From assembly GCA_022484595.1 (NCBI GenBank), contig JAKVLB010000006.1, forward strand, positions 1 through 64,000: DNA of 64,000 nucleotides, written 5' to 3'. A program made the position numbers and the translations under genes. The notes beneath the pieces were generated by a model that saw only the letters and a list, made by a program, of their open reading frames with translations, did no database searches and had not been told where the DNA came from. Position 1 is the first letter of the stretch; each line of letters begins with the position of its first letter. Below are positions 1 through 64,000 of this stretch, in pieces. This stretch comes from Mageeibacillus sp. (GTDB taxonomy: Bacteria; Bacillota; Clostridia; Saccharofermentanales; Saccharofermentanaceae).

Positions 1-172
1 CTCAAATAAAATTTGAGAGCCATGTTTGGCTCAATTACTTCTTAATAAAACTCAATTCTTTAGAATTGATTTAAGGTCCGTTATTACTTCAAGTTTTTGC
101 ATTCTATTCAATTTTCAAGATCCGCGCCTTTGAGCTTTCAGGTACTTTTTGCAGTGCCCTCTTGCGAAGTGC
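1..172 (-). other. rRNA operon leader; 16S rRNA expected just past the left edge
   Basis: Read on the minus strand, this stretch has the layout of a Firmicutes rRNA leader. A boxA-like segment (CTTGAAAATTGAATAG) lies at 104-123. Hairpins follow at 53-68 (CAATTC/GAATTG) and 13-34 (TTGAGCCA/TGGCTC). The minus-strand sequence ends in TTTTATTTGAG, the usual lead-in to the mature 16S 5' end (AGTTTGATCC). The 16S gene itself is outside the window, so the identification is inferred from the leader and from the strong promoter upstream. Confidence 0.75.
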
Positions 173-178
173 TTGTAC

Positions 179-207
179 ATGATAATCCTTGGGACGAACT
201 AAGTCAA
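179..207 (-). promoter_or_regulatory. rRNA operon promoter
   Basis: On the minus strand TTGACT (202-207) and TATCAT (179-184) are separated by exactly 17 bp. This is close to the sigma-A consensus and sits directly upstream of the rRNA-type leader. Confidence 0.8.
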
Positions 208-211
208 GCGG

Positions 212-237
212 TTTTTTCTGATTTTTTGTGATTTTTT
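212..237 (-). promoter_or_regulatory. Phased A-tracts upstream of the rRNA promoter (UP-element/bend)
   Basis: Three six-base A-tracts (minus strand) lie at 212-217, 222-227 and 232-237, exactly 10 bp apart. They start 5 bp upstream of the -35 box. Helically phased A-tracts bend DNA and commonly serve as UP elements at rRNA promoters. Confidence 0.7.
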
Positions 238-286
238 CAAAAAAGTCTCTAAAGCCTTTATTCTTGGGCTTCTCGCCGGTGCAGGA

Positions 287-1708
287 TTATCCTCTTCCTT
301 GCATCTTTGAGCGTCTTCTCCTCGGTCTGCTGAGCTTTGTTACTCTTATAATCAGTATTCCGTTTATGATGATAATCGCAAGCATCACCGTTCCGATGAG
401 CACCGATAATTTGGTATTGTCTTTGATAAACAGAACCAGCGGTGCGCTCTGCTTTGCGGCATTATCCTGGGTCGCATCGCCTGTGTCCGGCGCGGCTGCT
501 TCCGTCGGTGTCGGAGTATCAGGGAAATAATCGACAAGCTGATCGCCCGGATATATGAGCGGATCATACTCTGGCTGTTCGCTGTCAGGAGCATTCACGC
601 TTCTGTAATCTCCGGTCGTTCCTATAACTACACTCTCAGGATCATTCTCCCAGCATGCCAGATTGCCGTATGCCGTTACTGATGCCAAATACATTGTCGT
701 ATAGAAATAGTACTCAGCCGGTATTCCGCAGATCGACACCATCAGCTCATGTCCGTTCTCATTAACCGTATATATTGTGACACCTTTGCCGGCATTCGAT
801 GTTGTTCCGGTCTTTCCGCCGATAATGGCTGCAAGATGTGAGTCTGTCCCGTTTGCAGTCTTACCTGCGAGCCATGGATCGAAAAGCAGATAATCTGAGT
901 TTTTTACATACGACCACGCATCTGAAGTGTGCAGGTTTGTGGCCTGGAAAATATGCGTCGGTGAACTGATAAGCTTCCTGAAATCATCGTACTCGGACGC
1001 CGCCGACATCATAAGCGCCAAATCATGGGCTGTGGTGTAATGATTCTCATCATGCAGTCCGCATGCATTAACAAAATGCGTCCCTGATAGCCCGAGCGTC
1101 TGTGCGCGAAGATTCATCAACGCAGCGAAAGCTTCGATTTTCCTTCCCGCCAGTATATTTTCCTTGGTGTCACCCAGAGTATCCAACAGATACTGCGCGG
1201 TAACGCCGTCTTTATTCACCTGCGTTCCGCCTTCCGGATAGAGATTGAAAAAAGCATCAACGCAGCCTTCTGCAAGGACGTTTGCCGCATCGTTTCCTGA
1301 CGGCAGCATAAGTCCGTAAAGGAGCTCAGAAACTTTAACCTTTTCGCCGACTCCTATTCCCATAACCGAAGAGTCGGAACCGATTGATGCCATTGCGCTC
1401 TCTGACACTGTCAGTTTTGCATCGGTGTCAAGGTAATCAAGACTCAGCATGCACGTCATGATTTTGGTCTGAGATGCCGGATAAATCTTATCGTCCATAT
1501 TTTGCGATATAACAATCATGTCAGTAGTCTTGTCATAAACACAATATGACGCGCAGTGTATGTCACTTAAGGCGGGAACCGGCAGTTCCGGCTGTCCCAC
1601 ATCGGCAGAAACATCAATGCCGCCGGATATAAAGTACCCGGCGGCAATGATGACCGTCAAAAGAAGTGACGAGACCTTAAGCAATGTCTTTGAGGCCGCA
1701 TTCTTCAT
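287..1708 (-). CDS. D-alanyl-D-alanine carboxypeptidase (S11 family)
   Basis: This 473-residue penicillin-binding protein probably trims the terminal D-Ala from peptidoglycan pentapeptides at the outer face of the membrane. All three active-site motifs are present: SxxK as S79-Q-T-K82, SxN as S137-G-N139 and KTG at 299-301. An N-terminal hydrophobic signal segment spans about residues 8-28. The C-terminus holds a hydrophobic helix and a basic tail (RPRRRR), so it is probably anchored by a true transmembrane helix and not the amphipathic tail of classical DacA. It is longer than typical DacA/DacF because of a Pro/Thr/Glu-rich linker before that helix. The start ATG overlaps the gyrA stop by one base, so the two are probably cotranscribed. 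A weak hairpin (AAGCC/GGCTT, about 250-270) lies beyond the stop, just before the rRNA promoter. Confidence 0.93.
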   Translation of the reverse strand: MKNAASKTLLKVSSLLLTVIIAAGYFISGGIDVSADVGQPELPVPALSDIHCASYCVYDKTTDMIVISQNMDDKIYPASQTKIMTCMLSLDYLDTDAKLTVSESAMASIGSDSSVMGIGVGEKVKVSELLYGLMLPSGNDAANVLAEGCVDAFFNLYPEGGTQVNKDGVTAQYLLDTLGDTKENILAGRKIEAFAALMNLRAQTLGLSGTHFVNACGLHDENHYTTAHDLALMMSAASEYDDFRKLISSPTHIFQATNLHTSDAWSYVKNSDYLLFDPWLAGKTANGTDSHLAAIIGGKTGTTSNAGKGVTIYTVNENGHELMVSICGIPAEYYFYTTMYLASVTAYGNLACWENDPESVVIGTTGDYRSVNAPDSEQPEYDPLIYPGDQLVDYFPDTPTPTEAAAPDTGDATQDNAAKQSAPLVLFIKDNTKLSVLIGTVMLAIIIINGILIIRVTKLSRPRRRRSKMQGRG

Positions 1709-4320
1709 TAATTATCTTCTCCGTCTTCCGGCTGCTTTGAATCAGCAGTCAAATCTTCAGTATCAGAGTTCTCTGCTTCAGCAGAATCCCCGTCAGCAGA
1801 AGGTTCCTCCTCTTCTTCGTGATTTGTAAGAGCAAAATCAACAACCGAAGCAGTGTTGGACTTCATGAGTCTTACACCGGAAGTAGCCCTTGAAAGTGTA
1901 GGAATCTCTGAGGCCGATACACGGATAATAACGCCCTGATTGGTTATTATAAGAAGATCATCCTCTTCTGATACGGAAACCGTACCTATGAGTCTTCCTG
2001 TCTTCTCGCTTACCTTATAGGTGATTATACCCTTTCCGCCTCTGCTCTGCTGACGATATTCGTCAACTGCGGAACGTTTCCCGTAACCCTTCTCGGAGAT
2101 AACAAGAATCTCCCTGTCGGGATCAACTACTTCCATTCCGACGACTTCATCATCTTCAGAAAGCTTCATCGCACGCACGCCTGTAGCGGTTCTTCCCATG
2201 TCGCGGGCATCATCAGAGTTGAATCTTATTGCCTTGCCGTTTGCCGACACGACAATAACCTCCTGCCCGCCTTTTGTAAGCTGAACGGCAACAACACTGT
2301 CACCCTCGCGGATATTTGTCGCAATAAGTCCGTTCTTGTTGATGTTTGAATATTTGGACAGTGCAGTCTTCTTAATTACGCCGTATCTGGTAATCAGCGT
2401 GAGGTAGAGGCTGTCATCATCAAAATCATCAACAGGGATGATGTTGCGGATACTCTCGCCTTCAGCCATGTTCAGAAGATTGACAAGCGCCGTTCCTCTT
2501 GACGTCCTGGACGTTGTGTCAGGTATCTTGTAGCACTTAATCTTGAAAACTCTGCCGGTATCTGTGAAGCACAACAGATATTTGTGCGTGGTAGTTGTAA
2601 GAATCTTCTCGACATAATCCTCTTCACGGGTAGACTGTCCGGATATTCCTCTTCCGCCTCTGTGCTGAGCCTTGTAGGTATCAATACGCTGGCGTTTGAT
2701 ATATCCGAGGTGCGTCAGGGTTACAACTATATCCTCTTCCTGAATAAGCGCTTCATCCTCTATATCGTCAAAAGAACCGTAGACAATCTCAGAAACTCTT
2801 GGCGTTGCGAACTTGTTCTTGATTTCAATCATCTCTGTCTTGATTATTCCATCCAGTAAAGTCTTGTCTGACAATACCTTTCTGAAATACTCAATCTCTT
2901 CGGTGAGTGCTTTAATCTCTGCTTCAAGTTTCTCGCGCTCAAGACCCGTCAAACGGCCAAGTCTCATATCGACAATATGCTGTGCCTGCTTATCGGATAG
3001 CCCGAATCGCTCGCACATTCTCTCCTTGGCCTCAGGTTCGGTACGCGAAGACCTTATGATTGCGATAATCTCATCGATATGATCCATCGCAATGAGAAGT
3101 CCTTCGTCGATATGTCTCTTTGCTTCATCCTTCTCAAGATCGTACTGTGTACGACGCGTCACGACATCTTCCTGATGCATAACGTAATAATATAACGCTT
3201 CTCTCAGCCCTACGAGCTTAGGTTCAAGCTTGCCGGTATCATCCGGAACCAGCGCCAGCATATTTGCGCAACAGGCCTCCTGCAATGAGCAGTTCTTATA
3301 GAGCTGGTTCAGTACAACTTCAGGATTGGCATCCTTCTTGATCTCGATTACAATTCTGACCTTCTCGTTGCGGTCGGATTCATCGCGCAGTCCGGAAATT
3401 CCCTCAACCTTCTTCTCCTTGACAAGATCTGCCATTCTCTCAATAAGTCTGGCCTTGTTAACGGCAAAAGGAATATCATGCACTATGATTCTCGTTCTGC
3501 CGCCGTTGTCTTCAATCTCGGCATGGGCGCGCACCATTATACGGCCCTTGCCTGTCATATAAGCTTCACGTATTCCGGAGACTCCGAGAATCATGCCTCC
3601 GGTCGGGAAATCAGGTCCTTTGACAACCGTCATGAGTTCTTCGACCGTAACGTCGGGGTTATCCATCATCATAATGCAGCCGTCTATTACTTCGCCAAGA
3701 TTGTGAGGCGGAATATTAGTGGCCATACCAACGGCAATACCTACAGAACCGTTTACAAGGAAATTCGGGAAACGCGACGGAAGCGCAACCGGCTCCATCT
3801 CGTGTTCATCAAAATTCGGTCTGAAATCAACGGTATTCTTGTTGATATCACGCATCATCTCAAGCGCAATCTTCTCAAGTCGTGCCTCAGTATAACGGTA
3901 AGCAGCCGGCGGGTCTCCGTCAAGGGAACCAAAGTTGCCGTGGCCGTCAACCAGCGGATGTCTCTGCGAGAAGTCCTGTGCCAGTCTTACAAGCGCGTCA
4001 TAAACCGACGCATCTCCGTGAGGATGGAAACGTCCGAGAACGTCACCTATCGTCGTAGCGCATTTACGGTAAGGCTTGTCAGGAGTAAATCCCTGCGTGT
4101 ACATAGAATACAGAATTCTTCTGTGAACCGGCTTCATGCCGTCTCTTATGTCCGGAAGCGCACGGTCTGAAATAACGCTCATCGCATAGTCGATAAACGA
4201 CTTTCTCATCTCACCGTCCAGGTCAACCGGAATTATGGTAGTCTGTTCAGACTTGAAGACGTCGTCCATCTCGGCTTCCTGTACAAGCCGTGCGCGCTTC
4301 TTCTCATCACTCTCAGCCAT
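1708..4320 (-). CDS. gyrA: DNA gyrase subunit A
   Basis: This 870-residue type II topoisomerase subunit cuts and rejoins DNA to introduce negative supercoils together with GyrB. The catalytic tyrosine is Y143 in AAYRYTEARL. The C-terminal beta-pinwheel carries GyrA boxes (QHRGGRG, and a second QQSRGGKG), which favours GyrA over ParC. The C-terminus ends in an acidic tail. In the quinolone-resistance region (HPHGDASVYD) the residue equivalent to E. coli Ser83 is A104; the Asp87 equivalent is D108. gyrB is not in the window. The gene lies downstream of rsmG with its own promoter-like element in the gap, and runs into the carboxypeptidase gene. Confidence 0.96.
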   Translation of the reverse strand: MAESDEKKRARLVQEAEMDDVFKSEQTTIIPVDLDGEMRKSFIDYAMSVISDRALPDIRDGMKPVHRRILYSMYTQGFTPDKPYRKCATTIGDVLGRFHPHGDASVYDALVRLAQDFSQRHPLVDGHGNFGSLDGDPPAAYRYTEARLEKIALEMMRDINKNTVDFRPNFDEHEMEPVALPSRFPNFLVNGSVGIAVGMATNIPPHNLGEVIDGCIMMMDNPDVTVEELMTVVKGPDFPTGGMILGVSGIREAYMTGKGRIMVRAHAEIEDNGGRTRIIVHDIPFAVNKARLIERMADLVKEKKVEGISGLRDESDRNEKVRIVIEIKKDANPEVVLNQLYKNCSLQEACCANMLALVPDDTGKLEPKLVGLREALYYYVMHQEDVVTRRTQYDLEKDEAKRHIDEGLLIAMDHIDEIIAIIRSSRTEPEAKERMCERFGLSDKQAQHIVDMRLGRLTGLEREKLEAEIKALTEEIEYFRKVLSDKTLLDGIIKTEMIEIKNKFATPRVSEIVYGSFDDIEDEALIQEEDIVVTLTHLGYIKRQRIDTYKAQHRGGRGISGQSTREEDYVEKILTTTTHKYLLCFTDTGRVFKIKCYKIPDTTSRTSRGTALVNLLNMAEGESIRNIIPVDDFDDDSLYLTLITRYGVIKKTALSKYSNINKNGLIATNIREGDSVVAVQLTKGGQEVIVVSANGKAIRFNSDDARDMGRTATGVRAMKLSEDDEVVGMEVVDPDREILVISEKGYGKRSAVDEYRQQSRGGKGIITYKVSEKTGRLIGTVSVSEEDDLLIITNQGVIIRVSASEIPTLSRATSGVRLMKSNTASVVDFALTNHEEEEEPSADGDSAEAENSDTEDLTADSKQPEDGEDN

Positions 4321-4387
4321 CTATTACCTCCAACTGCTGATCACCCGGAGCGACAATTATACTCCGAAGTGCAATTCTAACCTGTTT

Positions 4388-4396
4388 ATTATAGCA
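4388..4396 (-). promoter_or_regulatory. Extended -10 promoter candidate for gyrA
   Basis: The minus strand reads TGCTATAAT, an extended -10 element with a perfect TATAAT, about 67 bp before the gyrA start. No convincing -35 box lies upstream; instead there is an (ATT)n tract. A second TATAAT lies nearer the gene. Confidence 0.5.
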
Positions 4397-4445
4397 TACT
4401 TATTATTATTATTACGCGTGCGCGAAAATATTATAATATATACAC

Positions 4446-5312
4446 TTATATCGGTTCTTTTGACGGCGTTCCGGCCTTGCGGGGAAATCTCGCGGGCGTC
4501 GGGCGAATTTTGCGCACAACGACTATTGTCCTGTCCATATCGGTTCCGGGCAGCCTGAACGTATCTGATTTCTCGATTGTACCGCCAAGCAGGGCAATTG
4601 CCTTTGACGCATCTTTGACTTCCTCTTCCGCATGACCCTTCATCGCAAGAAAAACTCCCCCGACTCTGACGAACGGAAGACAGTACTCCGCAAGAACCGG
4701 CAGAGGTGCTACGGCGCGTGCGGTTACTATGTCATACTTTTCGCGATATTTCCTGTCACGGCCGCCGTCTTCAGCTCTGCAGTGAACCAGCGACACGTCC
4801 TCAAGCGCAAGTTCGTCAACAACCTCCTGCAGAAAATTAAGACGTTTTGCCAGAGAATCCATAAGCGTCACGGAAACTTCCGGCATTGATATCTTGATCG
4901 GAAGACCCGGAAATCCCGCGCCTGTCCCGACGTCGGCAAGCTTCAACGTCTTGCCGCTCTGATGCTGTTCTTCTTCCCTTATATAAGAGCACAGTGTAAG
5001 AGAGTCAATAAAATGACGCATCGCTATTCCTTCGTCATCGACTATGGTCGTAAGATTCAGAACCTTGTTCTTGGCACGCAGCATGCTCGCATATATCTGA
5101 AACGCGCGGATTTCCTCTGCCGAAAGAGGTACCTCGATCTTCGTACAGGAATCTTCCAGAATCGGGACTATACCCATGGCATCGTCTTCTGCATCATCAG
5201 GCCTGTCCGGCTCTTCTTTTCGCAAATCCATTACCTTCGGAAGGGTCATGCGCAGTCTGGCTATATCATCTTTGGTTATCGGCTTTCTTTCCGGCTTATT
5301 GCTGTCAGACAT
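4446..5312 (-). CDS. rsmG: 16S rRNA (guanine527-N7)-methyltransferase RsmG
   Basis: The protein methylates N7 of G527 in 16S rRNA using S-adenosylmethionine. The SAM-binding loop is seen as ADVGTGAGFPGLPI, followed by the typical LMDSLAKRLNFL segment. At 288 residues it is about 45 longer than usual, because of a charged N-terminal extension (residues about 1-50, rich in Lys, Asp and Glu). The true start could be further in, although the listed ATG overlaps the mnmG stop by 8 bp, as expected for translational coupling. The order mnmE-mnmG-rsmG is the classical one. Confidence 0.93.
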   Translation of the reverse strand: MSDSNKPERKPITKDDIARLRMTLPKVMDLRKEEPDRPDDAEDDAMGIVPILEDSCTKIEVPLSAEEIRAFQIYASMLRAKNKVLNLTTIVDDEGIAMRHFIDSLTLCSYIREEEQHQSGKTLKLADVGTGAGFPGLPIKISMPEVSVTLMDSLAKRLNFLQEVVDELALEDVSLVHCRAEDGGRDRKYREKYDIVTARAVAPLPVLAEYCLPFVRVGGVFLAMKGHAEEEVKDASKAIALLGGTIEKSDTFRLPGTDMDRTIVVVRKIRPTPARFPRKAGTPSKEPI

Positions 5313-7239
5313 TCTTTTTTCTCCTTTGCTGCTCGAGCCATACCAGCAGTACCTCGCAATCGGCAGGCGATACTCCCGATATTCTTGACGCGCGTCCTAC
5401 ATTGTCAGGGCGCATCGCGGCGAGCTTCTGACCGGCTTCCTTTCGAAGACCGCGGATTGATGAATAATCCGTATCCTCAGGTATAACAATCTTCTCCAGG
5501 CTCGCGAATCGCGCGATTTTCTCCTGTTCCAATGCAAGATAGCCTTCATACTTGATATCAGTCTCCACTCCGAATGTTATATCCGGCGTAAGTTCAGGTC
5601 TTTCTTTATCTATCGGCGCAAGCATTCTGTACGTTACACCCGGACGTTTTATAAGCTCGGCAAGCGACACACCTGACTTCGGAAGTGTCTGAAAGCAATT
5701 CGCAAGCACTTCGCCGAGCTCGGGTGAAGGTGCGACATAAGTATTCTTAAGTCTTTCCGTCTCTTCATTAATGGCTTTCTGTTTGGCTGTAAACCTGGCA
5801 TAGCGTTCATCGTCTATCAAACCTATGGAATGTCCGGCCGGCGTAAGTCTCGCATCAGCATTATCCTGTCTCAGGAACAGTCTGTATTCGGCTCTCGCCG
5901 TCATCATTCTGTATGGTTCGTTCGTTCCCTTCGTAACCAGGTCATCTATCAGGACTCCGATATAGCCCGAAGAACGGTCAACTATCAGCGGCGGCTTGCC
6001 GAGAACCTTCATCGCGGCGTTTATCCCCGCGATTATTCCCTGTGCAGCAGCCTCTTCGTAGCCTGAGGAGCCGTTAATCTGACCGGCTGTGAATAGGTTC
6101 GGAACAATCTTCGACTCAAGTGATGCTTTGCATTGCAGCGGATCAACAAGGTCATATTCTATCGCGTAGGCGCTCCGCTGAATCACTGCATCATGAAGAC
6201 CCGGAAGAGAGCGGACCATCTTAATCTGGATTTCTTCCGGAAGACTCGTTGAGAAGCCCTGAAGATACATCTCGTTTGTATGTGTTCCCATAGGCTCTAC
6301 GAAAATCTGATGCCTCGGCTTATCCTTGAATCTCATGAACTTGTCTTCTATCGATGGACAGTATCGCGGGCCTATTCCTTTGATGACGCCGCTGTACAGA
6401 GGCGATCTTGACATATTTTCTGTTATTATTTCTCGAGTCTCATCTGTCGTCCAGACGGACCAGCACGGCAGCTGTTCACCGGCAGGCTTGGGATAGCTTC
6501 CGTTCATCTCATTTTCAAATGAGAACGGCGGAACATCACCCTCGCCGTTCTGTCTCGTCATGGCTGTAAAGTCACAGGTTTTTGAATTGACGCGAACCGG
6601 TGTACCCGTCTTGAATCTCAAAATCGGAATGCCCAGTTCCTTAAGGCATCCGGAAAGCCCTGTCGAACGTGGAAGCCCGTCGGGGCCGCTCTCCGTTATC
6701 ACTTCTCCTTTTATTGTCCGGGATTCCATATATGTGCCCGAACAGATTACAACCGCTTTCGCGCCATAAACAGCCTTGCCTGCCGTCATTACGCCAGCTG
6801 CCCTGCCCTCACTGTCAGTCAGAAGTCTTACTATATGATCCTGTCTCAGCGTAAGTCCCGGAAGATTCTCCAGACTGTGCTTCATGGTAACAGAGTACAT
6901 TGCCCTGTCCATCTGAGCGCGCGGCGAATAAACCGCCGGTCCTTTTGACCTGTTTAGCATTCTCATCTGTACGGCACAGCTGTCGGCCACTTTACCCATT
7001 ATGCCGCCAAGTGCGTCAAGTTCGCGTACCAGCTGGCCTTTTGACGTACCGCCGATGCTCGGATTGCACGGAAGATTTGCAAGGCTGTCAAGAGAAAGCG
7101 TGAACAGAATTGTCTTAAGACCTATTACGGCACAGGCGTGAGCCGCTTCGCACCCGGCATGTCCGGCTCCGACCACGGCTACGTCATATGTGCCCGCAAC
7201 AAAGGCACCTTCCTGTTCCATTGATTCATCTATTGTCAT
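5305..7239 (-). CDS. mnmG: tRNA uridine-5-carboxymethylaminomethyl modification enzyme MnmG
   Basis: This FAD-dependent partner of MnmE installs the carboxymethylaminomethyl group on the wobble uridine of several tRNAs. The N-terminal dinucleotide-binding motif VVGAGHAGCEAA starts near residue 23. The conserved GGTSKGQLVRE, GPRYCPSIEDK and GYEEAAAQGIIAGINA blocks are all present. At 644 residues the length is normal. It begins 1 bp after the mnmE stop and overlaps rsmG, so these form one operon. Confidence 0.96.
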   Translation of the reverse strand: MTIDESMEQEGAFVAGTYDVAVVGAGHAGCEAAHACAVIGLKTILFTLSLDSLANLPCNPSIGGTSKGQLVRELDALGGIMGKVADSCAVQMRMLNRSKGPAVYSPRAQMDRAMYSVTMKHSLENLPGLTLRQDHIVRLLTDSEGRAAGVMTAGKAVYGAKAVVICSGTYMESRTIKGEVITESGPDGLPRSTGLSGCLKELGIPILRFKTGTPVRVNSKTCDFTAMTRQNGEGDVPPFSFENEMNGSYPKPAGEQLPCWSVWTTDETREIITENMSRSPLYSGVIKGIGPRYCPSIEDKFMRFKDKPRHQIFVEPMGTHTNEMYLQGFSTSLPEEIQIKMVRSLPGLHDAVIQRSAYAIEYDLVDPLQCKASLESKIVPNLFTAGQINGSSGYEEAAAQGIIAGINAAMKVLGKPPLIVDRSSGYIGVLIDDLVTKGTNEPYRMMTARAEYRLFLRQDNADARLTPAGHSIGLIDDERYARFTAKQKAINEETERLKNTYVAPSPELGEVLANCFQTLPKSGVSLAELIKRPGVTYRMLAPIDKERPELTPDITFGVETDIKYEGYLALEQEKIARFASLEKIVIPEDTDYSSIRGLRKEAGQKLAAMRPDNVGRASRISGVSPADCEVLLVWLEQQRRKKNV

Positions 7240-7240
7240 T

Positions 7241-8674
7241 TTATTTGCCTATACAAAATCTCGAAAAAATAGTATCCGCAAGTGTGCTTGAGACCGTCTT
7301 CCCTGTTACTTCACCTATCTCGTCAAGACAGGCTCTCAGAGTTGCCGAACATATCTCGATTCCTGAGCTGTCTTTCATCGCTTCTATCGACGAATCAAGC
7401 TCTTCAAGAGCCTTGGAAAGCAGGCTGTAGTGTCTGCTGTTGGTTATAAGCAGGCCCTCTTCCTGCCTTCCGCCCAGAGAGTTGTAGTACTCGCAGATAA
7501 TATTCTCAAGTTTGTCGATATTGAAGCATTCTTCAGCGGAAATGTTAATAAATCTCGAAATACCGTAACCTTTCAGAGCCTCTTCTATCTCACCCGCATT
7601 CGGATTCTCTCCCCAGTCGCTTTTCGAGAACACAGCGGTAACATATTCGCCCCCGATGTCCCCGGCAAGCTCGGAAATACCGAGTGCCGCTTCTTTTACT
7701 GTCATGTCCGGAGGTATCATATAGAAGACAAGATCTGACTTTCTGCCGGCTTCGATAGCGCGACCTACGCCGATTGACTCTACTATGTCCTCTGTCTGCC
7801 TAATTCCGGCAGTATCAATCAGCGTAACCGGGATACCGTCAATATCAAGTGCAACTTCAATTGTGTCTCTTGTCGTGCCCGCAAACTCGGTAACAATCGC
7901 ACGATCATATCCGGTCAGAGTATTAAGAAGAGTGCTCTTCCCGCTGTTGGGCAGACCTATCAGCGCTACTCTCATACGTTCCGACAGTATTCTTCCCTTG
8001 GTATAACCTTCACAAAGCCTCTTAAGCTCAGTGCGCTGTGTGCTCATGATATCGCATACTTTACGTTCATCTTCAATTTCCATATCAGTATCATCGTCAT
8101 CATGGTCAAACTCAACAAGCATCTCTATAATCGCCATCGCTTTGTAAAGCTCGCTCTCAATTTTGCCGATTGCGGCGGAAAGCCTGCCCGCCATAAGGCT
8201 GTTGGCTGCTTCAAGCTGGCGCTGCGACTCAGAGTTGATGACGTCCATGACGGCTTCTGCAGAAGCCAGGCTCATCTTGCCGTTAACAAAGGCTCTTCTC
8301 GAGAACTCACCGGGATAAGCGAGTCTTATTCCGCATATTCCCAGACAACGCAAAATTTCCTGCTTCACGGCAGCCGAGCCATGGCAGGAAATCTCAACCA
8401 TCTCTTCACCAGTATAGGAGTGAGGATTGCAAAAATGCGTAAAAACCACGCTGTCTATGGTCTCATGCGTCGAAGGATCTTCAACTGAACCGTAACAGCA
8501 TGTATACCCCGGAAGAAGTGACACCAAGTGATAGTCAGCCGATGATCGGATAACCTTTGAACACTTGTCGATAAGAACTCCGCATCCGTCACCGGATACC
8601 CGTATTAAAGCAATTCCGGATATTCCTGCAGGTGTGGAACAGGCACAAATCGGTTCGTCGTCATACGCATACAT
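7241..8674 (-). CDS. mnmE: tRNA modification GTPase MnmE
   Basis: MnmE acts with MnmG in 5-carboxymethylaminomethyl-uridine formation. The formyl-tetrahydrofolate-binding N-domain, central helical region and embedded G-domain are in the usual order. The P-loop is GLPNSGKS (240-247), the G3 motif is DTAG (287-290), and the protein ends in FCIGK, whose Cys is conserved. The G4 motif, normally NKxD, reads SKSD (350-353), a non-canonical first residue. At 477 residues it is slightly longer than usual owing to an Asp-rich insert (about residues 190-203). It follows jag by 23 bp. Confidence 0.95.
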   Translation of the reverse strand: MYAYDDEPICACSTPAGISGIALIRVSGDGCGVLIDKCSKVIRSSADYHLVSLLPGYTCCYGSVEDPSTHETIDSVVFTHFCNPHSYTGEEMVEISCHGSAAVKQEILRCLGICGIRLAYPGEFSRRAFVNGKMSLASAEAVMDVINSESQRQLEAANSLMAGRLSAAIGKIESELYKAMAIIEMLVEFDHDDDDTDMEIEDERKVCDIMSTQRTELKRLCEGYTKGRILSERMRVALIGLPNSGKSTLLNTLTGYDRAIVTEFAGTTRDTIEVALDIDGIPVTLIDTAGIRQTEDIVESIGVGRAIEAGRKSDLVFYMIPPDMTVKEAALGISELAGDIGGEYVTAVFSKSDWGENPNAGEIEEALKGYGISRFINISAEECFNIDKLENIICEYYNSLGGRQEEGLLITNSRHYSLLSKALEELDSSIEAMKDSSGIEICSATLRACLDEIGEVTGKTVSSTLADTIFSRFCIGK

Positions 8675-8697
8675 CGATAATGGCCCTTCAATCCCCG

Positions 8698-9423
8698 TTA
8701 TTCTTCCGCGGTCTTTTCCGCAGGTGTAACTACAACACTTCTCGACGGTTCTTCTCCCTCACTGTGAGTGGAAACGCCGTCAACTTCCTGGAGATATGAA
8801 TGAACCATTCTTCTCTCGGAGGGGCACATAGGCTCCATAACGTACTTCTTGCCGGTCTTCCTGACTTTATACACAGCTTTGTCAGCCAGGCTCTTAATAA
8901 CCTGCTCTCTGTGCTTGCGGTAACCGCCTACGTCAAGATGAACGTGAACACGGTCTTCACTGTGCTTGTTTGCGATAAGATTGGTCATATATGAGATTGC
9001 TTCGAGTGTATCTCCGTGGCGGCCGATTGCAGCGCCGCAGTCTGATCCTGATACTGAGATATAGATTGTATCGTCTTCTCTGTAAGAATCCATATTGCCG
9101 TGAATGCCGATTCCTGACAGGACTTCCGCAACAAAACCTACCGCAGCATCTTCAGCTTCCGATACCGCGTCACCTTCAAAATTCTCGTCATCGCCATAAT
9201 AGGTATCATCATCAGCTTCGGGTTCAGCTGCATCAGCTGTCTGAGCATCATTGAGAGTTACTTTGACCTCGGCATCCTTCCTGCCTACGCCGAGAAATCC
9301 TCCCTGTGATCCTTCATTTATTACTTCAATGGTGACTTCATCCTTTGTGCAGCCGAGCTCTTCGAGTGCCGCTGCCACTGCCTGATCGACTGTTGCTGCT
9401 GTTTTTGTTACTGACTTTTCCAT
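8698..9423 (-). CDS. jag: RNA-binding protein Jag/KhpB
   Basis: This 241-residue SpoIIIJ-associated RNA-binding protein has an N-terminal Jag-N domain (residues about 1-55), an acidic linker (about 65-95), a KH domain with the GAAIGRHGD loop, and a C-terminal R3H domain (ERRMVHSYLQ, EGEEPSR). Family members bind RNA, partner with KhpA and affect cell elongation and division. Its place directly after yidC is the conserved one in Firmicutes. A GGAGG-like ribosome site precedes the ATG. Confidence 0.93.
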   Translation of the reverse strand: MEKSVTKTAATVDQAVAAALEELGCTKDEVTIEVINEGSQGGFLGVGRKDAEVKVTLNDAQTADAAEPEADDDTYYGDDENFEGDAVSEAEDAAVGFVAEVLSGIGIHGNMDSYREDDTIYISVSGSDCGAAIGRHGDTLEAISYMTNLIANKHSEDRVHVHLDVGGYRKHREQVIKSLADKAVYKVRKTGKKYVMEPMCPSERRMVHSYLQEVDGVSTHSEGEEPSRSVVVTPAEKTAEE

Positions 9424-9476
9424 ATATACGGCCTCCGTGACTGTTTAAAATGCTTTGCTGTTACTGCGGCGTTCAC

Positions 9477-10604
9477 TTATTCAATGTCGTTTCCGCCATG
9501 TTTCTTACTGTTATTCTTCCTGTTGTTGCCGTTCCTGCGGTTCTTGCCCTTCTTCTCGGCATCACCTTCACCGGATGCACCCATTGATGAATCAGTCTTT
9601 GAGGATTTCTTGAAGACTGCCTCTTTCTTGGCTTCAATCTCGGCCTTCTTCAGCTCATATGGTTTTGTGAAAAGCACGTAAACCAGAAGTTGTGTGATTA
9701 TTCCCATTATACCGCCGACAATCCAGTAGAGGGCCATCGCGGTAGGAAGTGTAAATGATGTATAGAGCATGAGAAGCGGCATCATCCAGTTCATCATCTT
9801 CATTGTCTGCTGTGTCGGATCATCCGCAGTCTGCCCTGTTATTGCCGGATTCTCCTTTGCACGCTTCTTGGCTTCCTGCTCCTGCTTATAGCCGGGCTTC
9901 ATATACTTGGTAAGCTGCATTGAGACTATATTAGTAATGAGAACCAGCAGCGGCATGACAAGAAGCGGAAGATATGCCCTTACGTCAAGAAAGTTCTGCT
10001 TCATAACATTCCACGGAACTAACGTCAGATCGAGTCCCATGAAATGCAGATCAATCATCTGACCCATAGTAATGAAGCCCTTGTCGACGCACTCCTTGAG
10101 GAATGCAGCGTTGTTGTTCAGCACCTGCATCAATCCGATATGGTTTGTAGTGGTGACTGTTTTGCCGATAAGACCTTCGGTTGAGGCCAGATCTATCATC
10201 GACTGTACTGTAGCCTTCGATATATGTGAAAGATATACAAGCGGTCCGCTTACAATTCTGTAAATAGGCCAGATAAAGAACAACTGAAGAAAAGGCAGAA
10301 GACATCCGGATACACCGCCGGCGCCGTTCTCCTTCTGAAGCTCCATTAACGCTTCCTGGTACTTCTGCTTGTCATCGCCGTATTTGCGCTGAAGCTCTGC
10401 CTGTTTGCCGCTTAACGCCTGCATCTTGAGCATTGACTTCTGGCTCTTGATATTGAGCGGAATCAGAAGCCCTCTTATGATTACGGTAAGTGCGATAATT
10501 GCAAGGCCGTAGTTGCCAAAGAATGCAAAAAGTTCGCGGGTAAGCCACCCGAAAAGGGTATACAGCGGATCTAATATTGAAAGTTGAACTACAATGTTTT
10601 CCAT
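9477..10604 (-). CDS. yidC: Membrane protein insertase YidC/OxaA (SpoIIIJ type)
   Basis: The protein inserts and folds membrane proteins with or without SecYEG. It is 375 residues long with five or so hydrophobic segments. It includes the first-helix region with the conserved positive charge (IIRGLLIPLNIKSQ), the cytoplasmic coiled hairpin (KQAELQRKYGDDKQKYQEAL) and the late pair of helices (PTAMALYWIVGGIMGIITQLLVY). The C-terminus is a highly basic Lys/Asn/Arg-rich tail, typical of forms that contact ribosomes. There is no obvious lipobox. It sits in the rnpA-yidD-yidC-jag order. Confidence 0.95.
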   Translation of the reverse strand: MENIVVQLSILDPLYTLFGWLTRELFAFFGNYGLAIIALTVIIRGLLIPLNIKSQKSMLKMQALSGKQAELQRKYGDDKQKYQEALMELQKENGAGGVSGCLLPFLQLFFIWPIYRIVSGPLVYLSHISKATVQSMIDLASTEGLIGKTVTTTNHIGLMQVLNNNAAFLKECVDKGFITMGQMIDLHFMGLDLTLVPWNVMKQNFLDVRAYLPLLVMPLLVLITNIVSMQLTKYMKPGYKQEQEAKKRAKENPAITGQTADDPTQQTMKMMNWMMPLLMLYTSFTLPTAMALYWIVGGIMGIITQLLVYVLFTKPYELKKAEIEAKKEAVFKKSSKTDSSMGASGEGDAEKKGKNRRNGNNRKNNSKKHGGNDIE

Positions 10605-10626
10605 TTAAATCTGGTTCTCCGAATAG

Positions 10627-10842
10627 TTATCTGACCGGGTCATATCCGCCCTTCGAGAATGGATTACACCTCAGTATACGCCACAGTCCCATCAGCGTCC
10701 CACTGAAAGCACCATATTTTGTTATGGCATCAATCATATACTGTGAGCAGGTCGGCTGATACTTACAATTGTTTCCTAACCCCGGTGATACGTATTTCTG
10801 ATACCACCTGACCAACGAAATGAGAATTCTCCCCATCATCAT
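10627..10842 (-). CDS. yidD: Membrane protein insertion efficiency factor YidD
   Basis: This small 71-residue protein assists YidC-dependent insertion. The family signature is complete: [18 protein letters not shown] with its cysteines, and [11 protein letters not shown] at the C-terminus. The start overlaps the rnpA stop by 4 bp, giving translational coupling, and yidC begins 22 bp downstream. Confidence 0.95.
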
Positions 10843-11210
10843 CTGTCACCAATCACGCCAAGTCTCCCGAGACACTTCCCGCAGTCCTCCAGAATATCTG
10901 AATACGACGGCAATTCGCCCTTGCTCTTATACGTAAAAACGATATCAATACCCCGCGGAAGCTTCGGCTCATAGAATCTGTAAGCTTCGCGCATCAGGCG
11001 TCTGATCCTGTTCCTGCCAACCGCACCGAGTTCGCGCTTGTTCGCACAGAACCCCGGTCTGATTATATTCGGGTTGACAGTATATCCGCTCTGCTTTACT
11101 CCCGGATAACGTCTCATCACATGAACTGTGACCAGCCGTCCGGCAGCAAACTTACCGCGCCGATACACCCTCGAAAATTCAAAATTGAACCTGAGTGCTT
11201 CGGGCTTCAA
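10839..11210 (-). CDS. rnpA: Ribonuclease P protein component
   Basis: This basic protein subunit of RNase P binds the RNA catalyst and the 5' leader of pre-tRNA. It is 123 residues. The RNR-type signature is seen as [14 protein letters not shown]. The N-terminal FxxVYRRGK segment and the alternating hydrophobic/basic strands fit the family. It lies 21 bp downstream of rpmH and overlaps yidD. Confidence 0.95.
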
Positions 11211-11231
11211 AAATGCCTCCTAGGATCGCGA

Positions 11232-11366
11232 TTAAGCCGCAATCTGCTTTCTGCCCTTGGCTCTTCTTCTGGCAAGAACCTTGCGGCCGTCCGATGTTGC
11301 CATTCTTGCACGGAAACCGTGAACCTTGGCGTAATGTCTCTTCTTAGGCTGGTATGTCATCTTCAT
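11232..11366 (-). CDS. rpmH: 50S ribosomal protein L34
   Basis: Translation on the minus strand from ATG at 11366 to TAA at 11232 gives 44 residues beginning [18 protein letters not shown] and ending in KGRKQIAA. This is the very basic L34 sequence with the conserved KxRxxHGFRxRM core. A strong TTTGGAGG ribosome site lies about 10 bp before the start. The gene is the first of the rnpA-yidD-yidC operon. Confidence 0.97.
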
Positions 11367-11446
11367 ATTGATGTTCCTCCAAATCTTTCTTTAAGTGCAC
11401 CCGCTCACTTCGCGGCAGCACATGGTAATACAAAATAAGCCTTAAG

Positions 11447-11476
11447 ATTATATTACGCGGTGATTCCTTTTGTCAA
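11447..11476 (-). promoter_or_regulatory. rpmH operon promoter
   Basis: The minus strand carries perfect TTGACA (11471-11476) and perfect TATAAT (11447-11452) with an 18-bp spacer, about 80 bp before the rpmH start. This is a consensus sigma-A promoter, as expected for a ribosomal protein operon. Confidence 0.88.
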
Positions 11477-11509
11477 GGAAAGAATCCCGCTCAGATACCG
11501 GACTCATGG

Positions 11510-12061
11510 TTACTCTGCTGTTTCTTCATTCTTTTTGTCAGAGCTTTTGAACGCCCAGAGCTTATTCAGTATAAAATTGACAGGAACGCTGATTACAAGA
11601 TTCAGAAGCGGTGCGATTAGCTTTGACACATTAAGCACATCAACCCACAGCCATGACATTATGCAGGCAAGCAACAGACCTGTTACGGCATACGACAGAT
11701 AGGTCTTTAGCAAAGCTTTGAACCAGTTGCGTTTCTGTCCGTCCTTGAGAGTAAATACAAATCTGTTATTCCAGTAATAAGACCAGAGCACACTCAGAAT
11801 AAATGCCACAACGTTGGCTATCAGAACGTCTGGTGAGAAGCTGACGCCTGATATTGTGGCCGATCCGGACAGCTTTGTTCCTGACAGGGCGAAAACAACC
11901 AATATATTAAGTACATAGGATATCACCGTGTTGGTAGCACCCACTATGCAGAACTTTATGAACTGCAGAACAGGTGTCCACTGTTCATCTGTCATATCTT
12001 TATGTATTAGTTTAAAAAACGGCGTCAGAATCGCCTTTATCAGTTTATCAAGTAATGCCAC
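11510..12061 (-). CDS. GtrA-family membrane protein, putative lipid-linked sugar flippase
   Basis: This 183-residue protein has four predicted transmembrane helices and the GtrA hallmark near the first helix (FIKFCIVGATNTVISY). GtrA proteins are thought to flip polyprenyl-phosphate-linked sugars across the membrane in three-component glycosylation systems. It is the last gene of the eleven-gene surface-sugar operon, which also holds a GtrB-like GT2 and membrane GT-C enzymes. Downstream lies only a weak hairpin (GAGTCC/GGATTC), then the rpmH promoter. Confidence 0.85.
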   Translation of the reverse strand: MALLDKLIKAILTPFFKLIHKDMTDEQWTPVLQFIKFCIVGATNTVISYVLNILVVFALSGTKLSGSATISGVSFSPDVLIANVVAFILSVLWSYYWNNRFVFTLKDGQKRNWFKALLKTYLSYAVTGLLLACIMSWLWVDVLNVSKLIAPLLNLVISVPVNFILNKLWAFKSSDKKNEETAE

Positions 12062-12094
12062 TCAGGTTTCCCCCAATTCAAAATCAGTATTATA

Positions 12095-14182
12095 TCAGTT
12101 TGTTACTAGCCTGGTCAAATTATCACAGTAAGTGTAGAACGCTCCGACATAAGTTTTCCCGCACTCCTGCCCGTATACCACGTCACGCCCGTCGTTCCTG
12201 ACGAAAATATAAATACGCTCGTCCACATATGAAGTTGGTTCGAAGCTTCCGGCCAGCACGTAGTCACCACCCTGAACCAGATCGCACATTGTTGCTACAA
12301 TCTTGCGCTGCCCGCACGGGTTGCCGTCGCGAAACAGCTTCTCGTGAACAGTCCACACTTCATTCACCGGACAGTCGAAAACAACAATTTCCGGCATGTC
12401 GTTCCTCAGTGTCTGAGCGTCCTGCTCCGCCACGGAGTCCGGACAGGTATCAAAAAAATCAACCTTCCCGAACATTGTGTTCGGAGCATCCTCTATCAGA
12501 TTGAAATAATTGATCGACGGGAAGGAATATACCGCGTCGCCTTTGATGTAGTTTGCCTTTACAAGTTCATACATGGAATTTATCGCACTGACGTATTCCG
12601 GTTCACCCCTGAACCCCTTAAGATTCGGATCTTCAAAAGGCTCTGTACTCTCCCGTGCACTGGCAAGACTTCCGCTGACCCACCAGTGATACGGCTCGGC
12701 ACACTTCTGATAGCTCCCGGAGAAAACCAAAAGAAATCCGAGCATTGCAACGACGCTGTTTGTGGCGACGCGGCGCCTGCCCTCCGCAGAGAAAACAAGC
12801 GCAAACAGAAATCCCATTGGCAGAAGCATTCCATGCTCTTCTATGGTGTTCGACATACCGTGAATGTATAGAATTCCCCAGGCCATGACGCATATCAGAA
12901 GTTCCTTTCCGCATTCCTCTTTCTTCAGCATATGCCTTATAAGCAGATACAGTGAAAACGCAACTTCAACAAAGAATACCGCATAAAGCAGGTACTGTCT
13001 TGACGCGCGGAATACCTCCCAGTTTCCGAATGTCAGCGGGCATCTGGTCATAAAGAAGAAAATAAGGAACATTCCGCCGCCGTGTACGACAAACGGTATG
13101 ATTCTTAAAAAATCATTTTCGACTTTGTTGCAGATTATATATGACTCTGCAGCCTGCGCCAGTATTACAGCCAGACAAAGGCACTTGAAATACCATGGAA
13201 ATGCTGCTATCTGGGCTTTGGTAAAATACAGCCGCCACCATTCAATCGTAAGATATGTGATTATGCCAAAGACGATAATCTCGGCAGCATAGCCTGTTTT
13301 CTTAAGGAACTTGTGATTCAGGGATAAAAACACTGTGACAAGAATAAGTACGGCGAGAAGTATGCTCGTCTCGGATGTTATTCGCGGGAGAAAACCGAAC
13401 AGAACGGACGAATAGCTTCCCTTGGAAGAATCTCCGCCGAAAAGATAGGTAAGCATGGGCCTGAGCGCCCCTATTGCACTCATGTATGCGGCAAACGCTC
13501 CGAGAGGCACGGCGAATGCCACAAACTCGGCAAGAATCACTCGAACTATTGATTTCCGGTAATCACGCAGAATTATCAGTATGAGGACCACGGTCATCGC
13601 GAATCCGAGAATTATTCCGACGGTGTGTTTGACAAGGGTAGCATAGCAGATTGAAAGACCGAACAGACCGGAGCGAATTATGATTGTCCTGGCTTCACTG
13701 CCGGAGATGACAGCTTCATAAACGCGGATTGCTGCAAGGAGCATCAGCATCGCCGCAACTATTGACATCTGGTAATAGCCGTAGAAAACATCCTGCAGGT
13801 TCAGAACATAGACGACGCTCGATATCATCAAAGCCATGAAAGTCTGCTCGGGCCTGAACACGCGGCGAAGGGCGCACCATGTAAGAAATACCAGGAACAG
13901 TCTCTCGCATATTCCGTACATACGGTAAAGAATAAGTGTTTTTCCGAAGAAATTATACAAAATAGCCATGAGGACAGGATACGCCGGCGGAATATACATG
14001 TGAAAATCGCGGTATATAACTTTGCCGTCGTGCATATACGATGCTGCATCCTGGAACCAGCCGTCGGTTATCGGATAGAATTTATACGATACTGCCAGGT
14101 TAAAGAGCGCCACGAAGAGCAGAAGACCGCCAAGAAGAATATATCTGTTGGCACCTTCCTTTTTTATTTCTCTAGTATCCAT
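12095..14182 (-). CDS. Large integral-membrane GT-C type glycosyltransferase-like protein
   Basis: This 695-residue polytopic protein has about eleven to thirteen hydrophobic helices and a C-terminal soluble domain of roughly 180 residues. The first outer loop (DGWFQDAASYMHDGKVIYRDF, then PPAYP) follows the pattern of GT-C/GT39-like enzymes that use polyprenyl-phosphate sugars. Its C-terminal domain (EKLFRDGNPCGQRKI) matches the next gene upstream (GLFRNGGVSGTRVI), so the two are tandem paralogues. The start overlaps that gene by 19 bp. The acceptor and exact sugar cannot be told. Confidence 0.65.
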   Translation of the reverse strand: MDTREIKKEGANRYILLGGLLLFVALFNLAVSYKFYPITDGWFQDAASYMHDGKVIYRDFHMYIPPAYPVLMAILYNFFGKTLILYRMYGICERLFLVFLTWCALRRVFRPEQTFMALMISSVVYVLNLQDVFYGYYQMSIVAAMLMLLAAIRVYEAVISGSEARTIIIRSGLFGLSICYATLVKHTVGIILGFAMTVVLILIILRDYRKSIVRVILAEFVAFAVPLGAFAAYMSAIGALRPMLTYLFGGDSSKGSYSSVLFGFLPRITSETSILLAVLILVTVFLSLNHKFLKKTGYAAEIIVFGIITYLTIEWWRLYFTKAQIAAFPWYFKCLCLAVILAQAAESYIICNKVENDFLRIIPFVVHGGGMFLIFFFMTRCPLTFGNWEVFRASRQYLLYAVFFVEVAFSLYLLIRHMLKKEECGKELLICVMAWGILYIHGMSNTIEEHGMLLPMGFLFALVFSAEGRRRVATNSVVAMLGFLLVFSGSYQKCAEPYHWWVSGSLASARESTEPFEDPNLKGFRGEPEYVSAINSMYELVKANYIKGDAVYSFPSINYFNLIEDAPNTMFGKVDFFDTCPDSVAEQDAQTLRNDMPEIVVFDCPVNEVWTVHEKLFRDGNPCGQRKIVATMCDLVQGGDYVLAGSFEPTSYVDERIYIFVRNDGRDVVYGQECGKTYVGAFYTYCDNLTRLVTN

Positions 14183-16008
14183 ACCGATATTGAATCCGTC
14201 CCCTCAACAAAATCACCTAAGTAGGTGTAATTCTTCTCACTGGTCAACTGATAAAGATAATCGCGTATTACACGTGTTCCGGAGACGCCGCCGTTGCGGA
14301 AAAGTCCTTCATGTCCGACATAAGTTCCTTCCGGAACATTATACATGATTATCGCAGATGGAGGATTGGCCGCAAGTACACCTATATCATTGGCACACGA
14401 GCTGTCGGAAACAACATCAAACCATTCTACCGGAGCTTTTACTCCCGGGTCGCCGCGACCGCATATTGTGTAGAATATCGGGCAGTGGGGGAAACAGTAT
14501 ATGGCGTCGTTGCTGTCAGTGTTGTCAACCACGGAGTGATATACAGACTCGTAGACATTTTTGCATGCCGGTGTGACCTTTATACCCTTCAGAATATCGA
14601 TGTCGTCGAATTCTTCGGTGTTGTCCCATATACTCTCAACCGTTATTCCGTGCCAGGTGTACGGATAAAACCACTTGCGAAGTGCGAACTGCATCGTAAA
14701 GAACAGACAGACAACGGTGACTGGAATATTGACGTAAAACAGGAGCTTGCCGGACATTGAATCAAGAAGCAGTGCTACGAAAAGACCTATTCCCAGACTT
14801 GCCTGTCCCTCCGCAAGTCCGGATGACATCGCACATCCCCACGATATGACCATGTATGATGCAGCAATGAAAAAAATCATCGCGGTTTTGGCTTCTGTCT
14901 TTTTCCCCCGGATGCCGTTTATCACGATATAGACGCCTGCGGCAAGGAAGATTTCCAGGATCATCATAAAGTACATATATGCACTAGTTCTTCTGTCACG
15001 GTATATGAACTGCGCAATGCCGCGCGACTCAAACGAAACTGCGAGAAGAGCTGCAAGAAGAACTGCAAAGCCTGCAGCTATAACGGTTCCTGCTTTTCTG
15101 TTTCTGTTTTTGAGTGAGCCGTCTTTATCCCTGAATATGTAGCCTGCCGCCAGAAAGCCCGCGAAAGCGAGATCAAGTACAAGCATTGTTCTGTTAAGGA
15201 ACTTATCGGCATTCACACTCATCCAGCCGAAAAGTATGTCGGTGATACCGCCTTTTGCCGCTATAGCGCTGCCCGTGACACAGTTTATGAACGGAACAAG
15301 TGTTCCTGTCGCCACCATAAACACCAGAGTCAATGCCACCGGAACAATAAAACCAAGCGAAAAAAACAACGCTCTTGACACAAGATCTCTGAATCGGCTT
15401 CTCGAACAGACCGAGAATATGACTATAAACATAAATCCATAGGCAAAAAACACTCCGCCCATGTTCTGCTTGACGAGAAAGAAACAAGAATTCGTTATGC
15501 CGGCAGCAAACAGAATAATGTTCTGTTTTCTCCCGGAATCATCCCAGTTCTTAAGTATTCTTATGAACAGGCAGACCGTGAGAAGCGCGAAGATATCCAT
15601 GAGCCTTACATAGTCATAATATATCTGAACTTCTTCGGACTGCAGGTACAATACTGCGACCAGTGCCGCAACCGCTGCGATCCAGTCTGCAAAAACCTCT
15701 TCGAAAATCAGATACAGAAGAAGTGCCAGAGTACCGTAAAAAATCATTCCCATTATCCTCAGCACGATTATCCTGTAGCCGAATACTTTGGTGACAAAAG
15801 CTATCAGATAAATATAGAAGGGAGTGAACAGGTAGTCAAAGTCCCTGTATACCCGGCTTCCGCCGTTTATCAGCTGAGCGTAGTAGGTATACCAGCCCTC
15901 CGAATACGGCATTGATCTGAGTGATGCCACCGAGCAGTAGCAGACTGCAATAATAACAACCACCGCGGCGAATATCCATTTGCTGCTTATACGTTTAGTT
16001 TTATCCAT
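14164..16008 (-). CDS. Large integral-membrane GT-C type glycosyltransferase-like protein (paralogue)
   Basis: This is a 614-residue polytopic membrane protein. The N-terminal loop reads SEGWYTYYAQLINGGSRVYRDF, followed by TPFYIYLIAF, as in GT39-like glycosyltransferases. About eleven hydrophobic helices precede a C-terminal outer domain that resembles that of the downstream gene. It overlaps the gene before it by 8 bp and the gene after by 19 bp, a tightly coupled operon. Its role is inferred as transfer of a lipid-linked sugar on the outer face of the membrane. Confidence 0.62.
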   Translation of the reverse strand: MDKTKRISSKWIFAAVVVIIAVCYCSVASLRSMPYSEGWYTYYAQLINGGSRVYRDFDYLFTPFYIYLIAFVTKVFGYRIIVLRIMGMIFYGTLALLLYLIFEEVFADWIAAVAALVAVLYLQSEEVQIYYDYVRLMDIFALLTVCLFIRILKNWDDSGRKQNIILFAAGITNSCFFLVKQNMGGVFFAYGFMFIVIFSVCSRSRFRDLVSRALFFSLGFIVPVALTLVFMVATGTLVPFINCVTGSAIAAKGGITDILFGWMSVNADKFLNRTMLVLDLAFAGFLAAGYIFRDKDGSLKNRNRKAGTVIAAGFAVLLAALLAVSFESRGIAQFIYRDRRTSAYMYFMMILEIFLAAGVYIVINGIRGKKTEAKTAMIFFIAASYMVISWGCAMSSGLAEGQASLGIGLFVALLLDSMSGKLLFYVNIPVTVVCLFFTMQFALRKWFYPYTWHGITVESIWDNTEEFDDIDILKGIKVTPACKNVYESVYHSVVDNTDSNDAIYCFPHCPIFYTICGRGDPGVKAPVEWFDVVSDSSCANDIGVLAANPPSAIIMYNVPEGTYVGHEGLFRNGGVSGTRVIRDYLYQLTSEKNYTYLGDFVEGTDSISVWILEK

Positions 16009-17263
16009 TTACTGCCTCTGCCGACTTCCGGCCTTTATTGACCCTGATTCGCTTAACCAGATCAAAAACTGAATCAATCGTTAATAACACTGCAAAAAAC
16101 ACCAGGTCAATAGCCATTATCTGGCTGTTTCCGGGGCCTATTACAGAAATCAGAGGAGCAAAAAACAGAAAGAACATGACAGCGTAAACATAATCGATGA
16201 TTCTGAAAGTTGTATTCTCCTTGTAGAAACACATACACGGGATAATCATGAACACGCCCATATACTTGCCGCCGTTGGATACTGCTCCGTATATGAGAAG
16301 CGTAAGCATTGCGGCTCTCTTCCATCCCGATTTCGTGAGGAATACTGATATGATCAGAGCTGCCATGCAGATATAGAGTAATGTTTTCGAATATGTGAAA
16401 TCATTGCTTCGAGTTGCAATCAGATAATTGATACCACCCTTGAGGCTCAGACTGAACAGACTGATCTCATTGAAGCTGCTTATGGACGTCAGCATCTGAT
16501 GCATGGACTTCAGCCCGTCAAAAGCAAAAAACGGAAGAATTGTGGTGATAATCCCGTAAACAACTGTCCTTACCGCCGCAAAATACCTTTTATCCAGAAT
16601 GAGAAGCAGTCCGAAAAAAGCCGGGTATATCTTGATACCGGCGCTTATCGCGAGCGCGATATAGCCTATCTCGCGAACCCAGGCGCGCTCGTCGTCATAG
16701 CAGACGAAGAAAAGCAGCGCGAAAGCGACGGCATAGATAATAATATTCCCGCGTTCGACAGCATACAGAACCGGCGTGCTCGCCAGGAAAGCCATAAGAA
16801 CAAGAAGCTTCTCGGAATCCTTTAAAGTACTGGTATATCTGAATATGCAGTAAACCACCACTGCAAAAGGAATCGCAAAAAAGACGACAAGCATGAGCTT
16901 CGCGTTCTGAATCTCGTAGAATGTAAATCCGCCGCGCGGGACCCACGCACCTTCAAAATACTGACCGGGAATGATTCCGCTAAGTAAAAGGAAAAACACG
17001 CAGCACAGCGGCGGGTATATAACCTGATGGTCATACGGCTGCATTGCCGCGTCATAGACGCTGTTGTAAAAATCCATAAATGTATCGGTTGTTCCGTCCG
17101 GGCTCTCGAAAAACAGCTGTCCGAGATAGAATCCTCCGGATCTGAAATTAAGGAACAAAAATGCGACAGCGGTTGAGAATACGGCGAGCGCCGACAAAAT
17201 CAGAACCGTGCGCGGACGCAGCGCTTTGTTAAGCCCTGTTTCAAACGTTGTCAGCCGGTTCAT
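16001..17263 (-). CDS. DUF2029/GT87-like membrane glycosyltransferase
   Basis: The 420-residue polytopic protein has an outer-loop pattern (TDTFMDFYNSVYDA, then YPPLCCVFF) like the GT87 family of polyprenyl-phosphate-sugar-dependent mannosyltransferases. A second loop with RGNIIIYAVAFALLFF and AISAGIKIYPAFFGLL also fits that family. It overlaps the GT2 gene by 23 bp. The exact substrate is unknown; context suggests the sugar made by this operon. Confidence 0.65.
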   Translation of the reverse strand: MNRLTTFETGLNKALRPRTVLILSALAVFSTAVAFLFLNFRSGGFYLGQLFFESPDGTTDTFMDFYNSVYDAAMQPYDHQVIYPPLCCVFFLLLSGIIPGQYFEGAWVPRGGFTFYEIQNAKLMLVVFFAIPFAVVVYCIFRYTSTLKDSEKLLVLMAFLASTPVLYAVERGNIIIYAVAFALLFFVCYDDERAWVREIGYIALAISAGIKIYPAFFGLLLILDKRYFAAVRTVVYGIITTILPFFAFDGLKSMHQMLTSISSFNEISLFSLSLKGGINYLIATRSNDFTYSKTLLYICMAALIISVFLTKSGWKRAAMLTLLIYGAVSNGGKYMGVFMIIPCMCFYKENTTFRIIDYVYAVMFFLFFAPLISVIGPGNSQIMAIDLVFFAVLLTIDSVFDLVKRIRVNKGRKSAEAVNG

Positions 17264-18194
17264 CGAAATTTATCCTCTCCTCTTCAATTACCAGCGGTCT
17301 GTTCATTATTCGCTGGTTCATAGACAGCACATACTCTCCAAGAAGTCCCGTAAAAAACAGCTGCAGTGAGCCCATAAGGAATACACCTATGATTATCGGC
17401 GCCTGCCCTGCGTCAAAACCGTACCAGTTGACAAGCTTCATTATCAGGTACACAAGTGACACCAGCAGCGATACGCCGGACATAAGAAAACCCCCGATTG
17501 TAGCAATTCTGAGTCCGACCTTTGTGTACGATGTGAACGAGAGCATTGCCGCGTCATAAAGCGTGTACCAGTTGTTATGAGTCTTTCCCGCAGCCCTCTT
17601 CTGCTGCTCGTAGGTGATATCCTTACGGCGGTATCCGAGTTCTGCGACAATTCCCCGTAAGAACGGCGTCGGGTCCTTGAGATCGTGAAGAACCTGTATA
17701 AAGCTTCTGTCGTAAAGTCCGAAGCCGGTAAAATGTTCAATCTGCTCGACCGAGCTCATTCGCTTGATCAGCTTGTAATAGCATGTGCGCAGAAATCTCA
17801 TTACAGGATTCTCTTTCGATGTCGCTTTAATCCCGCATACAATCTTGTAGCCCTGTTCCCATTCGGCAACAAATCTCGGAATCATCTCTACCGGATCCTG
17901 AAAATCGCAGCACATAGATACAGTGCAGTCTCCGGTCGTCTGGTACAGTCCGTAATACGGTGAATTGAACTGTCCGAAATTCTTCGCATTGAATATCGCC
18001 TTGACCTTCGGGTTGTCCTTGCATGCCTGGCGGAGTCTCGGCCTTGTCAAATCATGCGAGTCATTGTCAATAAACACAATCTCATAGTCATATGATGTGA
18101 GTTCGGTCTCGAAAACGTTCGCCACGGCAACAGCCATCGGCAACACATTCTCCTCTTCATTGTAGCAGGGAATTAAAACGCTGATTTTCTTCAT
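17241..18194 (-). CDS. GT2 family polyprenyl-phosphate glycosyltransferase (GtrB/DPM1-like)
   Basis: The 317-residue protein has an N-terminal GT-A domain (SVLIPCYNEEENV at residues 4-16, IDNDSHD, then CDFQDPVEMI as the DxD-containing region) and two C-terminal transmembrane helices (about residues 232-290). This is the layout of GtrB/ArnC-type enzymes, which move a nucleotide-activated sugar onto undecaprenyl phosphate at the inner face. It begins 4 bp inside the preceding reductase gene. In this operon it would feed the GtrA-like flippase and the membrane GT-C enzymes. Confidence 0.85.
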   Translation of the reverse strand: MKKISVLIPCYNEEENVLPMAVAVANVFETELTSYDYEIVFIDNDSHDLTRPRLRQACKDNPKVKAIFNAKNFGQFNSPYYGLYQTTGDCTVSMCCDFQDPVEMIPRFVAEWEQGYKIVCGIKATSKENPVMRFLRTCYYKLIKRMSSVEQIEHFTGFGLYDRSFIQVLHDLKDPTPFLRGIVAELGYRRKDITYEQQKRAAGKTHNNWYTLYDAAMLSFTSYTKVGLRIATIGGFLMSGVSLLVSLVYLIMKLVNWYGFDAGQAPIIIGVFLMGSLQLFFTGLLGEYVLSMNQRIMNRPLVIEEERINFDEPADNV

Positions 18195-19132
18195 GATCTG
18201 TACTCTCTCCTATACCAGTCTACTGTCTCTTCAATGCCTTCTCGGAATGTGTATTCGGGAACGAAGCCTGTATCCTCCGAAAGCTGACTTATATCAGCAC
18301 ACAGATACATGACCTGTCCCGGATAGTAATCAACTTCACCGAAGCCTATTGAAAGCTCAGGGTTGACAGCATCTCTTATATCTTTTATGTAATCGGAAAG
18401 AGGCCTTACCATTCCGGATCCGACCGGGTATACTCTGCCGTCTTTGCCTCTCTGAGCCGCAAGAACAAAGGCTTTGGCCGCATCCTTGCAGTAAAGATAA
18501 TCCCACAGCTGTTCACCTCTGGTATAAGATGCCCTCTTTCCGTCGAGCATCTGCCCTATCCCGCTCATAACCATCGTGTGCGCACCGTCAAACGGACCGT
18601 AGGTACTGAGTATTCTTACCCATATATGCCTGATTCCAAGCTTTGCACATTCTATTCTTGTCATCTGTCCGGCACATAGCTTGCCTATACCGTACCCGTT
18701 CTCCGGAAAGCACGGGGTATCGCCGGCGAGCTTGGTTCCTTCATTCACCCTTCCGTATTCTGCCTGTGAACCCGCTCCCAGAAAAGTCTTGCAGCCTATC
18801 GCAGCCGCTGTTCTTGCCGCTTCGACACTGTATCTGATATTCCTGAGCTGCATGTTCATGTCATTGCGCGAGTCTCCGTGTGTGCCGTCCCAGCCGAAAT
18901 GGAAAAACAGCTCGCAGTCCTCATCGAGCCCCTCGGTCTTCATGATATCCGCAAGTGAATATATATTCTCAAGATCAAGACTTATCACGGTAATGCGGTC
19001 CGACACCGGAATATTGCCAAGTCGCGAAGAATCAGGTCTCGCAACACAGATAACTTCATAGCCCTCTTCAACAAGGCGGTTGACCGTAGCTATCGCGAGC
19101 ATCCCCGTAGCGCCTGTAACTATTGCTTTCAT
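18191..19132 (-). CDS. NAD(P)-dependent epimerase/dehydratase (extended SDR), probable sugar reductase
   Basis: The 313-residue Rossmann protein has the nucleotide motif VTGATGMLAIA at residues 6-16 and the catalytic YGIGK. Downstream features (LSTYGPFDGAHTM, DYLYCKDAAKAF) are typical of extended SDRs acting on nucleotide sugars. Placed right after a YerE-like TPP enzyme and a CDP-3,6-dideoxyhexose pathway, it may do the final keto reduction, as YerF does in yersiniose synthesis. That role is inferred from context; epimerisation is also possible. Confidence 0.8.
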   Translation of the reverse strand: MKAIVTGATGMLAIATVNRLVEEGYEVICVARPDSSRLGNIPVSDRITVISLDLENIYSLADIMKTEGLDEDCELFFHFGWDGTHGDSRNDMNMQLRNIRYSVEAARTAAAIGCKTFLGAGSQAEYGRVNEGTKLAGDTPCFPENGYGIGKLCAGQMTRIECAKLGIRHIWVRILSTYGPFDGAHTMVMSGIGQMLDGKRASYTRGEQLWDYLYCKDAAKAFVLAAQRGKDGRVYPVGSGMVRPLSDYIKDIRDAVNPELSIGFGEVDYYPGQVMYLCADISQLSEDTGFVPEYTFREGIEETVDWYRREYRS

Positions 19133-19168
19133 ATAAGCTTTTCGCTCCTGTAAATTAAGTAAAGTCTC

Positions 19169-20989
19169 TCAATCCTTATTCGGAACAGATTCCGCAATTT
19201 CCTCAAACTCTTCGCGCGGGAGGAACGGGAACATGTCTTCTATCGGCGGCGATACTATGCTTCCGTCAGGAAGAACCTTTGAAGACAGCTTAGGTTCAAA
19301 GCTCTGTTTATCTGACAGCACTACCTCGCAAAGCACCGGCCCGTCTCCCGTCAACGCCTCGTCCGTTTTTGAAGCGACCTCAGAGCTGTTGTCAATTCTC
19401 ACATAGCGGATTCCGTATGCGTAAGCAAGCTTTTCTATATCCGGGAAGCTCAGACCGTTGCCGTCGCAAACGCCTACGAGCGGCGGATTGAATTTGGCTG
19501 TCTGCGTCTGTCTTATGGAATGATATCCGTTGTTGTTCAGTATGAAAATCTTAAGGTTCAAATTATTGTATACGACCGTCTGCAGTTCCTGAAGATTCAT
19601 CTGGAATGAACCGTCACCGTCGATACATATGACACGTCTGCCTTTGCAGGCAACGCTGCATCCGACTGCAGCAGGGAAACCGTAGCCCATGGCAGCGCAC
19701 CCTGAATTTGTAAACAGTCTGGTATGGCTCTTGATATGCATTCCCTGAAATGTGACGACACAGGCAGAACCGTTGCCGCAGATCACCTTATCGTCGTCCG
19801 CGAGTTCTTTTGAAAAGCGGTCGATAAAAACATAAGGGTTTACCGGGGATTTAACCTCGTCGTAGGCCGGTATGCACGCCGGATATCTGGCATCAATGCC
19901 GCGGCACCACTTAAGCCATGCACTGTGCTGTGCTGAAGGCTCATAGGGCTTTGTGAGAATGTCGCCTATGACGTCCGCCAGATCCGCGTTGACCTTGAAG
20001 TCAACATCAACTGTAGGTTTGTTAAGCTCAGAGTTATCAATGTCAACGACGATTTTGAACGCATCCTTCGCCCACTGGTGGCGATTATAGCTGATAAGTC
20101 TTATGTTGAGCCGTGATCCCAGAACGAGCACAAGATCCGAATTCTGTACTACAAAATTGCCGCCGCGCGTTCCCACTGTTCCGGGTCTTCCGCAATAATA
20201 CGGGTTATCGTCTTCCATAAGGTCGTGCGCATTCCACGCAGTGACTACAGGTATTTTGAGTTTATCCGCAAGCTTGAGGAAATTCTCTTCGGCTCCTGCC
20301 AGACGAATTGCCGTGCCGGCGAAAATAACCGGTCTTCTTGCATTCTTAATACGGTCAAGTATCTTATCCGTAAGTGTCCTGTCATATACAGGCTTCTCTT
20401 TCATAAGAAGCTCAGTTTCCTCGGAACTTCCTTCAAAGTGCTCAAGGTTGCCGGCATCCACCGGCGCAGCCTGTACATCAAGCGGAATATCGAGCCATAC
20501 CGGACCCTTGCGGCCGCTGTTCGCCAGGAACCATGCCTTCTCCAGATGATACATGATTTTCTCGGGATCAGTCACCATAACCGCATACTTTGTCATGCAT
20601 GAGACACTGTCAATAATCGGAAATTCCTGATCTCCCAGAGCTCTCAGTCCGAGTTCCGGACAAGACCATACGGTCGTCTCACGCTTAACCTGACCTGAGA
20701 TAACAAACATCGGAATCGAATCAAGATAACCGCCCATAACGCCTGTTATTGCATTTGTTCCGCCCGGACCGGATGTTACGCAGACAGCCGCAATTCTTCC
20801 GGTAAGTCTCGCATAGCCTTCGGCAGCGATGGCACAAGCCTGTTCGTGGTGATTATATGTTGAATGAAGCTGCGGACAGTGCCCCAGCGCATCATTGAGA
20901 TGCATCGCGCCGCCGCCTGTTACGGTAAAAACATCACTTACGCCCTTCGATACAAGAAAATCCGCTATTACCTTTGCTACTTTTTCCAT
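19169..20989 (-). CDS. Thiamine-pyrophosphate enzyme, acetolactate synthase-like (candidate YerE-type)
   Basis: The 606-residue protein has the three-domain acetohydroxyacid synthase fold. The catalytic Glu is E49 in NHHEQACAIAAEGYAR. The C-terminal TPP motif begins at GDGSFQMNLQELQ and ends at LNNNGYHS. It is not accompanied by an IlvN regulatory subunit or other branched-chain amino acid genes, but by rfbF, rfbG and rfbH homologues. In Yersinia, the related YerE transfers a two-carbon unit from pyruvate to a CDP-4-keto-3,6-dideoxyhexose to make a branched sugar. By analogy this enzyme may branch the sugar; the acyl donor is unknown. Confidence 0.82.
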   Translation of the reverse strand: MEKVAKVIADFLVSKGVSDVFTVTGGGAMHLNDALGHCPQLHSTYNHHEQACAIAAEGYARLTGRIAAVCVTSGPGGTNAITGVMGGYLDSIPMFVISGQVKRETTVWSCPELGLRALGDQEFPIIDSVSCMTKYAVMVTDPEKIMYHLEKAWFLANSGRKGPVWLDIPLDVQAAPVDAGNLEHFEGSSEETELLMKEKPVYDRTLTDKILDRIKNARRPVIFAGTAIRLAGAEENFLKLADKLKIPVVTAWNAHDLMEDDNPYYCGRPGTVGTRGGNFVVQNSDLVLVLGSRLNIRLISYNRHQWAKDAFKIVVDIDNSELNKPTVDVDFKVNADLADVIGDILTKPYEPSAQHSAWLKWCRGIDARYPACIPAYDEVKSPVNPYVFIDRFSKELADDDKVICGNGSACVVTFQGMHIKSHTRLFTNSGCAAMGYGFPAAVGCSVACKGRRVICIDGDGSFQMNLQELQTVVYNNLNLKIFILNNNGYHSIRQTQTAKFNPPLVGVCDGNGLSFPDIEKLAYAYGIRYVRIDNSSEVASKTDEALTGDGPVLCEVVLSDKQSFEPKLSSKVLPDGSIVSPPIEDMFPFLPREEFEEIAESVPNKD

Positions 20990-21010
20990 TATATAAACCT
21001 CCGAAAAATA

Positions 21011-22642
21011 TCAGAACGCAGCGTCGTGACTGTCTTCCTCATCCAGATATACCGAATACGTGACAAATTCGAACGTCATATCCGCATTATCCGTAAAGAG
21101 CGCTTCATGCATATGACGATTCAGATATCTCGCATAATTCTTTACGAAAGAGTACTCCATCTTGGGATTGAAGTAGTTGCTCTCTCTCGTGGAATATCCG
21201 TCAAGTCCGGCACAATAGAGGTTCTTCACGCCTGCCGCCTTGAGAATCTTTATGAGCATAAGGAATGAATTGTCTTTGAAATCTTCACTCAGCTCAAGAA
21301 GCGGTGCGCGGTTGAATGTAAACTCAAACGGCTCGCCCTTGCTTGTAACATTGGTAGTCGCAATTATCTTGACGTCCGCGTTCTTGACTTCACGAAGATC
21401 ATCCGTCATAGAAAGATAACGCGCGGAATTTGTAGTGAAAACATAGTCTACGTTATAAGCACCCGGAATGTAATTAATAGAAATAATTACAGGCTTCTCC
21501 TTCAATATAAAGCTGTCAACCTTCTCTTTCTGAAGCTGAATGTTCTTTCCCGGTCCCATAACAAGGATTTTGCGTCCGGCAAGCGCATCGGAAAGACGCG
21601 CTTCAGACCTGTTGTCATCCGGCAGCATATCACAGTAATCAGAATATATCTTTGCCGATACATCGTTACTGTACAGAAGCTTGTTGTCATCAGGCTCGAT
21701 CATCCCGAGAATTTTGTCGAGATGCGAGACTGAAAGATTGTCCTTCTTAAGATAATCGCTGACATATGTGGGATGGCACTTATTCTTCGCGGAAAGATAG
21801 AAGAACATCTTGTAGCCCCACGGAGACTTCTTGTAAAAATCCATAATGCTCTCTTCAATCGCCTCGAGCATTGGCTCTATTGAATATGACTTTCCGTAAG
21901 ATTTATTAAGCTGCATGGCAAGCAGCTCAAGAGGCGCATTGCCGGCGCTCTTTCCCATGCCGTAAAGCGTTCCGTCCACCAGAATATTGTGCTTAAGCCC
22001 GGGCTTTGAAATAAAGGCAAGTCCGTTGGCGTACGCGAGCTGGAAGTTGTTGTGAGCGTGAAAACCGATATTGATTCCCGGCTTCAGATTATCGTCTATC
22101 ACCGAGTGAATATGCTTCAGTGTATCAGGCTCAAGCAGTCCGTACGTGTCGACCATCGATACGGCGTATGGTTCAACTTCGTTTACAACCCTGCACATCT
22201 GGACGAGATCATCATCGGAATATGTCGTGACAGACACAAGCTGTGAGAATACCTTGTAGCCGAGAGCCTTGATCTGAGCGCAGTAAGCCATCGCTTCCCT
22301 GAGCTTGTGCTGCTTAAAAATCACTCTTATTCCGTCAAGTCCCGATTCCTTCTGCGGCTGAATATGTTCAATGGAACATGTTCCGTAATCAATCATCGCC
22401 ACTACCATCTTCGGCCTGGAATTACTCATTCCCAGTAGTTTTCTGAAGCATGAAGTATCGGGAAAGATGCTCCTGTTAATGTCAAACGGTCTTCTGTCAT
22501 CAAGGAAACCTATCTCCACAACATCCACTCCGGTCTTCGCGAGACGCTCGTAGATACTCAGGATGTTATTGTGACCGAACTGCCAGTCGTTGACATAGCC
22601 GCCGTCCCTTAATGTACAATCAAGAAGTTGAATTTCTGCCAT
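21011..22642 (-). CDS. HMGL/DRE-TIM aldolase-like protein with C-terminal extra domain
   Basis: The 543-residue protein is in two parts. Residues 1 to about 310 form a DRE-TIM metallolyase barrel: LDCTLRDGGYVN at residues 6-17 supplies the metal and catalytic Asp, and GFHAHNNFQLA supplies the HxH metal ligands. Residues about 345-543 form a second, Rossmann-like domain (ILVMGPGKNIQLQKEKV, YVFTTNSARYL, GVKNLYCAGLDGYS) that I cannot assign. The gene lies between rfbH and the TPP enzyme with gaps of 1 and 21 bp. It could supply or cleave the 2-oxo acid used by the TPP enzyme, but no reaction is shown by sequence. Confidence 0.75.
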   Translation of the reverse strand: MAEIQLLDCTLRDGGYVNDWQFGHNNILSIYERLAKTGVDVVEIGFLDDRRPFDINRSIFPDTSCFRKLLGMSNSRPKMVVAMIDYGTCSIEHIQPQKESGLDGIRVIFKQHKLREAMAYCAQIKALGYKVFSQLVSVTTYSDDDLVQMCRVVNEVEPYAVSMVDTYGLLEPDTLKHIHSVIDDNLKPGINIGFHAHNNFQLAYANGLAFISKPGLKHNILVDGTLYGMGKSAGNAPLELLAMQLNKSYGKSYSIEPMLEAIEESIMDFYKKSPWGYKMFFYLSAKNKCHPTYVSDYLKKDNLSVSHLDKILGMIEPDDNKLLYSNDVSAKIYSDYCDMLPDDNRSEARLSDALAGRKILVMGPGKNIQLQKEKVDSFILKEKPVIISINYIPGAYNVDYVFTTNSARYLSMTDDLREVKNADVKIIATTNVTSKGEPFEFTFNRAPLLELSEDFKDNSFLMLIKILKAAGVKNLYCAGLDGYSTRESNYFNPKMEYSFVKNYARYLNRHMHEALFTDNADMTFEFVTYSVYLDEEDSHDAAF

Positions 22643-22643
22643 A

Positions 22644-23987
22644 TTATCTGTTTACCGCCTCAATTATGGTTTTAGCCATATAATCTATCATCTCGTCGCT
22701 CATTCCCGGATATACTCCTACCCAGAAAGTGTTGTTCATGATGCAGTCTGTGTTCTTAAGGTCACCTGCGCATCTGTACCTGTCAGTTCCTCTTATCTGG
22801 TCGAAACACGGATGCTTGATCAGGTTGCCGGAGAACAGAAGTCTGGTCTGAACGTTATGTGATTCCACATACTCGGTAACCTCGTTGCGCGTATGCGCAC
22901 CGCCTTCCGGAACCGTAATAAGAAAGCCGAACCATGAAGGTCTGCTGCCTTCTGCAGGCTCAGGAAGAATGACCTTACCCTCGATCGGAGCCAGTGCCTT
23001 GCGCAGTCTGTCCCAGTTGTGTCTTCTTTTCTCAATGAACGAAGGAAACTTCTTAAGCTGCTCCACGCCTACAGCCGCCTGCATATCCGTAACTTTGAGG
23101 TTGTATCCGAAATGGCTGTAAACATATTTGTGATCATATCCGTGAGGAAGTTCGCCGTAGTCGCCGTCGAATCTGTGTCCGCAGAAATTGTCATGGCCTG
23201 AAGGGCAGACACAGTCTCTTCCCCAGTCTCTGTAAGACAGAATAAGTCGGTTCAAAAGCGGGTTGTTCGTATAGACGGCTCCGCCTTCACCCATCGTCAT
23301 GTGGTGCGGCGGGTAGAAGCTTGACGTACCGATATCTCCCCATGTGCCTGTAAACTTTGTCTGTCCGTCAATCGTGTACTGTGAGCCCAGTGCGTCGCAG
23401 TTATCCTCGACGAGCCAGAGGTTATGTCTGTCGCAGAACGCCTTGACCTGTCCTAAGTCAAACGGATTGCCGAGAGTATGAGCGATCATTACCGCCTTTG
23501 TCTTGTCCGACAATGCCTCTTCAAGCCTGCTGGCGTCAATATTGTACTGAGGAATGGTAACGTCTACGAAAACCGGGATTGCACCGTACTGAATGGCCGG
23601 TGTAACAGTAGTCGGGAACCCGCACGCGACGGTGATAATCTCATCGCCGGGTCTGATCTGTCTGTCGCCCAGTTCCGGTGCTGTCAGGGTCATAAAGGCA
23701 AGAAGATTTGCGGATGAACCCGAGTTGACCAGATGTGCGAATTTAACGCCGATCCAGCTTGCAAAATTCTTTTCGAACTCTTCCGAAAATCTTCCGGTAG
23801 TAAGCCAGAAATCAAGCATTGCGTCAGTGAGCGAGCACATCTCTTTCTCATCGTAAACCCTTGATGCATAGGAAATTCTGTCGCCTTCCCTGAACCCGGT
23901 CTTCTTCTCCTTAAAATCGTGATAGTAATCGGTTACAAGCGCCTTGATAGCATCTCTCGCTTCCTGTTCATTCTTCCACTCAGCCAT
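22644..23987 (-). CDS. rfbH: CDP-4-dehydro-6-deoxyglucose 3-dehydrase (E1, RfbH/AscC type)
   Basis: The 447-residue protein is in the DegT/DnrJ/EryC1 aminotransferase fold family but lacks the PLP-binding lysine. The position is taken by histidine (H228 in YPPHHMTMGEGG). Four cysteines able to hold a [2Fe-2S] cluster are C197, C259, C261 and C269 (C-x61-C-x-C-x7-C), close to the pattern of Yersinia E1. Family enzymes remove the C3 hydroxyl of CDP-4-keto-6-deoxyglucose using PMP and a reductase (E3). rfbG and rfbF follow on the coding side, matching the pathway. No E3 gene is seen in the window. Confidence 0.93.
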   Translation of the reverse strand: MAEWKNEQEARDAIKALVTDYYHDFKEKKTGFREGDRISYASRVYDEKEMCSLTDAMLDFWLTTGRFSEEFEKNFASWIGVKFAHLVNSGSSANLLAFMTLTAPELGDRQIRPGDEIITVACGFPTTVTPAIQYGAIPVFVDVTIPQYNIDASRLEEALSDKTKAVMIAHTLGNPFDLGQVKAFCDRHNLWLVEDNCDALGSQYTIDGQTKFTGTWGDIGTSSFYPPHHMTMGEGGAVYTNNPLLNRLILSYRDWGRDCVCPSGHDNFCGHRFDGDYGELPHGYDHKYVYSHFGYNLKVTDMQAAVGVEQLKKFPSFIEKRRHNWDRLRKALAPIEGKVILPEPAEGSRPSWFGFLITVPEGGAHTRNEVTEYVESHNVQTRLLFSGNLIKHPCFDQIRGTDRYRCAGDLKNTDCIMNNTFWVGVYPGMSDEMIDYMAKTIIEAVNR

Positions 23988-24026
23988 AATTTTTCTCCTC
24001 TTGTTATATCGTGTAATAAAACTTCA

Positions 24027-25109
24027 TCAGAACTTCATTGATGTAAAAAACTCATTTATCTGTCTGTCCATCTCCTGCGGAACATCTCCGCCGGCGAGGT
24101 AAACCTTTGAGAATTCGATGGTCTTGATTATTCCTTCTTCAATATGCCATGTCGGCTTCCACCCGAAGACTCTCTTAATTCTGTCGCAGTTGAGTCTTAA
24201 GTATCCGGCTTCGTGAGGCGCACCGGTTTCAGCTCTGTTATCCCATCCCATGCCGTCGCCCCATGACCTGCAGAACAGATCGGCAAGCGCACCGGTATTG
24301 ACGCAGTCGCAGTCGTCAGGACCTACATTGTAGTAATTCTGAAATGAAGGATCGTCATACTGCTTCATTGCAATAGTCAGATAAATAGCCAGAGGCTCGA
24401 GAACATGCTGATAAGGTCTCACGGAATACGGATTGCGGACCTGCAGTCTGTTTCCGCAGGAGACAGCTCTTATGCTGTCGGGAATTATTCTGTCAGGAGC
24501 AAAATCGCCCCCGCCTATGACGTTGCCGGCCCTAGCAGTTGATACCGTTATATACCTGTCGCCGCTTTTAAGCTCCGGTGTAAAGAAGCTGTTCTTGTAG
24601 CTGTGTGTTACAAGCTCGCTGCAGCTCTTGGAGTTGGAATACGGATCGAAGCCGTCGAGCTTCTCATCCTCTTTATACCCGGCCTCGCGCTCCTCGTTCA
24701 GATAAACCTTGTCTGTTGTCACATTGAGCACACTTCTGACAGAAGGCGTAAGTCTCACGCACTCCAGCAGGTTCACCGTGCCCATAACGTTTGTCTCGTA
24801 TGTGTATCGCGGCTCCCTGTAGCTCTCCCTGACAATCGGCTGAGCCGCCAGATGAAGCACTATCTCGGGCTTTGTCTCTGTAAACACCTGCAAAAGATGA
24901 TCATAATCCCTGATATCACCTATAACGCTCTTCATCCGTCCGTCTAGTCCGGATATTTCAAACAGCGACGGTTCTGTCGGCGCTTCAAGGCTGTATCCTG
25001 TCACTTCCGCGCCAAGACCTGTGAGCATCCTGCATAACCACGAGCCCTTGAAGCCCGTATGACCTGTGACAAGAACCTTCTTGCCCTTATACCAGCTGAA
25101 ATCCTGCAT
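24027..25109 (-). CDS. rfbG: CDP-glucose 4,6-dehydratase
   Basis: The 360-residue extended SDR converts CDP-glucose to CDP-4-keto-6-deoxyglucose. It has the NAD motif TGHTGFKGSW at residues 15-24, the TTDKVY segment and catalytic YSNSK, with RAGNVIGGGDF downstream, all typical of RfbG. The gene begins 3 bp after rfbF ends and is followed by rfbH after 39 bp, matching pathway order. Confidence 0.93.
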   Translation of the reverse strand: MQDFSWYKGKKVLVTGHTGFKGSWLCRMLTGLGAEVTGYSLEAPTEPSLFEISGLDGRMKSVIGDIRDYDHLLQVFTETKPEIVLHLAAQPIVRESYREPRYTYETNVMGTVNLLECVRLTPSVRSVLNVTTDKVYLNEEREAGYKEDEKLDGFDPYSNSKSCSELVTHSYKNSFFTPELKSGDRYITVSTARAGNVIGGGDFAPDRIIPDSIRAVSCGNRLQVRNPYSVRPYQHVLEPLAIYLTIAMKQYDDPSFQNYYNVGPDDCDCVNTGALADLFCRSWGDGMGWDNRAETGAPHEAGYLRLNCDRIKRVFGWKPTWHIEEGIIKTIEFSKVYLAGGDVPQEMDRQINEFFTSMKF

Positions 25110-25112
25110 AAA

Positions 25113-25901
25113 TCAATCTTCCCATTTCTTCCACGGAGCATGCCCCGTCTCAAGATATTTGTTGAGCAGCATCTGCTCACGCTGAGTATCCATGCACTGC
25201 CAGAATCCCTCGTGCATATAGCTCATTAGCTCACCTTCATTTACGAGCCGTTCCATCGGTTCCTTCTCGAATACCGTGGAATCTCCGTCAATGTAGTCGA
25301 AAATCTTCGGTTCAAGCACCATATATCCGGCATTTATCGGCGCGCCGTCAGATGCGCTCTTCTCTCTGAATGACTGAACCGTATTATTGACAATATCGAG
25401 CACGCCCTTGTCCTGCTTGATTGTGACAGCAGTGAGTGTCGCAAGTTTGCCGTGAGATCTGTGGAACTCGACAAGCTTGTTGATATCGACGTCGCAGACG
25501 CCGTCCCCGTATGTCATCAGAAATGCCTCATCGCCGATATACTGCTGGATTCTCTTGATTCGCCCGCCGGTCATGGTGTGAAGCCCTGTGTCAACGACCG
25601 TAACCTTCCATGGCTCTGCGCGCTTGTGATGAACAATTATCTTGTTGTCCTGCGTAAAATCAAAGGTAACATCAGATGTATGAAGGAAATAATCGGCAAA
25701 CCATTCCTTGATCACGTGCTGCTTATATCCGGCACAAATTACAAACTCATTATAGCCGTAATAAGAATACTCTTTCATTATGTGCCACAATATCGGCATT
25801 CCGCCGATCTCAATCATCGGCTTAGGCTTATATTCCGACTGTTCGGCAAATCTCGTGCCGAAGCCGCCTGCAAGTAATACTACCTTCATAATGGTTATCA
25901 C
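25113..25901 (-). CDS. rfbF: Glucose-1-phosphate cytidylyltransferase
   Basis: The 262-residue nucleotidyltransferase makes CDP-glucose from CTP and glucose-1-phosphate, the entry step to CDP-3,6-dideoxyhexoses. The N-terminal signature LAGGFGTRFAEQSEYKPKP is complete, followed by MTYGDGVCDVDI (metal-binding Asp) and NAGYMVLEP. The listed start is MITIMKVVLL; the inner ATG at residue 5 (MKVVLLAGG) may be the true start. It is the first gene of the eleven-gene operon. Confidence 0.94.
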   Translation of the reverse strand: MITIMKVVLLAGGFGTRFAEQSEYKPKPMIEIGGMPILWHIMKEYSYYGYNEFVICAGYKQHVIKEWFADYFLHTSDVTFDFTQDNKIIVHHKRAEPWKVTVVDTGLHTMTGGRIKRIQQYIGDEAFLMTYGDGVCDVDINKLVEFHRSHGKLATLTAVTIKQDKGVLDIVNNTVQSFREKSASDGAPINAGYMVLEPKIFDYIDGDSTVFEKEPMERLVNEGELMSYMHEGFWQCMDTQREQMLLNKYLETGHAPWKKWED

Positions 25902-25933
25902 TCCCTTGTGTTGTCATACTTTTAGATAATAGT

Positions 25934-25962
25934 AATATACCACAAGTGCGCATGCTTTTTAA
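25934..25962 (-). promoter_or_regulatory. Candidate promoter of the surface-sugar operon
   Basis: The minus strand carries TTAAAA (25957-25962), a 17-bp spacer and TATATT (25934-25939), 33 bp before rfbF. The -35 matches four of six consensus bases and the -10 five of six. The element overlaps the end of the histidine kinase gene. Confidence 0.4.
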
Positions 25963-27326
25963 GACGGAAGTACCACAGTTATAATCAGCAGATTGCCCTC
26001 ACCGCAGCTCGCGCTTATCTTTCCTTTGTGCGTCTCGACAATAGTTTTCGCGATTGAAAGACCTATGCCGTAGCCTCCCGTGCCTGAATTTCTTGACTCA
26101 TCAGTTCTGTAGAACCGGTCGAAAAGGTGTTTGAGTTTATCCTTCGGTATCCTCTCCTGCGTCGTATTCTTGCAGTTCAGAACAATATTTCTGCCGTTTC
26201 TGGCAAGCTTAAGGTCTATTCTGCCGCCATCAGGCGTGTATTTGACCGCATTGTCCAGAAAAATTCCCACGAGCTGGCCTATCATTTTCGGGTCTCCCGT
26301 CATAGCCAGGCCCTGTTCTATATCGCAGTTAAACTTCTTGTTCTGCAGCTGCGCGGGCGCCTTATAGGACTCCGCCGTCTCCGCGATAACATCTGACACC
26401 GGAAATTCTACGGCTACCATCGATTTTCTGCCGCCCTCTTCGGTCTTGGCAAGCATAATGAGCTCAGACGTAAGTTCTGTCAGCCGCTGTGTCTGACGCC
26501 TTATATCTGCAAGCCACTCGTTGTCGCCGCTGCCGTCTGAATCGCCGCTTTCCAGTTCAAGCACGTCGGCATCCGCATTAATTATCGCGAGCGGAGTCTT
26601 GAGTTCATGACCCGCATCGGTGATAAAACGACGCTGTTTCTCATATGTCTCGGCAATCGGCCTGATCACTATTCCGGATGCCAATGTTATGAGCGCGAAA
26701 ACAGATACCAGACAGATCAGCGATATAATAACGCTTATCGCTATGAACGACCTCGCGTTATCAAGACTTCTTCCGCAATCGTAGAAAATAATCAATGTTC
26801 CGTCGGAGAGGTCTGTCACAAGATAGCGGTAATCATCGATGAACCCGGACTTCTTCCCGGATTCAACTACTTCACGGGCGTAATCTGCGGCCTGATCCGA
26901 GTCCACAGCGGAAATCCTTCCGGTGTCGATGCTTCTCGTGGTATTGTCTTCCGTCAGATTTACACTGAAATACCTCGTCTCGTAAGCGAGCTCACTGGAA
27001 TCATAAACGATATTGTCATTAAGATACATCAGCCAAGAATTCTTGCCTGATCCGCCTCCGCCGACGCCTTCACTGCCATTCGCGCTTCCGATGTCTCCGG
27101 AAGGAGCGGGCGACTTTGGGTCGTTCAAAGGCTGTGTTGATGCACCGCCCGCAGGTTTGTCGGGAAAAGTGCCGCCGTTATCAGACAGCATCTGCAGTAT
27201 GATATCCGCGCGTTTGACGACATGAAGGTATACAGAGCCGTTTATCGTACCGACAAGTGCCGCCATTACAAGAATGACGGAACACATCGTTATTATTATG
27301 AACTTGCGGCGGAGTTTTTTTATCAT
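25959..27326 (-). CDS. Two-component sensor histidine kinase
   Basis: The 455-residue membrane kinase has transmembrane helices at about 8-30 and 194-221. The outer domain between them contains a Gly/Ser/Pro-rich low-complexity loop (about 52-95). The phosphoacceptor is H240 in DAGHELKTPLA, followed by N-box FLDNAVKYT and G-boxes including GYGIGLSIAK. Its start overlaps the response-regulator stop by 4 bp. The signal sensed is unknown. Its neighbours and the shared operator described in the findings suggest it controls cell-surface genes. Confidence 0.94.
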   Translation of the reverse strand: MIKKLRRKFIIITMCSVILVMAALVGTINGSVYLHVVKRADIILQMLSDNGGTFPDKPAGGASTQPLNDPKSPAPSGDIGSANGSEGVGGGGSGKNSWLMYLNDNIVYDSSELAYETRYFSVNLTEDNTTRSIDTGRISAVDSDQAADYAREVVESGKKSGFIDDYRYLVTDLSDGTLIIFYDCGRSLDNARSFIAISVIISLICLVSVFALITLASGIVIRPIAETYEKQRRFITDAGHELKTPLAIINADADVLELESGDSDGSGDNEWLADIRRQTQRLTELTSELIMLAKTEEGGRKSMVAVEFPVSDVIAETAESYKAPAQLQNKKFNCDIEQGLAMTGDPKMIGQLVGIFLDNAVKYTPDGGRIDLKLARNGRNIVLNCKNTTQERIPKDKLKHLFDRFYRTDESRNSGTGGYGIGLSIAKTIVETHKGKISASCGEGNLLIITVVLPS

Positions 27327-27997
27327 TTTGTCTCCTCCAGCGAATATCCGGCGTTGCGGGTGGCCTTTATTATCACATGGGCATCGAGTGCGGCAAGCTT
27401 CTTGCGAAGATAGGACAGATAAGTCCAGACCACATTGATGTCGGCATCTGAATCAAGCCCCCATATTTTATCCATGAATCTGTCTGTCGAAATCAGTACT
27501 CCGGGATTGCTCATGAGAAGCTCTATCATCTGAAATTCCTTGCCGGCAAGTCTGAATTTGCCGGTTGGAGTCGACAGTTCGAACGAAGCCCTGTCCAAAG
27601 TAAGATTGGCAAATCTCAGTATGTTGTCACCCGAGGCAGCCGGCTGACGTGTTATGGCTCTCAGCCTTGCGAGCAGTTCTCTGCTCGAGAAAGGTTTGGT
27701 AAGATAATCGTTGGCCCCGGAGTCGAGACCGTCCACCTTATCATCTATCTCAGATTTTGCCGTAAGGAGCATTACAGGAGTGACATTGCCCTTTGCCCTT
27801 ATTTCCTTCAGTGCAGTGATCCCGTCCATCTTCGGCATCATGATGTCCATAATTATCGCATCATAGTCACCCGTTCTGACATAAGTCACTGCGGCTTCGC
27901 CGTCCCCTACGCAGTCTACGGAATAATTATTCCTGGTAAGTATTGTCGTAAGCGCGCGAGCCATCGACGACTCGTCTTCCGCCAAAAGTATTCTCAT
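27323..27997 (-). CDS. OmpR/PhoB-family response regulator
   Basis: The 224-residue protein has a receiver domain (acid pocket E8/D9, phosphoacceptor D51 in IIMDIMMPKMDG, LLTAK lysine) and a C-terminal winged helix (GKEFQMIELLMSN, then INVVWTYLSYLRKKL). Such regulators bind tandem direct repeats about 10-11 bp apart. Repeats of that kind lie in its own promoter, at the divergent VTC operon and before the lipoprotein gene at 33141, all with the same spacing to the -10 box. Confidence 0.95.
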   Translation of the reverse strand: MRILLAEDESSMARALTTILTRNNYSVDCVGDGEAAVTYVRTGDYDAIIMDIMMPKMDGITALKEIRAKGNVTPVMLLTAKSEIDDKVDGLDSGANDYLTKPFSSRELLARLRAITRQPAASGDNILRFANLTLDRASFELSTPTGKFRLAGKEFQMIELLMSNPGVLISTDRFMDKIWGLDSDADINVVWTYLSYLRKKLAALDAHVIIKATRNAGYSLEETK

Positions 27998-28046
27998 ATT
28001 AGGTGCCTCCCGCCGCTGCTTTGTATCAGTTGTTATTTCAGTTATA

Positions 28047-28078
28047 TTAATACACCTGAAGCCTTAAAAAAACTTAAA
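28047..28078 (-). promoter_or_regulatory. Direct-repeat operator and -10 of the two-component operon
   Basis: On the minus strand TTTAAG (28073-28078) and TTTAAG (28063-28068) form a direct repeat with a 10-bp period. They are followed by a 10-bp gap and TATTAA (28047-28052) as the -10. The repeats occupy the place of a -35 box, as at response-regulator-activated promoters. This predicts autoregulation. Confidence 0.6.
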
Positions 28079-28096
28079 ATTCCGGTTGCTCAGATA

Positions 28097-28129
28097 TTTA
28101 AGTTACGTTTTAGGTGCTGCCTGTAAGAT
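28097..28129 (+). promoter_or_regulatory. Direct-repeat operator and -10 of the VTC/DUF4956 operon
   Basis: TTTAAG (28097-28102) and TTTTAG (28108-28113) form a direct repeat with an 11-bp period. After a 10-bp gap comes TAAGAT (28124-28129), preceded by TG (28122-28123). The repeats replace a recognisable -35 box. Confidence 0.6.
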
Positions 28130-28161
28130 TTGTACATAAAGATACAAAGGAGGCGGTTCTC

Positions 28162-28878
28162 ATGTCATACCAGGATGTTTTCAAAAGATATGAACTCAAA
28201 TTTCTGCTTGATCACGATCAGAAGGAAAGACTCTTAACCGAAATTGAAGGCAGGATGACACCTGACTCTTACGGGCGTACCACTATACGCAACATATATT
28301 ACGATACTGATAACTATCGCATAATAAGAGCCTCACTGGCAAAACCTTTATATAAGGAAAAGCTGAGGATGAGAAGCTACAGGTGCGCAGGGCCTGATGA
28401 CACGGTTTTCGTTGAACTCAAGAAAAAATACGACGGTATCGTTTACAAACGCCGGGTGGCATTGCCACTGAACGAAGCCGGCAGTTGGCTCGAAGGAGCA
28501 TCGCACCCTGGGGCTTCAACACAGATAACCGATGAAGTGGATTACTTTCTGGATTTCTATACCGGACTTAAGCCAAAGGCATTTATAACTTATGAACGCG
28601 AGGCCTACCAGACGCTCGGCAGAAGCGACTTCAGAATTACACTGGACGAGAACATTTTATATCGCAGCGATTGCCTCAGTCTCGGCAGCAGAGCTTTCGG
28701 CCGGCCTCTTATCCCTGAAGACTCCACTCTTATGGAACTCAAGATACCGGAGTCCATGCCGGTCTGGATGGCGGATTTCCTTACAGAACAGGGCATATGC
28801 CGCGTGACCTACTCAAAATACGGAACAGCATACATGAACTATATATTCGAAAATGAAAGGAGCGTACTCTATGCTTGA
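28162..28878 (+). CDS. VTC-domain protein (polyphosphate polymerase-like)
   Basis: The start is set at 28162 because AAAGGAGG lies 8 bp upstream; an in-frame ATG at 28114 lies within the promoter region. The 238-residue protein matches the VTC tunnel domain. Basic and acidic motifs are intact: RYELKFLL, RNIYYDTD, KLRMRSYR, VFVELKKK, YKRRV, YEREAY, LMELKIP and SKYGTAY. In yeast, VTC4 makes polyphosphate from ATP; bacterial members are soluble, and their activity is mostly untested. It overlaps the DUF4956 gene by 8 bp. Confidence 0.9.
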   Translation: MSYQDVFKRYELKFLLDHDQKERLLTEIEGRMTPDSYGRTTIRNIYYDTDNYRIIRASLAKPLYKEKLRMRSYRCAGPDDTVFVELKKKYDGIVYKRRVALPLNEAGSWLEGASHPGASTQITDEVDYFLDFYTGLKPKAFITYEREAYQTLGRSDFRITLDENILYRSDCLSLGSRAFGRPLIPEDSTLMELKIPESMPVWMADFLTEQGICRVTYSKYGTAYMNYIFENERSVLYA

Positions 28879-29563
28879 TAATCTTTTTGATACTGTAATT
28901 AATTCCTCAACAGGTACCACACCTGCAATCTTCATCGCCCTTGTTCTCACATCACTCGTTCTGGGGCTTGCCCTTGCATTTGTCCATATGTACAAAGCAA
29001 CCTACTCCAAAAGCTTCATTATGACGCTCGCCATTCTTCCTGCGGTTGTCTGCGTTGTAATACTGATGGTAAACGGCAATATCGGTGCCGGAGTTGCTGT
29101 CGCCGGCACTTTCTCACTTGTGCGTTTCAGATCAGCTCCGGGAAGTGCCCGCGAAATAGTTGTACTTTTCGCCGCAGTGTGCGCCGGTCTCATAATGGGA
29201 ATGGGATACATAGCCTATGCTGTCCTCTTCACGCTGATAATAGGCCTGGCTATCATGATTCTCTCGGCCACATCCCTCGGAGAGCATGATTCAGGGTGCT
29301 CGAAATCCCTTCACATCACAATTCCCGAAGACCTGAACTACACCGATGCCTTTGATGACCTTTTCGCAGACTATACGTCATCACACAGGCTGGTTCTCGC
29401 AAAGACATCCAATATGGGATCAATGTTCCGTCTTCACTACGAGATTGTTCTCAAATCAGCAGACAAGGAGAAGGAGTTTATTGACAAGCTTCGCTGCCGC
29501 AACGGAAATCTGGAGATATCAATATCTGATTTGAGTTCCGTTCCGACTGTCGAACAGCTCTGA
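28871..29563 (+). CDS. DUF4956 integral membrane protein
   Basis: The start is placed at 28871, 8 bp inside the VTC gene, because GAAAGGAG lies at the right distance before it. The 230-residue product has three or four membrane helices in the first 140 residues with the family loop AGTFSLVRFRSAPGSAREI, and a soluble C-terminal domain. DUF4956 proteins are often encoded with VTC-domain proteins, which suggests a membrane complex; the function is not established. Confidence 0.9.
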   Translation: MLDNLFDTVINSSTGTTPAIFIALVLTSLVLGLALAFVHMYKATYSKSFIMTLAILPAVVCVVILMVNGNIGAGVAVAGTFSLVRFRSAPGSAREIVVLFAAVCAGLIMGMGYIAYAVLFTLIIGLAIMILSATSLGEHDSGCSKSLHITIPEDLNYTDAFDDLFADYTSSHRLVLAKTSNMGSMFRLHYEIVLKSADKEKEFIDKLRCRNGNLEISISDLSSVPTVEQL

Positions 29564-29576
29564 AAGGAGGCTTTCC

Positions 29577-31418
29577 ATGCATAATTTAAGACTTACCGCT
29601 GCGGTTGCCGCAATGCTCTTCGTTCTCGCATTGACAGGCTGCTCAGTATTTAATACCGGATCAGGACAATCTGATACAGATTCCGACAGTTCCGTATCGA
29701 ACCTGGAAGAGAGCCTGACAGCCGACGACGTGTTTACGAGTGAAGATTATGAGGTCGGATATGACGAATCCGACTCAGCCTCAGTCACACTGACCGGGGA
29801 TACCGCCCAGTCCGATTCATCTTCCGTAAGCATTGACGGCTCAGACATCACTATATCATCCGAAGGAACATACATAATTACGGGCACACTTACCGACGGA
29901 ACTCTGACGATAGATGCGGGTGATTCTGATGACGTAAGGTTAATTCTCAGCAACGCGTCGATAACTTCATCCGGATATGCGGCAATATACTGCAAGAATG
30001 CCGACAATGTCTACATCACGCTTGCGCAAGGCAGTACAAACACTCTGACCTCAGGCGGCACTTTCGTACAGACTGACGACAGCAATGTAGACGGTACGGT
30101 TTTCGCGAAAACAGATCTCGCAATCAACGGAAGCGGCTCGCTCGAAGTAACTTCTGAGTGCGGTCACGGAATAGTCTGCAAGGACAGCCTCGTAATTACC
30201 GGCGGCACCATAGACATAAGCGCTGCTTCCTGCGGCATACAGTCCAAAGACTCCGTCGCAGTGAGCGAGGCCTCCGTAAACATAACGTCAGGCAAGGACG
30301 GCATCCACTGCGAGAACAACGACGATGCGACCCTGGGCTATGTTTTTTTCGCTTCCGGAACCATTAAGATAACATCGGACGGCGACGGAATCAGTGCATC
30401 CTCATCAATACAGATCGATGACGGTACTTATAATATAACGGCGGGAGGCGGTTCAACCGGAAGCTTCGGATCAGTCACGACTTCCGAGACTGGCTGGGGG
30501 TTTAACGAAAGCAGCCGGACCGAGACCGAAACTTCTTCAAGCACAAAGGGAATCAAGGCCGCAACGGTTCTTTTAATAAGCGGCGGCACAGTAAACATAA
30601 GCTCTGAAGACGATTGTCTGCATGCTGCAAAAACACTTGGAATTGCCAATGCTGACATGACATTGTCTTCAGACGACGACGGAATTCACTCCGATTATGA
30701 CCTGATAATTGAATCCGGCACGATAAACATAACCTACTCCTACGAAGGTATTGAAGGTCAGAACATATCGATCAGCGGCGGCGATATAAAGGTCTGCTCA
30801 GATGATGACGGTATGAACGCGGCGTCAGCGGACGGTTCCGGCGATATGATGTCCGCGGACGGTGTCAGTACAATTGACATAAGCGGAGGAACCCTATACG
30901 TCAGGGCGTCCGGCGACGGACTCGATTCCAACGGTTCAATGACAATATCCGGCGGAACAATAACCGTAATGGGTCCTGAAAGCGGTGCGAACGGTTCGCT
31001 CGATGTTGCCGGAGATGCGGCAATAACAGGCGGCACTGTAGTAATGGCGGGAACCTCGGCCATGGCAACCAACTTCACTTCCGCACAGCAGGGTTCGATT
31101 CTCCTGTCGTTTGATTCACAGACATCAGGTTCTCTGATTACGGTGAAAGACTCATCAGGAAATGAACTCATCAGCGTAACGGCCGACTGTTCTTACTCGT
31201 CTGTCCTTATTTCTTCCCCCGATCTGACCACCGGCCAGACTTATACTGTAACGTGCGCGGACAATAAGACAGATGTCAGTCTGAGCGAAAACATATACGG
31301 TTCAGGAACAGGAATGGCAGGCGGAGCCGGTATGGGACCGGGCGCCGGGACAGATTCCGGTTCAGCGCCGGGTGCTGCTCCGGGAACAGACTCCGGTACC
31401 GGACGTCCTGGCCTGTGA
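29577..31418 (+). CDS. Beta-helix lipoprotein, DUF4353/Cthe_2159-like carbohydrate-binding family
   Basis: The 613-residue secreted protein has a lipobox (LTGC, lipidated Cys 22). A long series of parallel beta-helix turns follows, seen as repeated short units such as ISGGTLYVRASGDGLDSNG and ITSDGDGISASSSI, with DDGI/DGLDSNG loops typical of the Cthe_2159 family that binds polygalacturonate. The C-terminus is a Gly/Ala/Pro/Ser-rich tail. It is the third gene of the VTC operon, 13 bp after DUF4956. It probably displays on the cell surface; the ligand is inferred only from the family. Confidence 0.82.
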   Translation: MHNLRLTAAVAAMLFVLALTGCSVFNTGSGQSDTDSDSSVSNLEESLTADDVFTSEDYEVGYDESDSASVTLTGDTAQSDSSSVSIDGSDITISSEGTYIITGTLTDGTLTIDAGDSDDVRLILSNASITSSGYAAIYCKNADNVYITLAQGSTNTLTSGGTFVQTDDSNVDGTVFAKTDLAINGSGSLEVTSECGHGIVCKDSLVITGGTIDISAASCGIQSKDSVAVSEASVNITSGKDGIHCENNDDATLGYVFFASGTIKITSDGDGISASSSIQIDDGTYNITAGGGSTGSFGSVTTSETGWGFNESSRTETETSSSTKGIKAATVLLISGGTVNISSEDDCLHAAKTLGIANADMTLSSDDDGIHSDYDLIIESGTINITYSYEGIEGQNISISGGDIKVCSDDDGMNAASADGSGDMMSADGVSTIDISGGTLYVRASGDGLDSNGSMTISGGTITVMGPESGANGSLDVAGDAAITGGTVVMAGTSAMATNFTSAQQGSILLSFDSQTSGSLITVKDSSGNELISVTADCSYSSVLISSPDLTTGQTYTVTCADNKTDVSLSENIYGSGTGMAGGAGMGPGAGTDSGSAPGAAPGTDSGTGRPGL

Positions 31419-31751
31419 TGACAGATCTCTCATTCTCTGTTTATCTGATATGTCCAGATTATCGGGAACGCCTTCAGAGAAATCTTCACGTAATGGTAAA
31501 CAGACCTGTTCTGTTCTTTGTAAATAAGTATCATATCGGGTTATTTTGTCATTAAAATATTATATTTTGGTTTAAATTATCAAATAGAATGTATTGCTTT
31601 GAATGAAAATAATCTATATACTTGCCTTTAGTTAATCAATTTGACATTTTTCTATTCCTATTATCCCCATATTTGCGGTCACCCTCCCCAGGGTGGCCGC
31701 TACTTATTTCCGAAGATAATTTACAGGGTAAGACTGCAGACAAAAATCGTC
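31419..31751. other. Gene-free, AT-rich stretch between convergent genes
   Basis: No convincing coding region is seen. The stretch holds an AT-rich core (about 31540-31660), a weak promoter-like pair (TTGCTT 31594-31599, 17 bp, TATACT 31617-31622, plus strand) and the strong GC hairpin listed separately. Confidence 0.6.
31675..31700 (+). terminator. GC-rich hairpin, likely transcript end
   Basis: GCGGTCACCCT and AGGGTGGCCGC form an 11-bp stem with a four-base CCCC loop. It pairs fully only in plus-strand RNA, where the one mismatch becomes a G-U pair. A modest U-containing tract follows. It could end the VTC operon transcript. Confidence 0.5.
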
Positions 31752-32930
31752 TCAGTCTTCATCTTTCCTTTTGAATAATTTGAACCGCCCCGGTCTGTCC
31801 GGCGTGCCGCTTTCTGTTTTCCCTTCTGCCTTTGGAACTGTCTTGTCCGACAGCATCTCGCCCCAGTTGGCAAAGAACATTCTTCCGAGAGTCTTTATTT
31901 TGTTTGATGATTCGGCGCTCATCTGATTCATTCTGGATAACATGAGCCGCGCACCCTTAATGCCGGTCTTGCTGAGCAGGCTCAGATAAATACAGCCCGA
32001 AGCTTCAAAAATCGCGAACAGATCATCAATAAAGAATTTGCGGTCCGCAAGCTCCATTCCATCTATCCATCCCGTCATGGTGGCATCGAACAGATCGCTG
32101 AGGCTGTTGCATCTGTCGCATGTCTCGAATTTCCTGCCAGTGAGCTGCCACGACACCGGGTTATGCTGCATGATTCCTGTCTCTGAGCTCTTTACTATAA
32201 CAGGATTGATATCATTGATAAGCAGTCTTCCTATAATAGAACCTTCGGGGATAATCCTGTCGACTCTCGACTTGAGCGATGTGAACTGTTCCGACTCATA
32301 TGTGTCACGGTTGAATCCCGGACCGTCGTTGTCATATATACGTACAATTCTCGACGCAATTTCAGATGACACTCCGCTTGCCGCGTAAATAGCCAGATGC
32401 CCGCCCTTGGAGTGGCCGCCAAGACGGATATTCTCAAGATGAACACTGCAGACTTCTTCAAGGTAGTCAATGGCCTCGCCCTCCGAAGGGACCGTCCTGT
32501 AGCTTAGGTTGAAATCCTCTTTCCATCCGACGATTGTATCGTCCGTTCCCCGAAACGATACAAAAGGCACTCCGTCATCCGTGATTATCTCCACTGCCGC
32601 AAACTGAGTCTCCGTCGATATATCAACCTTGTTCACATAATTGCGCAGCCGCGCATCACCGAATCTTTCAGTACCGGCCATTCTGCGCAGAAGTTCCGGT
32701 GCAAAATTAATAAATGACTTGTCTTCGTCCAGTTCTTCTTTGCTGTGCATCTCGAAAAATCTCTCTGCGCACTCCTGAAGGCTCACGCTGCCTCCGCCTA
32801 TCCCCGGAACTATTCCGTCCAGATTAACATAAGACACACACGACAGAATCAACGCGTCAATGTCGTTGAATTTGTCTTTGGCGAAAGTAATGTCGCCGCG
32901 CCAGTTCATGTAATCAAGAATATTGCTCAT
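31752..32930 (-). CDS. DUF2974 alpha/beta-hydrolase (Mbeg1-like lipase family)
   Basis: The 392-residue protein carries the nucleophile elbow GHSKGG with S174, after VSFRGTDDTIVGWKEDF, the usual oxyanion region of this lipase-like family. No signal peptide is seen, so it is probably cytoplasmic. The C-terminus is basic. A TATAAT lies at 32942-32947, only about 12 bp before the start ATG, and there is no ribosome-binding sequence at the usual distance, so the mRNA may be nearly leaderless. Substrate is unknown. Confidence 0.82.
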   Translation of the reverse strand: MSNILDYMNWRGDITFAKDKFNDIDALILSCVSYVNLDGIVPGIGGGSVSLQECAERFFEMHSKEELDEDKSFINFAPELLRRMAGTERFGDARLRNYVNKVDISTETQFAAVEIITDDGVPFVSFRGTDDTIVGWKEDFNLSYRTVPSEGEAIDYLEEVCSVHLENIRLGGHSKGGHLAIYAASGVSSEIASRIVRIYDNDGPGFNRDTYESEQFTSLKSRVDRIIPEGSIIGRLLINDINPVIVKSSETGIMQHNPVSWQLTGRKFETCDRCNSLSDLFDATMTGWIDGMELADRKFFIDDLFAIFEASGCIYLSLLSKTGIKGARLMLSRMNQMSAESSNKIKTLGRMFFANWGEMLSDKTVPKAEGKTESGTPDRPGRFKLFKRKDED

Positions 32931-33063
32931 AGTTATATTTTATTATAAATGCTCTCCATATGGCAGTACCTGCGGCAAAAAAACGTTCTTTCTGCTGTTG
33001 AGAAAACACAAGTGCGAAGAAACATCACCATTCATGATAATTGTTCACGATTCATACCAGACA

Positions 33064-33096
33064 TTTAAGGTTAGTTTAAAGAGCCGCATTCATAAT
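33064..33096 (+). promoter_or_regulatory. Direct-repeat operator and -10 of the 33141 lipoprotein gene
   Basis: TTTAAG (33064-33069) and TTTAAA (33075-33080) form a direct repeat with an 11-bp period. After exactly 10 bp comes CATAAT (33091-33096). The layout is the same as before the VTC operon and the two-component operon. Confidence 0.62.
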
Positions 33097-33140
33097 GATT
33101 AAGACAATATCAATGCAACAGTCTGAAAGGAGATAACATA

Positions 33141-35099
33141 ATGAAAAATAAAAGATTGGCAGCTTTGGCGACGGCGATGGCAATGGTCACCGCCGTTGCA
33201 TCCGGTTGCAGCAAAACTTCCGGAAGCACTTCAGAAAGCGATGATTACAGCGGTCAGACAATAACCGGCGAGGTAACCGTGATAGACGGTGATGATATTA
33301 CTATCGCTCTTGGAGAGATTAAAGAAGCCGAAGACTCCTCCTCGGAATCTGAAGACGATAATTCAGGTGAATCTGAACCGACAGAAGCTACAGATACTTC
33401 AGATAATTCGAATGACAGCAGATCAATGCCTTCCGGGCAGTCTCAGGGTGACGGCGAGGCTCCTTCGGGGCAGGCTCCGGGTGACGGTGAGATGCCATCC
33501 GGGCAGGCTCCCGGTGACGGCGAGATGCCTTCCGGGCAGGCTCCCGGTGACGGCGAGATGCCTTCCGGGCAGGCTCCCGGTGACGGCGAGATGCCTTCCG
33601 GACAGGCTCCCGGGGGAAACATGCCCGGAGACAGCAGCGCGATTGTACAGTATGAGTTTGAAGAGAACGGCGATACAGCAACTATAGATGTTTCATCAGT
33701 CACAACAATTACAGTTGAGAATGACACTGATGACGAAGACGATACCGTTGATGAGATTCAGGTTGGCGATATCCTTGAAATTACTTTTGACGAAGAAGGC
33801 TCGGTAAGCTCCATAACAGTGAAATCACTTACAGAATCTTCCTCGGCCGATATGATGCCGAATGGAGACTTCACCGCGAATGCGGCATCCGGCGGTTCGT
33901 CATCCGCTTCCGTTGACGCAAAAGGCGCCACCACCATAACCGAAGATTCAGACATAGAATCAGAGAGTTACTCCTCGACAGGCGATGATGAGAACGCATT
34001 GCTGATTGACGGTGCGACAGTAAGCCTGTCCGGCATAACCGCAGATAAAAGCGGCGGAGAATCATCCAGCAGCGAGAACGGAGATTTCTACGGAATCAAT
34101 GCCGCTGTTCTCGCAACTAACGGTGCAACGGTAACAATCGACGACGCGACAGTCACTTCCGATGCAGCCAACGGCAACGGTATATTCAGCTATGGCGACG
34201 GAACTACAGTAAATATATCTGACTCAAGCATAACGACTGTCTCCGATAACTCCGGCGGAATTATGACGACAGGCGGCGGGACAACAAACGCAACAAATCT
34301 TACTGTTGATACATCCGGCAACTCTTCTGCAGCCATAAGATCTGACCGCGGCGGCGGAACGGTAAAAGTCTCAGGCGGTACATATTCAACACACGGAACA
34401 GGTTCTCCGGCAATATATTCAACAGCAGACATAACGGCAGACAGCGCGACACTGACAGCGACAAAGTCGGAAGCTCTGGTAATTGAGGGCTGCAATTCCA
34501 TTGCGCTCACAGACTGCAATGTTACTTCCACAGAGACAGAGACTGCAAGCTCCGACGGCAATTTCAAGTCTGTAATGATTTACCAGTCTCAATCCGGAGA
34601 TGCTGATACGGGAGAGTCCTCTTTTTCGATGACGGGAGGAAGCCTGACCTGCAACAGCGGAGATACAATCTATGTGACCAACACGGCGTGCTCGATTTAT
34701 ATGAACGGCGTTGATATCACCAACAACGACACTGACGGAGTATTCCTGAGAATAATCGGCAACGGAGGGACAAAAGGCTGGGGCACCGCAGGCTCGAACG
34801 GAGGCACCGCCGATGTTGTACTTGAAGACCAGCAGGTTGAAGGCGACATAGCAGTTGATACCATCTCGCAGATGAATCTGACTCTCAAGGGTGCTTCAAC
34901 ACTTACCGGAACGATAAATATCGCGGACAACGCCGATGGCGGCACTGCTGTTGATGACAATGCCGTTGTTACCATAGACAAAGGCTCCACCTGGGAGTTA
35001 ACCGGCAATTGCACCGTGACATCACTCACGAACAACGGCACAATCATTTTTAACGGCTACACGATAACGCTTGCTGACGGTACCGTATTAAGCAAATAA
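33141..35099 (+). CDS. Repeat-containing beta-helix surface lipoprotein
   Basis: The 652-residue product starts with a signal peptide and a lipobox-like ASGC (Cys 23). A small domain resembling DUF5666 (residues about 32-60) follows. Next are an acidic Ser/Glu/Asp linker and a tandem repeat of 11 residues (GQAPGDGEMPS, residues about 99-160). The rest is a long Ser/Thr/Asn/Gly-rich parallel beta-helix with short repeats (NGATVTIDDATVTSDAANG, GGTVKVSGGTYS). An AAAGGAG ribosome site lies 8 bp before the ATG. The function is unknown; a surface-binding role is inferred. Confidence 0.82.
   Translation: MKNKRLAALATAMAMVTAVASGCSKTSGSTSESDDYSGQTITGEVTVIDGDDITIALGEIKEAEDSSSESEDDNSGESEPTEATDTSDNSNDSRSMPSGQSQGDGEAPSGQAPGDGEMPSGQAPGDGEMPSGQAPGDGEMPSGQAPGDGEMPSGQAPGGNMPGDSSAIVQYEFEENGDTATIDVSSVTTITVENDTDDEDDTVDEIQVGDILEITFDEEGSVSSITVKSLTESSSADMMPNGDFTANAASGGSSSASVDAKGATTITEDSDIESESYSSTGDDENALLIDGATVSLSGITADKSGGESSSSENGDFYGINAAVLATNGATVTIDDATVTSDAANGNGIFSYGDGTTVNISDSSITTVSDNSGGIMTTGGGTTNATNLTVDTSGNSSAAIRSDRGGGTVKVSGGTYSTHGTGSPAIYSTADITADSATLTATKSEALVIEGCNSIALTDCNVTSTETETASSDGNFKSVMIYQSQSGDADTGESSFSMTGGSLTCNSGDTIYVTNTACSIYMNGVDITNNDTDGVFLRIIGNGGTKGWGTAGSNGGTADVVLEDQQVEGDIAVDTISQMNLTLKGASTLTGTINIADNADGGTAVDDNAVVTIDKGSTWELTGNCTVTSLTNNGTIIFNGYTITLADGTVLSK
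33435..33620 (+). repeat. 33-bp in-frame tandem repeat
   Basis: Units start at 33435, 33468, 33501, 33534 and 33567, with a partial sixth at 33600. Each encodes GQAPGDGEMPS or a close variant; the first is divergent (GQSQGDGEAPS). Units three to five are nearly identical in DNA, which points to recent expansion. The length can be expected to vary between strains. Confidence 0.92.
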
Positions 35100-35107
35100 A
35101 AAGGCTG

Positions 35108-36001
35108 TCACTTCAGAACCTTCCCCGTGTATCTTCCAGGGGTAGTGCCGGTAGCTTCTCTGAACACTTTTATAAAATAACTGCAGTCGCCAAAGCCGCA
35201 TTTCGATGCAATGTCAGAAATGCTGCTTTGACGGCTGTTTAGCATATCTCTGGCTTTGCTTACGCGGTAGCCCTTAATGTATGCGCTCGGCGTAGTATTT
35301 ATTGTCCTGTGAAAGCATCTCAGACACTCACGCTGGCTGATATTCGCCGCCGATGCGACAGATACAATATCTATAACGTCCATGTAATTCGAATGGATAT
35401 AGTTAAGCATACGCTTGATTCTGTCATTATCCTCTTCCGCATGCTGCGGACTGGTGCCGTCAATAAAGCCGGTCTGCCCCAGCTGCACAATCAGATCCGA
35501 TACAAGCTCACGTTGTCTGAATTCATATCCGTAGTCGCTGCTCGCGCACTCATTCCACGCCGCTTCAATTACCTTAAGCAGATCCACGTTTGTCCTGCCG
35601 GATGGTTTTATATGCACAAAACCCATATCTGCTCTGGCAATCAGCGGCTGTATGTACTTCTCGTCAATAGCGCCGCCGGATTTGCCGCTGACCAGTTCAG
35701 GCCCGAAAAGTATTGAATGAAGTCTGCAATCAATCAATGAATCACTGCCGCAGACACTGTGAAGAATCCCGGAATTTACAAAGAACCCTTCTCCCTTGGA
35801 AATTTCAGCTCTTCCGTGATCTGTCTCGAAAAGCACTCTCCCTTCGGTAATTATTCCCGCTTCAAATTCGTCGTGCCAATGCCACGGCACCGGCTCTCTG
35901 CTGATATCATCATCATATCCGGCTATGTTTATACCGTTTGTACTGTGGCTTGCAAGCTCACGGCCGGACTCATCGGTTATTACATTGCAGTCAAGAATCA
36001 T
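35108..36001 (-). CDS. AraC-family transcriptional regulator
   Basis: The 297-residue protein has an N-terminal cupin-type sensing domain (PWHWHDEFEAGIITEG, KGEGFFVNSGILHSV) and a C-terminal double helix-turn-helix (NISQRECLRCFHRTINTTP, then SISDIASKCGFGDCSYFIKVFREATGTTPGRY). It faces away from the MFS transporter gene, 113 bp apart, and may regulate it. The inducer is unknown. Confidence 0.92.
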   Translation of the reverse strand: MILDCNVITDESGRELASHSTNGINIAGYDDDISREPVPWHWHDEFEAGIITEGRVLFETDHGRAEISKGEGFFVNSGILHSVCGSDSLIDCRLHSILFGPELVSGKSGGAIDEKYIQPLIARADMGFVHIKPSGRTNVDLLKVIEAAWNECASSDYGYEFRQRELVSDLIVQLGQTGFIDGTSPQHAEEDNDRIKRMLNYIHSNYMDVIDIVSVASAANISQRECLRCFHRTINTTPSAYIKGYRVSKARDMLNSRQSSISDIASKCGFGDCSYFIKVFREATGTTPGRYTGKVLK

Positions 36002-36054
36002 CTGATATCATCTCCGGTTTCTGTCTGGCTGATTATTTATATTTCTTTGGCGCA

Positions 36055-36084
36055 ATTATCATACTTTACGCACTTCGTTGTCAA
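36055..36084 (-). promoter_or_regulatory. Promoter of the araC-type gene
   Basis: The minus strand has perfect TTGACA (36079-36084), an 18-bp spacer and GATAAT (36055-36060), about 54 bp before the start codon. The element lies in the intergenic region shared with the divergent MFS gene. Confidence 0.7.
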
Positions 36085-36114
36085 TATAATCATATTATAA
36101 AACGGAGGTGCAAA

Positions 36115-37293
36115 ATGGCTTCACTATTACTTGTTATTATCTATCTCGCTTTTGTCAGTCTCGGTCTTCCCGATTCACTGCTCGGATCTGCCTGGCCGTC
36201 CATGTATACCGAGTTTGGTGTTCCGGTATCATACGCCGGAATTATCTCCATGATAATTGCGCTCGGAACAGTCATCTCCAGCCTTATGTCAGACCGTATA
36301 ACCATTAAATTGGGAGCAGGCCGGGTAACAGCCATAAGCGTGGCAACCACGGCCGCTGCCCTTCTGGGATTCGGTCTGAGTCACTCTTTCTGGCTGATAT
36401 GCCTTATTGCGATTCCTTACGGTCTGGGTGCCGGAAGCATTGATGCCGCGCTCAACAACTATGTTGCGCTTCATTACGCGAGCCGCCATATGAGCTGGCT
36501 TCACTGCATGTGGGGCATAGGAGCTTCCGTGGGACCCTGCATAATGGGACTTGCGATTGCACATAATAACAACTGGAGTGCCGGTTACAGATATATATCA
36601 TATATTCAGATTGTACTTACATTTATAGTTGTAATATCGCTGCCGCTCTGGAAGAAACGCGGCGGCGCAAAAGACGAAGCATCTGATGGCGCTTGCGCAA
36701 GTGAGACCGCGAGAGCTGTCCCGCTCCGTGAAATATTCAGGATCCCGGGGGCAAAAGCTATAATGCTGGCATTCTTCTGTTACAGTGCAATTGAACAGAC
36801 CACCGGTCTCTGGGCAAGTTCATATCTTGTTTTTGTCAAAGGAATTCCGGCACAGACAGCCGCTTCGTTTGCTGCTCTGTTTTATATAGGAATTACGGCG
36901 GGGCGGGCAGTTAACGGTTTCCTTACCTTCAGACTCAGTGACCGTCAGCTTATTTTCGCCGGCAGTGCAGTCATAGCAATCGGAATTCTGGCACTGACAC
37001 TGCCGTTCGGAAATTACGTTTCGCTCGGAGGTTTTATTATGATAGGCCTCGGCTGTGCTCCGATTTATCCCTGCATTATTCACTCGACTCCCGACAGATT
37101 CGGCAAGAACAGGTCTGCGGCTATTATCGGAGTAGAGATGGCCAGCGCCTATATCGGAACCTGCCTCATGCCGCCTCTGTTCGGCCTTCTTCCGGTATCG
37201 TTCCTTCCGTTCTACCTGATTTTCGCGCTTGCGGTAATGACTGTAATGAACCTGAAGCTTAACGGAAACAAAAAAACGGCAGCCAACACGTGA
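36115..37293 (+). CDS. Major facilitator superfamily transporter
   Basis: The start is set at 36115 because ACGGAGG (36102-36107) precedes it; an upstream in-frame ATG lies within the regulator-promoter region. The 392-residue product has about 12 transmembrane helices. An MFS-like loop (LMSDRITIKLGAGRV) follows helix 2, and RLSDRQLIFAG follows in the second half. The N-terminal LGLPDSLLGSAWPSMY is typical of the FucP/YkuC-like branch of sugar transporters. The substrate is not known. Confidence 0.88.
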   Translation: MASLLLVIIYLAFVSLGLPDSLLGSAWPSMYTEFGVPVSYAGIISMIIALGTVISSLMSDRITIKLGAGRVTAISVATTAAALLGFGLSHSFWLICLIAIPYGLGAGSIDAALNNYVALHYASRHMSWLHCMWGIGASVGPCIMGLAIAHNNNWSAGYRYISYIQIVLTFIVVISLPLWKKRGGAKDEASDGACASETARAVPLREIFRIPGAKAIMLAFFCYSAIEQTTGLWASSYLVFVKGIPAQTAASFAALFYIGITAGRAVNGFLTFRLSDRQLIFAGSAVIAIGILALTLPFGNYVSLGGFIMIGLGCAPIYPCIIHSTPDRFGKNRSAAIIGVEMASAYIGTCLMPPLFGLLPVSFLPFYLIFALAVMTVMNLKLNGNKKTAANT

Positions 37294-37301
37294 CTGCCGT
37301 T
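37267..37301 (-). terminator. Terminator of the transketolase operon
   Basis: AACGGCAG (37275-37282) and CTGCCGTT (37294-37301) form an 8-bp stem, followed on the minus strand by TTTTTTGTTT. It overlaps the last codons of the convergent MFS gene and may serve both directions. Confidence 0.75.
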
Positions 37302-37328
37302 CCGATTATTACTCTTCTTTATTTCCGG

Positions 37329-38273
37329 TTATCTTGAGGCGTTCAATTCCTTCTCGCATCTGTCAGCAAGAGCTTCGGCCGTAAGTCCGTATTCATTGAG
37401 AAGCGCGTCCGGTGTGCCTGATTTGCCGAATCTGTCGTTTACACCTGCTCTGATGACTCTGCAGGGAGAACTGCTCTCACATACAGCTTCACATACAGCT
37501 CCGCCAAGACCGCCGTTGACTGAATGCTCTTCGGCTGTAACTATAAGTCCGGTCTGCGCCGCTGCTCTGGCAACGGCATCCTTGTCCAGCGGTTTGATCG
37601 TATGCATGTCTAACACGCGTGCGCTTATACCCTTGCCGCTCAAGATATCACAAGCCTTGAGTGCGGCACTTACCATAATTCCGCAGGCAATGATTGTGAG
37701 GTCTTTGCCGTCGCGAAGCTGATTGGCCCTGCCGAGAACAAACTCCGTATCATCGCCGTAGATTGCAGGAACTTTTGACCGGCCAAGTCTGATATAGAAC
37801 GGACCGTGATTGTCTATGGCCGCTTTGATTGCAAGTCTGGTTGAAGCGCAGTCGGCGGGGCATACGACTCTGATGTTGGGAATCGAACGCATTATCGCCA
37901 TATCCTCAAGACACTGATGTGTCGCACCGTCTTCACCTACTGTGAGTCCTGCGTGTGTAGCACATATCTTTACATCAAGGTTTGTATAGCAAACCGAATT
38001 CCGCACCTGCTCGCATGCTCTTTCAGATGCGAACATGGCAAAAGACGAACAGAATACGATTTTCCCGCAAGTCGCAATTCCGGCGGCAGTGGCGACCATA
38101 TTTCCTTCCGCGATGCCCATATCAAAAAACCTGTCCGGGTATACCTTGCGAAAATCGCCGGTCTTTGTCGATCCCGACAGATCAGCATCCATTACGACAA
38201 TGCGACTGTCCGCTCCGAATTCAACCAAAGCCTTGCCATAGCCTTCTCTTGTTGCCATATCACCCATGATCAA
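37329..38273 (-). CDS. Transketolase, C-terminal subunit
   Basis: The 314-residue protein holds the pyrimidine-binding and C-terminal domains of a split transketolase: DMGIAEGNMVATAAGIA, then HAGLTVGEDGATHQ and a final TKT-C domain with TAEEHSVNGGLG. With its partner it moves two-carbon ketol units between sugar phosphates using TPP. The start overlaps the partner's stop by 4 bp. Split transketolases are usual in Clostridia. Confidence 0.93.
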   Translation of the reverse strand: MIMGDMATREGYGKALVEFGADSRIVVMDADLSGSTKTGDFRKVYPDRFFDMGIAEGNMVATAAGIATCGKIVFCSSFAMFASERACEQVRNSVCYTNLDVKICATHAGLTVGEDGATHQCLEDMAIMRSIPNIRVVCPADCASTRLAIKAAIDNHGPFYIRLGRSKVPAIYGDDTEFVLGRANQLRDGKDLTIIACGIMVSAALKACDILSGKGISARVLDMHTIKPLDKDAVARAAAQTGLIVTAEEHSVNGGLGGAVCEAVCESSSPCRVIRAGVNDRFGKSGTPDALLNEYGLTAEALADRCEKELNASR

Positions 38274-39121
38274 ACCTCCAAAGCCCTGATTGCCGAATCA
38301 AGCTCATCCGTTGCAATTCTGTATTCCTCTGCATTCGGTGCCTTTCCATGCCAGCCCGCGTTATCCTCCATGAACGATACACCGCAGCCTTTGTGGGTAT
38401 GTGCAATAATAAAGAAAGGCTTTCCGGAACCCGCATTGTTCTTAAAATCCGTGACGGCACTCTCAATCTCTTCAAATGAATGTCCGTCGATAACCCGTGT
38501 CTCGTAACCGAATGCCCTGACCTTTGCCTCAATATCTCCGAGACTCATTACAGAATCTACCTTGCCGTCTATCTGCAGCCCGTTGTTATCGAGAATCGCA
38601 CAGAAGTTATCGAGTCTGTAATGTGCGCCGCTCATCAGAGCTTCCCACACTTCGCCCTCCTGCATCTCTCCGTCGCCAAGAACCGTATAAACCTTATAAC
38701 CTGTCTTGTCCAGATATTTGCTGTTGATCGCCATTCCTGTCGCGGCGGATATTCCCTGTCCCAGGGAGCCTGTTGACATATCAACGCCTTTAACCTCGCT
38801 CATGCACGGGTGTCCCTGAAGAAATGAATCAATATGGCGAAGTTTTCTCATCTCGCCTATATCGAAAAAGCCGCGCAGTCCAAGAACCGAATACAAAGCC
38901 GGAGCGCAGTGTCCTTTGGAAAGAACAAATCTGTTCCTGGCGGGATCATCTGCATTCTCCGGCGTGACCTCCAGTGCCTCGTTATAAAGATATGTGAGGA
39001 TGTCCGTGCATGAAAGCGATCCGCCCGGATGTCCGCTCTGGGCGCAGTAAACGCCTTCAATTATCCATCTGCGGCATTTCGCCGCAAACAGCTTTAACTG
39101 CAATTCCTTATCCTTGGTCAT
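38270..39121 (-). CDS. Transketolase, N-terminal subunit
   Basis: The 283-residue TPP-binding half of a split transketolase carries HPGGSLSCTDILTYLY near residue 30 and the cofactor motif GDGEMQEGEVWEALM, ending in the metal-ligand region NNGLQIDG. It lies 24 bp after the alanine racemase gene and is coupled to the C-terminal subunit. Confidence 0.93.
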   Translation of the reverse strand: MTKDKELQLKLFAAKCRRWIIEGVYCAQSGHPGGSLSCTDILTYLYNEALEVTPENADDPARNRFVLSKGHCAPALYSVLGLRGFFDIGEMRKLRHIDSFLQGHPCMSEVKGVDMSTGSLGQGISAATGMAINSKYLDKTGYKVYTVLGDGEMQEGEVWEALMSGAHYRLDNFCAILDNNGLQIDGKVDSVMSLGDIEAKVRAFGYETRVIDGHSFEEIESAVTDFKNNAGSGKPFFIIAHTHKGCGVSFMEDNAGWHGKAPNAEEYRIATDELDSAIRALEV

Positions 39122-39145
39122 AATCTCCAGCCTTTCAGTTCTGTA

Positions 39146-40315
39146 TCAGTTAATCTCAACCGGCAACCCGTCTTTTACATAGAGTCTTCTGACTCTCTTG
39201 CCGACTACACAGGTTATCTCGTAATTAATGGTTCCGACTCTGTCCGCAAGCTCATCTGCAAGCCTGTCCTTGCCGAATACTATTACTTCGTCTCCGACCT
39301 TCGGACGCACCTTGAGATCTGTTGTGTCAATCATGCACATATCCATGCAGACATTGCCGAGGATAGGACACCTCTGTCCTCCTACAAGAAGTTCAAAGCC
39401 CCCGGACAGTCTCCTCGACAAACCGTCGGCGTAACCTATTCCGACAGTCGCGACTTCAGTCGTCCGCGCTGCGACAAAATGCCTTCCGTAGCTTACGGAT
39501 GTTCCGGCCGGAACAGTCTTCGTGTGAATTACCTTGCCATACCACGTCATTACAGGCCTAAGATCCAGCCTGTCATCCGGCACAGGACATCCCGGCGGCA
39601 TGAGTCCGTAAAGAATTATGCCGGCACGCACCATGTTCATGTGCATCTCCGGAAATCTCATTATCCCCGCGCTGTTACATATATGTTTCTTCTCGAAAAA
39701 TATCCCGCGTTTCTCAAGTTCTTCTGCCTGCCTGGTAAATGCTTCATACTGCCTGGCGGTGTATTCATCATCATCTGTATCGGCGACAGCGAAGTGCGAG
39801 AAAAGGCCGTAAGGAATTATACCCGGAAGAGTGCAGGCGCGGACTATCTCATCAGTATCGGTTCCGTCTGCAGCAAAACCGATACGTCCCATTCCGGTAT
39901 CAATCTTGATATGTATTCTGGCGGTTTTTCCCAGCGAGACTGCCTCGTCAGAAATACTTTTCGCAATCTCATAAGAATAGACAGCCTGATCAACGTCATA
40001 CTTCACCGCGTCACAAAACCTGCTCTTGTCCGTAAAACCGAGTGTGAGCATCGGTGCCGTTATACCATGTCTCCTTAAGTCAACGGCCTCGTCTATCGTA
40101 GCGAGACAAAGGCCTGCGGCGCCGCAAGAAAGAAGTGTTCTGGCAACCGCAAGAGCGCCATGTCCGTAAGCATCCGCCTTGACTACCGCCATAATGTCAC
40201 TGTCAGGAGAAGTCACTCTTCTTATCTCTTTGAAGTTGTGCTCGAGTGCCGATAAATCAATCTCAACACAGGAACGGTCATACATATCCGATTTCACATC
40301 ATTTTCACTGCACAT
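39146..40315 (-). CDS. alr: Alanine racemase
   Basis: The enzyme interconverts L- and D-alanine for peptidoglycan. The PLP lysine is in VVKADAYGHGA, and the C-terminal domain carries NVCMDMCMIDTT with the catalytic Tyr region GKVIHTKTVPAGTSVSYG. The start is set at ATG 40315 (MCSENDVKSD), which begins 1 bp after the NAD(P)HX dehydratase gene ends; a longer reading to 40456 would overlap that gene by 140 bp and has no alr-like sequence. An inner ATG at 40285 is also possible. Length here is 389 residues. Confidence 0.92.
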   Translation of the reverse strand: MCSENDVKSDMYDRSCVEIDLSALEHNFKEIRRVTSPDSDIMAVVKADAYGHGALAVARTLLSCGAAGLCLATIDEAVDLRRHGITAPMLTLGFTDKSRFCDAVKYDVDQAVYSYEIAKSISDEAVSLGKTARIHIKIDTGMGRIGFAADGTDTDEIVRACTLPGIIPYGLFSHFAVADTDDDEYTARQYEAFTRQAEELEKRGIFFEKKHICNSAGIMRFPEMHMNMVRAGIILYGLMPPGCPVPDDRLDLRPVMTWYGKVIHTKTVPAGTSVSYGRHFVAARTTEVATVGIGYADGLSRRLSGGFELLVGGQRCPILGNVCMDMCMIDTTDLKVRPKVGDEVIVFGKDRLADELADRVGTINYEITCVVGKRVRRLYVKDGLPVEIN

Positions 40316-40316
40316 C

Positions 40317-41198
40317 TTAATACCAGCCTGCCTCTTTATAAGCTTCAGGTAAATAAAGCTCAATATCCTGGGGGAGCATAGCTCTCTTTCCCAAATCTTC
40401 GCCCGCAGCCATACCGGCAAGCGAATGAATCCGAACTGCGGCACAGGCAGCGTCAAAAGGCTCCATGCCCTGAGCCAGAAAACCTGTCATCAGACCGGCA
40501 AGAACGTCTCCCGATCCGCCTTTGGCAAGGCCGCTGTTACCACAATTATTACTATACGTTTTGCCGTCTGAACGGGCAATTATTGTTTTATTGTTTTTTA
40601 AGACCATGACGCACTTGTTTTCTCGTACAAACTGCACTACTTTCTCTTCAGGTTCTTCTATACCAGCGTCAGTGCCTTTTGCTGCAAGTCTTCTGAACTC
40701 GCCTATGTGCGGTGTCAGTACCGCCGGGACAGAACGACTCCTTAAAAGCGGCAGCAGGCTGTCACTGCAGTGCGCAAGAACTGTGATGGCACCGGCATCG
40801 ATAACAAGCTTCCCGGCATTAACTATGAAATACTCAAGAAGCGCCCCGGTGAGCGGATCGTCCGTGTCAAGTCCGGGACCTATAAGTACACATGAAGCAC
40901 TTTTGACGAGCGGCGTGCAGGCCTTGATAACCGAAGATATGCTTCCCTCTCTCAATGTAAGCAATGCACAGCTGTGTCTGATCCTTACAGCCGCCAGAGT
41001 CTGCGCGTCTGACAGAATTCTCACCATTCCGCAGCCTGACCTGAGACATGCACCGCAGGACAGAAGTCCGGCACCGGACATATAGGGAGATCCGGCGCAA
41101 ATCAGCGCAGTTCCGTACGTTCCCTTATATCCGTCGTCACTTCTTGCCGGGGCAAGCGTCGCGACATATTCATTTGTAAGCTCTGCCGGCTTATCCAT
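40317..41198 (-). CDS. nnrD: ADP/ATP-dependent NAD(P)H-hydrate dehydratase
   Basis: The 293-residue protein repairs hydrated NAD(P)H. It corresponds to the C-terminal ribokinase-like half of YjeF only; the N-terminal epimerase half is missing and is not seen in the window. Motifs include [21 protein letters not shown] and the nucleotide site [18 protein letters not shown]. It overlaps the metA stop by 8 bp and ends just before alr. Confidence 0.9.
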
Positions 41199-42162
41199 TT
41201 TTCTCTTCGTCCCTGTTCGGAATCAGATCCTCGTTTCTTATGGACTCTATTGTACGTATATCGAAAGGCGTTTCCTGATAAACATAATAGTTCAGCCAGT
41301 TCGTATACATCAATGTCGCCGAAGACTTCCATCTCATGACAGGCCCCTTTGCCGGATCGTCGTCCCTGTAGTAATTCACGGGAAGCGCCGTATCAACCCC
41401 GGCAGCCTTATCACGCCTGTATTCCTTGTCAAGCGTGTCCTTGTCGTATTCTGAATGTCCGGTTATAAAAATCTGCCTTCCGTGAAGATCCGATACGGCA
41501 TAAACGCCGCACTCCTCAGACTCCGACAGAATGCGCAGCCCGGAGCACTTCTCAATATCTTCTCTGTGAACCTCGGTATATCGCGAATGCGGTACATAGA
41601 AATAGTCATCGAACCCTCTGAAGAGCTTGACCGGTCTGCTGTATGTCATTGAATGCTCAAATACACCGAAAACTTTCTTCGGCAGAACGTATTTTGGTAT
41701 TCCGTAATGGTAATAAAGTCCGGCAAACGCGCCCCAGCAAAGATGAAGTGTTGAATAGACGTGTGTTTTGCTCCATTCCATTATTTTCGTAAGCTCTTCC
41801 CAGTAATCGACCTGTTCGAAGTCCATCTTCTCAACCGGCGCTCCGGTAATTATCATTCCGTCGAAATACTCGTCCTTTATTGAATCAAATGTCATGTAAT
41901 ACTTTATAAGGTGTTCGCGGCTGGTATGAGTCGACACGTGCGAAGCCATACAAAGAAGTTCTATATCCACCTGAATCGGCGAATTTGACATTGCACGAAG
42001 CAGCTGTGTTTCCGTTACGATTTTGTCCGGCATCAGATTGAGAATAACTATCTTGATAGGTCTGATATCCTGCGACAGTGCGCGGTTCTCTTCCATTACA
42101 AAAATTCTCTCCTGCTCGAGAACCTGTCTCGCAGGAAGATTGTCTGCTATTCTGATCGGCAT
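41191..42162 (-). CDS. metA: Homoserine O-acyltransferase MetA, predicted acetyl-specific
   Basis: The 323-residue enzyme activates homoserine for methionine synthesis. The nucleophile is C142 in [13 protein letters not shown]. Residue 111 is Glu (GAPVE111KMDFE), the residue that favours acetyl-CoA over succinyl-CoA in the Bacillus cereus enzyme; succinyl-specific forms have Gly here. The C-terminal HSEYD is present. The gene starts 3 bp after the nucleoside kinase-like gene and overlaps the next by 8 bp. Confidence 0.93.
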
Positions 42163-42165
42163 ATC

Positions 42166-43176
42166 TTATGCTCCTATAAACTCATTAAGAATTGATTGCT
42201 CCGGAACCTGATCGGTACCTACGACCGGAATCTTTCCCAGATGTCCCATAAGTCTTGACGCTCTGTCCAGAGCCGTCGACAGATCCGCGAACGGCTTGCC
42301 TGTTACCGACTTTTCCATAAATACACTCGGCTCAATCGAACCCTTCTCCACCTGCTTCATTGCCTCACTTATATCGTGAAGCGCAAGCGGCGCGATAATC
42401 AGGCTCTCATAAGCGAGAAAAGAGTTGATATGGTAGTCTGCGCGCGCAAGATATTCCTTGTAGTAAACATCCTCGGATTTGGTAATCATCGGCCAATAGT
42501 CAATCGTCGCCAACGCATGTGCGCTTCTGTGGCGGTAGTCTCTTACAATTCGCCTCAGGAGTCTTATCTCTTCGCTGTCCATAAGCTTTGAATCGCAGTA
42601 TACGTTACCGTACGGCATTATGAACACTTTGGCGCACATCGGATCTCCAATCACTCCGGATACTCTGTGAGACAGACCGTGAAGTCCTTCAACGACGACC
42701 ACGCCGTTATCGTCCATCTCAATAGCATCCTCAGGGGCGCCCTCCATCTGTCTTCTCGTCTGGAAGTCGAAAAAAGGCGTTACAACCCTCTTTCCTTCCA
42801 CAATGCTTTTGATGTCCTGCGCCGCACGCTCAATGTCCAGCGTGTCTATAGACTCAAAATCAGGTCTTCCGTCCCGGTCAAACTGAAGTTGTGAGATGTT
42901 GTAATAATCGTCCAGCGACACATGATAGCCACGTCTTCCGTGCGCCGTAAGTGCCTGCGATAATCTTAATGTAAATGTGGTTTTCCCCGAAGAAGTAGGA
43001 CCGGAAACAAATATTGCCTTCTTGCTGTTGTCCGCGCAGATGTCTTCACAAATGGCATCTATACGGTCAAGGAACAATGCTTCTGAATCACTTATGAATT
43101 TCGGAAGCTTCGATGCCCCAAGATGTTCTTCGAGCTCTTCAACCGTAATATCAAGTCTGTCTCTAAGCTCAGCCAT
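42166..43176 (-). CDS. Uridine kinase/phosphoribulokinase-family protein
   Basis: The 336-residue P-loop protein has Walker A GPTSSGKT at residues 59-66, LDDYYN, and VVVEGLHGL as the Walker B region. It resembles the kinase half of the longer clostridial nucleoside kinases (about 550 residues), but the N-terminal TGS/threonyl-tRNA-synthetase-like half is absent; only about 45 residues precede the kinase. The substrate is not shown. It lies in an operon with metA. Confidence 0.85.
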   Translation of the reverse strand: MAELRDRLDITVEELEEHLGASKLPKFISDSEALFLDRIDAICEDICADNSKKAIFVSGPTSSGKTTFTLRLSQALTAHGRRGYHVSLDDYYNISQLQFDRDGRPDFESIDTLDIERAAQDIKSIVEGKRVVTPFFDFQTRRQMEGAPEDAIEMDDNGVVVVEGLHGLSHRVSGVIGDPMCAKVFIMPYGNVYCDSKLMDSEEIRLLRRIVRDYRHRSAHALATIDYWPMITKSEDVYYKEYLARADYHINSFLAYESLIIAPLALHDISEAMKQVEKGSIEPSVFMEKSVTGKPFADLSTALDRASRLMGHLGKIPVVGTDQVPEQSILNEFIGA

Positions 43177-43207
43177 ATAATCCTCCTAATATCGGCAGAG
43201 GCGTTGA

Positions 43208-43816
43208 CTAACGCCTCACCGGAATAAATCGCTTGATGATCAGGACGTTCATAAGCCAGTCCCAGCAGAACTGAATGAACCTGTAAATCAGATAAACAAT
43301 CCCCGGAATCACTATTGCCGCGACCAGCCACAACAGCACCATCAGCACTACATGCAGACCGCCGGCCAGAACTCCGATAACTGTTGAGAACGAACCCGAA
43401 CTTCCTGCGAATTTGTCAGTGTATGTCTCAAGCGTCTTGTTGAGATAATCAATTGCGAATGTCTGCAGGTCGGCTGACTTGACAGTCAGTCTCGGCAGCA
43501 GGATATTCACCGTTAAATCGAGCACAAGATAGGACTGCAAAGCCTTCTCGCCCAATACAAGTATCTTGCCCCAGAAGGGCATTCGATAATACCTGAAACA
43601 AATAAAAGGGCTGGCCGCACACAGCAGAAGGAAAAGAGCGAAATGAAGCGTTCCGAAACTGCCGATTCCAAGAACAGTCCTGCCGAACATATAGGAGTAC
43701 AAAGCTACGCAATCGGTAAGCAATCCGTAAAGAACGAAAAGTCCGACGTGCTTTCTGTTCTCAAAATCGGTGTCGCTCCAAAGCTTTCCGAGAAATAATC
43801 CTTCAAGATAATCCAA
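43208..43816 (-). CDS. Hypothetical integral membrane protein
   Basis: This is a predicted 202-residue protein with about four hydrophobic helices, for example LFVLYGLLTDCVALYSYMF, FALFLLLCAASPFICF, and a long C-terminal one (HVVLMVLLWLVAAIVIPGIVYLIY). The start is taken as TTG at 43816, which has AAAGGAG 8 bp upstream. A GTG at 43876 would lie within the promoter. I do not recognise the family. It is the first gene of the operon leading to metA and alr. Confidence 0.6.
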   Translation of the reverse strand: MDYLEGLFLGKLWSDTDFENRKHVGLFVLYGLLTDCVALYSYMFGRTVLGIGSFGTLHFALFLLLCAASPFICFRYYRMPFWGKILVLGEKALQSYLVLDLTVNILLPRLTVKSADLQTFAIDYLNKTLETYTDKFAGSSGSFSTVIGVLAGGLHVVLMVLLWLVAAIVIPGIVYLIYRFIQFCWDWLMNVLIIKRFIPVRR

Positions 43817-43866
43817 ACGCTCTGTCTCCTTTGCATAATCAGCCCCAATCAAGGCTATACAGTGCA

Positions 43867-43895
43867 ATTTTACCACATAAAGAGATTATTTTCAG
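43867..43895 (-). promoter_or_regulatory. Promoter of the 43816-37329 operon
   Basis: On the minus strand CTGAAA (43890-43895), a 17-bp spacer and TAAAAT (43867-43872) lie about 50 bp before the TTG start and 30 bp from the end of the gene before it. Confidence 0.55.
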
Positions 43896-44302
43896 CGCAG
43901 AGAAAAACTGTTGCCTGCGGATTTCTCAATCAGCGATTTAAGCCCGCCCCAGATGCCCGGAAAATGCTGCTGTGCACTGCTCATAAGCACTGATTTGTCA
44001 TTGAAAATTACCTTGATTTCCCATTCTCCGGGAAAAACAAACTTCTCACCGCCAAGACCGCTCTTACCGGAATTAAATGCTTCCATCCATTCAATCAGTC
44101 TGAGCTCCGGCAATGTATCTTCTATCATCTGATACACTTCGTCATTTATGCAGCGGGTGAAATTATTGTTCCACATATAGTAATCGCGCCAGCAGAGAAC
44201 CCTTCGGTCAAAATCATACTTTACCGAATATCCCTCATTCGCGAAAGTAGTAATACTGACCTCCATTACGGAAATCGACTTATATCGACCGCTTAAATCC
44301 AT
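43892..44302 (-). CDS. Hypothetical protein
   Basis: This is a 136-residue soluble protein of unknown family, with no signal peptide or membrane helix. It has a charged, aromatic-rich sequence (LCWRDYYMWNNNFT, GEWEIKVIFNDK). It follows the PQQ-propeller gene by 9 bp and is probably cotranscribed with it. Confidence 0.6.
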   Translation of the reverse strand: MDLSGRYKSISVMEVSITTFANEGYSVKYDFDRRVLCWRDYYMWNNNFTRCINDEVYQMIEDTLPELRLIEWMEAFNSGKSGLGGEKFVFPGEWEIKVIFNDKSVLMSSAQQHFPGIWGGLKSLIEKSAGNSFSLR

Positions 44303-44311
44303 TTATGCTCC

Positions 44312-46171
44312 TCAGCTTATCGCTATACCGAATACACTGCCTGAGGTTGTTCCAACCACCATCATGCCCTTATAGACAATCGGCGAAGCCTCAATACAAA
44401 TATCAGAAGATGTCTCTTCGGCGGTTCCGGTGTTCTTTACCGTCTGAATATATGCAATTCTCTCTCCGGTCTGCGCGTTGATCAGATGAACCTGTCCGAG
44501 ACTGTCGCAAATTACCAGATAAGCGTTCCCGTCCTCATCATAGAAATCGACAGGAGAACTGTACGAATAGATGTTCATATTATATTCCCAAACAACGGTA
44601 CCCAAGTTCTTGTCATATGCAACAACTTTATTACCGCTCATAAGCCCGTTTGTCATACTAAATGAGAAAATAACCAGATTTGAAATATTGAGCTTCCCAA
44701 CCACCGGGTTGCCAAAGCATCCGCCGCTCTGGTCAGATTCCGAAGTCTCGCCGTTATAGGTGTAGCATGGCTCAGACGTCTGCCACACAGTCTCGCCCGT
44801 CAGTCCGTTAATCTTGTAGATATATGCTGCCCCGGTGTATTGACCGGTACCGCCCTGATTGTCAACCTCTGTCCCTACATATACATAAGGCACTCCGCCT
44901 TCTTCTTCGATAACCGGAGTGATATCCGAATCGTCGTCAAGAACCTTTGTCCATACCATGTTCATTGTATTGAGGTCAAGGCAGCACAGATTCATCGCAT
45001 TATCAACATAGTAGCCGTAATTGCCATAGCAGGCTATTGAGCTCTCGACACCCATCTGTTTTCCGGTATTGTCACTGAAGATATATTTGTAGCCTGTTAC
45101 TACAGGCGCGATTCCCACGGCACCGGTGCCCGCGTCATAAGTCGAGTTCAGGTCAAAAGTATAGATCATTCCGTTCTCACACGGCCACACAAGCGTATCG
45201 GTTGTACCGTCGACTATAGGGGAGGAATCAAACGCATCCCAGTTGCTTCTGTATGCGCCGTCCTCGGAACCGTCATAGGAATAAAGCATTGACCCGTCTA
45301 TAAGCGAGTAAACGTACATTCCGAAAGTATTTCCGCCGTTGTTGTCCGTCTGTCCCACATAAAGCAGCGGATAGCCTCTTGGATCCAGTGCCGGAGTTCC
45401 CTTGATGGACGCTCCCACGTCAATCGGATCTCTGGTGGGTTCACCTGTCTCAAGATTAAAAAAATAAATCTTTCCGTCAAGCGCTGCGATTATAACTTCG
45501 GTAAGCCCCATCTGCTGCTTCGCACTGTCATACATGTTCATCGTTGCACGAACCTGATCCGGCCACTCTACTACAAGCGGCTGCCCTGTCCAGCGCAATC
45601 CCGTCCATTCAAAAGTCTGTGACGATGACAGAAGACTGCCAATCTTGTTATATTCCCACATCTGTGTCAGTGTTCCGTTTGTTATCGGTGTATATCCGTA
45701 CGAAGCGCAATTGCGGAAATTGTTGCCTCTGTAAGTAAATATGCCGGGAAGAGAACCGTAGTATACCGGATCGGTAAACCATATGGGCTGTTCGCGTGAC
45801 AGTGTGCCGTCAACCAGCACTCCTGCGACAGATACAGCCTGAGCTATACCTCTTGCTGCCGGATCGCAGTCTGCCGCCATAGGGGCATCGGACGAAGTGT
45901 TTACTGAGGCGCTCTCAGGATATAGGATCGGATTCTGATAATCTGTAATTGGCGGAACGGGAGAAGGTGTAGGGGTAGCAACGGAAATATACGCTGATCC
46001 CTGTGCCGACTCGTCCACGGCAAGAGTCTCCTGCTCTGTGGTTTTTCTGAAATAAACAATAGCGAGAATAGCCGTAAGTACGACAAACAATGCCGTCATT
46101 ACCACCACAAGCGTCAGCGTACCTTCATTCGGATCACGAGACGGCTTATAGTAGCTGTTATCAGGTTCCAT
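44312..46171 (-). CDS. Membrane-anchored PQQ-type beta-propeller protein
   Basis: The protein has one N-terminal transmembrane helix (about residues 20-43), a Thr/Pro-rich stalk (ATPTPSPVPP) and a large outer domain of PQQ/BamB-like beta-propeller repeats (KIYFFNLETGEP, LVWPCENGMIYTFDLN, LVICDSLGQVHLINAQTG). No quinoprotein active-site motif stands out, so a scaffold or binding role is more likely than a dehydrogenase. The start is set at 46171, with GGGGA nearby; an ATG at 46192 is the alternative (626 residues). Confidence 0.8.
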   Translation of the reverse strand: MEPDNSYYKPSRDPNEGTLTLVVVMTALFVVLTAILAIVYFRKTTEQETLAVDESAQGSAYISVATPTPSPVPPITDYQNPILYPESASVNTSSDAPMAADCDPAARGIAQAVSVAGVLVDGTLSREQPIWFTDPVYYGSLPGIFTYRGNNFRNCASYGYTPITNGTLTQMWEYNKIGSLLSSSQTFEWTGLRWTGQPLVVEWPDQVRATMNMYDSAKQQMGLTEVIIAALDGKIYFFNLETGEPTRDPIDVGASIKGTPALDPRGYPLLYVGQTDNNGGNTFGMYVYSLIDGSMLYSYDGSEDGAYRSNWDAFDSSPIVDGTTDTLVWPCENGMIYTFDLNSTYDAGTGAVGIAPVVTGYKYIFSDNTGKQMGVESSIACYGNYGYYVDNAMNLCCLDLNTMNMVWTKVLDDDSDITPVIEEEGGVPYVYVGTEVDNQGGTGQYTGAAYIYKINGLTGETVWQTSEPCYTYNGETSESDQSGGCFGNPVVGKLNISNLVIFSFSMTNGLMSGNKVVAYDKNLGTVVWEYNMNIYSYSSPVDFYDEDGNAYLVICDSLGQVHLINAQTGERIAYIQTVKNTGTAEETSSDICIEASPIVYKGMMVVGTTSGSVFGIAIS

Positions 46172-46244
46172 GTACTGTTCCCCGTGTTTCATCAGTCGGG
46201 CAGGTAGCCCTCCTCCTCATAAAATGTAAAAATAGACAAAGCAT

Positions 46245-46273
46245 ATTGTAACACGGCTGTCACATTATCTCAA
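46245..46273 (-). promoter_or_regulatory. Promoter of the beta-propeller gene
   Basis: The minus strand has TTGAGA (46268-46273), a 17-bp spacer and TACAAT (46245-46250), preceded by TG. It overlaps the end of whiA. Confidence 0.6.
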
Positions 46274-47145
46274 TCGTGCGATTCTGCAAGCTCAAGAAGC
46301 TTTTTGAGTCTGTGATTCATACCTGATTTTCCGATAGGAGGATTCATCATGGCACCGAGTTCGGCAATCGAGGCTCCCGGATTAGCGAGGTGTGCTTTTG
46401 CAGCCTCTGTCAGTTCAGGAGTAAGTTTTCCTGCAAATGACGACATCATCAGTTTCTTTATGAGTTCGTTTCGCCTTACGCCTGCCTCAGCCTGACGTTT
46501 TGAATTGCCTTCATCGCAGTTGACCGCGCGGCAGACATCGCCGTTGACGGTCTTTCTCGCACGTATATCCTCGAATTCCAGCATCGAATGAGCTGCTCCT
46601 GTATGTCCGAGGAAGTCGGATACCATGTCTCCCGCTTTGAAATATACGGCACTGAAATCCGAGCGGTTCTTCACAACAGGATCTATTTTCCAGTTCTGAA
46701 GCATAAGACACACAAGCTCCGTGATTCTGTCATTGCTTATATGGAATTCAATCCTGTAGTTTTTCGCAGGATCAGAGCAGTATCCGGTCGCAAGGAAAGC
46801 CCCGCGCAAAAAACCTGCGGCAAAAGCTTCGTCGCCGGGCAGAAGCTTAAGTCCCGATTCCGTAAAACACTGACCGAACAGTTCCGCGAAAACGCACTGC
46901 ATATCCCCTGCGACTTCAATTCTCAGACCGTCGGTACAATAATCTATTCCTTCAAGTCGCAAAAGCTCGCAGATCCCGCTCTTGATTTCCGGTATCACTT
47001 TGATGCTTAACGCGGGCCCGTCAGCATCCCTTTCCGCAGAACCGGCGAACATTCCGGCAATAACCGCCTGACGGGCATTTACTGTCTTTGCCCTTATTTT
47101 CGACAGCTCAAGCTTCAAACGGACGGAAAAGCTCTCTTCCGTCAT
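46270..47145 (-). CDS. whiA: DNA-binding protein WhiA
   Basis: The 291-residue protein has an N-terminal domain related to LAGLIDADG homing endonucleases (AGFLRGAFLATGYCSDP) and a C-terminal helix-turn-helix (SIAELGAMMNPPIGKSGMNH). In Firmicutes WhiA affects cell division and chromosome segregation. The start overlaps the rapZ stop by 4 bp, in the usual rapZ-whiA order, although the intervening yvcK is absent. Confidence 0.94.
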   Translation of the reverse strand: MTEESFSVRLKLELSKIRAKTVNARQAVIAGMFAGSAERDADGPALSIKVIPEIKSGICELLRLEGIDYCTDGLRIEVAGDMQCVFAELFGQCFTESGLKLLPGDEAFAAGFLRGAFLATGYCSDPAKNYRIEFHISNDRITELVCLMLQNWKIDPVVKNRSDFSAVYFKAGDMVSDFLGHTGAAHSMLEFEDIRARKTVNGDVCRAVNCDEGNSKRQAEAGVRRNELIKKLMMSSFAGKLTPELTEAAKAHLANPGASIAELGAMMNPPIGKSGMNHRLKKLLELAESHD

Positions 47146-48053
47146 TTTGAACTGTCCCCCTGCGTGGCAGTCTTATATCGATGTGAGTCTTTATCTATAT
47201 CGCGGTGATGCACAACAGCCTTGAAACCGGCGTCTTTAAGCATCCTGTATATACTCTCGGCACAATAAACGGATCTGTGCCTTCCGCCTGTGCAACCGAC
47301 ACCTATATGCAGTCTGCCCTTACCTTCCCTGATATAACTCGGGAATGTAAATTCAAGCAGATCACATGCCTTCACGACAAACTGTTTTGTCTCGGCGAAG
47401 CCTTCCAGGTACTTGCCGATAGCGTCATCAATGCCCGTCAGATTCTTAAGTTCCGGGACATAGAACGGATTGGGCAGAAACCTGACATCGAAAACATAGT
47501 CGCAATCAACGGGAAGTCCGTACTTGAACCCGAATGACTCGACAAATATCGACATCCCTGTATCTTCGTCGTCTATAATCATTTCTTTGATCTGGTCGCA
47601 AAGAGCCATAGGCGTCATCATTGAAGTATCGATGACATTCGTCGCCATCGCCTTGATATTCATGAGTTTGGTGCGTTCCTGTGCTATTGCTTCGGTAAGC
47701 GACATTCCTGACGACAGCGGGTGCTTGCGTCTTGTCTGCTGGTAACGGTTTATCAGTACGGAATCCGAAGCCTCAAGAAAAATAATCTTGTACGGGCAGC
47801 CGAGATTCTCATCAATCTGAGCCATTGCATCAGCAAAGCCTTCAAGAAATTCCTGCGATCTGACATCGACAACAAACGCAAGTTTATTGACCCCGAAGCC
47901 CTCGCCGCCTCTGCCCTTGATAAATCCTCCGCACAAATCCGGAAGAACATAAGGCGGAACATTATCCATACAGAAAAAGCCCTGATCCTCGAGATATTTA
48001 GCCGCCTGGCTCTTTCCCGCGCCGCTCATTCCGGTAAGAAAAATCAATTCCAT
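47142..48053 (-). CDS. rapZ: RNase adapter RapZ/YvcJ-family nucleotide-binding protein
   Basis: The 303-residue protein has Walker A GMSGAGKS at residues 8-15 and Walker B-like FVVDVRSQEF. The C-terminal VGCTGGRHRSVYCAE is the ligand-binding signature of the family. In E. coli RapZ controls GlmS through a small RNA; in Firmicutes the role is less clear. It lies between murB and whiA in the common order. Confidence 0.94.
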   Translation of the reverse strand: MELIFLTGMSGAGKSQAAKYLEDQGFFCMDNVPPYVLPDLCGGFIKGRGGEGFGVNKLAFVVDVRSQEFLEGFADAMAQIDENLGCPYKIIFLEASDSVLINRYQQTRRKHPLSSGMSLTEAIAQERTKLMNIKAMATNVIDTSMMTPMALCDQIKEMIIDDEDTGMSIFVESFGFKYGLPVDCDYVFDVRFLPNPFYVPELKNLTGIDDAIGKYLEGFAETKQFVVKACDLLEFTFPSYIREGKGRLHIGVGCTGGRHRSVYCAESIYRMLKDAGFKAVVHHRDIDKDSHRYKTATQGDSSK

Positions 48054-48069
48054 AGAACCTGTCCCCCTG

Positions 48070-48975
48070 TCAGAATTCGCCTATCAGCCGCACTTCGCGT
48101 TCGAGCATAACGCCCTGCTTCTCATAGACAGTAGCAACAACATAATCAATCAGTCTCAGTATATCGGCACTCTTCGCCCTGCCGCCGTTATTAACTATAA
48201 AGCCGCAGTGCTTCGGCGACACCTGTGCACCGGAATCATCAAGCTTAAAACCTCGCAGACCTGAATCCTCGATAAGCTTTCCGGCAAAATAACCTTCCGG
48301 CCGTTTAAAAGTTGAGCCGGCGCTCGGGATGTCAAGCGGCTGCGAAGCAGCCCTCTTCTCCCTTAGCTGCGCGATTCTTTCATCAATTGTCTCCTGATTT
48401 TCTTTATCGAGTTTTACCGTCAGCCCGAGAATAACCGCAGTCCGGCCGTCTCTGTCCATCTTCTCGAACAGACTTGTCCTGTACCCGAACCCGCACTCAT
48501 TCACGGTTCTGGTCAGAATCTTTTCACCGTCGGAATATCTGACGTTCACCGCAATATCACTCAGAGAGTCACCGTACGCGCCGGCATTCATAAACACACC
48601 GCCTCCGACAGAACCCGGTATTCCGCACATAAATTCTGCGCCCGTAAGTCCCTGTCTGGCGGCCGTATTTCCAAGCAACGACATGGGTGCGCCTGCTCCG
48701 GCGGAAACAGTCATTCCTGACCCGTCAATCATGGAGCTTATTGCCCCGAGCTGCCTGCCTATCCTTATAACAAGCCCGTCAAAGCCCTTATCCGACACGA
48801 GAATATTAGAACCCTGCCCCATAACAAAAGTTCTGAGACATTCCGACCTGGCGTAATCAAGAAGCTCCGCCACTTCATCTTCTGTTTTGGGCTCTGCGAA
48901 AAGCTTTGCCTCACCACCGCATCTAAACGTTGTGAACTGCTTTAGCGACACATCGCGACTAAGTTCAGGCTTCAA
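48070..48975 (-). CDS. murB: UDP-N-acetylenolpyruvoylglucosamine reductase
   Basis: The FAD enzyme reduces the enolpyruvyl group to give UDP-MurNAc. Motifs include LKQFTTFRCGGEA, VMGQGSNILVSDKGFDG, GIPGSVGGGVFMNAGAYG and, near the C-terminus, PSAGSTFKRPEGYFAGKLIE. The start is set at TTG 48975: GGAGG lies 6 bp before it, it is 1 bp past the hprK stop, and it gives 301 residues, the normal size. An ATG at 49080 would overlap hprK by 104 bp with no MurB-like sequence. Confidence 0.93.
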   Translation of the reverse strand: MKPELSRDVSLKQFTTFRCGGEAKLFAEPKTEDEVAELLDYARSECLRTFVMGQGSNILVSDKGFDGLVIRIGRQLGAISSMIDGSGMTVSAGAGAPMSLLGNTAARQGLTGAEFMCGIPGSVGGGVFMNAGAYGDSLSDIAVNVRYSDGEKILTRTVNECGFGYRTSLFEKMDRDGRTAVILGLTVKLDKENQETIDERIAQLREKRAASQPLDIPSAGSTFKRPEGYFAGKLIEDSGLRGFKLDDSGAQVSPKHCGFIVNNGGRAKSADILRLIDYVVATVYEKQGVMLEREVRLIGEF

Positions 48976-48976
48976 C

Positions 48977-49909
48977 TCAGACCTCCGGCTTCTTCCCGGG
49001 GAATACTCTCGACACAAGATCCTGCGCCGCATTATATCCCATCTTCTTGACTCTGTAATTGATTGCCGCCGCCTCGACAATAATCGCGAGGTTACGTCCG
49101 GGTCCTACAGGTATAGTAATAGACGGTACCTTTATTCCGAGAATCTCGGTGGTCTCGTCGTTAAGTCCGAGTCTGTCATAAGTCTTCTTCTCATCCCAAA
49201 GCTCGAGGTTGATGACGAAATCAATCGCTTCCTGCGGCTTTACCGACGATACTCCGTACAGCTCCTTGACATCAAGTATGCCTATGCCGCGAATCTCAAT
49301 CAGATGCCTTATTATCTCAGGTGCCCTGCCGACAAGCGTCGTCTCCGACACCTTGCGGATTTCAATCTGATCGTCTGCTATCAGTCTGTGGCCTCTCTTG
49401 ACAATCTCCAATGCCGTCTCAGATTTACCTACTCCGGACTCGCCAAGGATGAGAATACCTTCGCCGTTTACTTCAACCAGAACGCCGTGCATCGACACGC
49501 GCGGGGCAAGCTCGATTTTCAGATATTTGACAAGCTCTGACGAGAAATCAGACGTAGCCTCCGAAGTTCGAAGAATAGGCGTTGGATTGGCCTTTGCGGC
49601 TTCAAGAATTTCCTTGTGGACCTTGTGATCCCGCGTGATTATCAGCGCAGGTATCTTTTTCTCAAACAACGCCGACACAGACGCGAGCCGTTCTTCAGGC
49701 GTAAGGTGATCCAGATATGCGTGCTCCATGTTGCCTACGAGCTGGATTCTGTCCGGCCCGAAGTGGTCATAGTAACCTGCGAGCTGAAGGCCGGGGCGCG
49801 TAACGTCCGCTACCTGCAGCCTGCGCTGCTCGATGTCGCCCGAGTCGTAAACAACCTCCAGATCGAAGGCTTTCACGACCTCTGAAAGAAATACGCTTGA
49901 GAAAGGCAT
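48977..49909 (-). CDS. hprK: HPr kinase/phosphorylase
   Basis: The 310-residue enzyme phosphorylates HPr on Ser46 and so controls carbon catabolite repression. Walker A is GESGVGKS at 156-163. The signature LIEIRGIGILDVKELYG follows, and the C-terminal KKMGYNAAQDLV is present. The gene starts only 14 bp after the cellodextrin phosphorylase stop, so carbon-source transcription may run into it. Confidence 0.95.
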   Translation of the reverse strand: MPFSSVFLSEVVKAFDLEVVYDSGDIEQRRLQVADVTRPGLQLAGYYDHFGPDRIQLVGNMEHAYLDHLTPEERLASVSALFEKKIPALIITRDHKVHKEILEAAKANPTPILRTSEATSDFSSELVKYLKIELAPRVSMHGVLVEVNGEGILILGESGVGKSETALEIVKRGHRLIADDQIEIRKVSETTLVGRAPEIIRHLIEIRGIGILDVKELYGVSSVKPQEAIDFVINLELWDEKKTYDRLGLNDETTEILGIKVPSITIPVGPGRNLAIIVEAAAINYRVKKMGYNAAQDLVSRVFPGKKPEV

Positions 49910-49923
49910 TTTAAATTCTCCCG

Positions 49924-52908
49924 TCAGTTGAAATCAACATTAATATCATGTACCTTGCCGTCGGCGAAAACAGGAATCCTTGTTCCTTCAATCTTCTCTC
50001 CGTCGACCTTTATCGACACGCCTTCATTGGCTCTTCTGAAACCCTCCGGCTTTGTGATATGTATATTATACCCCGCAGATACACTTTTTATGCTGACATT
50101 GAGAGAAGTTTCTTCATCTCTCAGCAAAGGCTCGCACACAAGACAGTCCGAAGTGAACTCCACGCCGAAGCACTGAAACAGGCTGAGAAGCATCCATGTA
50201 GATGTTCCTGACAGCGTAGGTCCGATATTTTCGCCGGAATCGCTGTTGTTATACTGCGTGCACCACCTCGGGTTGCCGCATACCGTGAATGGTGACTTGA
50301 GAGTCTTGAACGGTACGATTTTATCAATTATCCAGTAAGCGGTGCCGGTAAGTCTTCTGGCAAGACTGTCATCGCTGACGCTCTTTGCCGCCTTAAGCAT
50401 GGCGGATGCCGCCATCATATTGGCATGCTTGAAGACGCCGCCGTTCTCACGGTCTCCCGGATAGTAAAGCGCTACGTCAATCTTGGGCGCAATCTGAGGA
50501 TAGTCTACAGTAGAACAAAGTCTGAACCCGTATGGAGACTTGAGATACCTGTCCAGTGAGTCAAGCATAACTCCGATCTGTTTCTCATCTGCAACTCCTG
50601 CGAGAAGCGACCATGAGAATGCGTTGAGAAAATATGTTCCGGTATGACCCGGCTCCACTGCAAGTCCGTCACCTGTGGCACCAAGATACTTAAGATTTGG
50701 CTTGGAACTTCTGTTGAACAGCACTCTCGCGAAAAAGTCGCCCTTCCAGCAATTGTCCGTAAGATCCGAAGAAAGCTTTGATGACATTGACTTGAGTTCC
50801 TTTGCGAAGCTGCTGTCCCCCAGCTTTGCAAACATTCCTTCGGCAGCATCAATCGCCACCTTGAGAAGGAATCCGTTCATCACCGACTCAGAGTACTCTG
50901 ACTCGAAAGGAATCTCTCCGTAGGAAGCACCTTTGGCCTTGAGTTGTTCTTTATACTTCTCAATCTTATCGGCACCTGAAATGCTGTCCGGATCCACTCT
51001 TAAGCAATCGTTCCAGTCGGCGCGGTCAATAAGAGGTATCCCGTGTTTGCCGACTGAAATCCTGCAGCTGTATACAATTATCGCTTTGACGGTATCGATA
51101 AGGGGACGCTTGATTCCGGCATCCTTCTTTGTCTTCTTTGTTCCTGCCATAGCGAACTTCTGCGTAAGGAAATCGTAATCACCGGTAAGTCCGACATAAC
51201 GATCCAATGCCTGGAGAAGCCAGAGACCGTCATCAGACCACCAGCCGGGTTCCTTGCCGGTCCAGTAGAAGTTATGGTTGGTGTATCCGTCCTCATAAAC
51301 ATTTTCAATCCAGCCTGTAAGCATCGACTTGATGAACTCCGTCTCGCCCATGCCGGCGAAATAGTACATTGAAGCATAGATATCCTGAATCTCACGGAAT
51401 CCTATCTCGCGATATCCCTTCTGAGTCCAGTCGAGCGATCTTGATACGAATGTCTGATAGAAAACCTGAAACGGCAGATTATTGTTTACATATGCCGAGA
51501 AATCTTCATCAGCGCTGTCAATCTGCATATATCCGGAATACCTGTGAGTAAAATCAATAACACTCTCAAGGTCTGACGGAAGATGGGACGGATCGCTGAT
51601 GTATACAGAGGCAGCCTCCATCTCAACCGCCGGAGTAACCTCAGGTACATAGTCGTCATTTACCGCATCTGAGGAGAGGCAAACAAGATTATCCACTCTG
51701 ACGCTTCTGCCGGACTTCACCGTGAACGGAACTGAAAGAGCATAGAATCCCGGTCCTTTTCTGGACGGGCAGCTTGAGAGAGGCTCTATAAACTCAGGAT
51801 TCTCAAGGCTTCCGGAACCGACAAAGTCACCGTATCTGGCGCTGTATTCGTCAGGATAAACGGTGCCCTCGTCAGTATGTGCAACAAGCGTATCAAATCT
51901 GATGTTGCCCTTGGTCCACTTTGAATTCGGATTGAAGCTTATTGCACGAAGTTCATCATTTTCGTTGAAGAACACCTCGGATTGTGTGACGACTGTCGTG
52001 AAGATAACGTCCTCTGACAGTGCGTGCGTCTCAGAAGTTCCGAACATTCCTGTATATACAAGGCGCAGGTCACGGTTATGAGTGCCCGCGTTAGTAATTT
52101 CAATCATCTGTGCCTCAGCTGCGAGAGGCATTCCGTCGTGCTGGGGCACGATAAAAATAGTTCTCTTGACTTTGAGTCCGTCTTCAAGCTCATATTCAAT
52201 GATGCTTCTGTTCTGTGAATGTATTGTCCTTACAGTCTTGAGTCCGTCCGCGATGGCAGCGCCTGACCAGAAAATCTTCTTTCCGTTTTCCACCAGATAG
52301 AACTGTCTGTTTGCCGGAAATCCATTTTCCTCAGGCAGATAGTCCCATCTCGTGGCTAACACCTGTGTGTCGGCATGAGCCCTGAACGAGCCGGCTCCAA
52401 GTCTGTCGACAGTGCTCTTGGGTGTTGACTGAAGCGGTCTGTCGAAACCGATTCTGTTGCCAAGCATCATATTGGTGTAGTAATGCGGTCCCGGCGCCGG
52501 AGATGCCGGGTTGCAGATAAGTTCACCCGATTCATTGAGTTTTCCGCCCCATTCTTCGGATTCCTTTATCGCGTCCTCTACATGCTCAAGAACAATCTTG
52601 TCAAATTTGCATTCCGAGACAGTCCCGTTCTTTTCCGAATATGCTTTTCCGTTCGCGAAAATCACGCTCTTTCCGCTTTTGGTTTCTGCAAGAAGCGCAT
52701 TATATACAGCTTCGTCTCCCGTTGCCACGCCTATGAGAGGTGAGTCAAACGTAAGTCCCGCAATTCCGATAACTACCGGTGTTTTTCCGAACCTGACGTA
52801 TTGTGCGCTTATTCCTTTTCCCTCAGTTACTATGTCTGCAAACTTTGCCTTAATCAACGCCTTTGCACTGACCTTCTGCTCCCTTGCCTTCTCGCCTTTA
52901 TAACTCAT
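49924..52908 (-). CDS. GH94 cellodextrin phosphorylase
   Basis: The 994-residue protein is in the GH94 (former GT36) family; length and domain pattern match clostridial cellodextrin phosphorylases (about 980-1010 residues). It probably splits cellotriose and longer cellodextrins with phosphate to glucose-1-phosphate and a shortened chain. The general acid Asp is in DRADWNDCL (near residue 628). The N-terminal beta-sandwich, linker and alpha-barrel order is kept (GKEPGWWSDDGLW, YYPGDRENGGVFKHAN). No signal peptide is seen, so it is cytoplasmic. It pairs with the cellobiose phosphorylase upstream. Confidence 0.85.
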   Translation of the reverse strand: MSYKGEKAREQKVSAKALIKAKFADIVTEGKGISAQYVRFGKTPVVIGIAGLTFDSPLIGVATGDEAVYNALLAETKSGKSVIFANGKAYSEKNGTVSECKFDKIVLEHVEDAIKESEEWGGKLNESGELICNPASPAPGPHYYTNMMLGNRIGFDRPLQSTPKSTVDRLGAGSFRAHADTQVLATRWDYLPEENGFPANRQFYLVENGKKIFWSGAAIADGLKTVRTIHSQNRSIIEYELEDGLKVKRTIFIVPQHDGMPLAAEAQMIEITNAGTHNRDLRLVYTGMFGTSETHALSEDVIFTTVVTQSEVFFNENDELRAISFNPNSKWTKGNIRFDTLVAHTDEGTVYPDEYSARYGDFVGSGSLENPEFIEPLSSCPSRKGPGFYALSVPFTVKSGRSVRVDNLVCLSSDAVNDDYVPEVTPAVEMEAASVYISDPSHLPSDLESVIDFTHRYSGYMQIDSADEDFSAYVNNNLPFQVFYQTFVSRSLDWTQKGYREIGFREIQDIYASMYYFAGMGETEFIKSMLTGWIENVYEDGYTNHNFYWTGKEPGWWSDDGLWLLQALDRYVGLTGDYDFLTQKFAMAGTKKTKKDAGIKRPLIDTVKAIIVYSCRISVGKHGIPLIDRADWNDCLRVDPDSISGADKIEKYKEQLKAKGASYGEIPFESEYSESVMNGFLLKVAIDAAEGMFAKLGDSSFAKELKSMSSKLSSDLTDNCWKGDFFARVLFNRSSKPNLKYLGATGDGLAVEPGHTGTYFLNAFSWSLLAGVADEKQIGVMLDSLDRYLKSPYGFRLCSTVDYPQIAPKIDVALYYPGDRENGGVFKHANMMAASAMLKAAKSVSDDSLARRLTGTAYWIIDKIVPFKTLKSPFTVCGNPRWCTQYNNSDSGENIGPTLSGTSTWMLLSLFQCFGVEFTSDCLVCEPLLRDEETSLNVSIKSVSAGYNIHITKPEGFRRANEGVSIKVDGEKIEGTRIPVFADGKVHDINVDFN

Positions 52909-52943
52909 AATCCGGGCCTCCGTTTTTCTTGAAATTACCTTGA

Positions 52944-52952
52944 ATTATAACA
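52944..52952 (-). promoter_or_regulatory. Extended -10 promoter candidate for the cellodextrin phosphorylase
   Basis: The minus strand has TGTTATAAT, a perfect extended -10, just past the hairpin at 52954-52988. A weak TTTCAA lies 16 bp upstream. The second phosphorylase may have its own promoter. Confidence 0.45.
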
Positions 52953-52953
52953 A

Positions 52954-52988
52954 GAAACCCCGCTATTGAAAGACAAAAGCGGGGTTTC
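52954..52988 (-). terminator. Hairpin between the two phosphorylase genes
   Basis: GAAACCCCGC (52954-52963) and GCGGGGTTTC (52979-52988) form a perfect 10-bp stem with a 15-base loop. The following minus-strand sequence (TTGTTATAATT) is only partly U-rich, so it may be an attenuator or RNA-stabilising hairpin and not a full terminator. Confidence 0.6.
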
Positions 52989-53029
52989 CCAATAATTTTG
53001 ATTATAATGCAATTCTTCTGATAAACTGC

Positions 53030-55465
53030 TTATCCGAGAACCACTTCAACATTGTGCTCACTGCCTGCTTCCATAACAGGAATGACGTTGCCGTCAATGT
53101 CTTTACCGTCGATACTGATACTCCTGACGCCCTTTTGTTTTGCATCCGGATTGCTGACATGAACGATGTACTTTGCACCGCGGAAAACACGCGTTACTGT
53201 ATACTCTTTCCAGTCTGACTCGATGCACGGATCGACAATAAGTCCGTCATAACCCGGCTTTACACCAAGAATTGCCTGTGAAATAGCAACAAAATTCCAA
53301 GCCGCCGTACCTGTGAGCCATGAGTTCTTTGCTTCACCGAATCTGCGGGCATCCTTGCCGGCAATCATCTGTGAATATACATAAGGCTCATTTCTGTGTA
53401 TTTCGGAGATTGACTCTCTGTATGCAGGACATATTTTCTTGTAGAGTTCAAGTGCTCTGTCGCCTCTTCCGATAACTGTCTCGCCGATAATTATCCATGG
53501 ATTGTTGTGGCAGAAAATACCTGCATTCTCCTTATATCCCGGCGGATATGACGAGCACTCGCCAAGTTCTGAATGATATGTGCTGTAAGGCGGCTGCTGG
53601 ATAACAATTCCGTGCTCGCACTCGAGGATATCTCTTACGGAATTCATTGCCTTAAGAGCTTCGCCGGTCTTGACACCGATTCCGGCCATTACACAGTAAC
53701 CCTGGGACTCGATAAAGATCTTGCCCTCCTGGCATTCCTTTGAACCAACCTTGTTGCCGAAAGCATCATATGCTCTGACAAACCACTCGCCGTCCCATCC
53801 GGCTGTGAGAACCGCTTTGTTCATGGCATCGATTTCTGCCTGAGCCTTGTCAGCTTCAGCGTTCATACCCCTGCGTCTGTAAAGCTCTACAAGTTCAGGT
53901 CCGATTGCGACGAACATACCCGCGATAAGCACGGACTCAGCAACTCTTCCGTCCGATGTTCCGAATGTCTGGAATGACTCGCCCGGTTCCGTCGAATGGC
54001 AGTTGAGGTTGAGACAGTCGTTCCAGTCTGCACGTCCGATCAACGGAAGCTCATGAGGTCCCTTATTGTTTACAACATGATAGAAAGACGCTGTCAGATG
54101 CTCAAGAAGCGTGCCTGAATCGGAAGGATTGCAGTCATAAGGTGTAGCCTCGTCAAGAATAGTGAAATCACCTGTCTCCTTGATGTATGCCGCAGTGCCC
54201 GCAATAAGCCAAAGCGGGTCATCGTTGAATCCGCCGCCGATATCGTTGTTGCCCTTCTTTGTAAGTGGCTGATACTGGTGATAGCAGCCGCCATCGCGGA
54301 ACTGAGTCGAAGCGATATCGATAATTCTCTCTCTGGCTCTCTCAGGAATCTGGTGAACGAAGCCCAGAAGATCCTGCGATGAATCACGGAAACCGAGTCC
54401 TCTTCCGACACCGGACTCAAAATACGATGCGGAGCGGCTCATGTTGAATGTGACCATACACTGGTAAGGATTCCAGATGTTGACCATTCTGGCAATCTTC
54501 TCATCCTTGATATCAACTGTGTAGCGCGAGAGAAGGTCATCCCAGGTTGTCTTGAGGTCTGCCATCGCTGCGTCAACCTGTGCGTCTGTAGCAAACTGCG
54601 CAATCATAGCCTCAGCAGGCTTCTTGTTGATGACATCCGGTGCTTCCCACTTGTCCTGAACAGCAAGTTCACAATAACCGAGAATAAAGATATATGACTT
54701 CTTCTCTCCCGGAGCAAGCGACACATTTATCTGGTGGCTTGCACACGGCTGCCAACCGTCGGCAACGGAATTGTGAGCCTTGCCTTCGGAAACTGCCTGC
54801 GGCTCATCAAAGCCGTTATACATACCGAGAAATTCTTCAAGTGATGAATCATATCCGTCAACAGGTACATTTACCGAATAGAAAGCATAATGATTTCTTC
54901 TCTCACGGTATTCTGTCTTGTGGTAGATCGTGCTTCCCTTGATCTCAACCTGGCCGGTCGAATAGTTACGCTGGAAGTTGAGCATATCATCAGAAGCATC
55001 CCATAGACACCACTCACGAAGTGAGAAGAGCTGAACTGTCTTCGGCGACTTGCCTTTGTTCTCGATTGTTACGCGGTTGACCTCGCCCTTATATCCGTTA
55101 GGAACAAAAGCCAGAAGCGACGCTTCTATACCGTTCTTGGAAGACGTAATTCTTGTATAGCCCATACCGTGACGGCATTCGTAGCTGTCAAGCTGCGTCT
55201 TGCAAGGCTTAAAGCCCGGATTCCATATGGTGTCACCATCCTTGATATAGTAATAGCGCCCGCCGTCATCCACAGGAATGTTATTGTAACGGTAACGTGT
55301 AATTCTGCGAAGTCTCGCATCCTTGTAGAAATTGTAACCACCAGCGGTGTTAGAGATAAGGCCGAAGAAGTCCTGTGATCCCAGATAATTTATCCATGGA
55401 TAAGGTGTCTTTGGTGTCTCAATAACATACTCGCGGGCAGCATCATCAAAGTGTCCAAACTGCAT
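53030..55465 (-). CDS. GH94 cellobiose phosphorylase
   Basis: The 811-residue protein has the length and motif pattern of clostridial cellobiose phosphorylases: [51 protein letters not shown] (general acid Asp near residue 478), and [21 protein letters not shown]. It would split cellobiose with phosphate to glucose and glucose-1-phosphate. No signal peptide, so cytoplasmic. It is preceded by a terminator that separates it from the transporter operon. Confidence 0.93.
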
Positions 55466-55512
55466 TGTGATTGCCTCCGTGCCTGTTGTTATTTTTACTA
55501 AAAAGCATTTTT

Positions 55513-55521
55513 ATTCTACAC
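55513..55521 (-). promoter_or_regulatory. Extended -10 candidate promoter of the cellobiose phosphorylase
   Basis: The minus strand has TAGAAT (55513-55518) just after a TG dinucleotide, about 48 bp before the start. No good -35 is seen. A palindromic TTGCGCAA lies about 22 bp further upstream. Confidence 0.4.
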
Positions 55522-55652
55522 TATTTATTGGTTTATATGTTGCGCAAATTAAAATTTTTGGCATTTTATTTTAGCCTGCCAGTGAAACGACGTGAACTTC
55601 CCTCGATATAGGCTGCTGGCGCACTAAATTGTCACTCCGTACATACTTACAT

Positions 55653-55689
55653 AAAAAACAACGGACCGTCTCCGTGGAGAGGTCCGTTG
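55653..55689 (-). terminator. Terminator of the sugar ABC transporter operon
   Basis: CAACGGACC (55659-55667) and GGTCCGTTG (55681-55689) form a perfect 9-bp stem, followed on the minus strand by TTTTTT. It is 29 bp after the second permease gene. Confidence 0.88.
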
Positions 55690-55717
55690 CCGTTGTGCTT
55701 CGTAAGATGCAGGGAAA

Positions 55718-56593
55718 TTACTCCTTGACACCGCCTGCAGCCACACCGGAAATGATGTAACGCTGCATGAAAGCGTAAACGATGATAATAGGAAGGATTG
55801 ATGCCGACAGACCGACATAAATCGCGCCGTAATCTACGAAACGGTCACCGTAGAGCTGAGCTACCATGAGCGGAAGAGTCTTGTCTTCAGGACGGCTCAA
55901 GAGGATTGACGGAGCGAAGAAGTTGTTCCATGAACCCAGAAATGAGAAGATTGCCTGCGTGGCAAGTGCCGGTGTCATAATAGGTAAGCAGATACGGTTA
56001 AATGTGTAGAACTCGCCTGCGCCGTCAATTCTTGAAGCTTCGATGATTTCCTTTGAAAGCGATGTATCAAGATACTGCTTAATGAAGAAAACCGTTGAAG
56101 GAGCTGCGATTGCAGGAAGAATCAAAGGCCATTTTGTTCCGATCAGGTTCATGGCGTTCATCAAACGGTAGAAACCGGTGATGTTTACGGCAGTAGGAAC
56201 CATCATGACGCCTACGATTACTGCGAACAGAACTTTTCTGCCCTTGAAGTTATAGACCGAAAGAGCATAGGCTGTAAGAGCCGAGAAGTAAACTGTAAGC
56301 ACTGTGGCGCTGATTGAAATTACGAACGAGTTATAGAAACCGCGAGGGAAACTGAAAGTAGCTCTCTCCGTAAGCTTTGTCCAGTTCTCAGGAAGCTGCT
56401 TAAACAGATTCGGGTTAGGATAAAGCTTGATTACTCTGGTCAATACTGATGTCGGCCATGTAGCTGACATAAACATGAACCAGAAAGGAAGAATAGCCAG
56501 AATAGAGAAGAAAATAACTACAACATAAACAAGTGTGCTGTAAGCAGCTATCGATCCGGACTTACTCTTAAGCTTAGGTTCGTTAGTACTCAT
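55718..56593 (-). CDS. Carbohydrate ABC transporter permease (MalG-like)
   Basis: The 291-residue protein has six membrane helices and the EAA loop with EIIEASRIDGAGEFYTFNRICLPIMTP. It forms the sugar channel with the MalF-like partner. The ATG abuts the stop of the preceding permease by one shared base. The operon has no ATP-binding gene, as is common where one MsmK-type ATPase serves several transporters. Substrate is inferred to be cellodextrins from the neighbours. Confidence 0.93.
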   Translation of the reverse strand: MSTNEPKLKSKSGSIAAYSTLVYVVVIFFSILAILPFWFMFMSATWPTSVLTRVIKLYPNPNLFKQLPENWTKLTERATFSFPRGFYNSFVISISATVLTVYFSALTAYALSVYNFKGRKVLFAVIVGVMMVPTAVNITGFYRLMNAMNLIGTKWPLILPAIAAPSTVFFIKQYLDTSLSKEIIEASRIDGAGEFYTFNRICLPIMTPALATQAIFSFLGSWNNFFAPSILLSRPEDKTLPLMVAQLYGDRFVDYGAIYVGLSASILPIIIVYAFMQRYIISGVAAGGVKE

Positions 56594-59079
56594 TATTTTG
56601 TTCCTCCCTTCTTCATGAGCTTCCTTGCCTTGGCGGCATCTCTGTCTCTCATGATATAGAAGATGAGTATTGAGAGAATTGTTGTAACAAGGAAGAGCAA
56701 TACTGATACTGCCGAAGCAATACCGACCTGCTTATTTGATCCCATACCGAATGCCTGCTGGTTCACATACATAAGTACTGTCTCGATGGAAGCAATCGTT
56801 GTTGTTCCGAAGTAGATAACAGCAGGATGCATGTTGAGGTTCTGAGGAATATCGTACATCTGGAGACCACCGATAAGTGATGTTACCAGGGTATAAAGAA
56901 GCATAGGTCTCAGAAGCGGGAGCGTGATCTGCGTGTATGTCTGGAACGAGGAAGCTCCGTCGAGCTGTGCGGACTCATAGATGGAATCGTTGATTGAAGT
57001 AATAGCCGCAATCAGGATAATCATCGTATTGCCGTACCACATCCAGAAGTTGATGAAGCATACGAGGAATCTGGTAGACCATGCGCTTGCAAAGAAGTTG
57101 TAGCCGTCCTTATCACCCATTAAGTGGAGGAACTGCTGCGAAGCTGTCATTGTAGCACCTGTAGAATACGAGAAAATCTTTCTGAAGAAGATAGCGATTG
57201 TTGCCGCCGTAATAACGTTAGGCAGGTACATTAAAGCCTTCATCAGATTGAGTCCCTTCAGGTGGAGCTTGGTATCTGTGAACCACGCAGAAAGGATAAG
57301 CGCAAGAAGAATCTGCGGGATAAAACCGATTATCCACAAGATAGCCGTTGATGTAAAAGCACCGGCGATTGTATTGAATCTGTCTGTATCCTTAAAAATC
57401 GTATTGAAGTTACCCATACCGACGCTTACATATGATGTTGTTGCATCTACTCTGTAAAGCAGTCCCTTAGGGCACTTGATCTCGTTCTGTGCGCTGATAA
57501 CCTTAAGCTCGACTTTTCTCATGTCGTTATAAGCACTGTCTTCATTGTCTGTGCCTATAGCTTCATTGTAAGCCTTCTCGACAGCCGGAAGTTGCTTCTG
57601 GGCATCTGCGAGGTCCTTCTTGGCTTTCGCAACGTTCTCTGCCTTACGGGTAGACTCAAGTTCATTGTACTTGTCAATTGTAAGAACATCTGAAAGTCCA
57701 AGGGCTGTCTTGAATTCCTTATAAAGTGAGATATTGAAATCACCGCTGTAGGTTATGTATTTTGTAGGATCGTCAATCTTGTTGTACTGAACGATATTGT
57801 CTATCGCAGTTGCTGCAACCTGATTGAAGTTCTGAAGGGTTCCGATATAGATGGCTGCGTCGTTATATGTATCATTTGACTCATAAGGAGTCTCAGCTGA
57901 AACATACTGAGCGTCAAACGTATAAAGGAAGTTGTCGTTTGTCTTGGCGGCTACTACTGTGCCGTTATCAAGAACAAGAGCCTCTGCGTCGATAATGCCG
58001 GCGTCGTTGAGAGCCTTGATATCGGCATACAGCTGATCCATGTTGTCGGTAAGATTGATTGAACCGTCAATGTATCCTGCAAGGTTTGCGTAGGAACTGG
58101 TTGAGCTGATTGTATTCTTCCAGACATTGGTTGTAAGGTAATCCTCAAGATCAGACATGAACGGCACTGAAATGGCATCAATTGTTGCCTCTGTATCATT
58201 GCCGGAATCATCTGTCGTTGTGTAGGTTACCGTCGGAGCATTGAGGTTCTTGCATACATAGTAGAATGTAGGGTCTTCAATTGCCTGTTTGCCATCCTTA
58301 ACATCAGTAAAATACTGTGCCAGTGTGGTGTAATCAGTTCCGAGTTCAGTGTTTACATGTGCTACGAGATAATCGATAAGCGCAAGCTGCTCCGGCGTAA
58401 AGTCTGTAAGACCGTTAAGAGTTGTGCGGAAATCGTCAAAATCCGTGCTGTCGCCTTCAGTACCAATGATTGTCGCTGCTGTAACGGCAGTCTCGGTGTC
58501 ATCAGTTGTGCTTGTTGTATCTTCAGTGTCAACTATCGTGTCGAGAGTTGTCTTGAATGCCTTGAGCTTGCTGGTGAGAATCATGTAGTAGTTGGAAGCT
58601 GAATAGTCGTTTTTCCAATTTGTAAGTGCCGTAAGACTGTCAGGTGTAAGCTTGCCGATATCCTTGTCGGTATAAGCCTGCTGAAGCTCTTGAGCTACAG
58701 CGCTGTCAATCTTTCCGTCATTTGCTGTTGCGATAACTGCGTTGATTCCGTCCTCATCGAGCGGGTTGTACATATCAACCGCGTTCTGAATTGTGAAGAA
58801 ATCTCTGATACCGCCGTACTTGATCTTGTCAATGCCGGCTTCATCAAAATCAAGACCGATTGCGTCTGACTTCAGGTCAAGATAACGGTCGTAATAAACT
58901 TCCTTGTTTCCGAAACCCCAGAAATCAGCTGTGGTTGACTGCATACGTGCAGTGCTGTACCAGAAAGTTGAAAGGAGCGGATAAAGGCTGAATACGCAAT
59001 AAGCAATTACAAAAGGAGCGACGAAAATATAACCAAAACGAGTATAACTCATACTCTTGTGTTTATTCGCGTTTGCCAT
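56593..59079 (-). CDS. Carbohydrate ABC transporter permease (MalF-like) with a giant insert
   Basis: The start is set at 59079 (MANANKHK) because GGAGAG precedes it; a longer reading to 59172 crosses the intergenic hairpin. The product is 828 residues, against about 300 for the family. The first membrane helix is at about 13-38 and the normal permease core resumes at about residue 575 with EAA loop ESAQLDGASSFQTYTQITLPLLRP. In between is a roughly 500-residue Asp/Thr-rich region with a coiled-coil stretch (AKKDLADAQKQLPAVEKAY), which should lie outside the cell. This is far larger than the P2 loop of E. coli MalF. Confidence 0.85.
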   Translation of the reverse strand: MANANKHKSMSYTRFGYIFVAPFVIAYCVFSLYPLLSTFWYSTARMQSTTADFWGFGNKEVYYDRYLDLKSDAIGLDFDEAGIDKIKYGGIRDFFTIQNAVDMYNPLDEDGINAVIATANDGKIDSAVAQELQQAYTDKDIGKLTPDSLTALTNWKNDYSASNYYMILTSKLKAFKTTLDTIVDTEDTTSTTDDTETAVTAATIIGTEGDSTDFDDFRTTLNGLTDFTPEQLALIDYLVAHVNTELGTDYTTLAQYFTDVKDGKQAIEDPTFYYVCKNLNAPTVTYTTTDDSGNDTEATIDAISVPFMSDLEDYLTTNVWKNTISSTSSYANLAGYIDGSINLTDNMDQLYADIKALNDAGIIDAEALVLDNGTVVAAKTNDNFLYTFDAQYVSAETPYESNDTYNDAAIYIGTLQNFNQVAATAIDNIVQYNKIDDPTKYITYSGDFNISLYKEFKTALGLSDVLTIDKYNELESTRKAENVAKAKKDLADAQKQLPAVEKAYNEAIGTDNEDSAYNDMRKVELKVISAQNEIKCPKGLLYRVDATTSYVSVGMGNFNTIFKDTDRFNTIAGAFTSTAILWIIGFIPQILLALILSAWFTDTKLHLKGLNLMKALMYLPNVITAATIAIFFRKIFSYSTGATMTASQQFLHLMGDKDGYNFFASAWSTRFLVCFINFWMWYGNTMIILIAAITSINDSIYESAQLDGASSFQTYTQITLPLLRPMLLYTLVTSLIGGLQMYDIPQNLNMHPAVIYFGTTTIASIETVLMYVNQQAFGMGSNKQVGIASAVSVLLFLVTTILSILIFYIMRDRDAAKARKLMKKGGTK

Positions 59080-59143
59080 CTTTGTTACTCTCCAAAATTT
59101 TGCCAAATTTGTTGAATTGTTGTTGTCTCTAAAAATAGGAAAT

Positions 59144-59170
59144 GCGGGACAGGGTGTTGCCCTGCCCCGC
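59144..59170 (-). other. Hairpin between the binding-protein and permease genes
   Basis: GCGGGACAGGG (59144-59154) and CCCTGCCCCGC (59160-59170) form an 11-bp stem with one mismatch (an A-C pair on the minus-strand RNA) and a five-base loop, followed on the minus strand by a short T run (TATTTTTAG). Such elements limit read-through, so that the binding protein is made in excess over the permeases. Confidence 0.7.
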
Positions 59171-59208
59171 ACAAGTACCTAATTTGGATTATTGTATCCG
59201 GTTAAGAA

Positions 59209-60615
59209 TTACAGAAGACCCAAATCTTCAACTGCAGACTGGAACTGAGCTTCAGCATCAGCAACAGATGAGATATCACCTGAGCAGTAAGAAGCTACAG
59301 CAGTATTGAATGCATCGTTGATTGCCTGGTCGTCCTTGCTGACAGTAGAGTTATCAATGTTGATAGCTGTGTCAAGGAGAATTCCGTAAGGGTTCTCGCC
59401 GCCGAGGAAGTCAAGACCAAATGTTGTGTCGTTTGCAACAGCTGTCATAAGGCTGATGTTGTTAACGAACTCACCGTTTGTATCAATCATATCCTGGAGG
59501 TTTGTCTTATCGATTGCAATGTTTCTCATGATTGTTGCAACAGAAGCCTTCATGTCGCAGTACTTGGATGCCATCATCCATGTGCCGCCCCAGTAGAATG
59601 AGGTAGGACCGGAAGTAATACCCCAATCGCCGAACGTAGGGTTAGCCTCGTCACGAAGGTTCAAAGACCAGCTGAGCCACATAGGTCCCCAGTATGTAAG
59701 AGTTGACTTGTTTGCAGCGTTGCCTGTCCAAGCATCTGTCCATTGACCTGTCTGGAATGTAAGATCCTCATCATAGAGAGCCTTAGCCATATCGAAGTAA
59801 TCTTCGATAACAGGATCAATTGTGAGCTGACCATCTGTAATCCAGCCCTCTGAACGTGTGTTCAGGTAAGCGCGGAATACATCTGAATAGTCAGAAACAA
59901 CCTTAACTTTTCCGTCAGACTTCTCATTTACGTCACGAGCTGTGTTCATAAATGTGTCCCAATCTGCGAAGAAATCAGCAACCTCTGCAGGATCCTGTGT
60001 TCCAAGATACTGTTCAGCAAGTGATCTCTCGTAGTAAACGCCGCATGGGCAAGCCTGCCATGCAAGACCCTTGATAACGTTGTTGTCATCTGTAGCCCAT
60101 ACCATGGTGTACTTGTACATCTCGTTAACGAACTCGCTGTAAGCGATACCAAGATCGTTAACTGCGATTGTGTTGTCTGAGCTCATGTACTTAGATGCAT
60201 AGTCTGCATCGCATACGAACATGTCAGGTGCATCTTCACCAGATGCAAGAACCTGGTCAAGCTTTGCCTGATAGCTGTTGGACTCAGTAATTACTTCTGT
60301 GTGTGCAACGTCAGGTGCATAAGTGTTAACAAGGCCAGGGAACTCGTCGTTCCAGCCATAGATAACAACTTCATCGCCCTCGTCTGCAACATCAGTAGCA
60401 ACTGTGCGCTCTGTGAAGTCAGAAGCCGTAACAGCCTCAGTACTTGCAGCAGAAGCATCAGTAGCTGACTCAGCAACAGATGCAGCAGCTGAAGCAGCAG
60501 TGCTTGCAGTAGTGTCTTCTGACGATGATTCGCTTGTAGAACCAGCGCAAGAAGCAACAACACCAAGAACCAGTGCTAAAGACAACATCAAAGCAATAAT
60601 CTTCTTTGTCTTCAT
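59209..60615 (-). CDS. Extracellular solute-binding lipoprotein of a sugar ABC transporter
   Basis: The start is set at 60615 (MKTKKIIAL) because AGGAGG lies 9 bp upstream. The 468-residue product has a lipobox VASC (Cys 23), a Ser/Ala/Thr-rich linker and a cluster-B-type sugar-binding fold (VIYGWNDEFPGLVNTYAPD, YYERSLAEQYLG). It is first in the transporter operon. Cellodextrin binding is inferred from the phosphorylases that follow. Confidence 0.92.
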   Translation of the reverse strand: MKTKKIIALMLSLALVLGVVASCAGSTSESSSEDTTASTAASAAASVAESATDASAASTEAVTASDFTERTVATDVADEGDEVVIYGWNDEFPGLVNTYAPDVAHTEVITESNSYQAKLDQVLASGEDAPDMFVCDADYASKYMSSDNTIAVNDLGIAYSEFVNEMYKYTMVWATDDNNVIKGLAWQACPCGVYYERSLAEQYLGTQDPAEVADFFADWDTFMNTARDVNEKSDGKVKVVSDYSDVFRAYLNTRSEGWITDGQLTIDPVIEDYFDMAKALYDEDLTFQTGQWTDAWTGNAANKSTLTYWGPMWLSWSLNLRDEANPTFGDWGITSGPTSFYWGGTWMMASKYCDMKASVATIMRNIAIDKTNLQDMIDTNGEFVNNISLMTAVANDTTFGLDFLGGENPYGILLDTAINIDNSTVSKDDQAINDAFNTAVASYCSGDISSVADAEAQFQSAVEDLGLL

Positions 60616-60712
60616 TTGTTTTTGCCTCCTCAATAATAAGGTTTTATTTTCTGTCCAATTAGGACCACAATTTACTTGCGCCGGGGGCCATCCCGATCGC
60701 GATTCGTCAGCC

Positions 60713-60733
60713 TTGGACAGCCATTATGTCCAA
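60713..60733 (-). promoter_or_regulatory. Inverted repeat in the 5' leader of the transporter operon
   Basis: TTGGACA (60713-60719) and TGTCCAA (60727-60733) are perfect arms around a seven-base loop, just downstream of the predicted promoter. They could be a repressor site or an RNA hairpin. Confidence 0.5.
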
Positions 60734-60755
60734 AATCACGAATTCTTACATTGGC

Positions 60756-60784
60756 AGTTTACAACAATTTACACAGTTATGCAA
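60756..60784 (-). promoter_or_regulatory. Candidate promoter of the sugar transporter operon
   Basis: The minus strand has TTGCAT (60779-60784), a 17-bp spacer and TAAACT (60756-60761) after TG. The match to consensus is moderate, as at activator-dependent promoters. Confidence 0.45.
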
Positions 60785-60801
60785 TCATTTTTTATGCAAT
60801 C
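60777..60801 (-). repeat. 10-bp direct repeat over the -35 region
   Basis: GATTGCATAA (minus strand) occurs at 60777-60786 and 60792-60801, 15 bp apart. A third ATTGCA lies at 60804-60809. The first copy overlaps the -35 box. This is a likely activator site. Confidence 0.65.
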
Positions 60802-60837
60802 GGTGCAATGCCTCACTTTATTTGGCCTTTCCTTTGT

Positions 60838-61908
60838 TTAATTCGCCATTAAAAAAATTTGTTTGCCATATCTGTTCAAATACTGTGAATAATCGTTAAA
60901 ATCGGTTGTAGTGTGATATGTCGTACCGTTGACCGTACCATATATGGTCACGGTCGAAGTCTGTGCTCCGGGTTCCTGAGCGGCAATTGAGATGTCGGTT
61001 ACATCTGCCGGAGCTATGTTCTTGCGGTCATTCTTAATCTGCGTCGCGGTCGTCTCCGTTGTTCCCGTATCATCCGTGTCAGATACAACAGCTGTATTGT
61101 CCTGCGGTTCCGGTGAAACATTGATGTCGGCTGCGAGTTTTGCCTTAAGAGCTTCTTCGAGGCCGGCGGGGTCAGAGGCGACTGATGCCAGCGTGACATA
61201 CTGGCCGTTAAGCATATCGAAATTAGCATATTCGGATGAACTTGTAATATTTCCGTCAAGATCCGTTATTGTTCTTGTCATTACAACCGACAGCACGCGT
61301 CCGTTGTCGGAATATGAGAAGCCGACTTCAACCGATGCCGGATTCTCCGGAACACCTGTCAGAAGAACCTGTGCCTTGGCATCACTGCCCATTCTGCTGT
61401 ATATTCCTGCACATTCCTCATAATATCCATCGAGTATCAGATTGACGGCATCCTGAACATTGGCTGCAGAATTATCCGTAACAAGCATTCTTGTGCCGCT
61501 GAAACTTACAAGCAGTTCATTGTCATCCGTGTTTGTGCTCTCTTCGAATTCTTCAAGCTCGGCCGTAAAATCCGCGGTCACCGTCTCACTCGTAAGTTCT
61601 GAGAAATCGACGCGCTCCGGTATAGGCGTGGGCGAAGGAGTCGGAGTGGCGGTAGGCGTCGGAGAAGGTTCGGGTGTAGGCGTGGCTTCAGCCGTAGTCT
61701 GCTCAGTCTGTTCCGTTGCATCCGTTGCTTCGGCCGATTCTGTCGTTGTACCGGCAATTCCGCTCAGACTGTCAGACAGATCTCCCAGACCGTCGCTCAA
61801 ACCGTTGTAATCCACCGAACACGCTGCCAGCATCATGGCTGAGCAGAGTGTAACAGCGATAATCACCGCCGTGCTCCTGCTTACTGTCATTCTTGTAAAT
61901 CTTCTCAT
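60838..61908 (-). CDS. Lipoprotein of unknown function
   Basis: The start is set at 61908 (MRRFTRMTVSR) because AAGGAAG lies about 9 bp upstream. The 356-residue product has a lipobox LAAC (Cys 30), a Thr/Pro-rich stalk (TPTPEPSPTPTATPTPSP) and a domain with NVQDAVNLILDGYYEE, similar in style to clostridial DUF5105-type lipoproteins; I do not recognise it firmly. A perfect TATAAT (minus strand, 61963-61968) with a poor -35 lies upstream. Confidence 0.75.
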   Translation of the reverse strand: MRRFTRMTVSRSTAVIIAVTLCSAMMLAACSVDYNGLSDGLGDLSDSLSGIAGTTTESAEATDATEQTEQTTAEATPTPEPSPTPTATPTPSPTPIPERVDFSELTSETVTADFTAELEEFEESTNTDDNELLVSFSGTRMLVTDNSAANVQDAVNLILDGYYEECAGIYSRMGSDAKAQVLLTGVPENPASVEVGFSYSDNGRVLSVVMTRTITDLDGNITSSSEYANFDMLNGQYVTLASVASDPAGLEEALKAKLAADINVSPEPQDNTAVVSDTDDTGTTETTATQIKNDRKNIAPADVTDISIAAQEPGAQTSTVTIYGTVNGTTYHTTTDFNDYSQYLNRYGKQIFLMAN

Positions 61909-61963
61909 AAACGGCATCTTCCTTTCTTGTTTCACGCCGCGCACATGCTCACGCGCAATGTTA

Positions 61964-63037
61964 TTATACTTCTGTTATCTGCAGTTTATCATTTCGAAGA
62001 GCCGCCGAAAAAACAACTCCTGAATTACCGCCGCTTCTTCTGATAAGAATCTTTCCTTCAGAACTTGCCATATACGCCGCAGCCGTAGCTATGTCACTTA
62101 GTCTGTCCGGCGCGAAGGTCATCTTGAGAGGCAGTCTTACATCGGCTATCTGTCTTGCTGAATACGCTGTGACCGAAGCACCGAGATCATCGGCTATACA
62201 TCTGATTATATCGCTGTCACGCGCATTGCTCGAGACTGCGATTGTAGAAACAGAGGCCGGATTTATAAGATGATTCTCAAGAGATGTACGGACAACGCCT
62301 GCACTGTATTGCGGATCAAGCTTGGTCTTAAGCTCGATTCCCAGACACAGAAGTCTCGGCGTAAGCACCAGTATCGACGATGTGTCATAAGTGTCCGGAA
62401 GTTTGCGGCAGGTTATGAAGACAGCCGGAATGATTGATTTTAATGACGCTGTATCCTTATATGCCTGAATGAATGAGTCGTGTGTCTCAGGAGTATAGCG
62501 ATGAAGCTCAAACAGCATGGAATCGAGAACCGGTTCACCAAACACAACAGGCATGTCTGTATAAAGACTCACTCTGCCTCCTGCGGCGATATGGTGTTTT
62601 ACTCTGTCGCAGAGTACGTCATCGCTGACTGTCATTGAATATGAGCGAATCATTCCGCCGATGTCCGGCGCAATATCAGCGTTGCTTCCGAATGAAGTGA
62701 AGCAGTAATTTCCGAGTTCATCTGCAATTGCCTTTACTATCACCGAACACTGTTCAGAACTCAGGGAACCGCGCTTCACAGTCGCGGCAAATTTGCCTTC
62801 CGGAGAAACGCAGACAACCGGGATATTTCCCAAAGGCTGAGAAATTGATGACGCAATCTCGCACGCAGCCTCGAGCGGAAGCAGCATTACGAAAGCCGTG
62901 GTATCATCGGAAGAAGGACAGGATATTGATGAGGCGAAAAAGTCCTCGCTGTATATCCATCGTCCGCCGATAGAATCCATCAGCAGTTTTCCGGTTCTCT
63001 TCGCATTATCCGATCGTCCATAGCAGAGTAAATACAT
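61964..63037 (-). CDS. Divergent CbiG-like (cobalt-precorrin-5A hydrolase-related) protein
   Basis: The start is set at 63037 (MYLLCYGRSDN), preceded by CGGAGG. The 357-residue product has an N-terminal half with LPLEAACEIASSI and VVCVSPEGKFAATVKRG, and a C-terminal half with TPRLLCLGIELKTKLDP, ISTIAVSSNARDSD-like segments and ADVRLPL, laid out as in CbiG N and C domains. The usual glycine-rich and lysine motifs are altered. No other cobalamin gene is near, so it may have a different role. The assignment is by motif order only. Confidence 0.55.
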   Translation of the reverse strand: MYLLCYGRSDNAKRTGKLLMDSIGGRWIYSEDFFASSISCPSSDDTTAFVMLLPLEAACEIASSISQPLGNIPVVCVSPEGKFAATVKRGSLSSEQCSVIVKAIADELGNYCFTSFGSNADIAPDIGGMIRSYSMTVSDDVLCDRVKHHIAAGGRVSLYTDMPVVFGEPVLDSMLFELHRYTPETHDSFIQAYKDTASLKSIIPAVFITCRKLPDTYDTSSILVLTPRLLCLGIELKTKLDPQYSAGVVRTSLENHLINPASVSTIAVSSNARDSDIIRCIADDLGASVTAYSARQIADVRLPLKMTFAPDRLSDIATAAAYMASSEGKILIRRSGGNSGVVFSAALRNDKLQITEV

Positions 63038-63078
63038 AAAGCCTCCGAACAAAATACCGTTTTGCCTGTTTATAAAAC

Positions 63079-63087
63079 ATTATCACA
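63079..63087 (-). promoter_or_regulatory. Candidate extended -10 for the CbiG-like gene
   Basis: The minus strand has TGTGATAAT, an extended -10 (GATAAT at 63079-63084). A mirror-image TGTGATAA lies at 63158-63165 on the plus strand, before the divergent gene. Confidence 0.4.
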
Positions 63088-63180
63088 CTTTGTATGAAAA
63101 GAATAAGACAAAGATTCCGGGAAGCCCGGTCAGATTGCGATTCTGTGCCGTACTTGTTGTGATAAACTTTTCTTAAAGAA

Positions 63181-63205
63181 TGCTTTTCGATGACATAGAA
63201 AAGCA
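63181..63205 (+). promoter_or_regulatory. Hairpin directly before the ribosome site of the dehydrogenase gene
   Basis: TGCTTTTC (63181-63188) and GAAAAGCA (63198-63205) form a perfect 8-bp stem, 4 bp before AAAGGAG (63210-63216). It may affect translation start or mRNA stability. Confidence 0.45.
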
Positions 63206-63221
63206 CCAAAAGGAGCAGGTT

Positions 63222-64000
63222 ATGAATATTGTGATACTTGACGCACTCGCAGCAAATCCCGGAGACATCTCATGGGATCCTTTCTCCCGGTACGGGAACG
63301 TCACCGCCTATGATGTTACTCCCCCCGGGCTTGTGGCTGAACGCGCCCGTGACTGCGAGATATGCATAACAAACAAGACGCGTTTCGACGCGGACGTTAT
63401 ATCACAGCTGCCAAAGCTCAAATACATAGGAGTTCTTGCCACGGGATATAACGTAGTGGACCTTGATGCCTGCGCCGCGCGCGGTATAGTCGTGACAAAC
63501 GTCCCGGAATACGGAACCTTTGCGACTGCACAGATGACTATAGCGCTGCTGCTGGAGCTTTGCGACCGCGTCGGACTGCACAGCAGTTCGGTCATGAACG
63601 GCGATTGGTGCAAAGCACCTCAATTCAGCTATTTCCTCTCTCCGCTTACCGAACTTGCGGGCAAGAGGCTTCACATTATCGGTTTCGGGAAAATAGGACG
63701 ACGCGTCGCGGCGATAGCCTCGGCACTCGGCATGACCGTAACCGCAACGCCTCATTCGCTGACCTCTTCAAAAGAATTATGCGACGGTTATGAAGTTGCG
63801 CTTCTTCCTCTCGAAAAAGGACTGTCAGAAGCAGATGTCGTAACTCTTCACTGCCCGCTCACCGCCGCAACCTCAGAACTGATAAATGCCAGGACCCTGG
63901 CAATGATGCATGACGGTGCGCTGCTCATCAACTGTTCGAGAGGCGGCGTCATAAACGAGCAGGATGTCGCAGATGCGCTCAGAAACGGAAGACTCGGCGG
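63222..64000 (+). CDS. D-2-hydroxyacid dehydrogenase (partial, runs off the right edge)
   Basis: From ATG 63222, with AAAGGAG upstream, at least 259 residues can be read before the window ends, so the C-terminus is missing. The protein has the catalytic-domain segment YIGVLATGYNVVDLDAC, the NAD motif GFGKIG (154-159) and NCSRGGVINEQDVADALRNG. It resembles glycerate or hydroxypyruvate dehydrogenases. The substrate is not shown. Confidence 0.9.
   Translation, partial: MNIVILDALAANPGDISWDPFSRYGNVTAYDVTPPGLVAERARDCEICITNKTRFDADVISQLPKLKYIGVLATGYNVVDLDACAARGIVVTNVPEYGTFATAQMTIALLLELCDRVGLHSSSVMNGDWCKAPQFSYFLSPLTELAGKRLHIIGFGKIGRRVAAIASALGMTVTATPHSLTSSKELCDGYEVALLPLEKGLSEADVVTLHCPLTAATSELINARTLAMMHDGALLINCSRGGVINEQDVADALRNGRLG

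Follow-up and report, generated by a model that had tools for sequence, protein, structure and literature searches.

The response regulator CiaR of streptococci recognizes the direct repeat TTTAAG-N5-TTTAAG, which is followed after 10 bp by the −10 element (PMC3091779). This 10-bp distance is the arrangement that was used to find the CiaR-activated promoters of the csRNAs, where a C precedes the start and transcription begins 7 nt past the −10 (PMC3091779). In the portions of the literature on which we draw, CiaRH acts on its own expression, small RNAs are transcribed from its strongest promoters and its targets include envelope-related genes (PMC3091779, PMC8317062, PMC8186281). The csRNAs are intergenic, with a CiaR-type promoter and then a terminator; many have two stem-loops and a linker, with CAU in the linker (PMC3091779, PMC8186281).

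A 2021 inventory confines CiaRH to Streptococcus and lists no other genus. Beyond the streptococci, BAS0540-BAS0541 is described as the closest CiaRH homologue of Bacillus anthracis; BAS0540 binds NTTAAG-N5-TTTAAG in EMSA, and the targets bound include an RND-type MFP gene as well as its own promoter (PMC4938410). Our literature search on two-component systems of Saccharofermentans found no papers, and a search on CiaR, Clostridi and csRNA together returned mostly streptococcal or general-review titles.

Here we describe a 64-kb stretch of clostridial DNA (the window) encoding an OmpR-type regulator with an adjacent kinase and a candidate site at its own promoter, as in the CiaR system, and sharing with that system the 10 bp to the −10 and a predicted start about 7 nt later. 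The system differs from CiaRH in its predicted targets (a VTC-DUF4956-Cthe_2159 operon, beta-helix lipoproteins and a MacAB-type exporter), in the GTT that follows each half-site and in its host, which belongs to the Clostridia and not to Streptococcus. The recognition helix of CiaR, VVEVYVSKVRKKL with only V/I changes among the streptococcal sequences seen, is not matched by that of the window regulator, VVWTYLSYLRKKL, with 8 of 13 residues identical. Neither a VTC operon nor an sRNA is mentioned for BAS0540-BAS0541 in the part of its description that we draw on (PMC4938410), in contrast to the window system.

Results

Three window promoters carry a CiaR-type site

An earlier note had claimed that three promoters in the window share a direct repeat followed after exactly 10 bp by a −10 box, with no proper −35, and all three were found as described (Table 1). 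TTTAAGN{4,5}TTTWAR matches the 64 kb only at these places (shuffles: mean 0.12, at least three matches in 0/100). The −10s, placed by eye, lie exactly 10 bp past each repeat, and at the position set by a 17-bp spacer TTGACA is absent from all three sites, which have parts of the repeat there instead (AAGTTT, AGTTAC and AGGTTA). As judged from sequence, the precise match of the motif is the streptococcal CiaR site, which the note had left unnamed: the two sites of the three with N5 spacing have one mismatch each to TTTAAG-N5-TTTAAG, and the N4 site has none.

A matrix derived solely from VTC promoters of other species (45 in all), with this genome excluded, ranks the three sites first, second and third in the 64 kb, with 23.2 bits at 33064, 23.1 at 28097, and 18.1 and 17.0 for the two registers at 28079/28078; the next best score is 14.0. 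The weakest of the three is the site of the regulator itself, which has N4 spacing and a TATTAA that lacks the usual final T. The predicted start of the VTC promoter was placed from a C-A preference 6–7 nt past the −10.

Table 1. Genes and candidate promoter elements in the window
Feature	Coordinates	Strand	Remarks
Sensor histidine kinase	25959-27326	-	PF00512, PF02518
Response regulator, OmpR/PhoB family	27323-27997	-	Recognition helix VVWTYLSYLRKKL; PF00072 115.8 bits, PF00486 61.2 bits
−10-like TATTAA, weak	28047-28052	-	10 bp past repeat; read from sequence
Direct repeat TTTAAG-N4-TTTAAG	28063-28078	-	Upstream of response regulator operon; 18.1 bits, independent matrix
Direct repeat TTTAAG-N5-TTTTAG	28097-28113	+	Upstream of VTC operon; 23.1 bits
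−10-like TAAGAT	28124-28129	+	10 bp past repeat; predicted start near 28136
VTC-domain protein, polyphosphate polymerase-like	28162-28878	+	PF09359 127.5 bits
DUF4956 protein, membrane protein by inference	28871-29563	+	PF16316 55.3 bits
Cthe_2159-type carbohydrate-binding surface protein	29577-31418	+	PF14262 311.2 bits
Direct repeat TTTAAG-N5-TTTAAA	33064-33080	+	Upstream of lipoprotein gene; 23.2 bits
−10-like CATAAT	33091-33096	+	10 bp past repeat; predicted start near 33103
Lipoprotein, C-terminal beta-helix domain, ~residues 262-652	33141-35099	+	Lipobox VASGC; AlphaFold2

The AlphaFold2 model of the lipoprotein has a mean pLDDT of 65.3 and a pTM of 0.59, with 30 of 40 ten-residue blocks from residue 261 onward at a pLDDT of at least 84. 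The Foldseek matches listed are mostly beta-helix proteins, with low TM-scores and one only at E ≤ 0.001. DUF4956 has been placed, with CotH and polyphosphate polymerase, next to pel exopolysaccharide operons (PMC7112168).

The sites as probable operators of the neighboring regulator

On the strength of sequence comparison, we consider it very probable that a single CiaR-like response regulator, the product of 27323-27997, uses all three sites as operators. The adjacent kinase would phosphorylate this regulator, and the phosphorylated dimer would bind head to tail to two 11-bp half-sites with the extended consensus TTTAAGGTTnn. Judging from the geometry and from CiaR, the half-sites would occupy the −35 position, and RNA polymerase would be recruited to the −10, which lies exactly 10 bp past the repeat. 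In this way the regulator would activate the operon that encodes it, the VTC-DUF4956-Cthe_2159 surface operon and the gene of the 33141 lipoprotein. Its predicted targets in other parts of the genome are a MacAB-type exporter (site C1:247658) and a csRNA-like candidate small RNA of ~79 nt (C11:9250-9282); expression of this RNA and translational control by it are predicted.

PhoB belongs to the OmpR/PhoB family and has an activator geometry that overlaps the −35. The window site presumably differs from the Pho box. Identity of the regulator with PhoB itself was rejected, as it scores 158.5 bits with TIGR02154, whose cut-off is 296.2. The comparative evidence given below supports the regulon of PhoB type that the earlier note had predicted, made up of the sensor pair, the VTC/DUF4956 proteins and two beta-helix surface proteins.

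The site is linked to genes for related regulators. Among 70 regulators of at least 55% identity, with translations that agree throughout their first 200 residues counted once, a site directed toward the regulator gene was present in 35, a divergent one in 32 and the reversed control pattern in none; with letter 4 of the half-site masked, 51/70 had a site before the gene or divergent from it, and again none had the reversed control. For L056, L058, L061, L062, L064 and L067, the divergent site alone scores. Letter 4 also varies with the recognition helix, which ties the box to this regulator family. In the VW(V/T)(Y/N/F)xS helix class, the first half-site has A or T at this letter in all 69 sites; the second half-site of this class has C in four and G in one. 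Helices VVWTHIGFVRKK (7/7 sites) and NNVEVYMSFTR (2/2) go with C in both half-sites, and NHVEVYISFLR goes with A (4/4).

Might the sites be real operators of a different OmpR-type regulator, such as the 47% paralogue at C1:253168, with the neighbor linked by position only? The genome encodes nine OmpR-type DNA-binding domains, so these sites could be shared with another regulator; the exporter site lies ~5.5 kb from the paralogue, and G210 and G240 have an exact VTC box with no regulator match at E ≤ 1e-55 and no regulator within the 3 kb read. G450 likewise has the exact box and no match at this threshold; next to its box lies part of a regulator that is cut by the contig end and matches at 54% over 154 residues. 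However, no such site is listed upstream of the C1 paralogue, whose helix differs, and letter 4 tracks the helix of the adjacent regulator. Moreover, in G008 the exporter gene is the divergent neighbor of a 72% relative of the window regulator, and a 64–72% relative is encoded in 8/8 same-family genomes with an sRNA-like unit (seven with the box and G006 without). We therefore regard this alternative as unlikely.

If the neighboring regulator binds these sites, does it activate or repress? CiaR is a negative regulator of manLMN (PMC8317062) and, in S. suis, a repressor of satAB (PMC9241815), at least in the sections of these papers that we cite, and occupancy of the −35 could keep polymerase off the promoter. 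But neither the three sites nor the consensus offers polymerase a −35, and the CiaR-activated csRNA promoters were found by this same 10-bp distance (PMC3091779). Repression is thus quite improbable, and the geometry and the precedent of CiaR point to activation.

Conservation at predicted target promoters

Comparison across clostridial loci shows that the site is conserved before the predicted targets. Four of 80 named loci were dropped because they lacked a VTC gene in the correct orientation with 200 bp of upstream sequence. Of the other 76 VTC promoters, 48 had a site scoring at least 14 (10 on the opposite strand; reversed control, none; shuffles of the 76 loci: mean 0.8, maximum 3) and 28 had no scored site; the counts are not independent, since many of the loci are related. 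In 42 of these VTC sites, the columns outside the selection show GTT at an 11-bp period and C-A near the predicted start, and TTGACA was not seen. Of 12 matches to the 33141 lipoprotein outside this genome, one was unscored (L205) and two lacked a usable start (L202 and L204); 7/9 of the others score at least 14, with sites at −64 to −81 from the ATG. Exporter relatives outside this genome (45–52% identity) have the site in 3/3 cases; the match L213 (31%) was scanned and has no site, and L210, L211 and L212 fell outside the scan.

The bare TTTAAG-n4/5-TTTWAR pattern matches five places in the whole genome (1.92 Mb), three of them the window sites, and its reversed form, used as control, matches nine; there is thus no enrichment of the bare repeat. 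The full promoter with up to three mismatches matches seven times (control, four). Matches at C2:57599, near a DUF885 gene (10.5 bits), and C8:21541 (7.6 bits) were judged to be chance. The case depends on geometry, location and conservation, not on the frequency of the bare repeat. Order-wide, the exact full promoter has 32 sites in 29/188 genomes (reversed control, six). Two have no locus and were left out of the reading; the other 30 lie before VTC genes (12), relatives of the beta-helix proteins (3), a regulator (1), sRNA-like units (8), other lipoprotein-like genes (2) and something else (4). The earlier note had named frequency of the pattern at unrelated promoters as evidence against it. 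With full geometry the outcome favors the note, since 24 of the 30 exact sites precede VTC genes, the regulator, relatives of the two beta-helix proteins or sRNA-like units; it is the bare repeat that fails to stand out. That AT-rich promoter DNA yields such repeats near −10s by chance is hardly credible: the bare repeat does not exceed its reversed control and the best of 30 Markov windows reaches 21.8 bits (mean of the maxima, 11.3), but the window sites hold the top ranks with an independent matrix, the comparative tests yield next to nothing with reversed or shuffled controls, 39/48 VTC sites fall within −53 to −93 relative to the start codon, and the site is conserved before VTC, regulator and lipoprotein genes.

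At the level of sequence, the predicted regulon is larger than first claimed, as it takes in the MacAB-type exporter and sRNA-like units; a cell-wall hydrolase (site C1:142290) perhaps also belongs to it.

Discussion

Because the same paired tag marks the window promoters and, in relatives, surface-protein, exporter and sRNA-like loci, the control circuit described in streptococci appears, from these comparisons, to exist in Clostridia too. We also lean toward the broader view that a CiaR-type system with csRNA-like RNAs extends widely through the Clostridia and is no peculiarity of streptococci, with several helix/half-site classes (TTTAAG, TTTCAG and TTTCAA), the VTC-DUF4956-beta-helix operon as core target and unrelated sRNAs repeatedly placed under the box. 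If so, the same promoter logic and an sRNA arm would operate in gut and rumen Clostridia. The VTC-DUF4956 genes would gain a regulator and therefore a handle on inducing signals, and the helix/half-site pairs would form a natural series for decoding DNA recognition by the OmpR family.

The sRNA-like units are gene-less and terminator-ended, measure 65–102 nt and follow exact boxes in this genome and nine others. A terminator is present at 8/8 sRNA-like loci, as opposed to 1/22 other exact loci; two more units occur in another family, and the longest ORF across the ten is 22 codons. In this genome, the box is a perfect TTTAAG-N5-TTTAAG (C11:9266-9282). CAU occurs in 10/10 linkers, together with an anti-SD 4-mer in five, all of one sister genus (6/500 shuffles reach five), and with a wider C-rich block in six (0/500 shuffles). 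The C11 RNA has neither the anti-SD nor the C-rich version, and its linker has UUCCC motifs. Unlike the csRNAs, the ten loci matched no Rfam family at gathering score; identity of the C11 RNA with RsaE/RoxS was rejected, as the match reaches 25.1 bits (E 0.31), below the gathering score of 79.

The idea that desulfoferrodoxin genes are generally linked to such an sRNA was also rejected: among 30 upstream regions read of the matches in 46 genomes, the core of the C11 RNA was absent from 28. The two that have it are that of this genome and that of G006, where the core recurs upstream of the same desulfoferrodoxin gene without the box.

The shared box and its relation to known systems

As the earlier note had claimed, three promoters in the window share one operator at the same spacing and have no proper −35 element: a −10-like hexamer lies 10 bp after each direct repeat, and inspection of the sequence found TTGACA at −35 in none of the three. 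TTTAAGN{4,5}TTTWAR has no other match in the window, and shuffled windows averaged 0.12 matches, with none of 100 reaching three. The nearby genes are those for the response regulator and its kinase (minus strand), VTC, DUF4956, a Cthe_2159-type protein, an Mbeg1-like protein (minus strand), a lipoprotein (the 33141 lipoprotein, 33141-35099, plus strand) and an AraC-type regulator.

Positions of the box-containing sites and of the sRNA-like unit
Feature	Position	Strand	Description	Matrix score (bits)
Direct repeat	window 28063-28078	-	match to TTTAAGN{4,5}TTTWAR	
Direct repeat	window 28097-28113	+	match to TTTAAGN{4,5}TTTWAR	
Direct repeat	window 33064-33080	+	match to TTTAAGN{4,5}TTTWAR	
Exporter site	C1:247658-247690 (locus L009)		before HlyD-type MFP gene, then ABC ATPase and MacB/FtsX-type permease genes	23.0
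Candidate site	C1:142290-142322 (locus L007)		TTTTAG-N5-TTTTAG, 10 bp, TATAAT; before weakly matched cell-wall hydrolase gene	18.8
sRNA-like unit	C11:9176-9282 (locus L005, 1410-1517)	-	upstream of desulfoferrodoxin gene	32.4

The box, TTTAAG-N5-TTTAAG with a −10 hexamer ten bp away, is the pattern used to find CiaR-dependent RNAs in streptococci (PMC3091779). BAS0540 of B. anthracis binds sites of this kind, and among its targets tested by EMSA are the gene that encodes it and one for an RND-type MFP; the paper reporting this already demonstrates a CiaR-like regulator outside Streptococcus (PMC4938410). One inventory places CiaRH in no other genus (PMC8186281). By comparative standards, the shared regulon that the note had proposed is real, and it is of a known kind. 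As far as our searches of the open-licence literature show, its presence in Clostridia, VTC-DUF4956 as its core target and its putative sRNA arm are new.

Conservation before VTC and regulator genes

Counting within the 1.92-Mb genome, as the note had suggested, shows little more than that three of the five bare matches cluster in 5 kb, since the reversed control gave nine bare matches and the full promoter (box, 10 bp, −10 hexamer) at ≤3 mismatches occurred 7 times versus 4 in the control. Among the best 80 loci from a DUF4956 scan of named genomes, 76 had a usable VTC upstream region, and 48 of these carried the promoter at a score of ≥14 (opposite strand, 10; reversed, 0; shuffles, mean 0.8 and maximum 3), although kinship makes these loci, like the regulator loci, non-independent. 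Thirty-nine of the 48 sites lie at −53 to −93 relative to the start codon. The site at L078 (Saccharofermentans sp. RUI031) matches that of G127, a relative in the same genus as the genome studied here, letter for letter; the source is probably one of the gut or rumen Clostridia close to Saccharofermentans. Columns outside the selection show GTT after each half-site at an 11-bp period and a preference for C-A near the predicted start, with no −35 hexamer. A matrix built from 45 VTC-type sites, none from this genome, ranked the window sites as the top three in the window (23.2, 23.1 and 18.1; next, 14.0); in addition to the tabulated scores, it gave 10.5 and 7.6 to the candidates on contigs C2 and C8.

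Sites also accompany the regulator gene. Among 70 distinct regulators (≥55% identity; related loci, as above), 35 have a site facing the regulator gene and 32 one facing away, with none in the reversed control; when letter 4 of the half-site (the first A of TTTAAG) was masked, 51 had a site facing one way or the other (none when reversed). In the VW(V/T)(Y/N/F)xS class of recognition helices, letter 4 of the first half-site is A or T in 69/69 sites, whereas it is C in both half-sites in the VVWTHIGFVRKK class (7/7); it is C with the NNVEVYMSFTR helix (2/2) and A with NHVEVYISFLR (4/4). This covariation would tie the box to the regulator, but is suggestive rather than independent proof, because the helix classes are also clades. 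Regulator clades with other helices (L069-L072, L075; L113, L115, L128) keep this geometry with half-sites that read TTTCAG or TTTCAA. Upstream of the regulator at L048, L049, L050 and L052, two boxes face each other across a nearly palindromic −10 (L049: CCCTAAGATTAGGG), unlike the window boxes, which are back-to-back.

The genome encodes nine OmpR-type DNA-binding domains, and the closest paralogue (47%, C1:253168) has no such site among those listed upstream. A search of 14 box-bearing genomes found the regulator at 64-72% in the eight of the same family, at 46-48% in G260 and at 47-48%, with its own TTTAAG sites, in two distant sRNA genomes. No match passed the strict cut-off in three genomes with VTC boxes (G210, G240 and G450); a regulator fragment adjoins the box in G450, and none lies within the 3 kb read in the other two.

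From CiaR and the sequence together, we infer that the phosphorylated regulator probably binds the two half-sites in tandem across the −35 place. Once bound, it would activate the operon that encodes it and the surface operon, as well as the lipoprotein and exporter genes and an sRNA; this sRNA may act on translation starts.

Other predicted targets

Of nine relatives of the 33141 lipoprotein that were scored, seven carry a site of ≥14 bits, located between −64 and −81 relative to the start; the other two, L194 (10.9) and L203 (4.2), fall below. The protein has no Pfam match. Its model (mean pLDDT 65.3, pTM 0.59) is disordered for the first ~260 residues and then mostly strands, with 30 of 40 ten-residue blocks from residue 261 onward at 84 or more. 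PDB matches listed by Foldseek are mainly beta-helix proteins, yet TM-scores are low and only one has E ≤ 0.001, so the note's "two surface beta-helix proteins" is reasonable, not proved. Near-identical repeats coding PSGQAPGDGEM (window 33440-33620) lie in the low-confidence N-terminal part.

The exporter site recurs before all three relatives scanned at 45-52%, which belong to three other genomes (L207-L209), and in G008 the exporter MFP gene is the divergent neighbor of the regulator. Across the order, 32 exact full promoters occur in 29/188 genomes (reversed, 6). Thirty loci, including near-duplicates from close relatives, were read: 12 lie before VTC-type genes (9 of these are close and 3 are at 24-28%; DUF4956 adjoins in 11, and the contig ends in L227); 3 precede relatives of the window beta-helix proteins (L216, L226, L225); 2, other lipoprotein-like genes (L217, and L228, cut off by a contig end); 1, the regulator; and 4, genes of other kinds (one for an ABC ATPase at two near-identical loci, a 484-codon open frame and a DnaJ-like gene). 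The other 8 have a terminator instead of a gene.

sRNA-like units

A terminator lies ≤140 nt from the −10 in 8/8 sRNA-like loci versus 1/22 others. In the unit on contig C11, a perfect box (C11:9266-9282) is followed 10 bp on by TAGAAT and a gene-less stretch of ~79 nt ending in a strong 11-bp terminator stem; a 95-nt stretch folds better than 200/200 shuffles (z = −5.6). Its predicted RNA has three UUCCC motifs and no CAU + anti-SD block. In G006, the core of this RNA precedes the same desulfoferrodoxin gene without a box, a point against fixed control.

When the whole class was searched for the GTT-extended box, 8/391 genomes matched (reversed, 0): two already known, four new with VTC and DUF4956, and two sRNA-like. 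The predicted RNAs, ten in all, measure 65-102 nt and each have a terminator; folding predicts an additional hairpin for nine, and in the C11 RNA this hairpin uses part of the linker. CAU is present in all ten linkers. It is joined by an anti-SD 4-mer in five of them; these all come from a single sister genus, and three are alike (6/500 shuffles reach five). A wider C-rich definition takes in six (0/500 shuffles). The units at L233, L235 and L236 have in common CAUAAUAACCUC, the complement of a start site and its Shine-Dalgarno sequence (GAGGU-UAUU-AUG).
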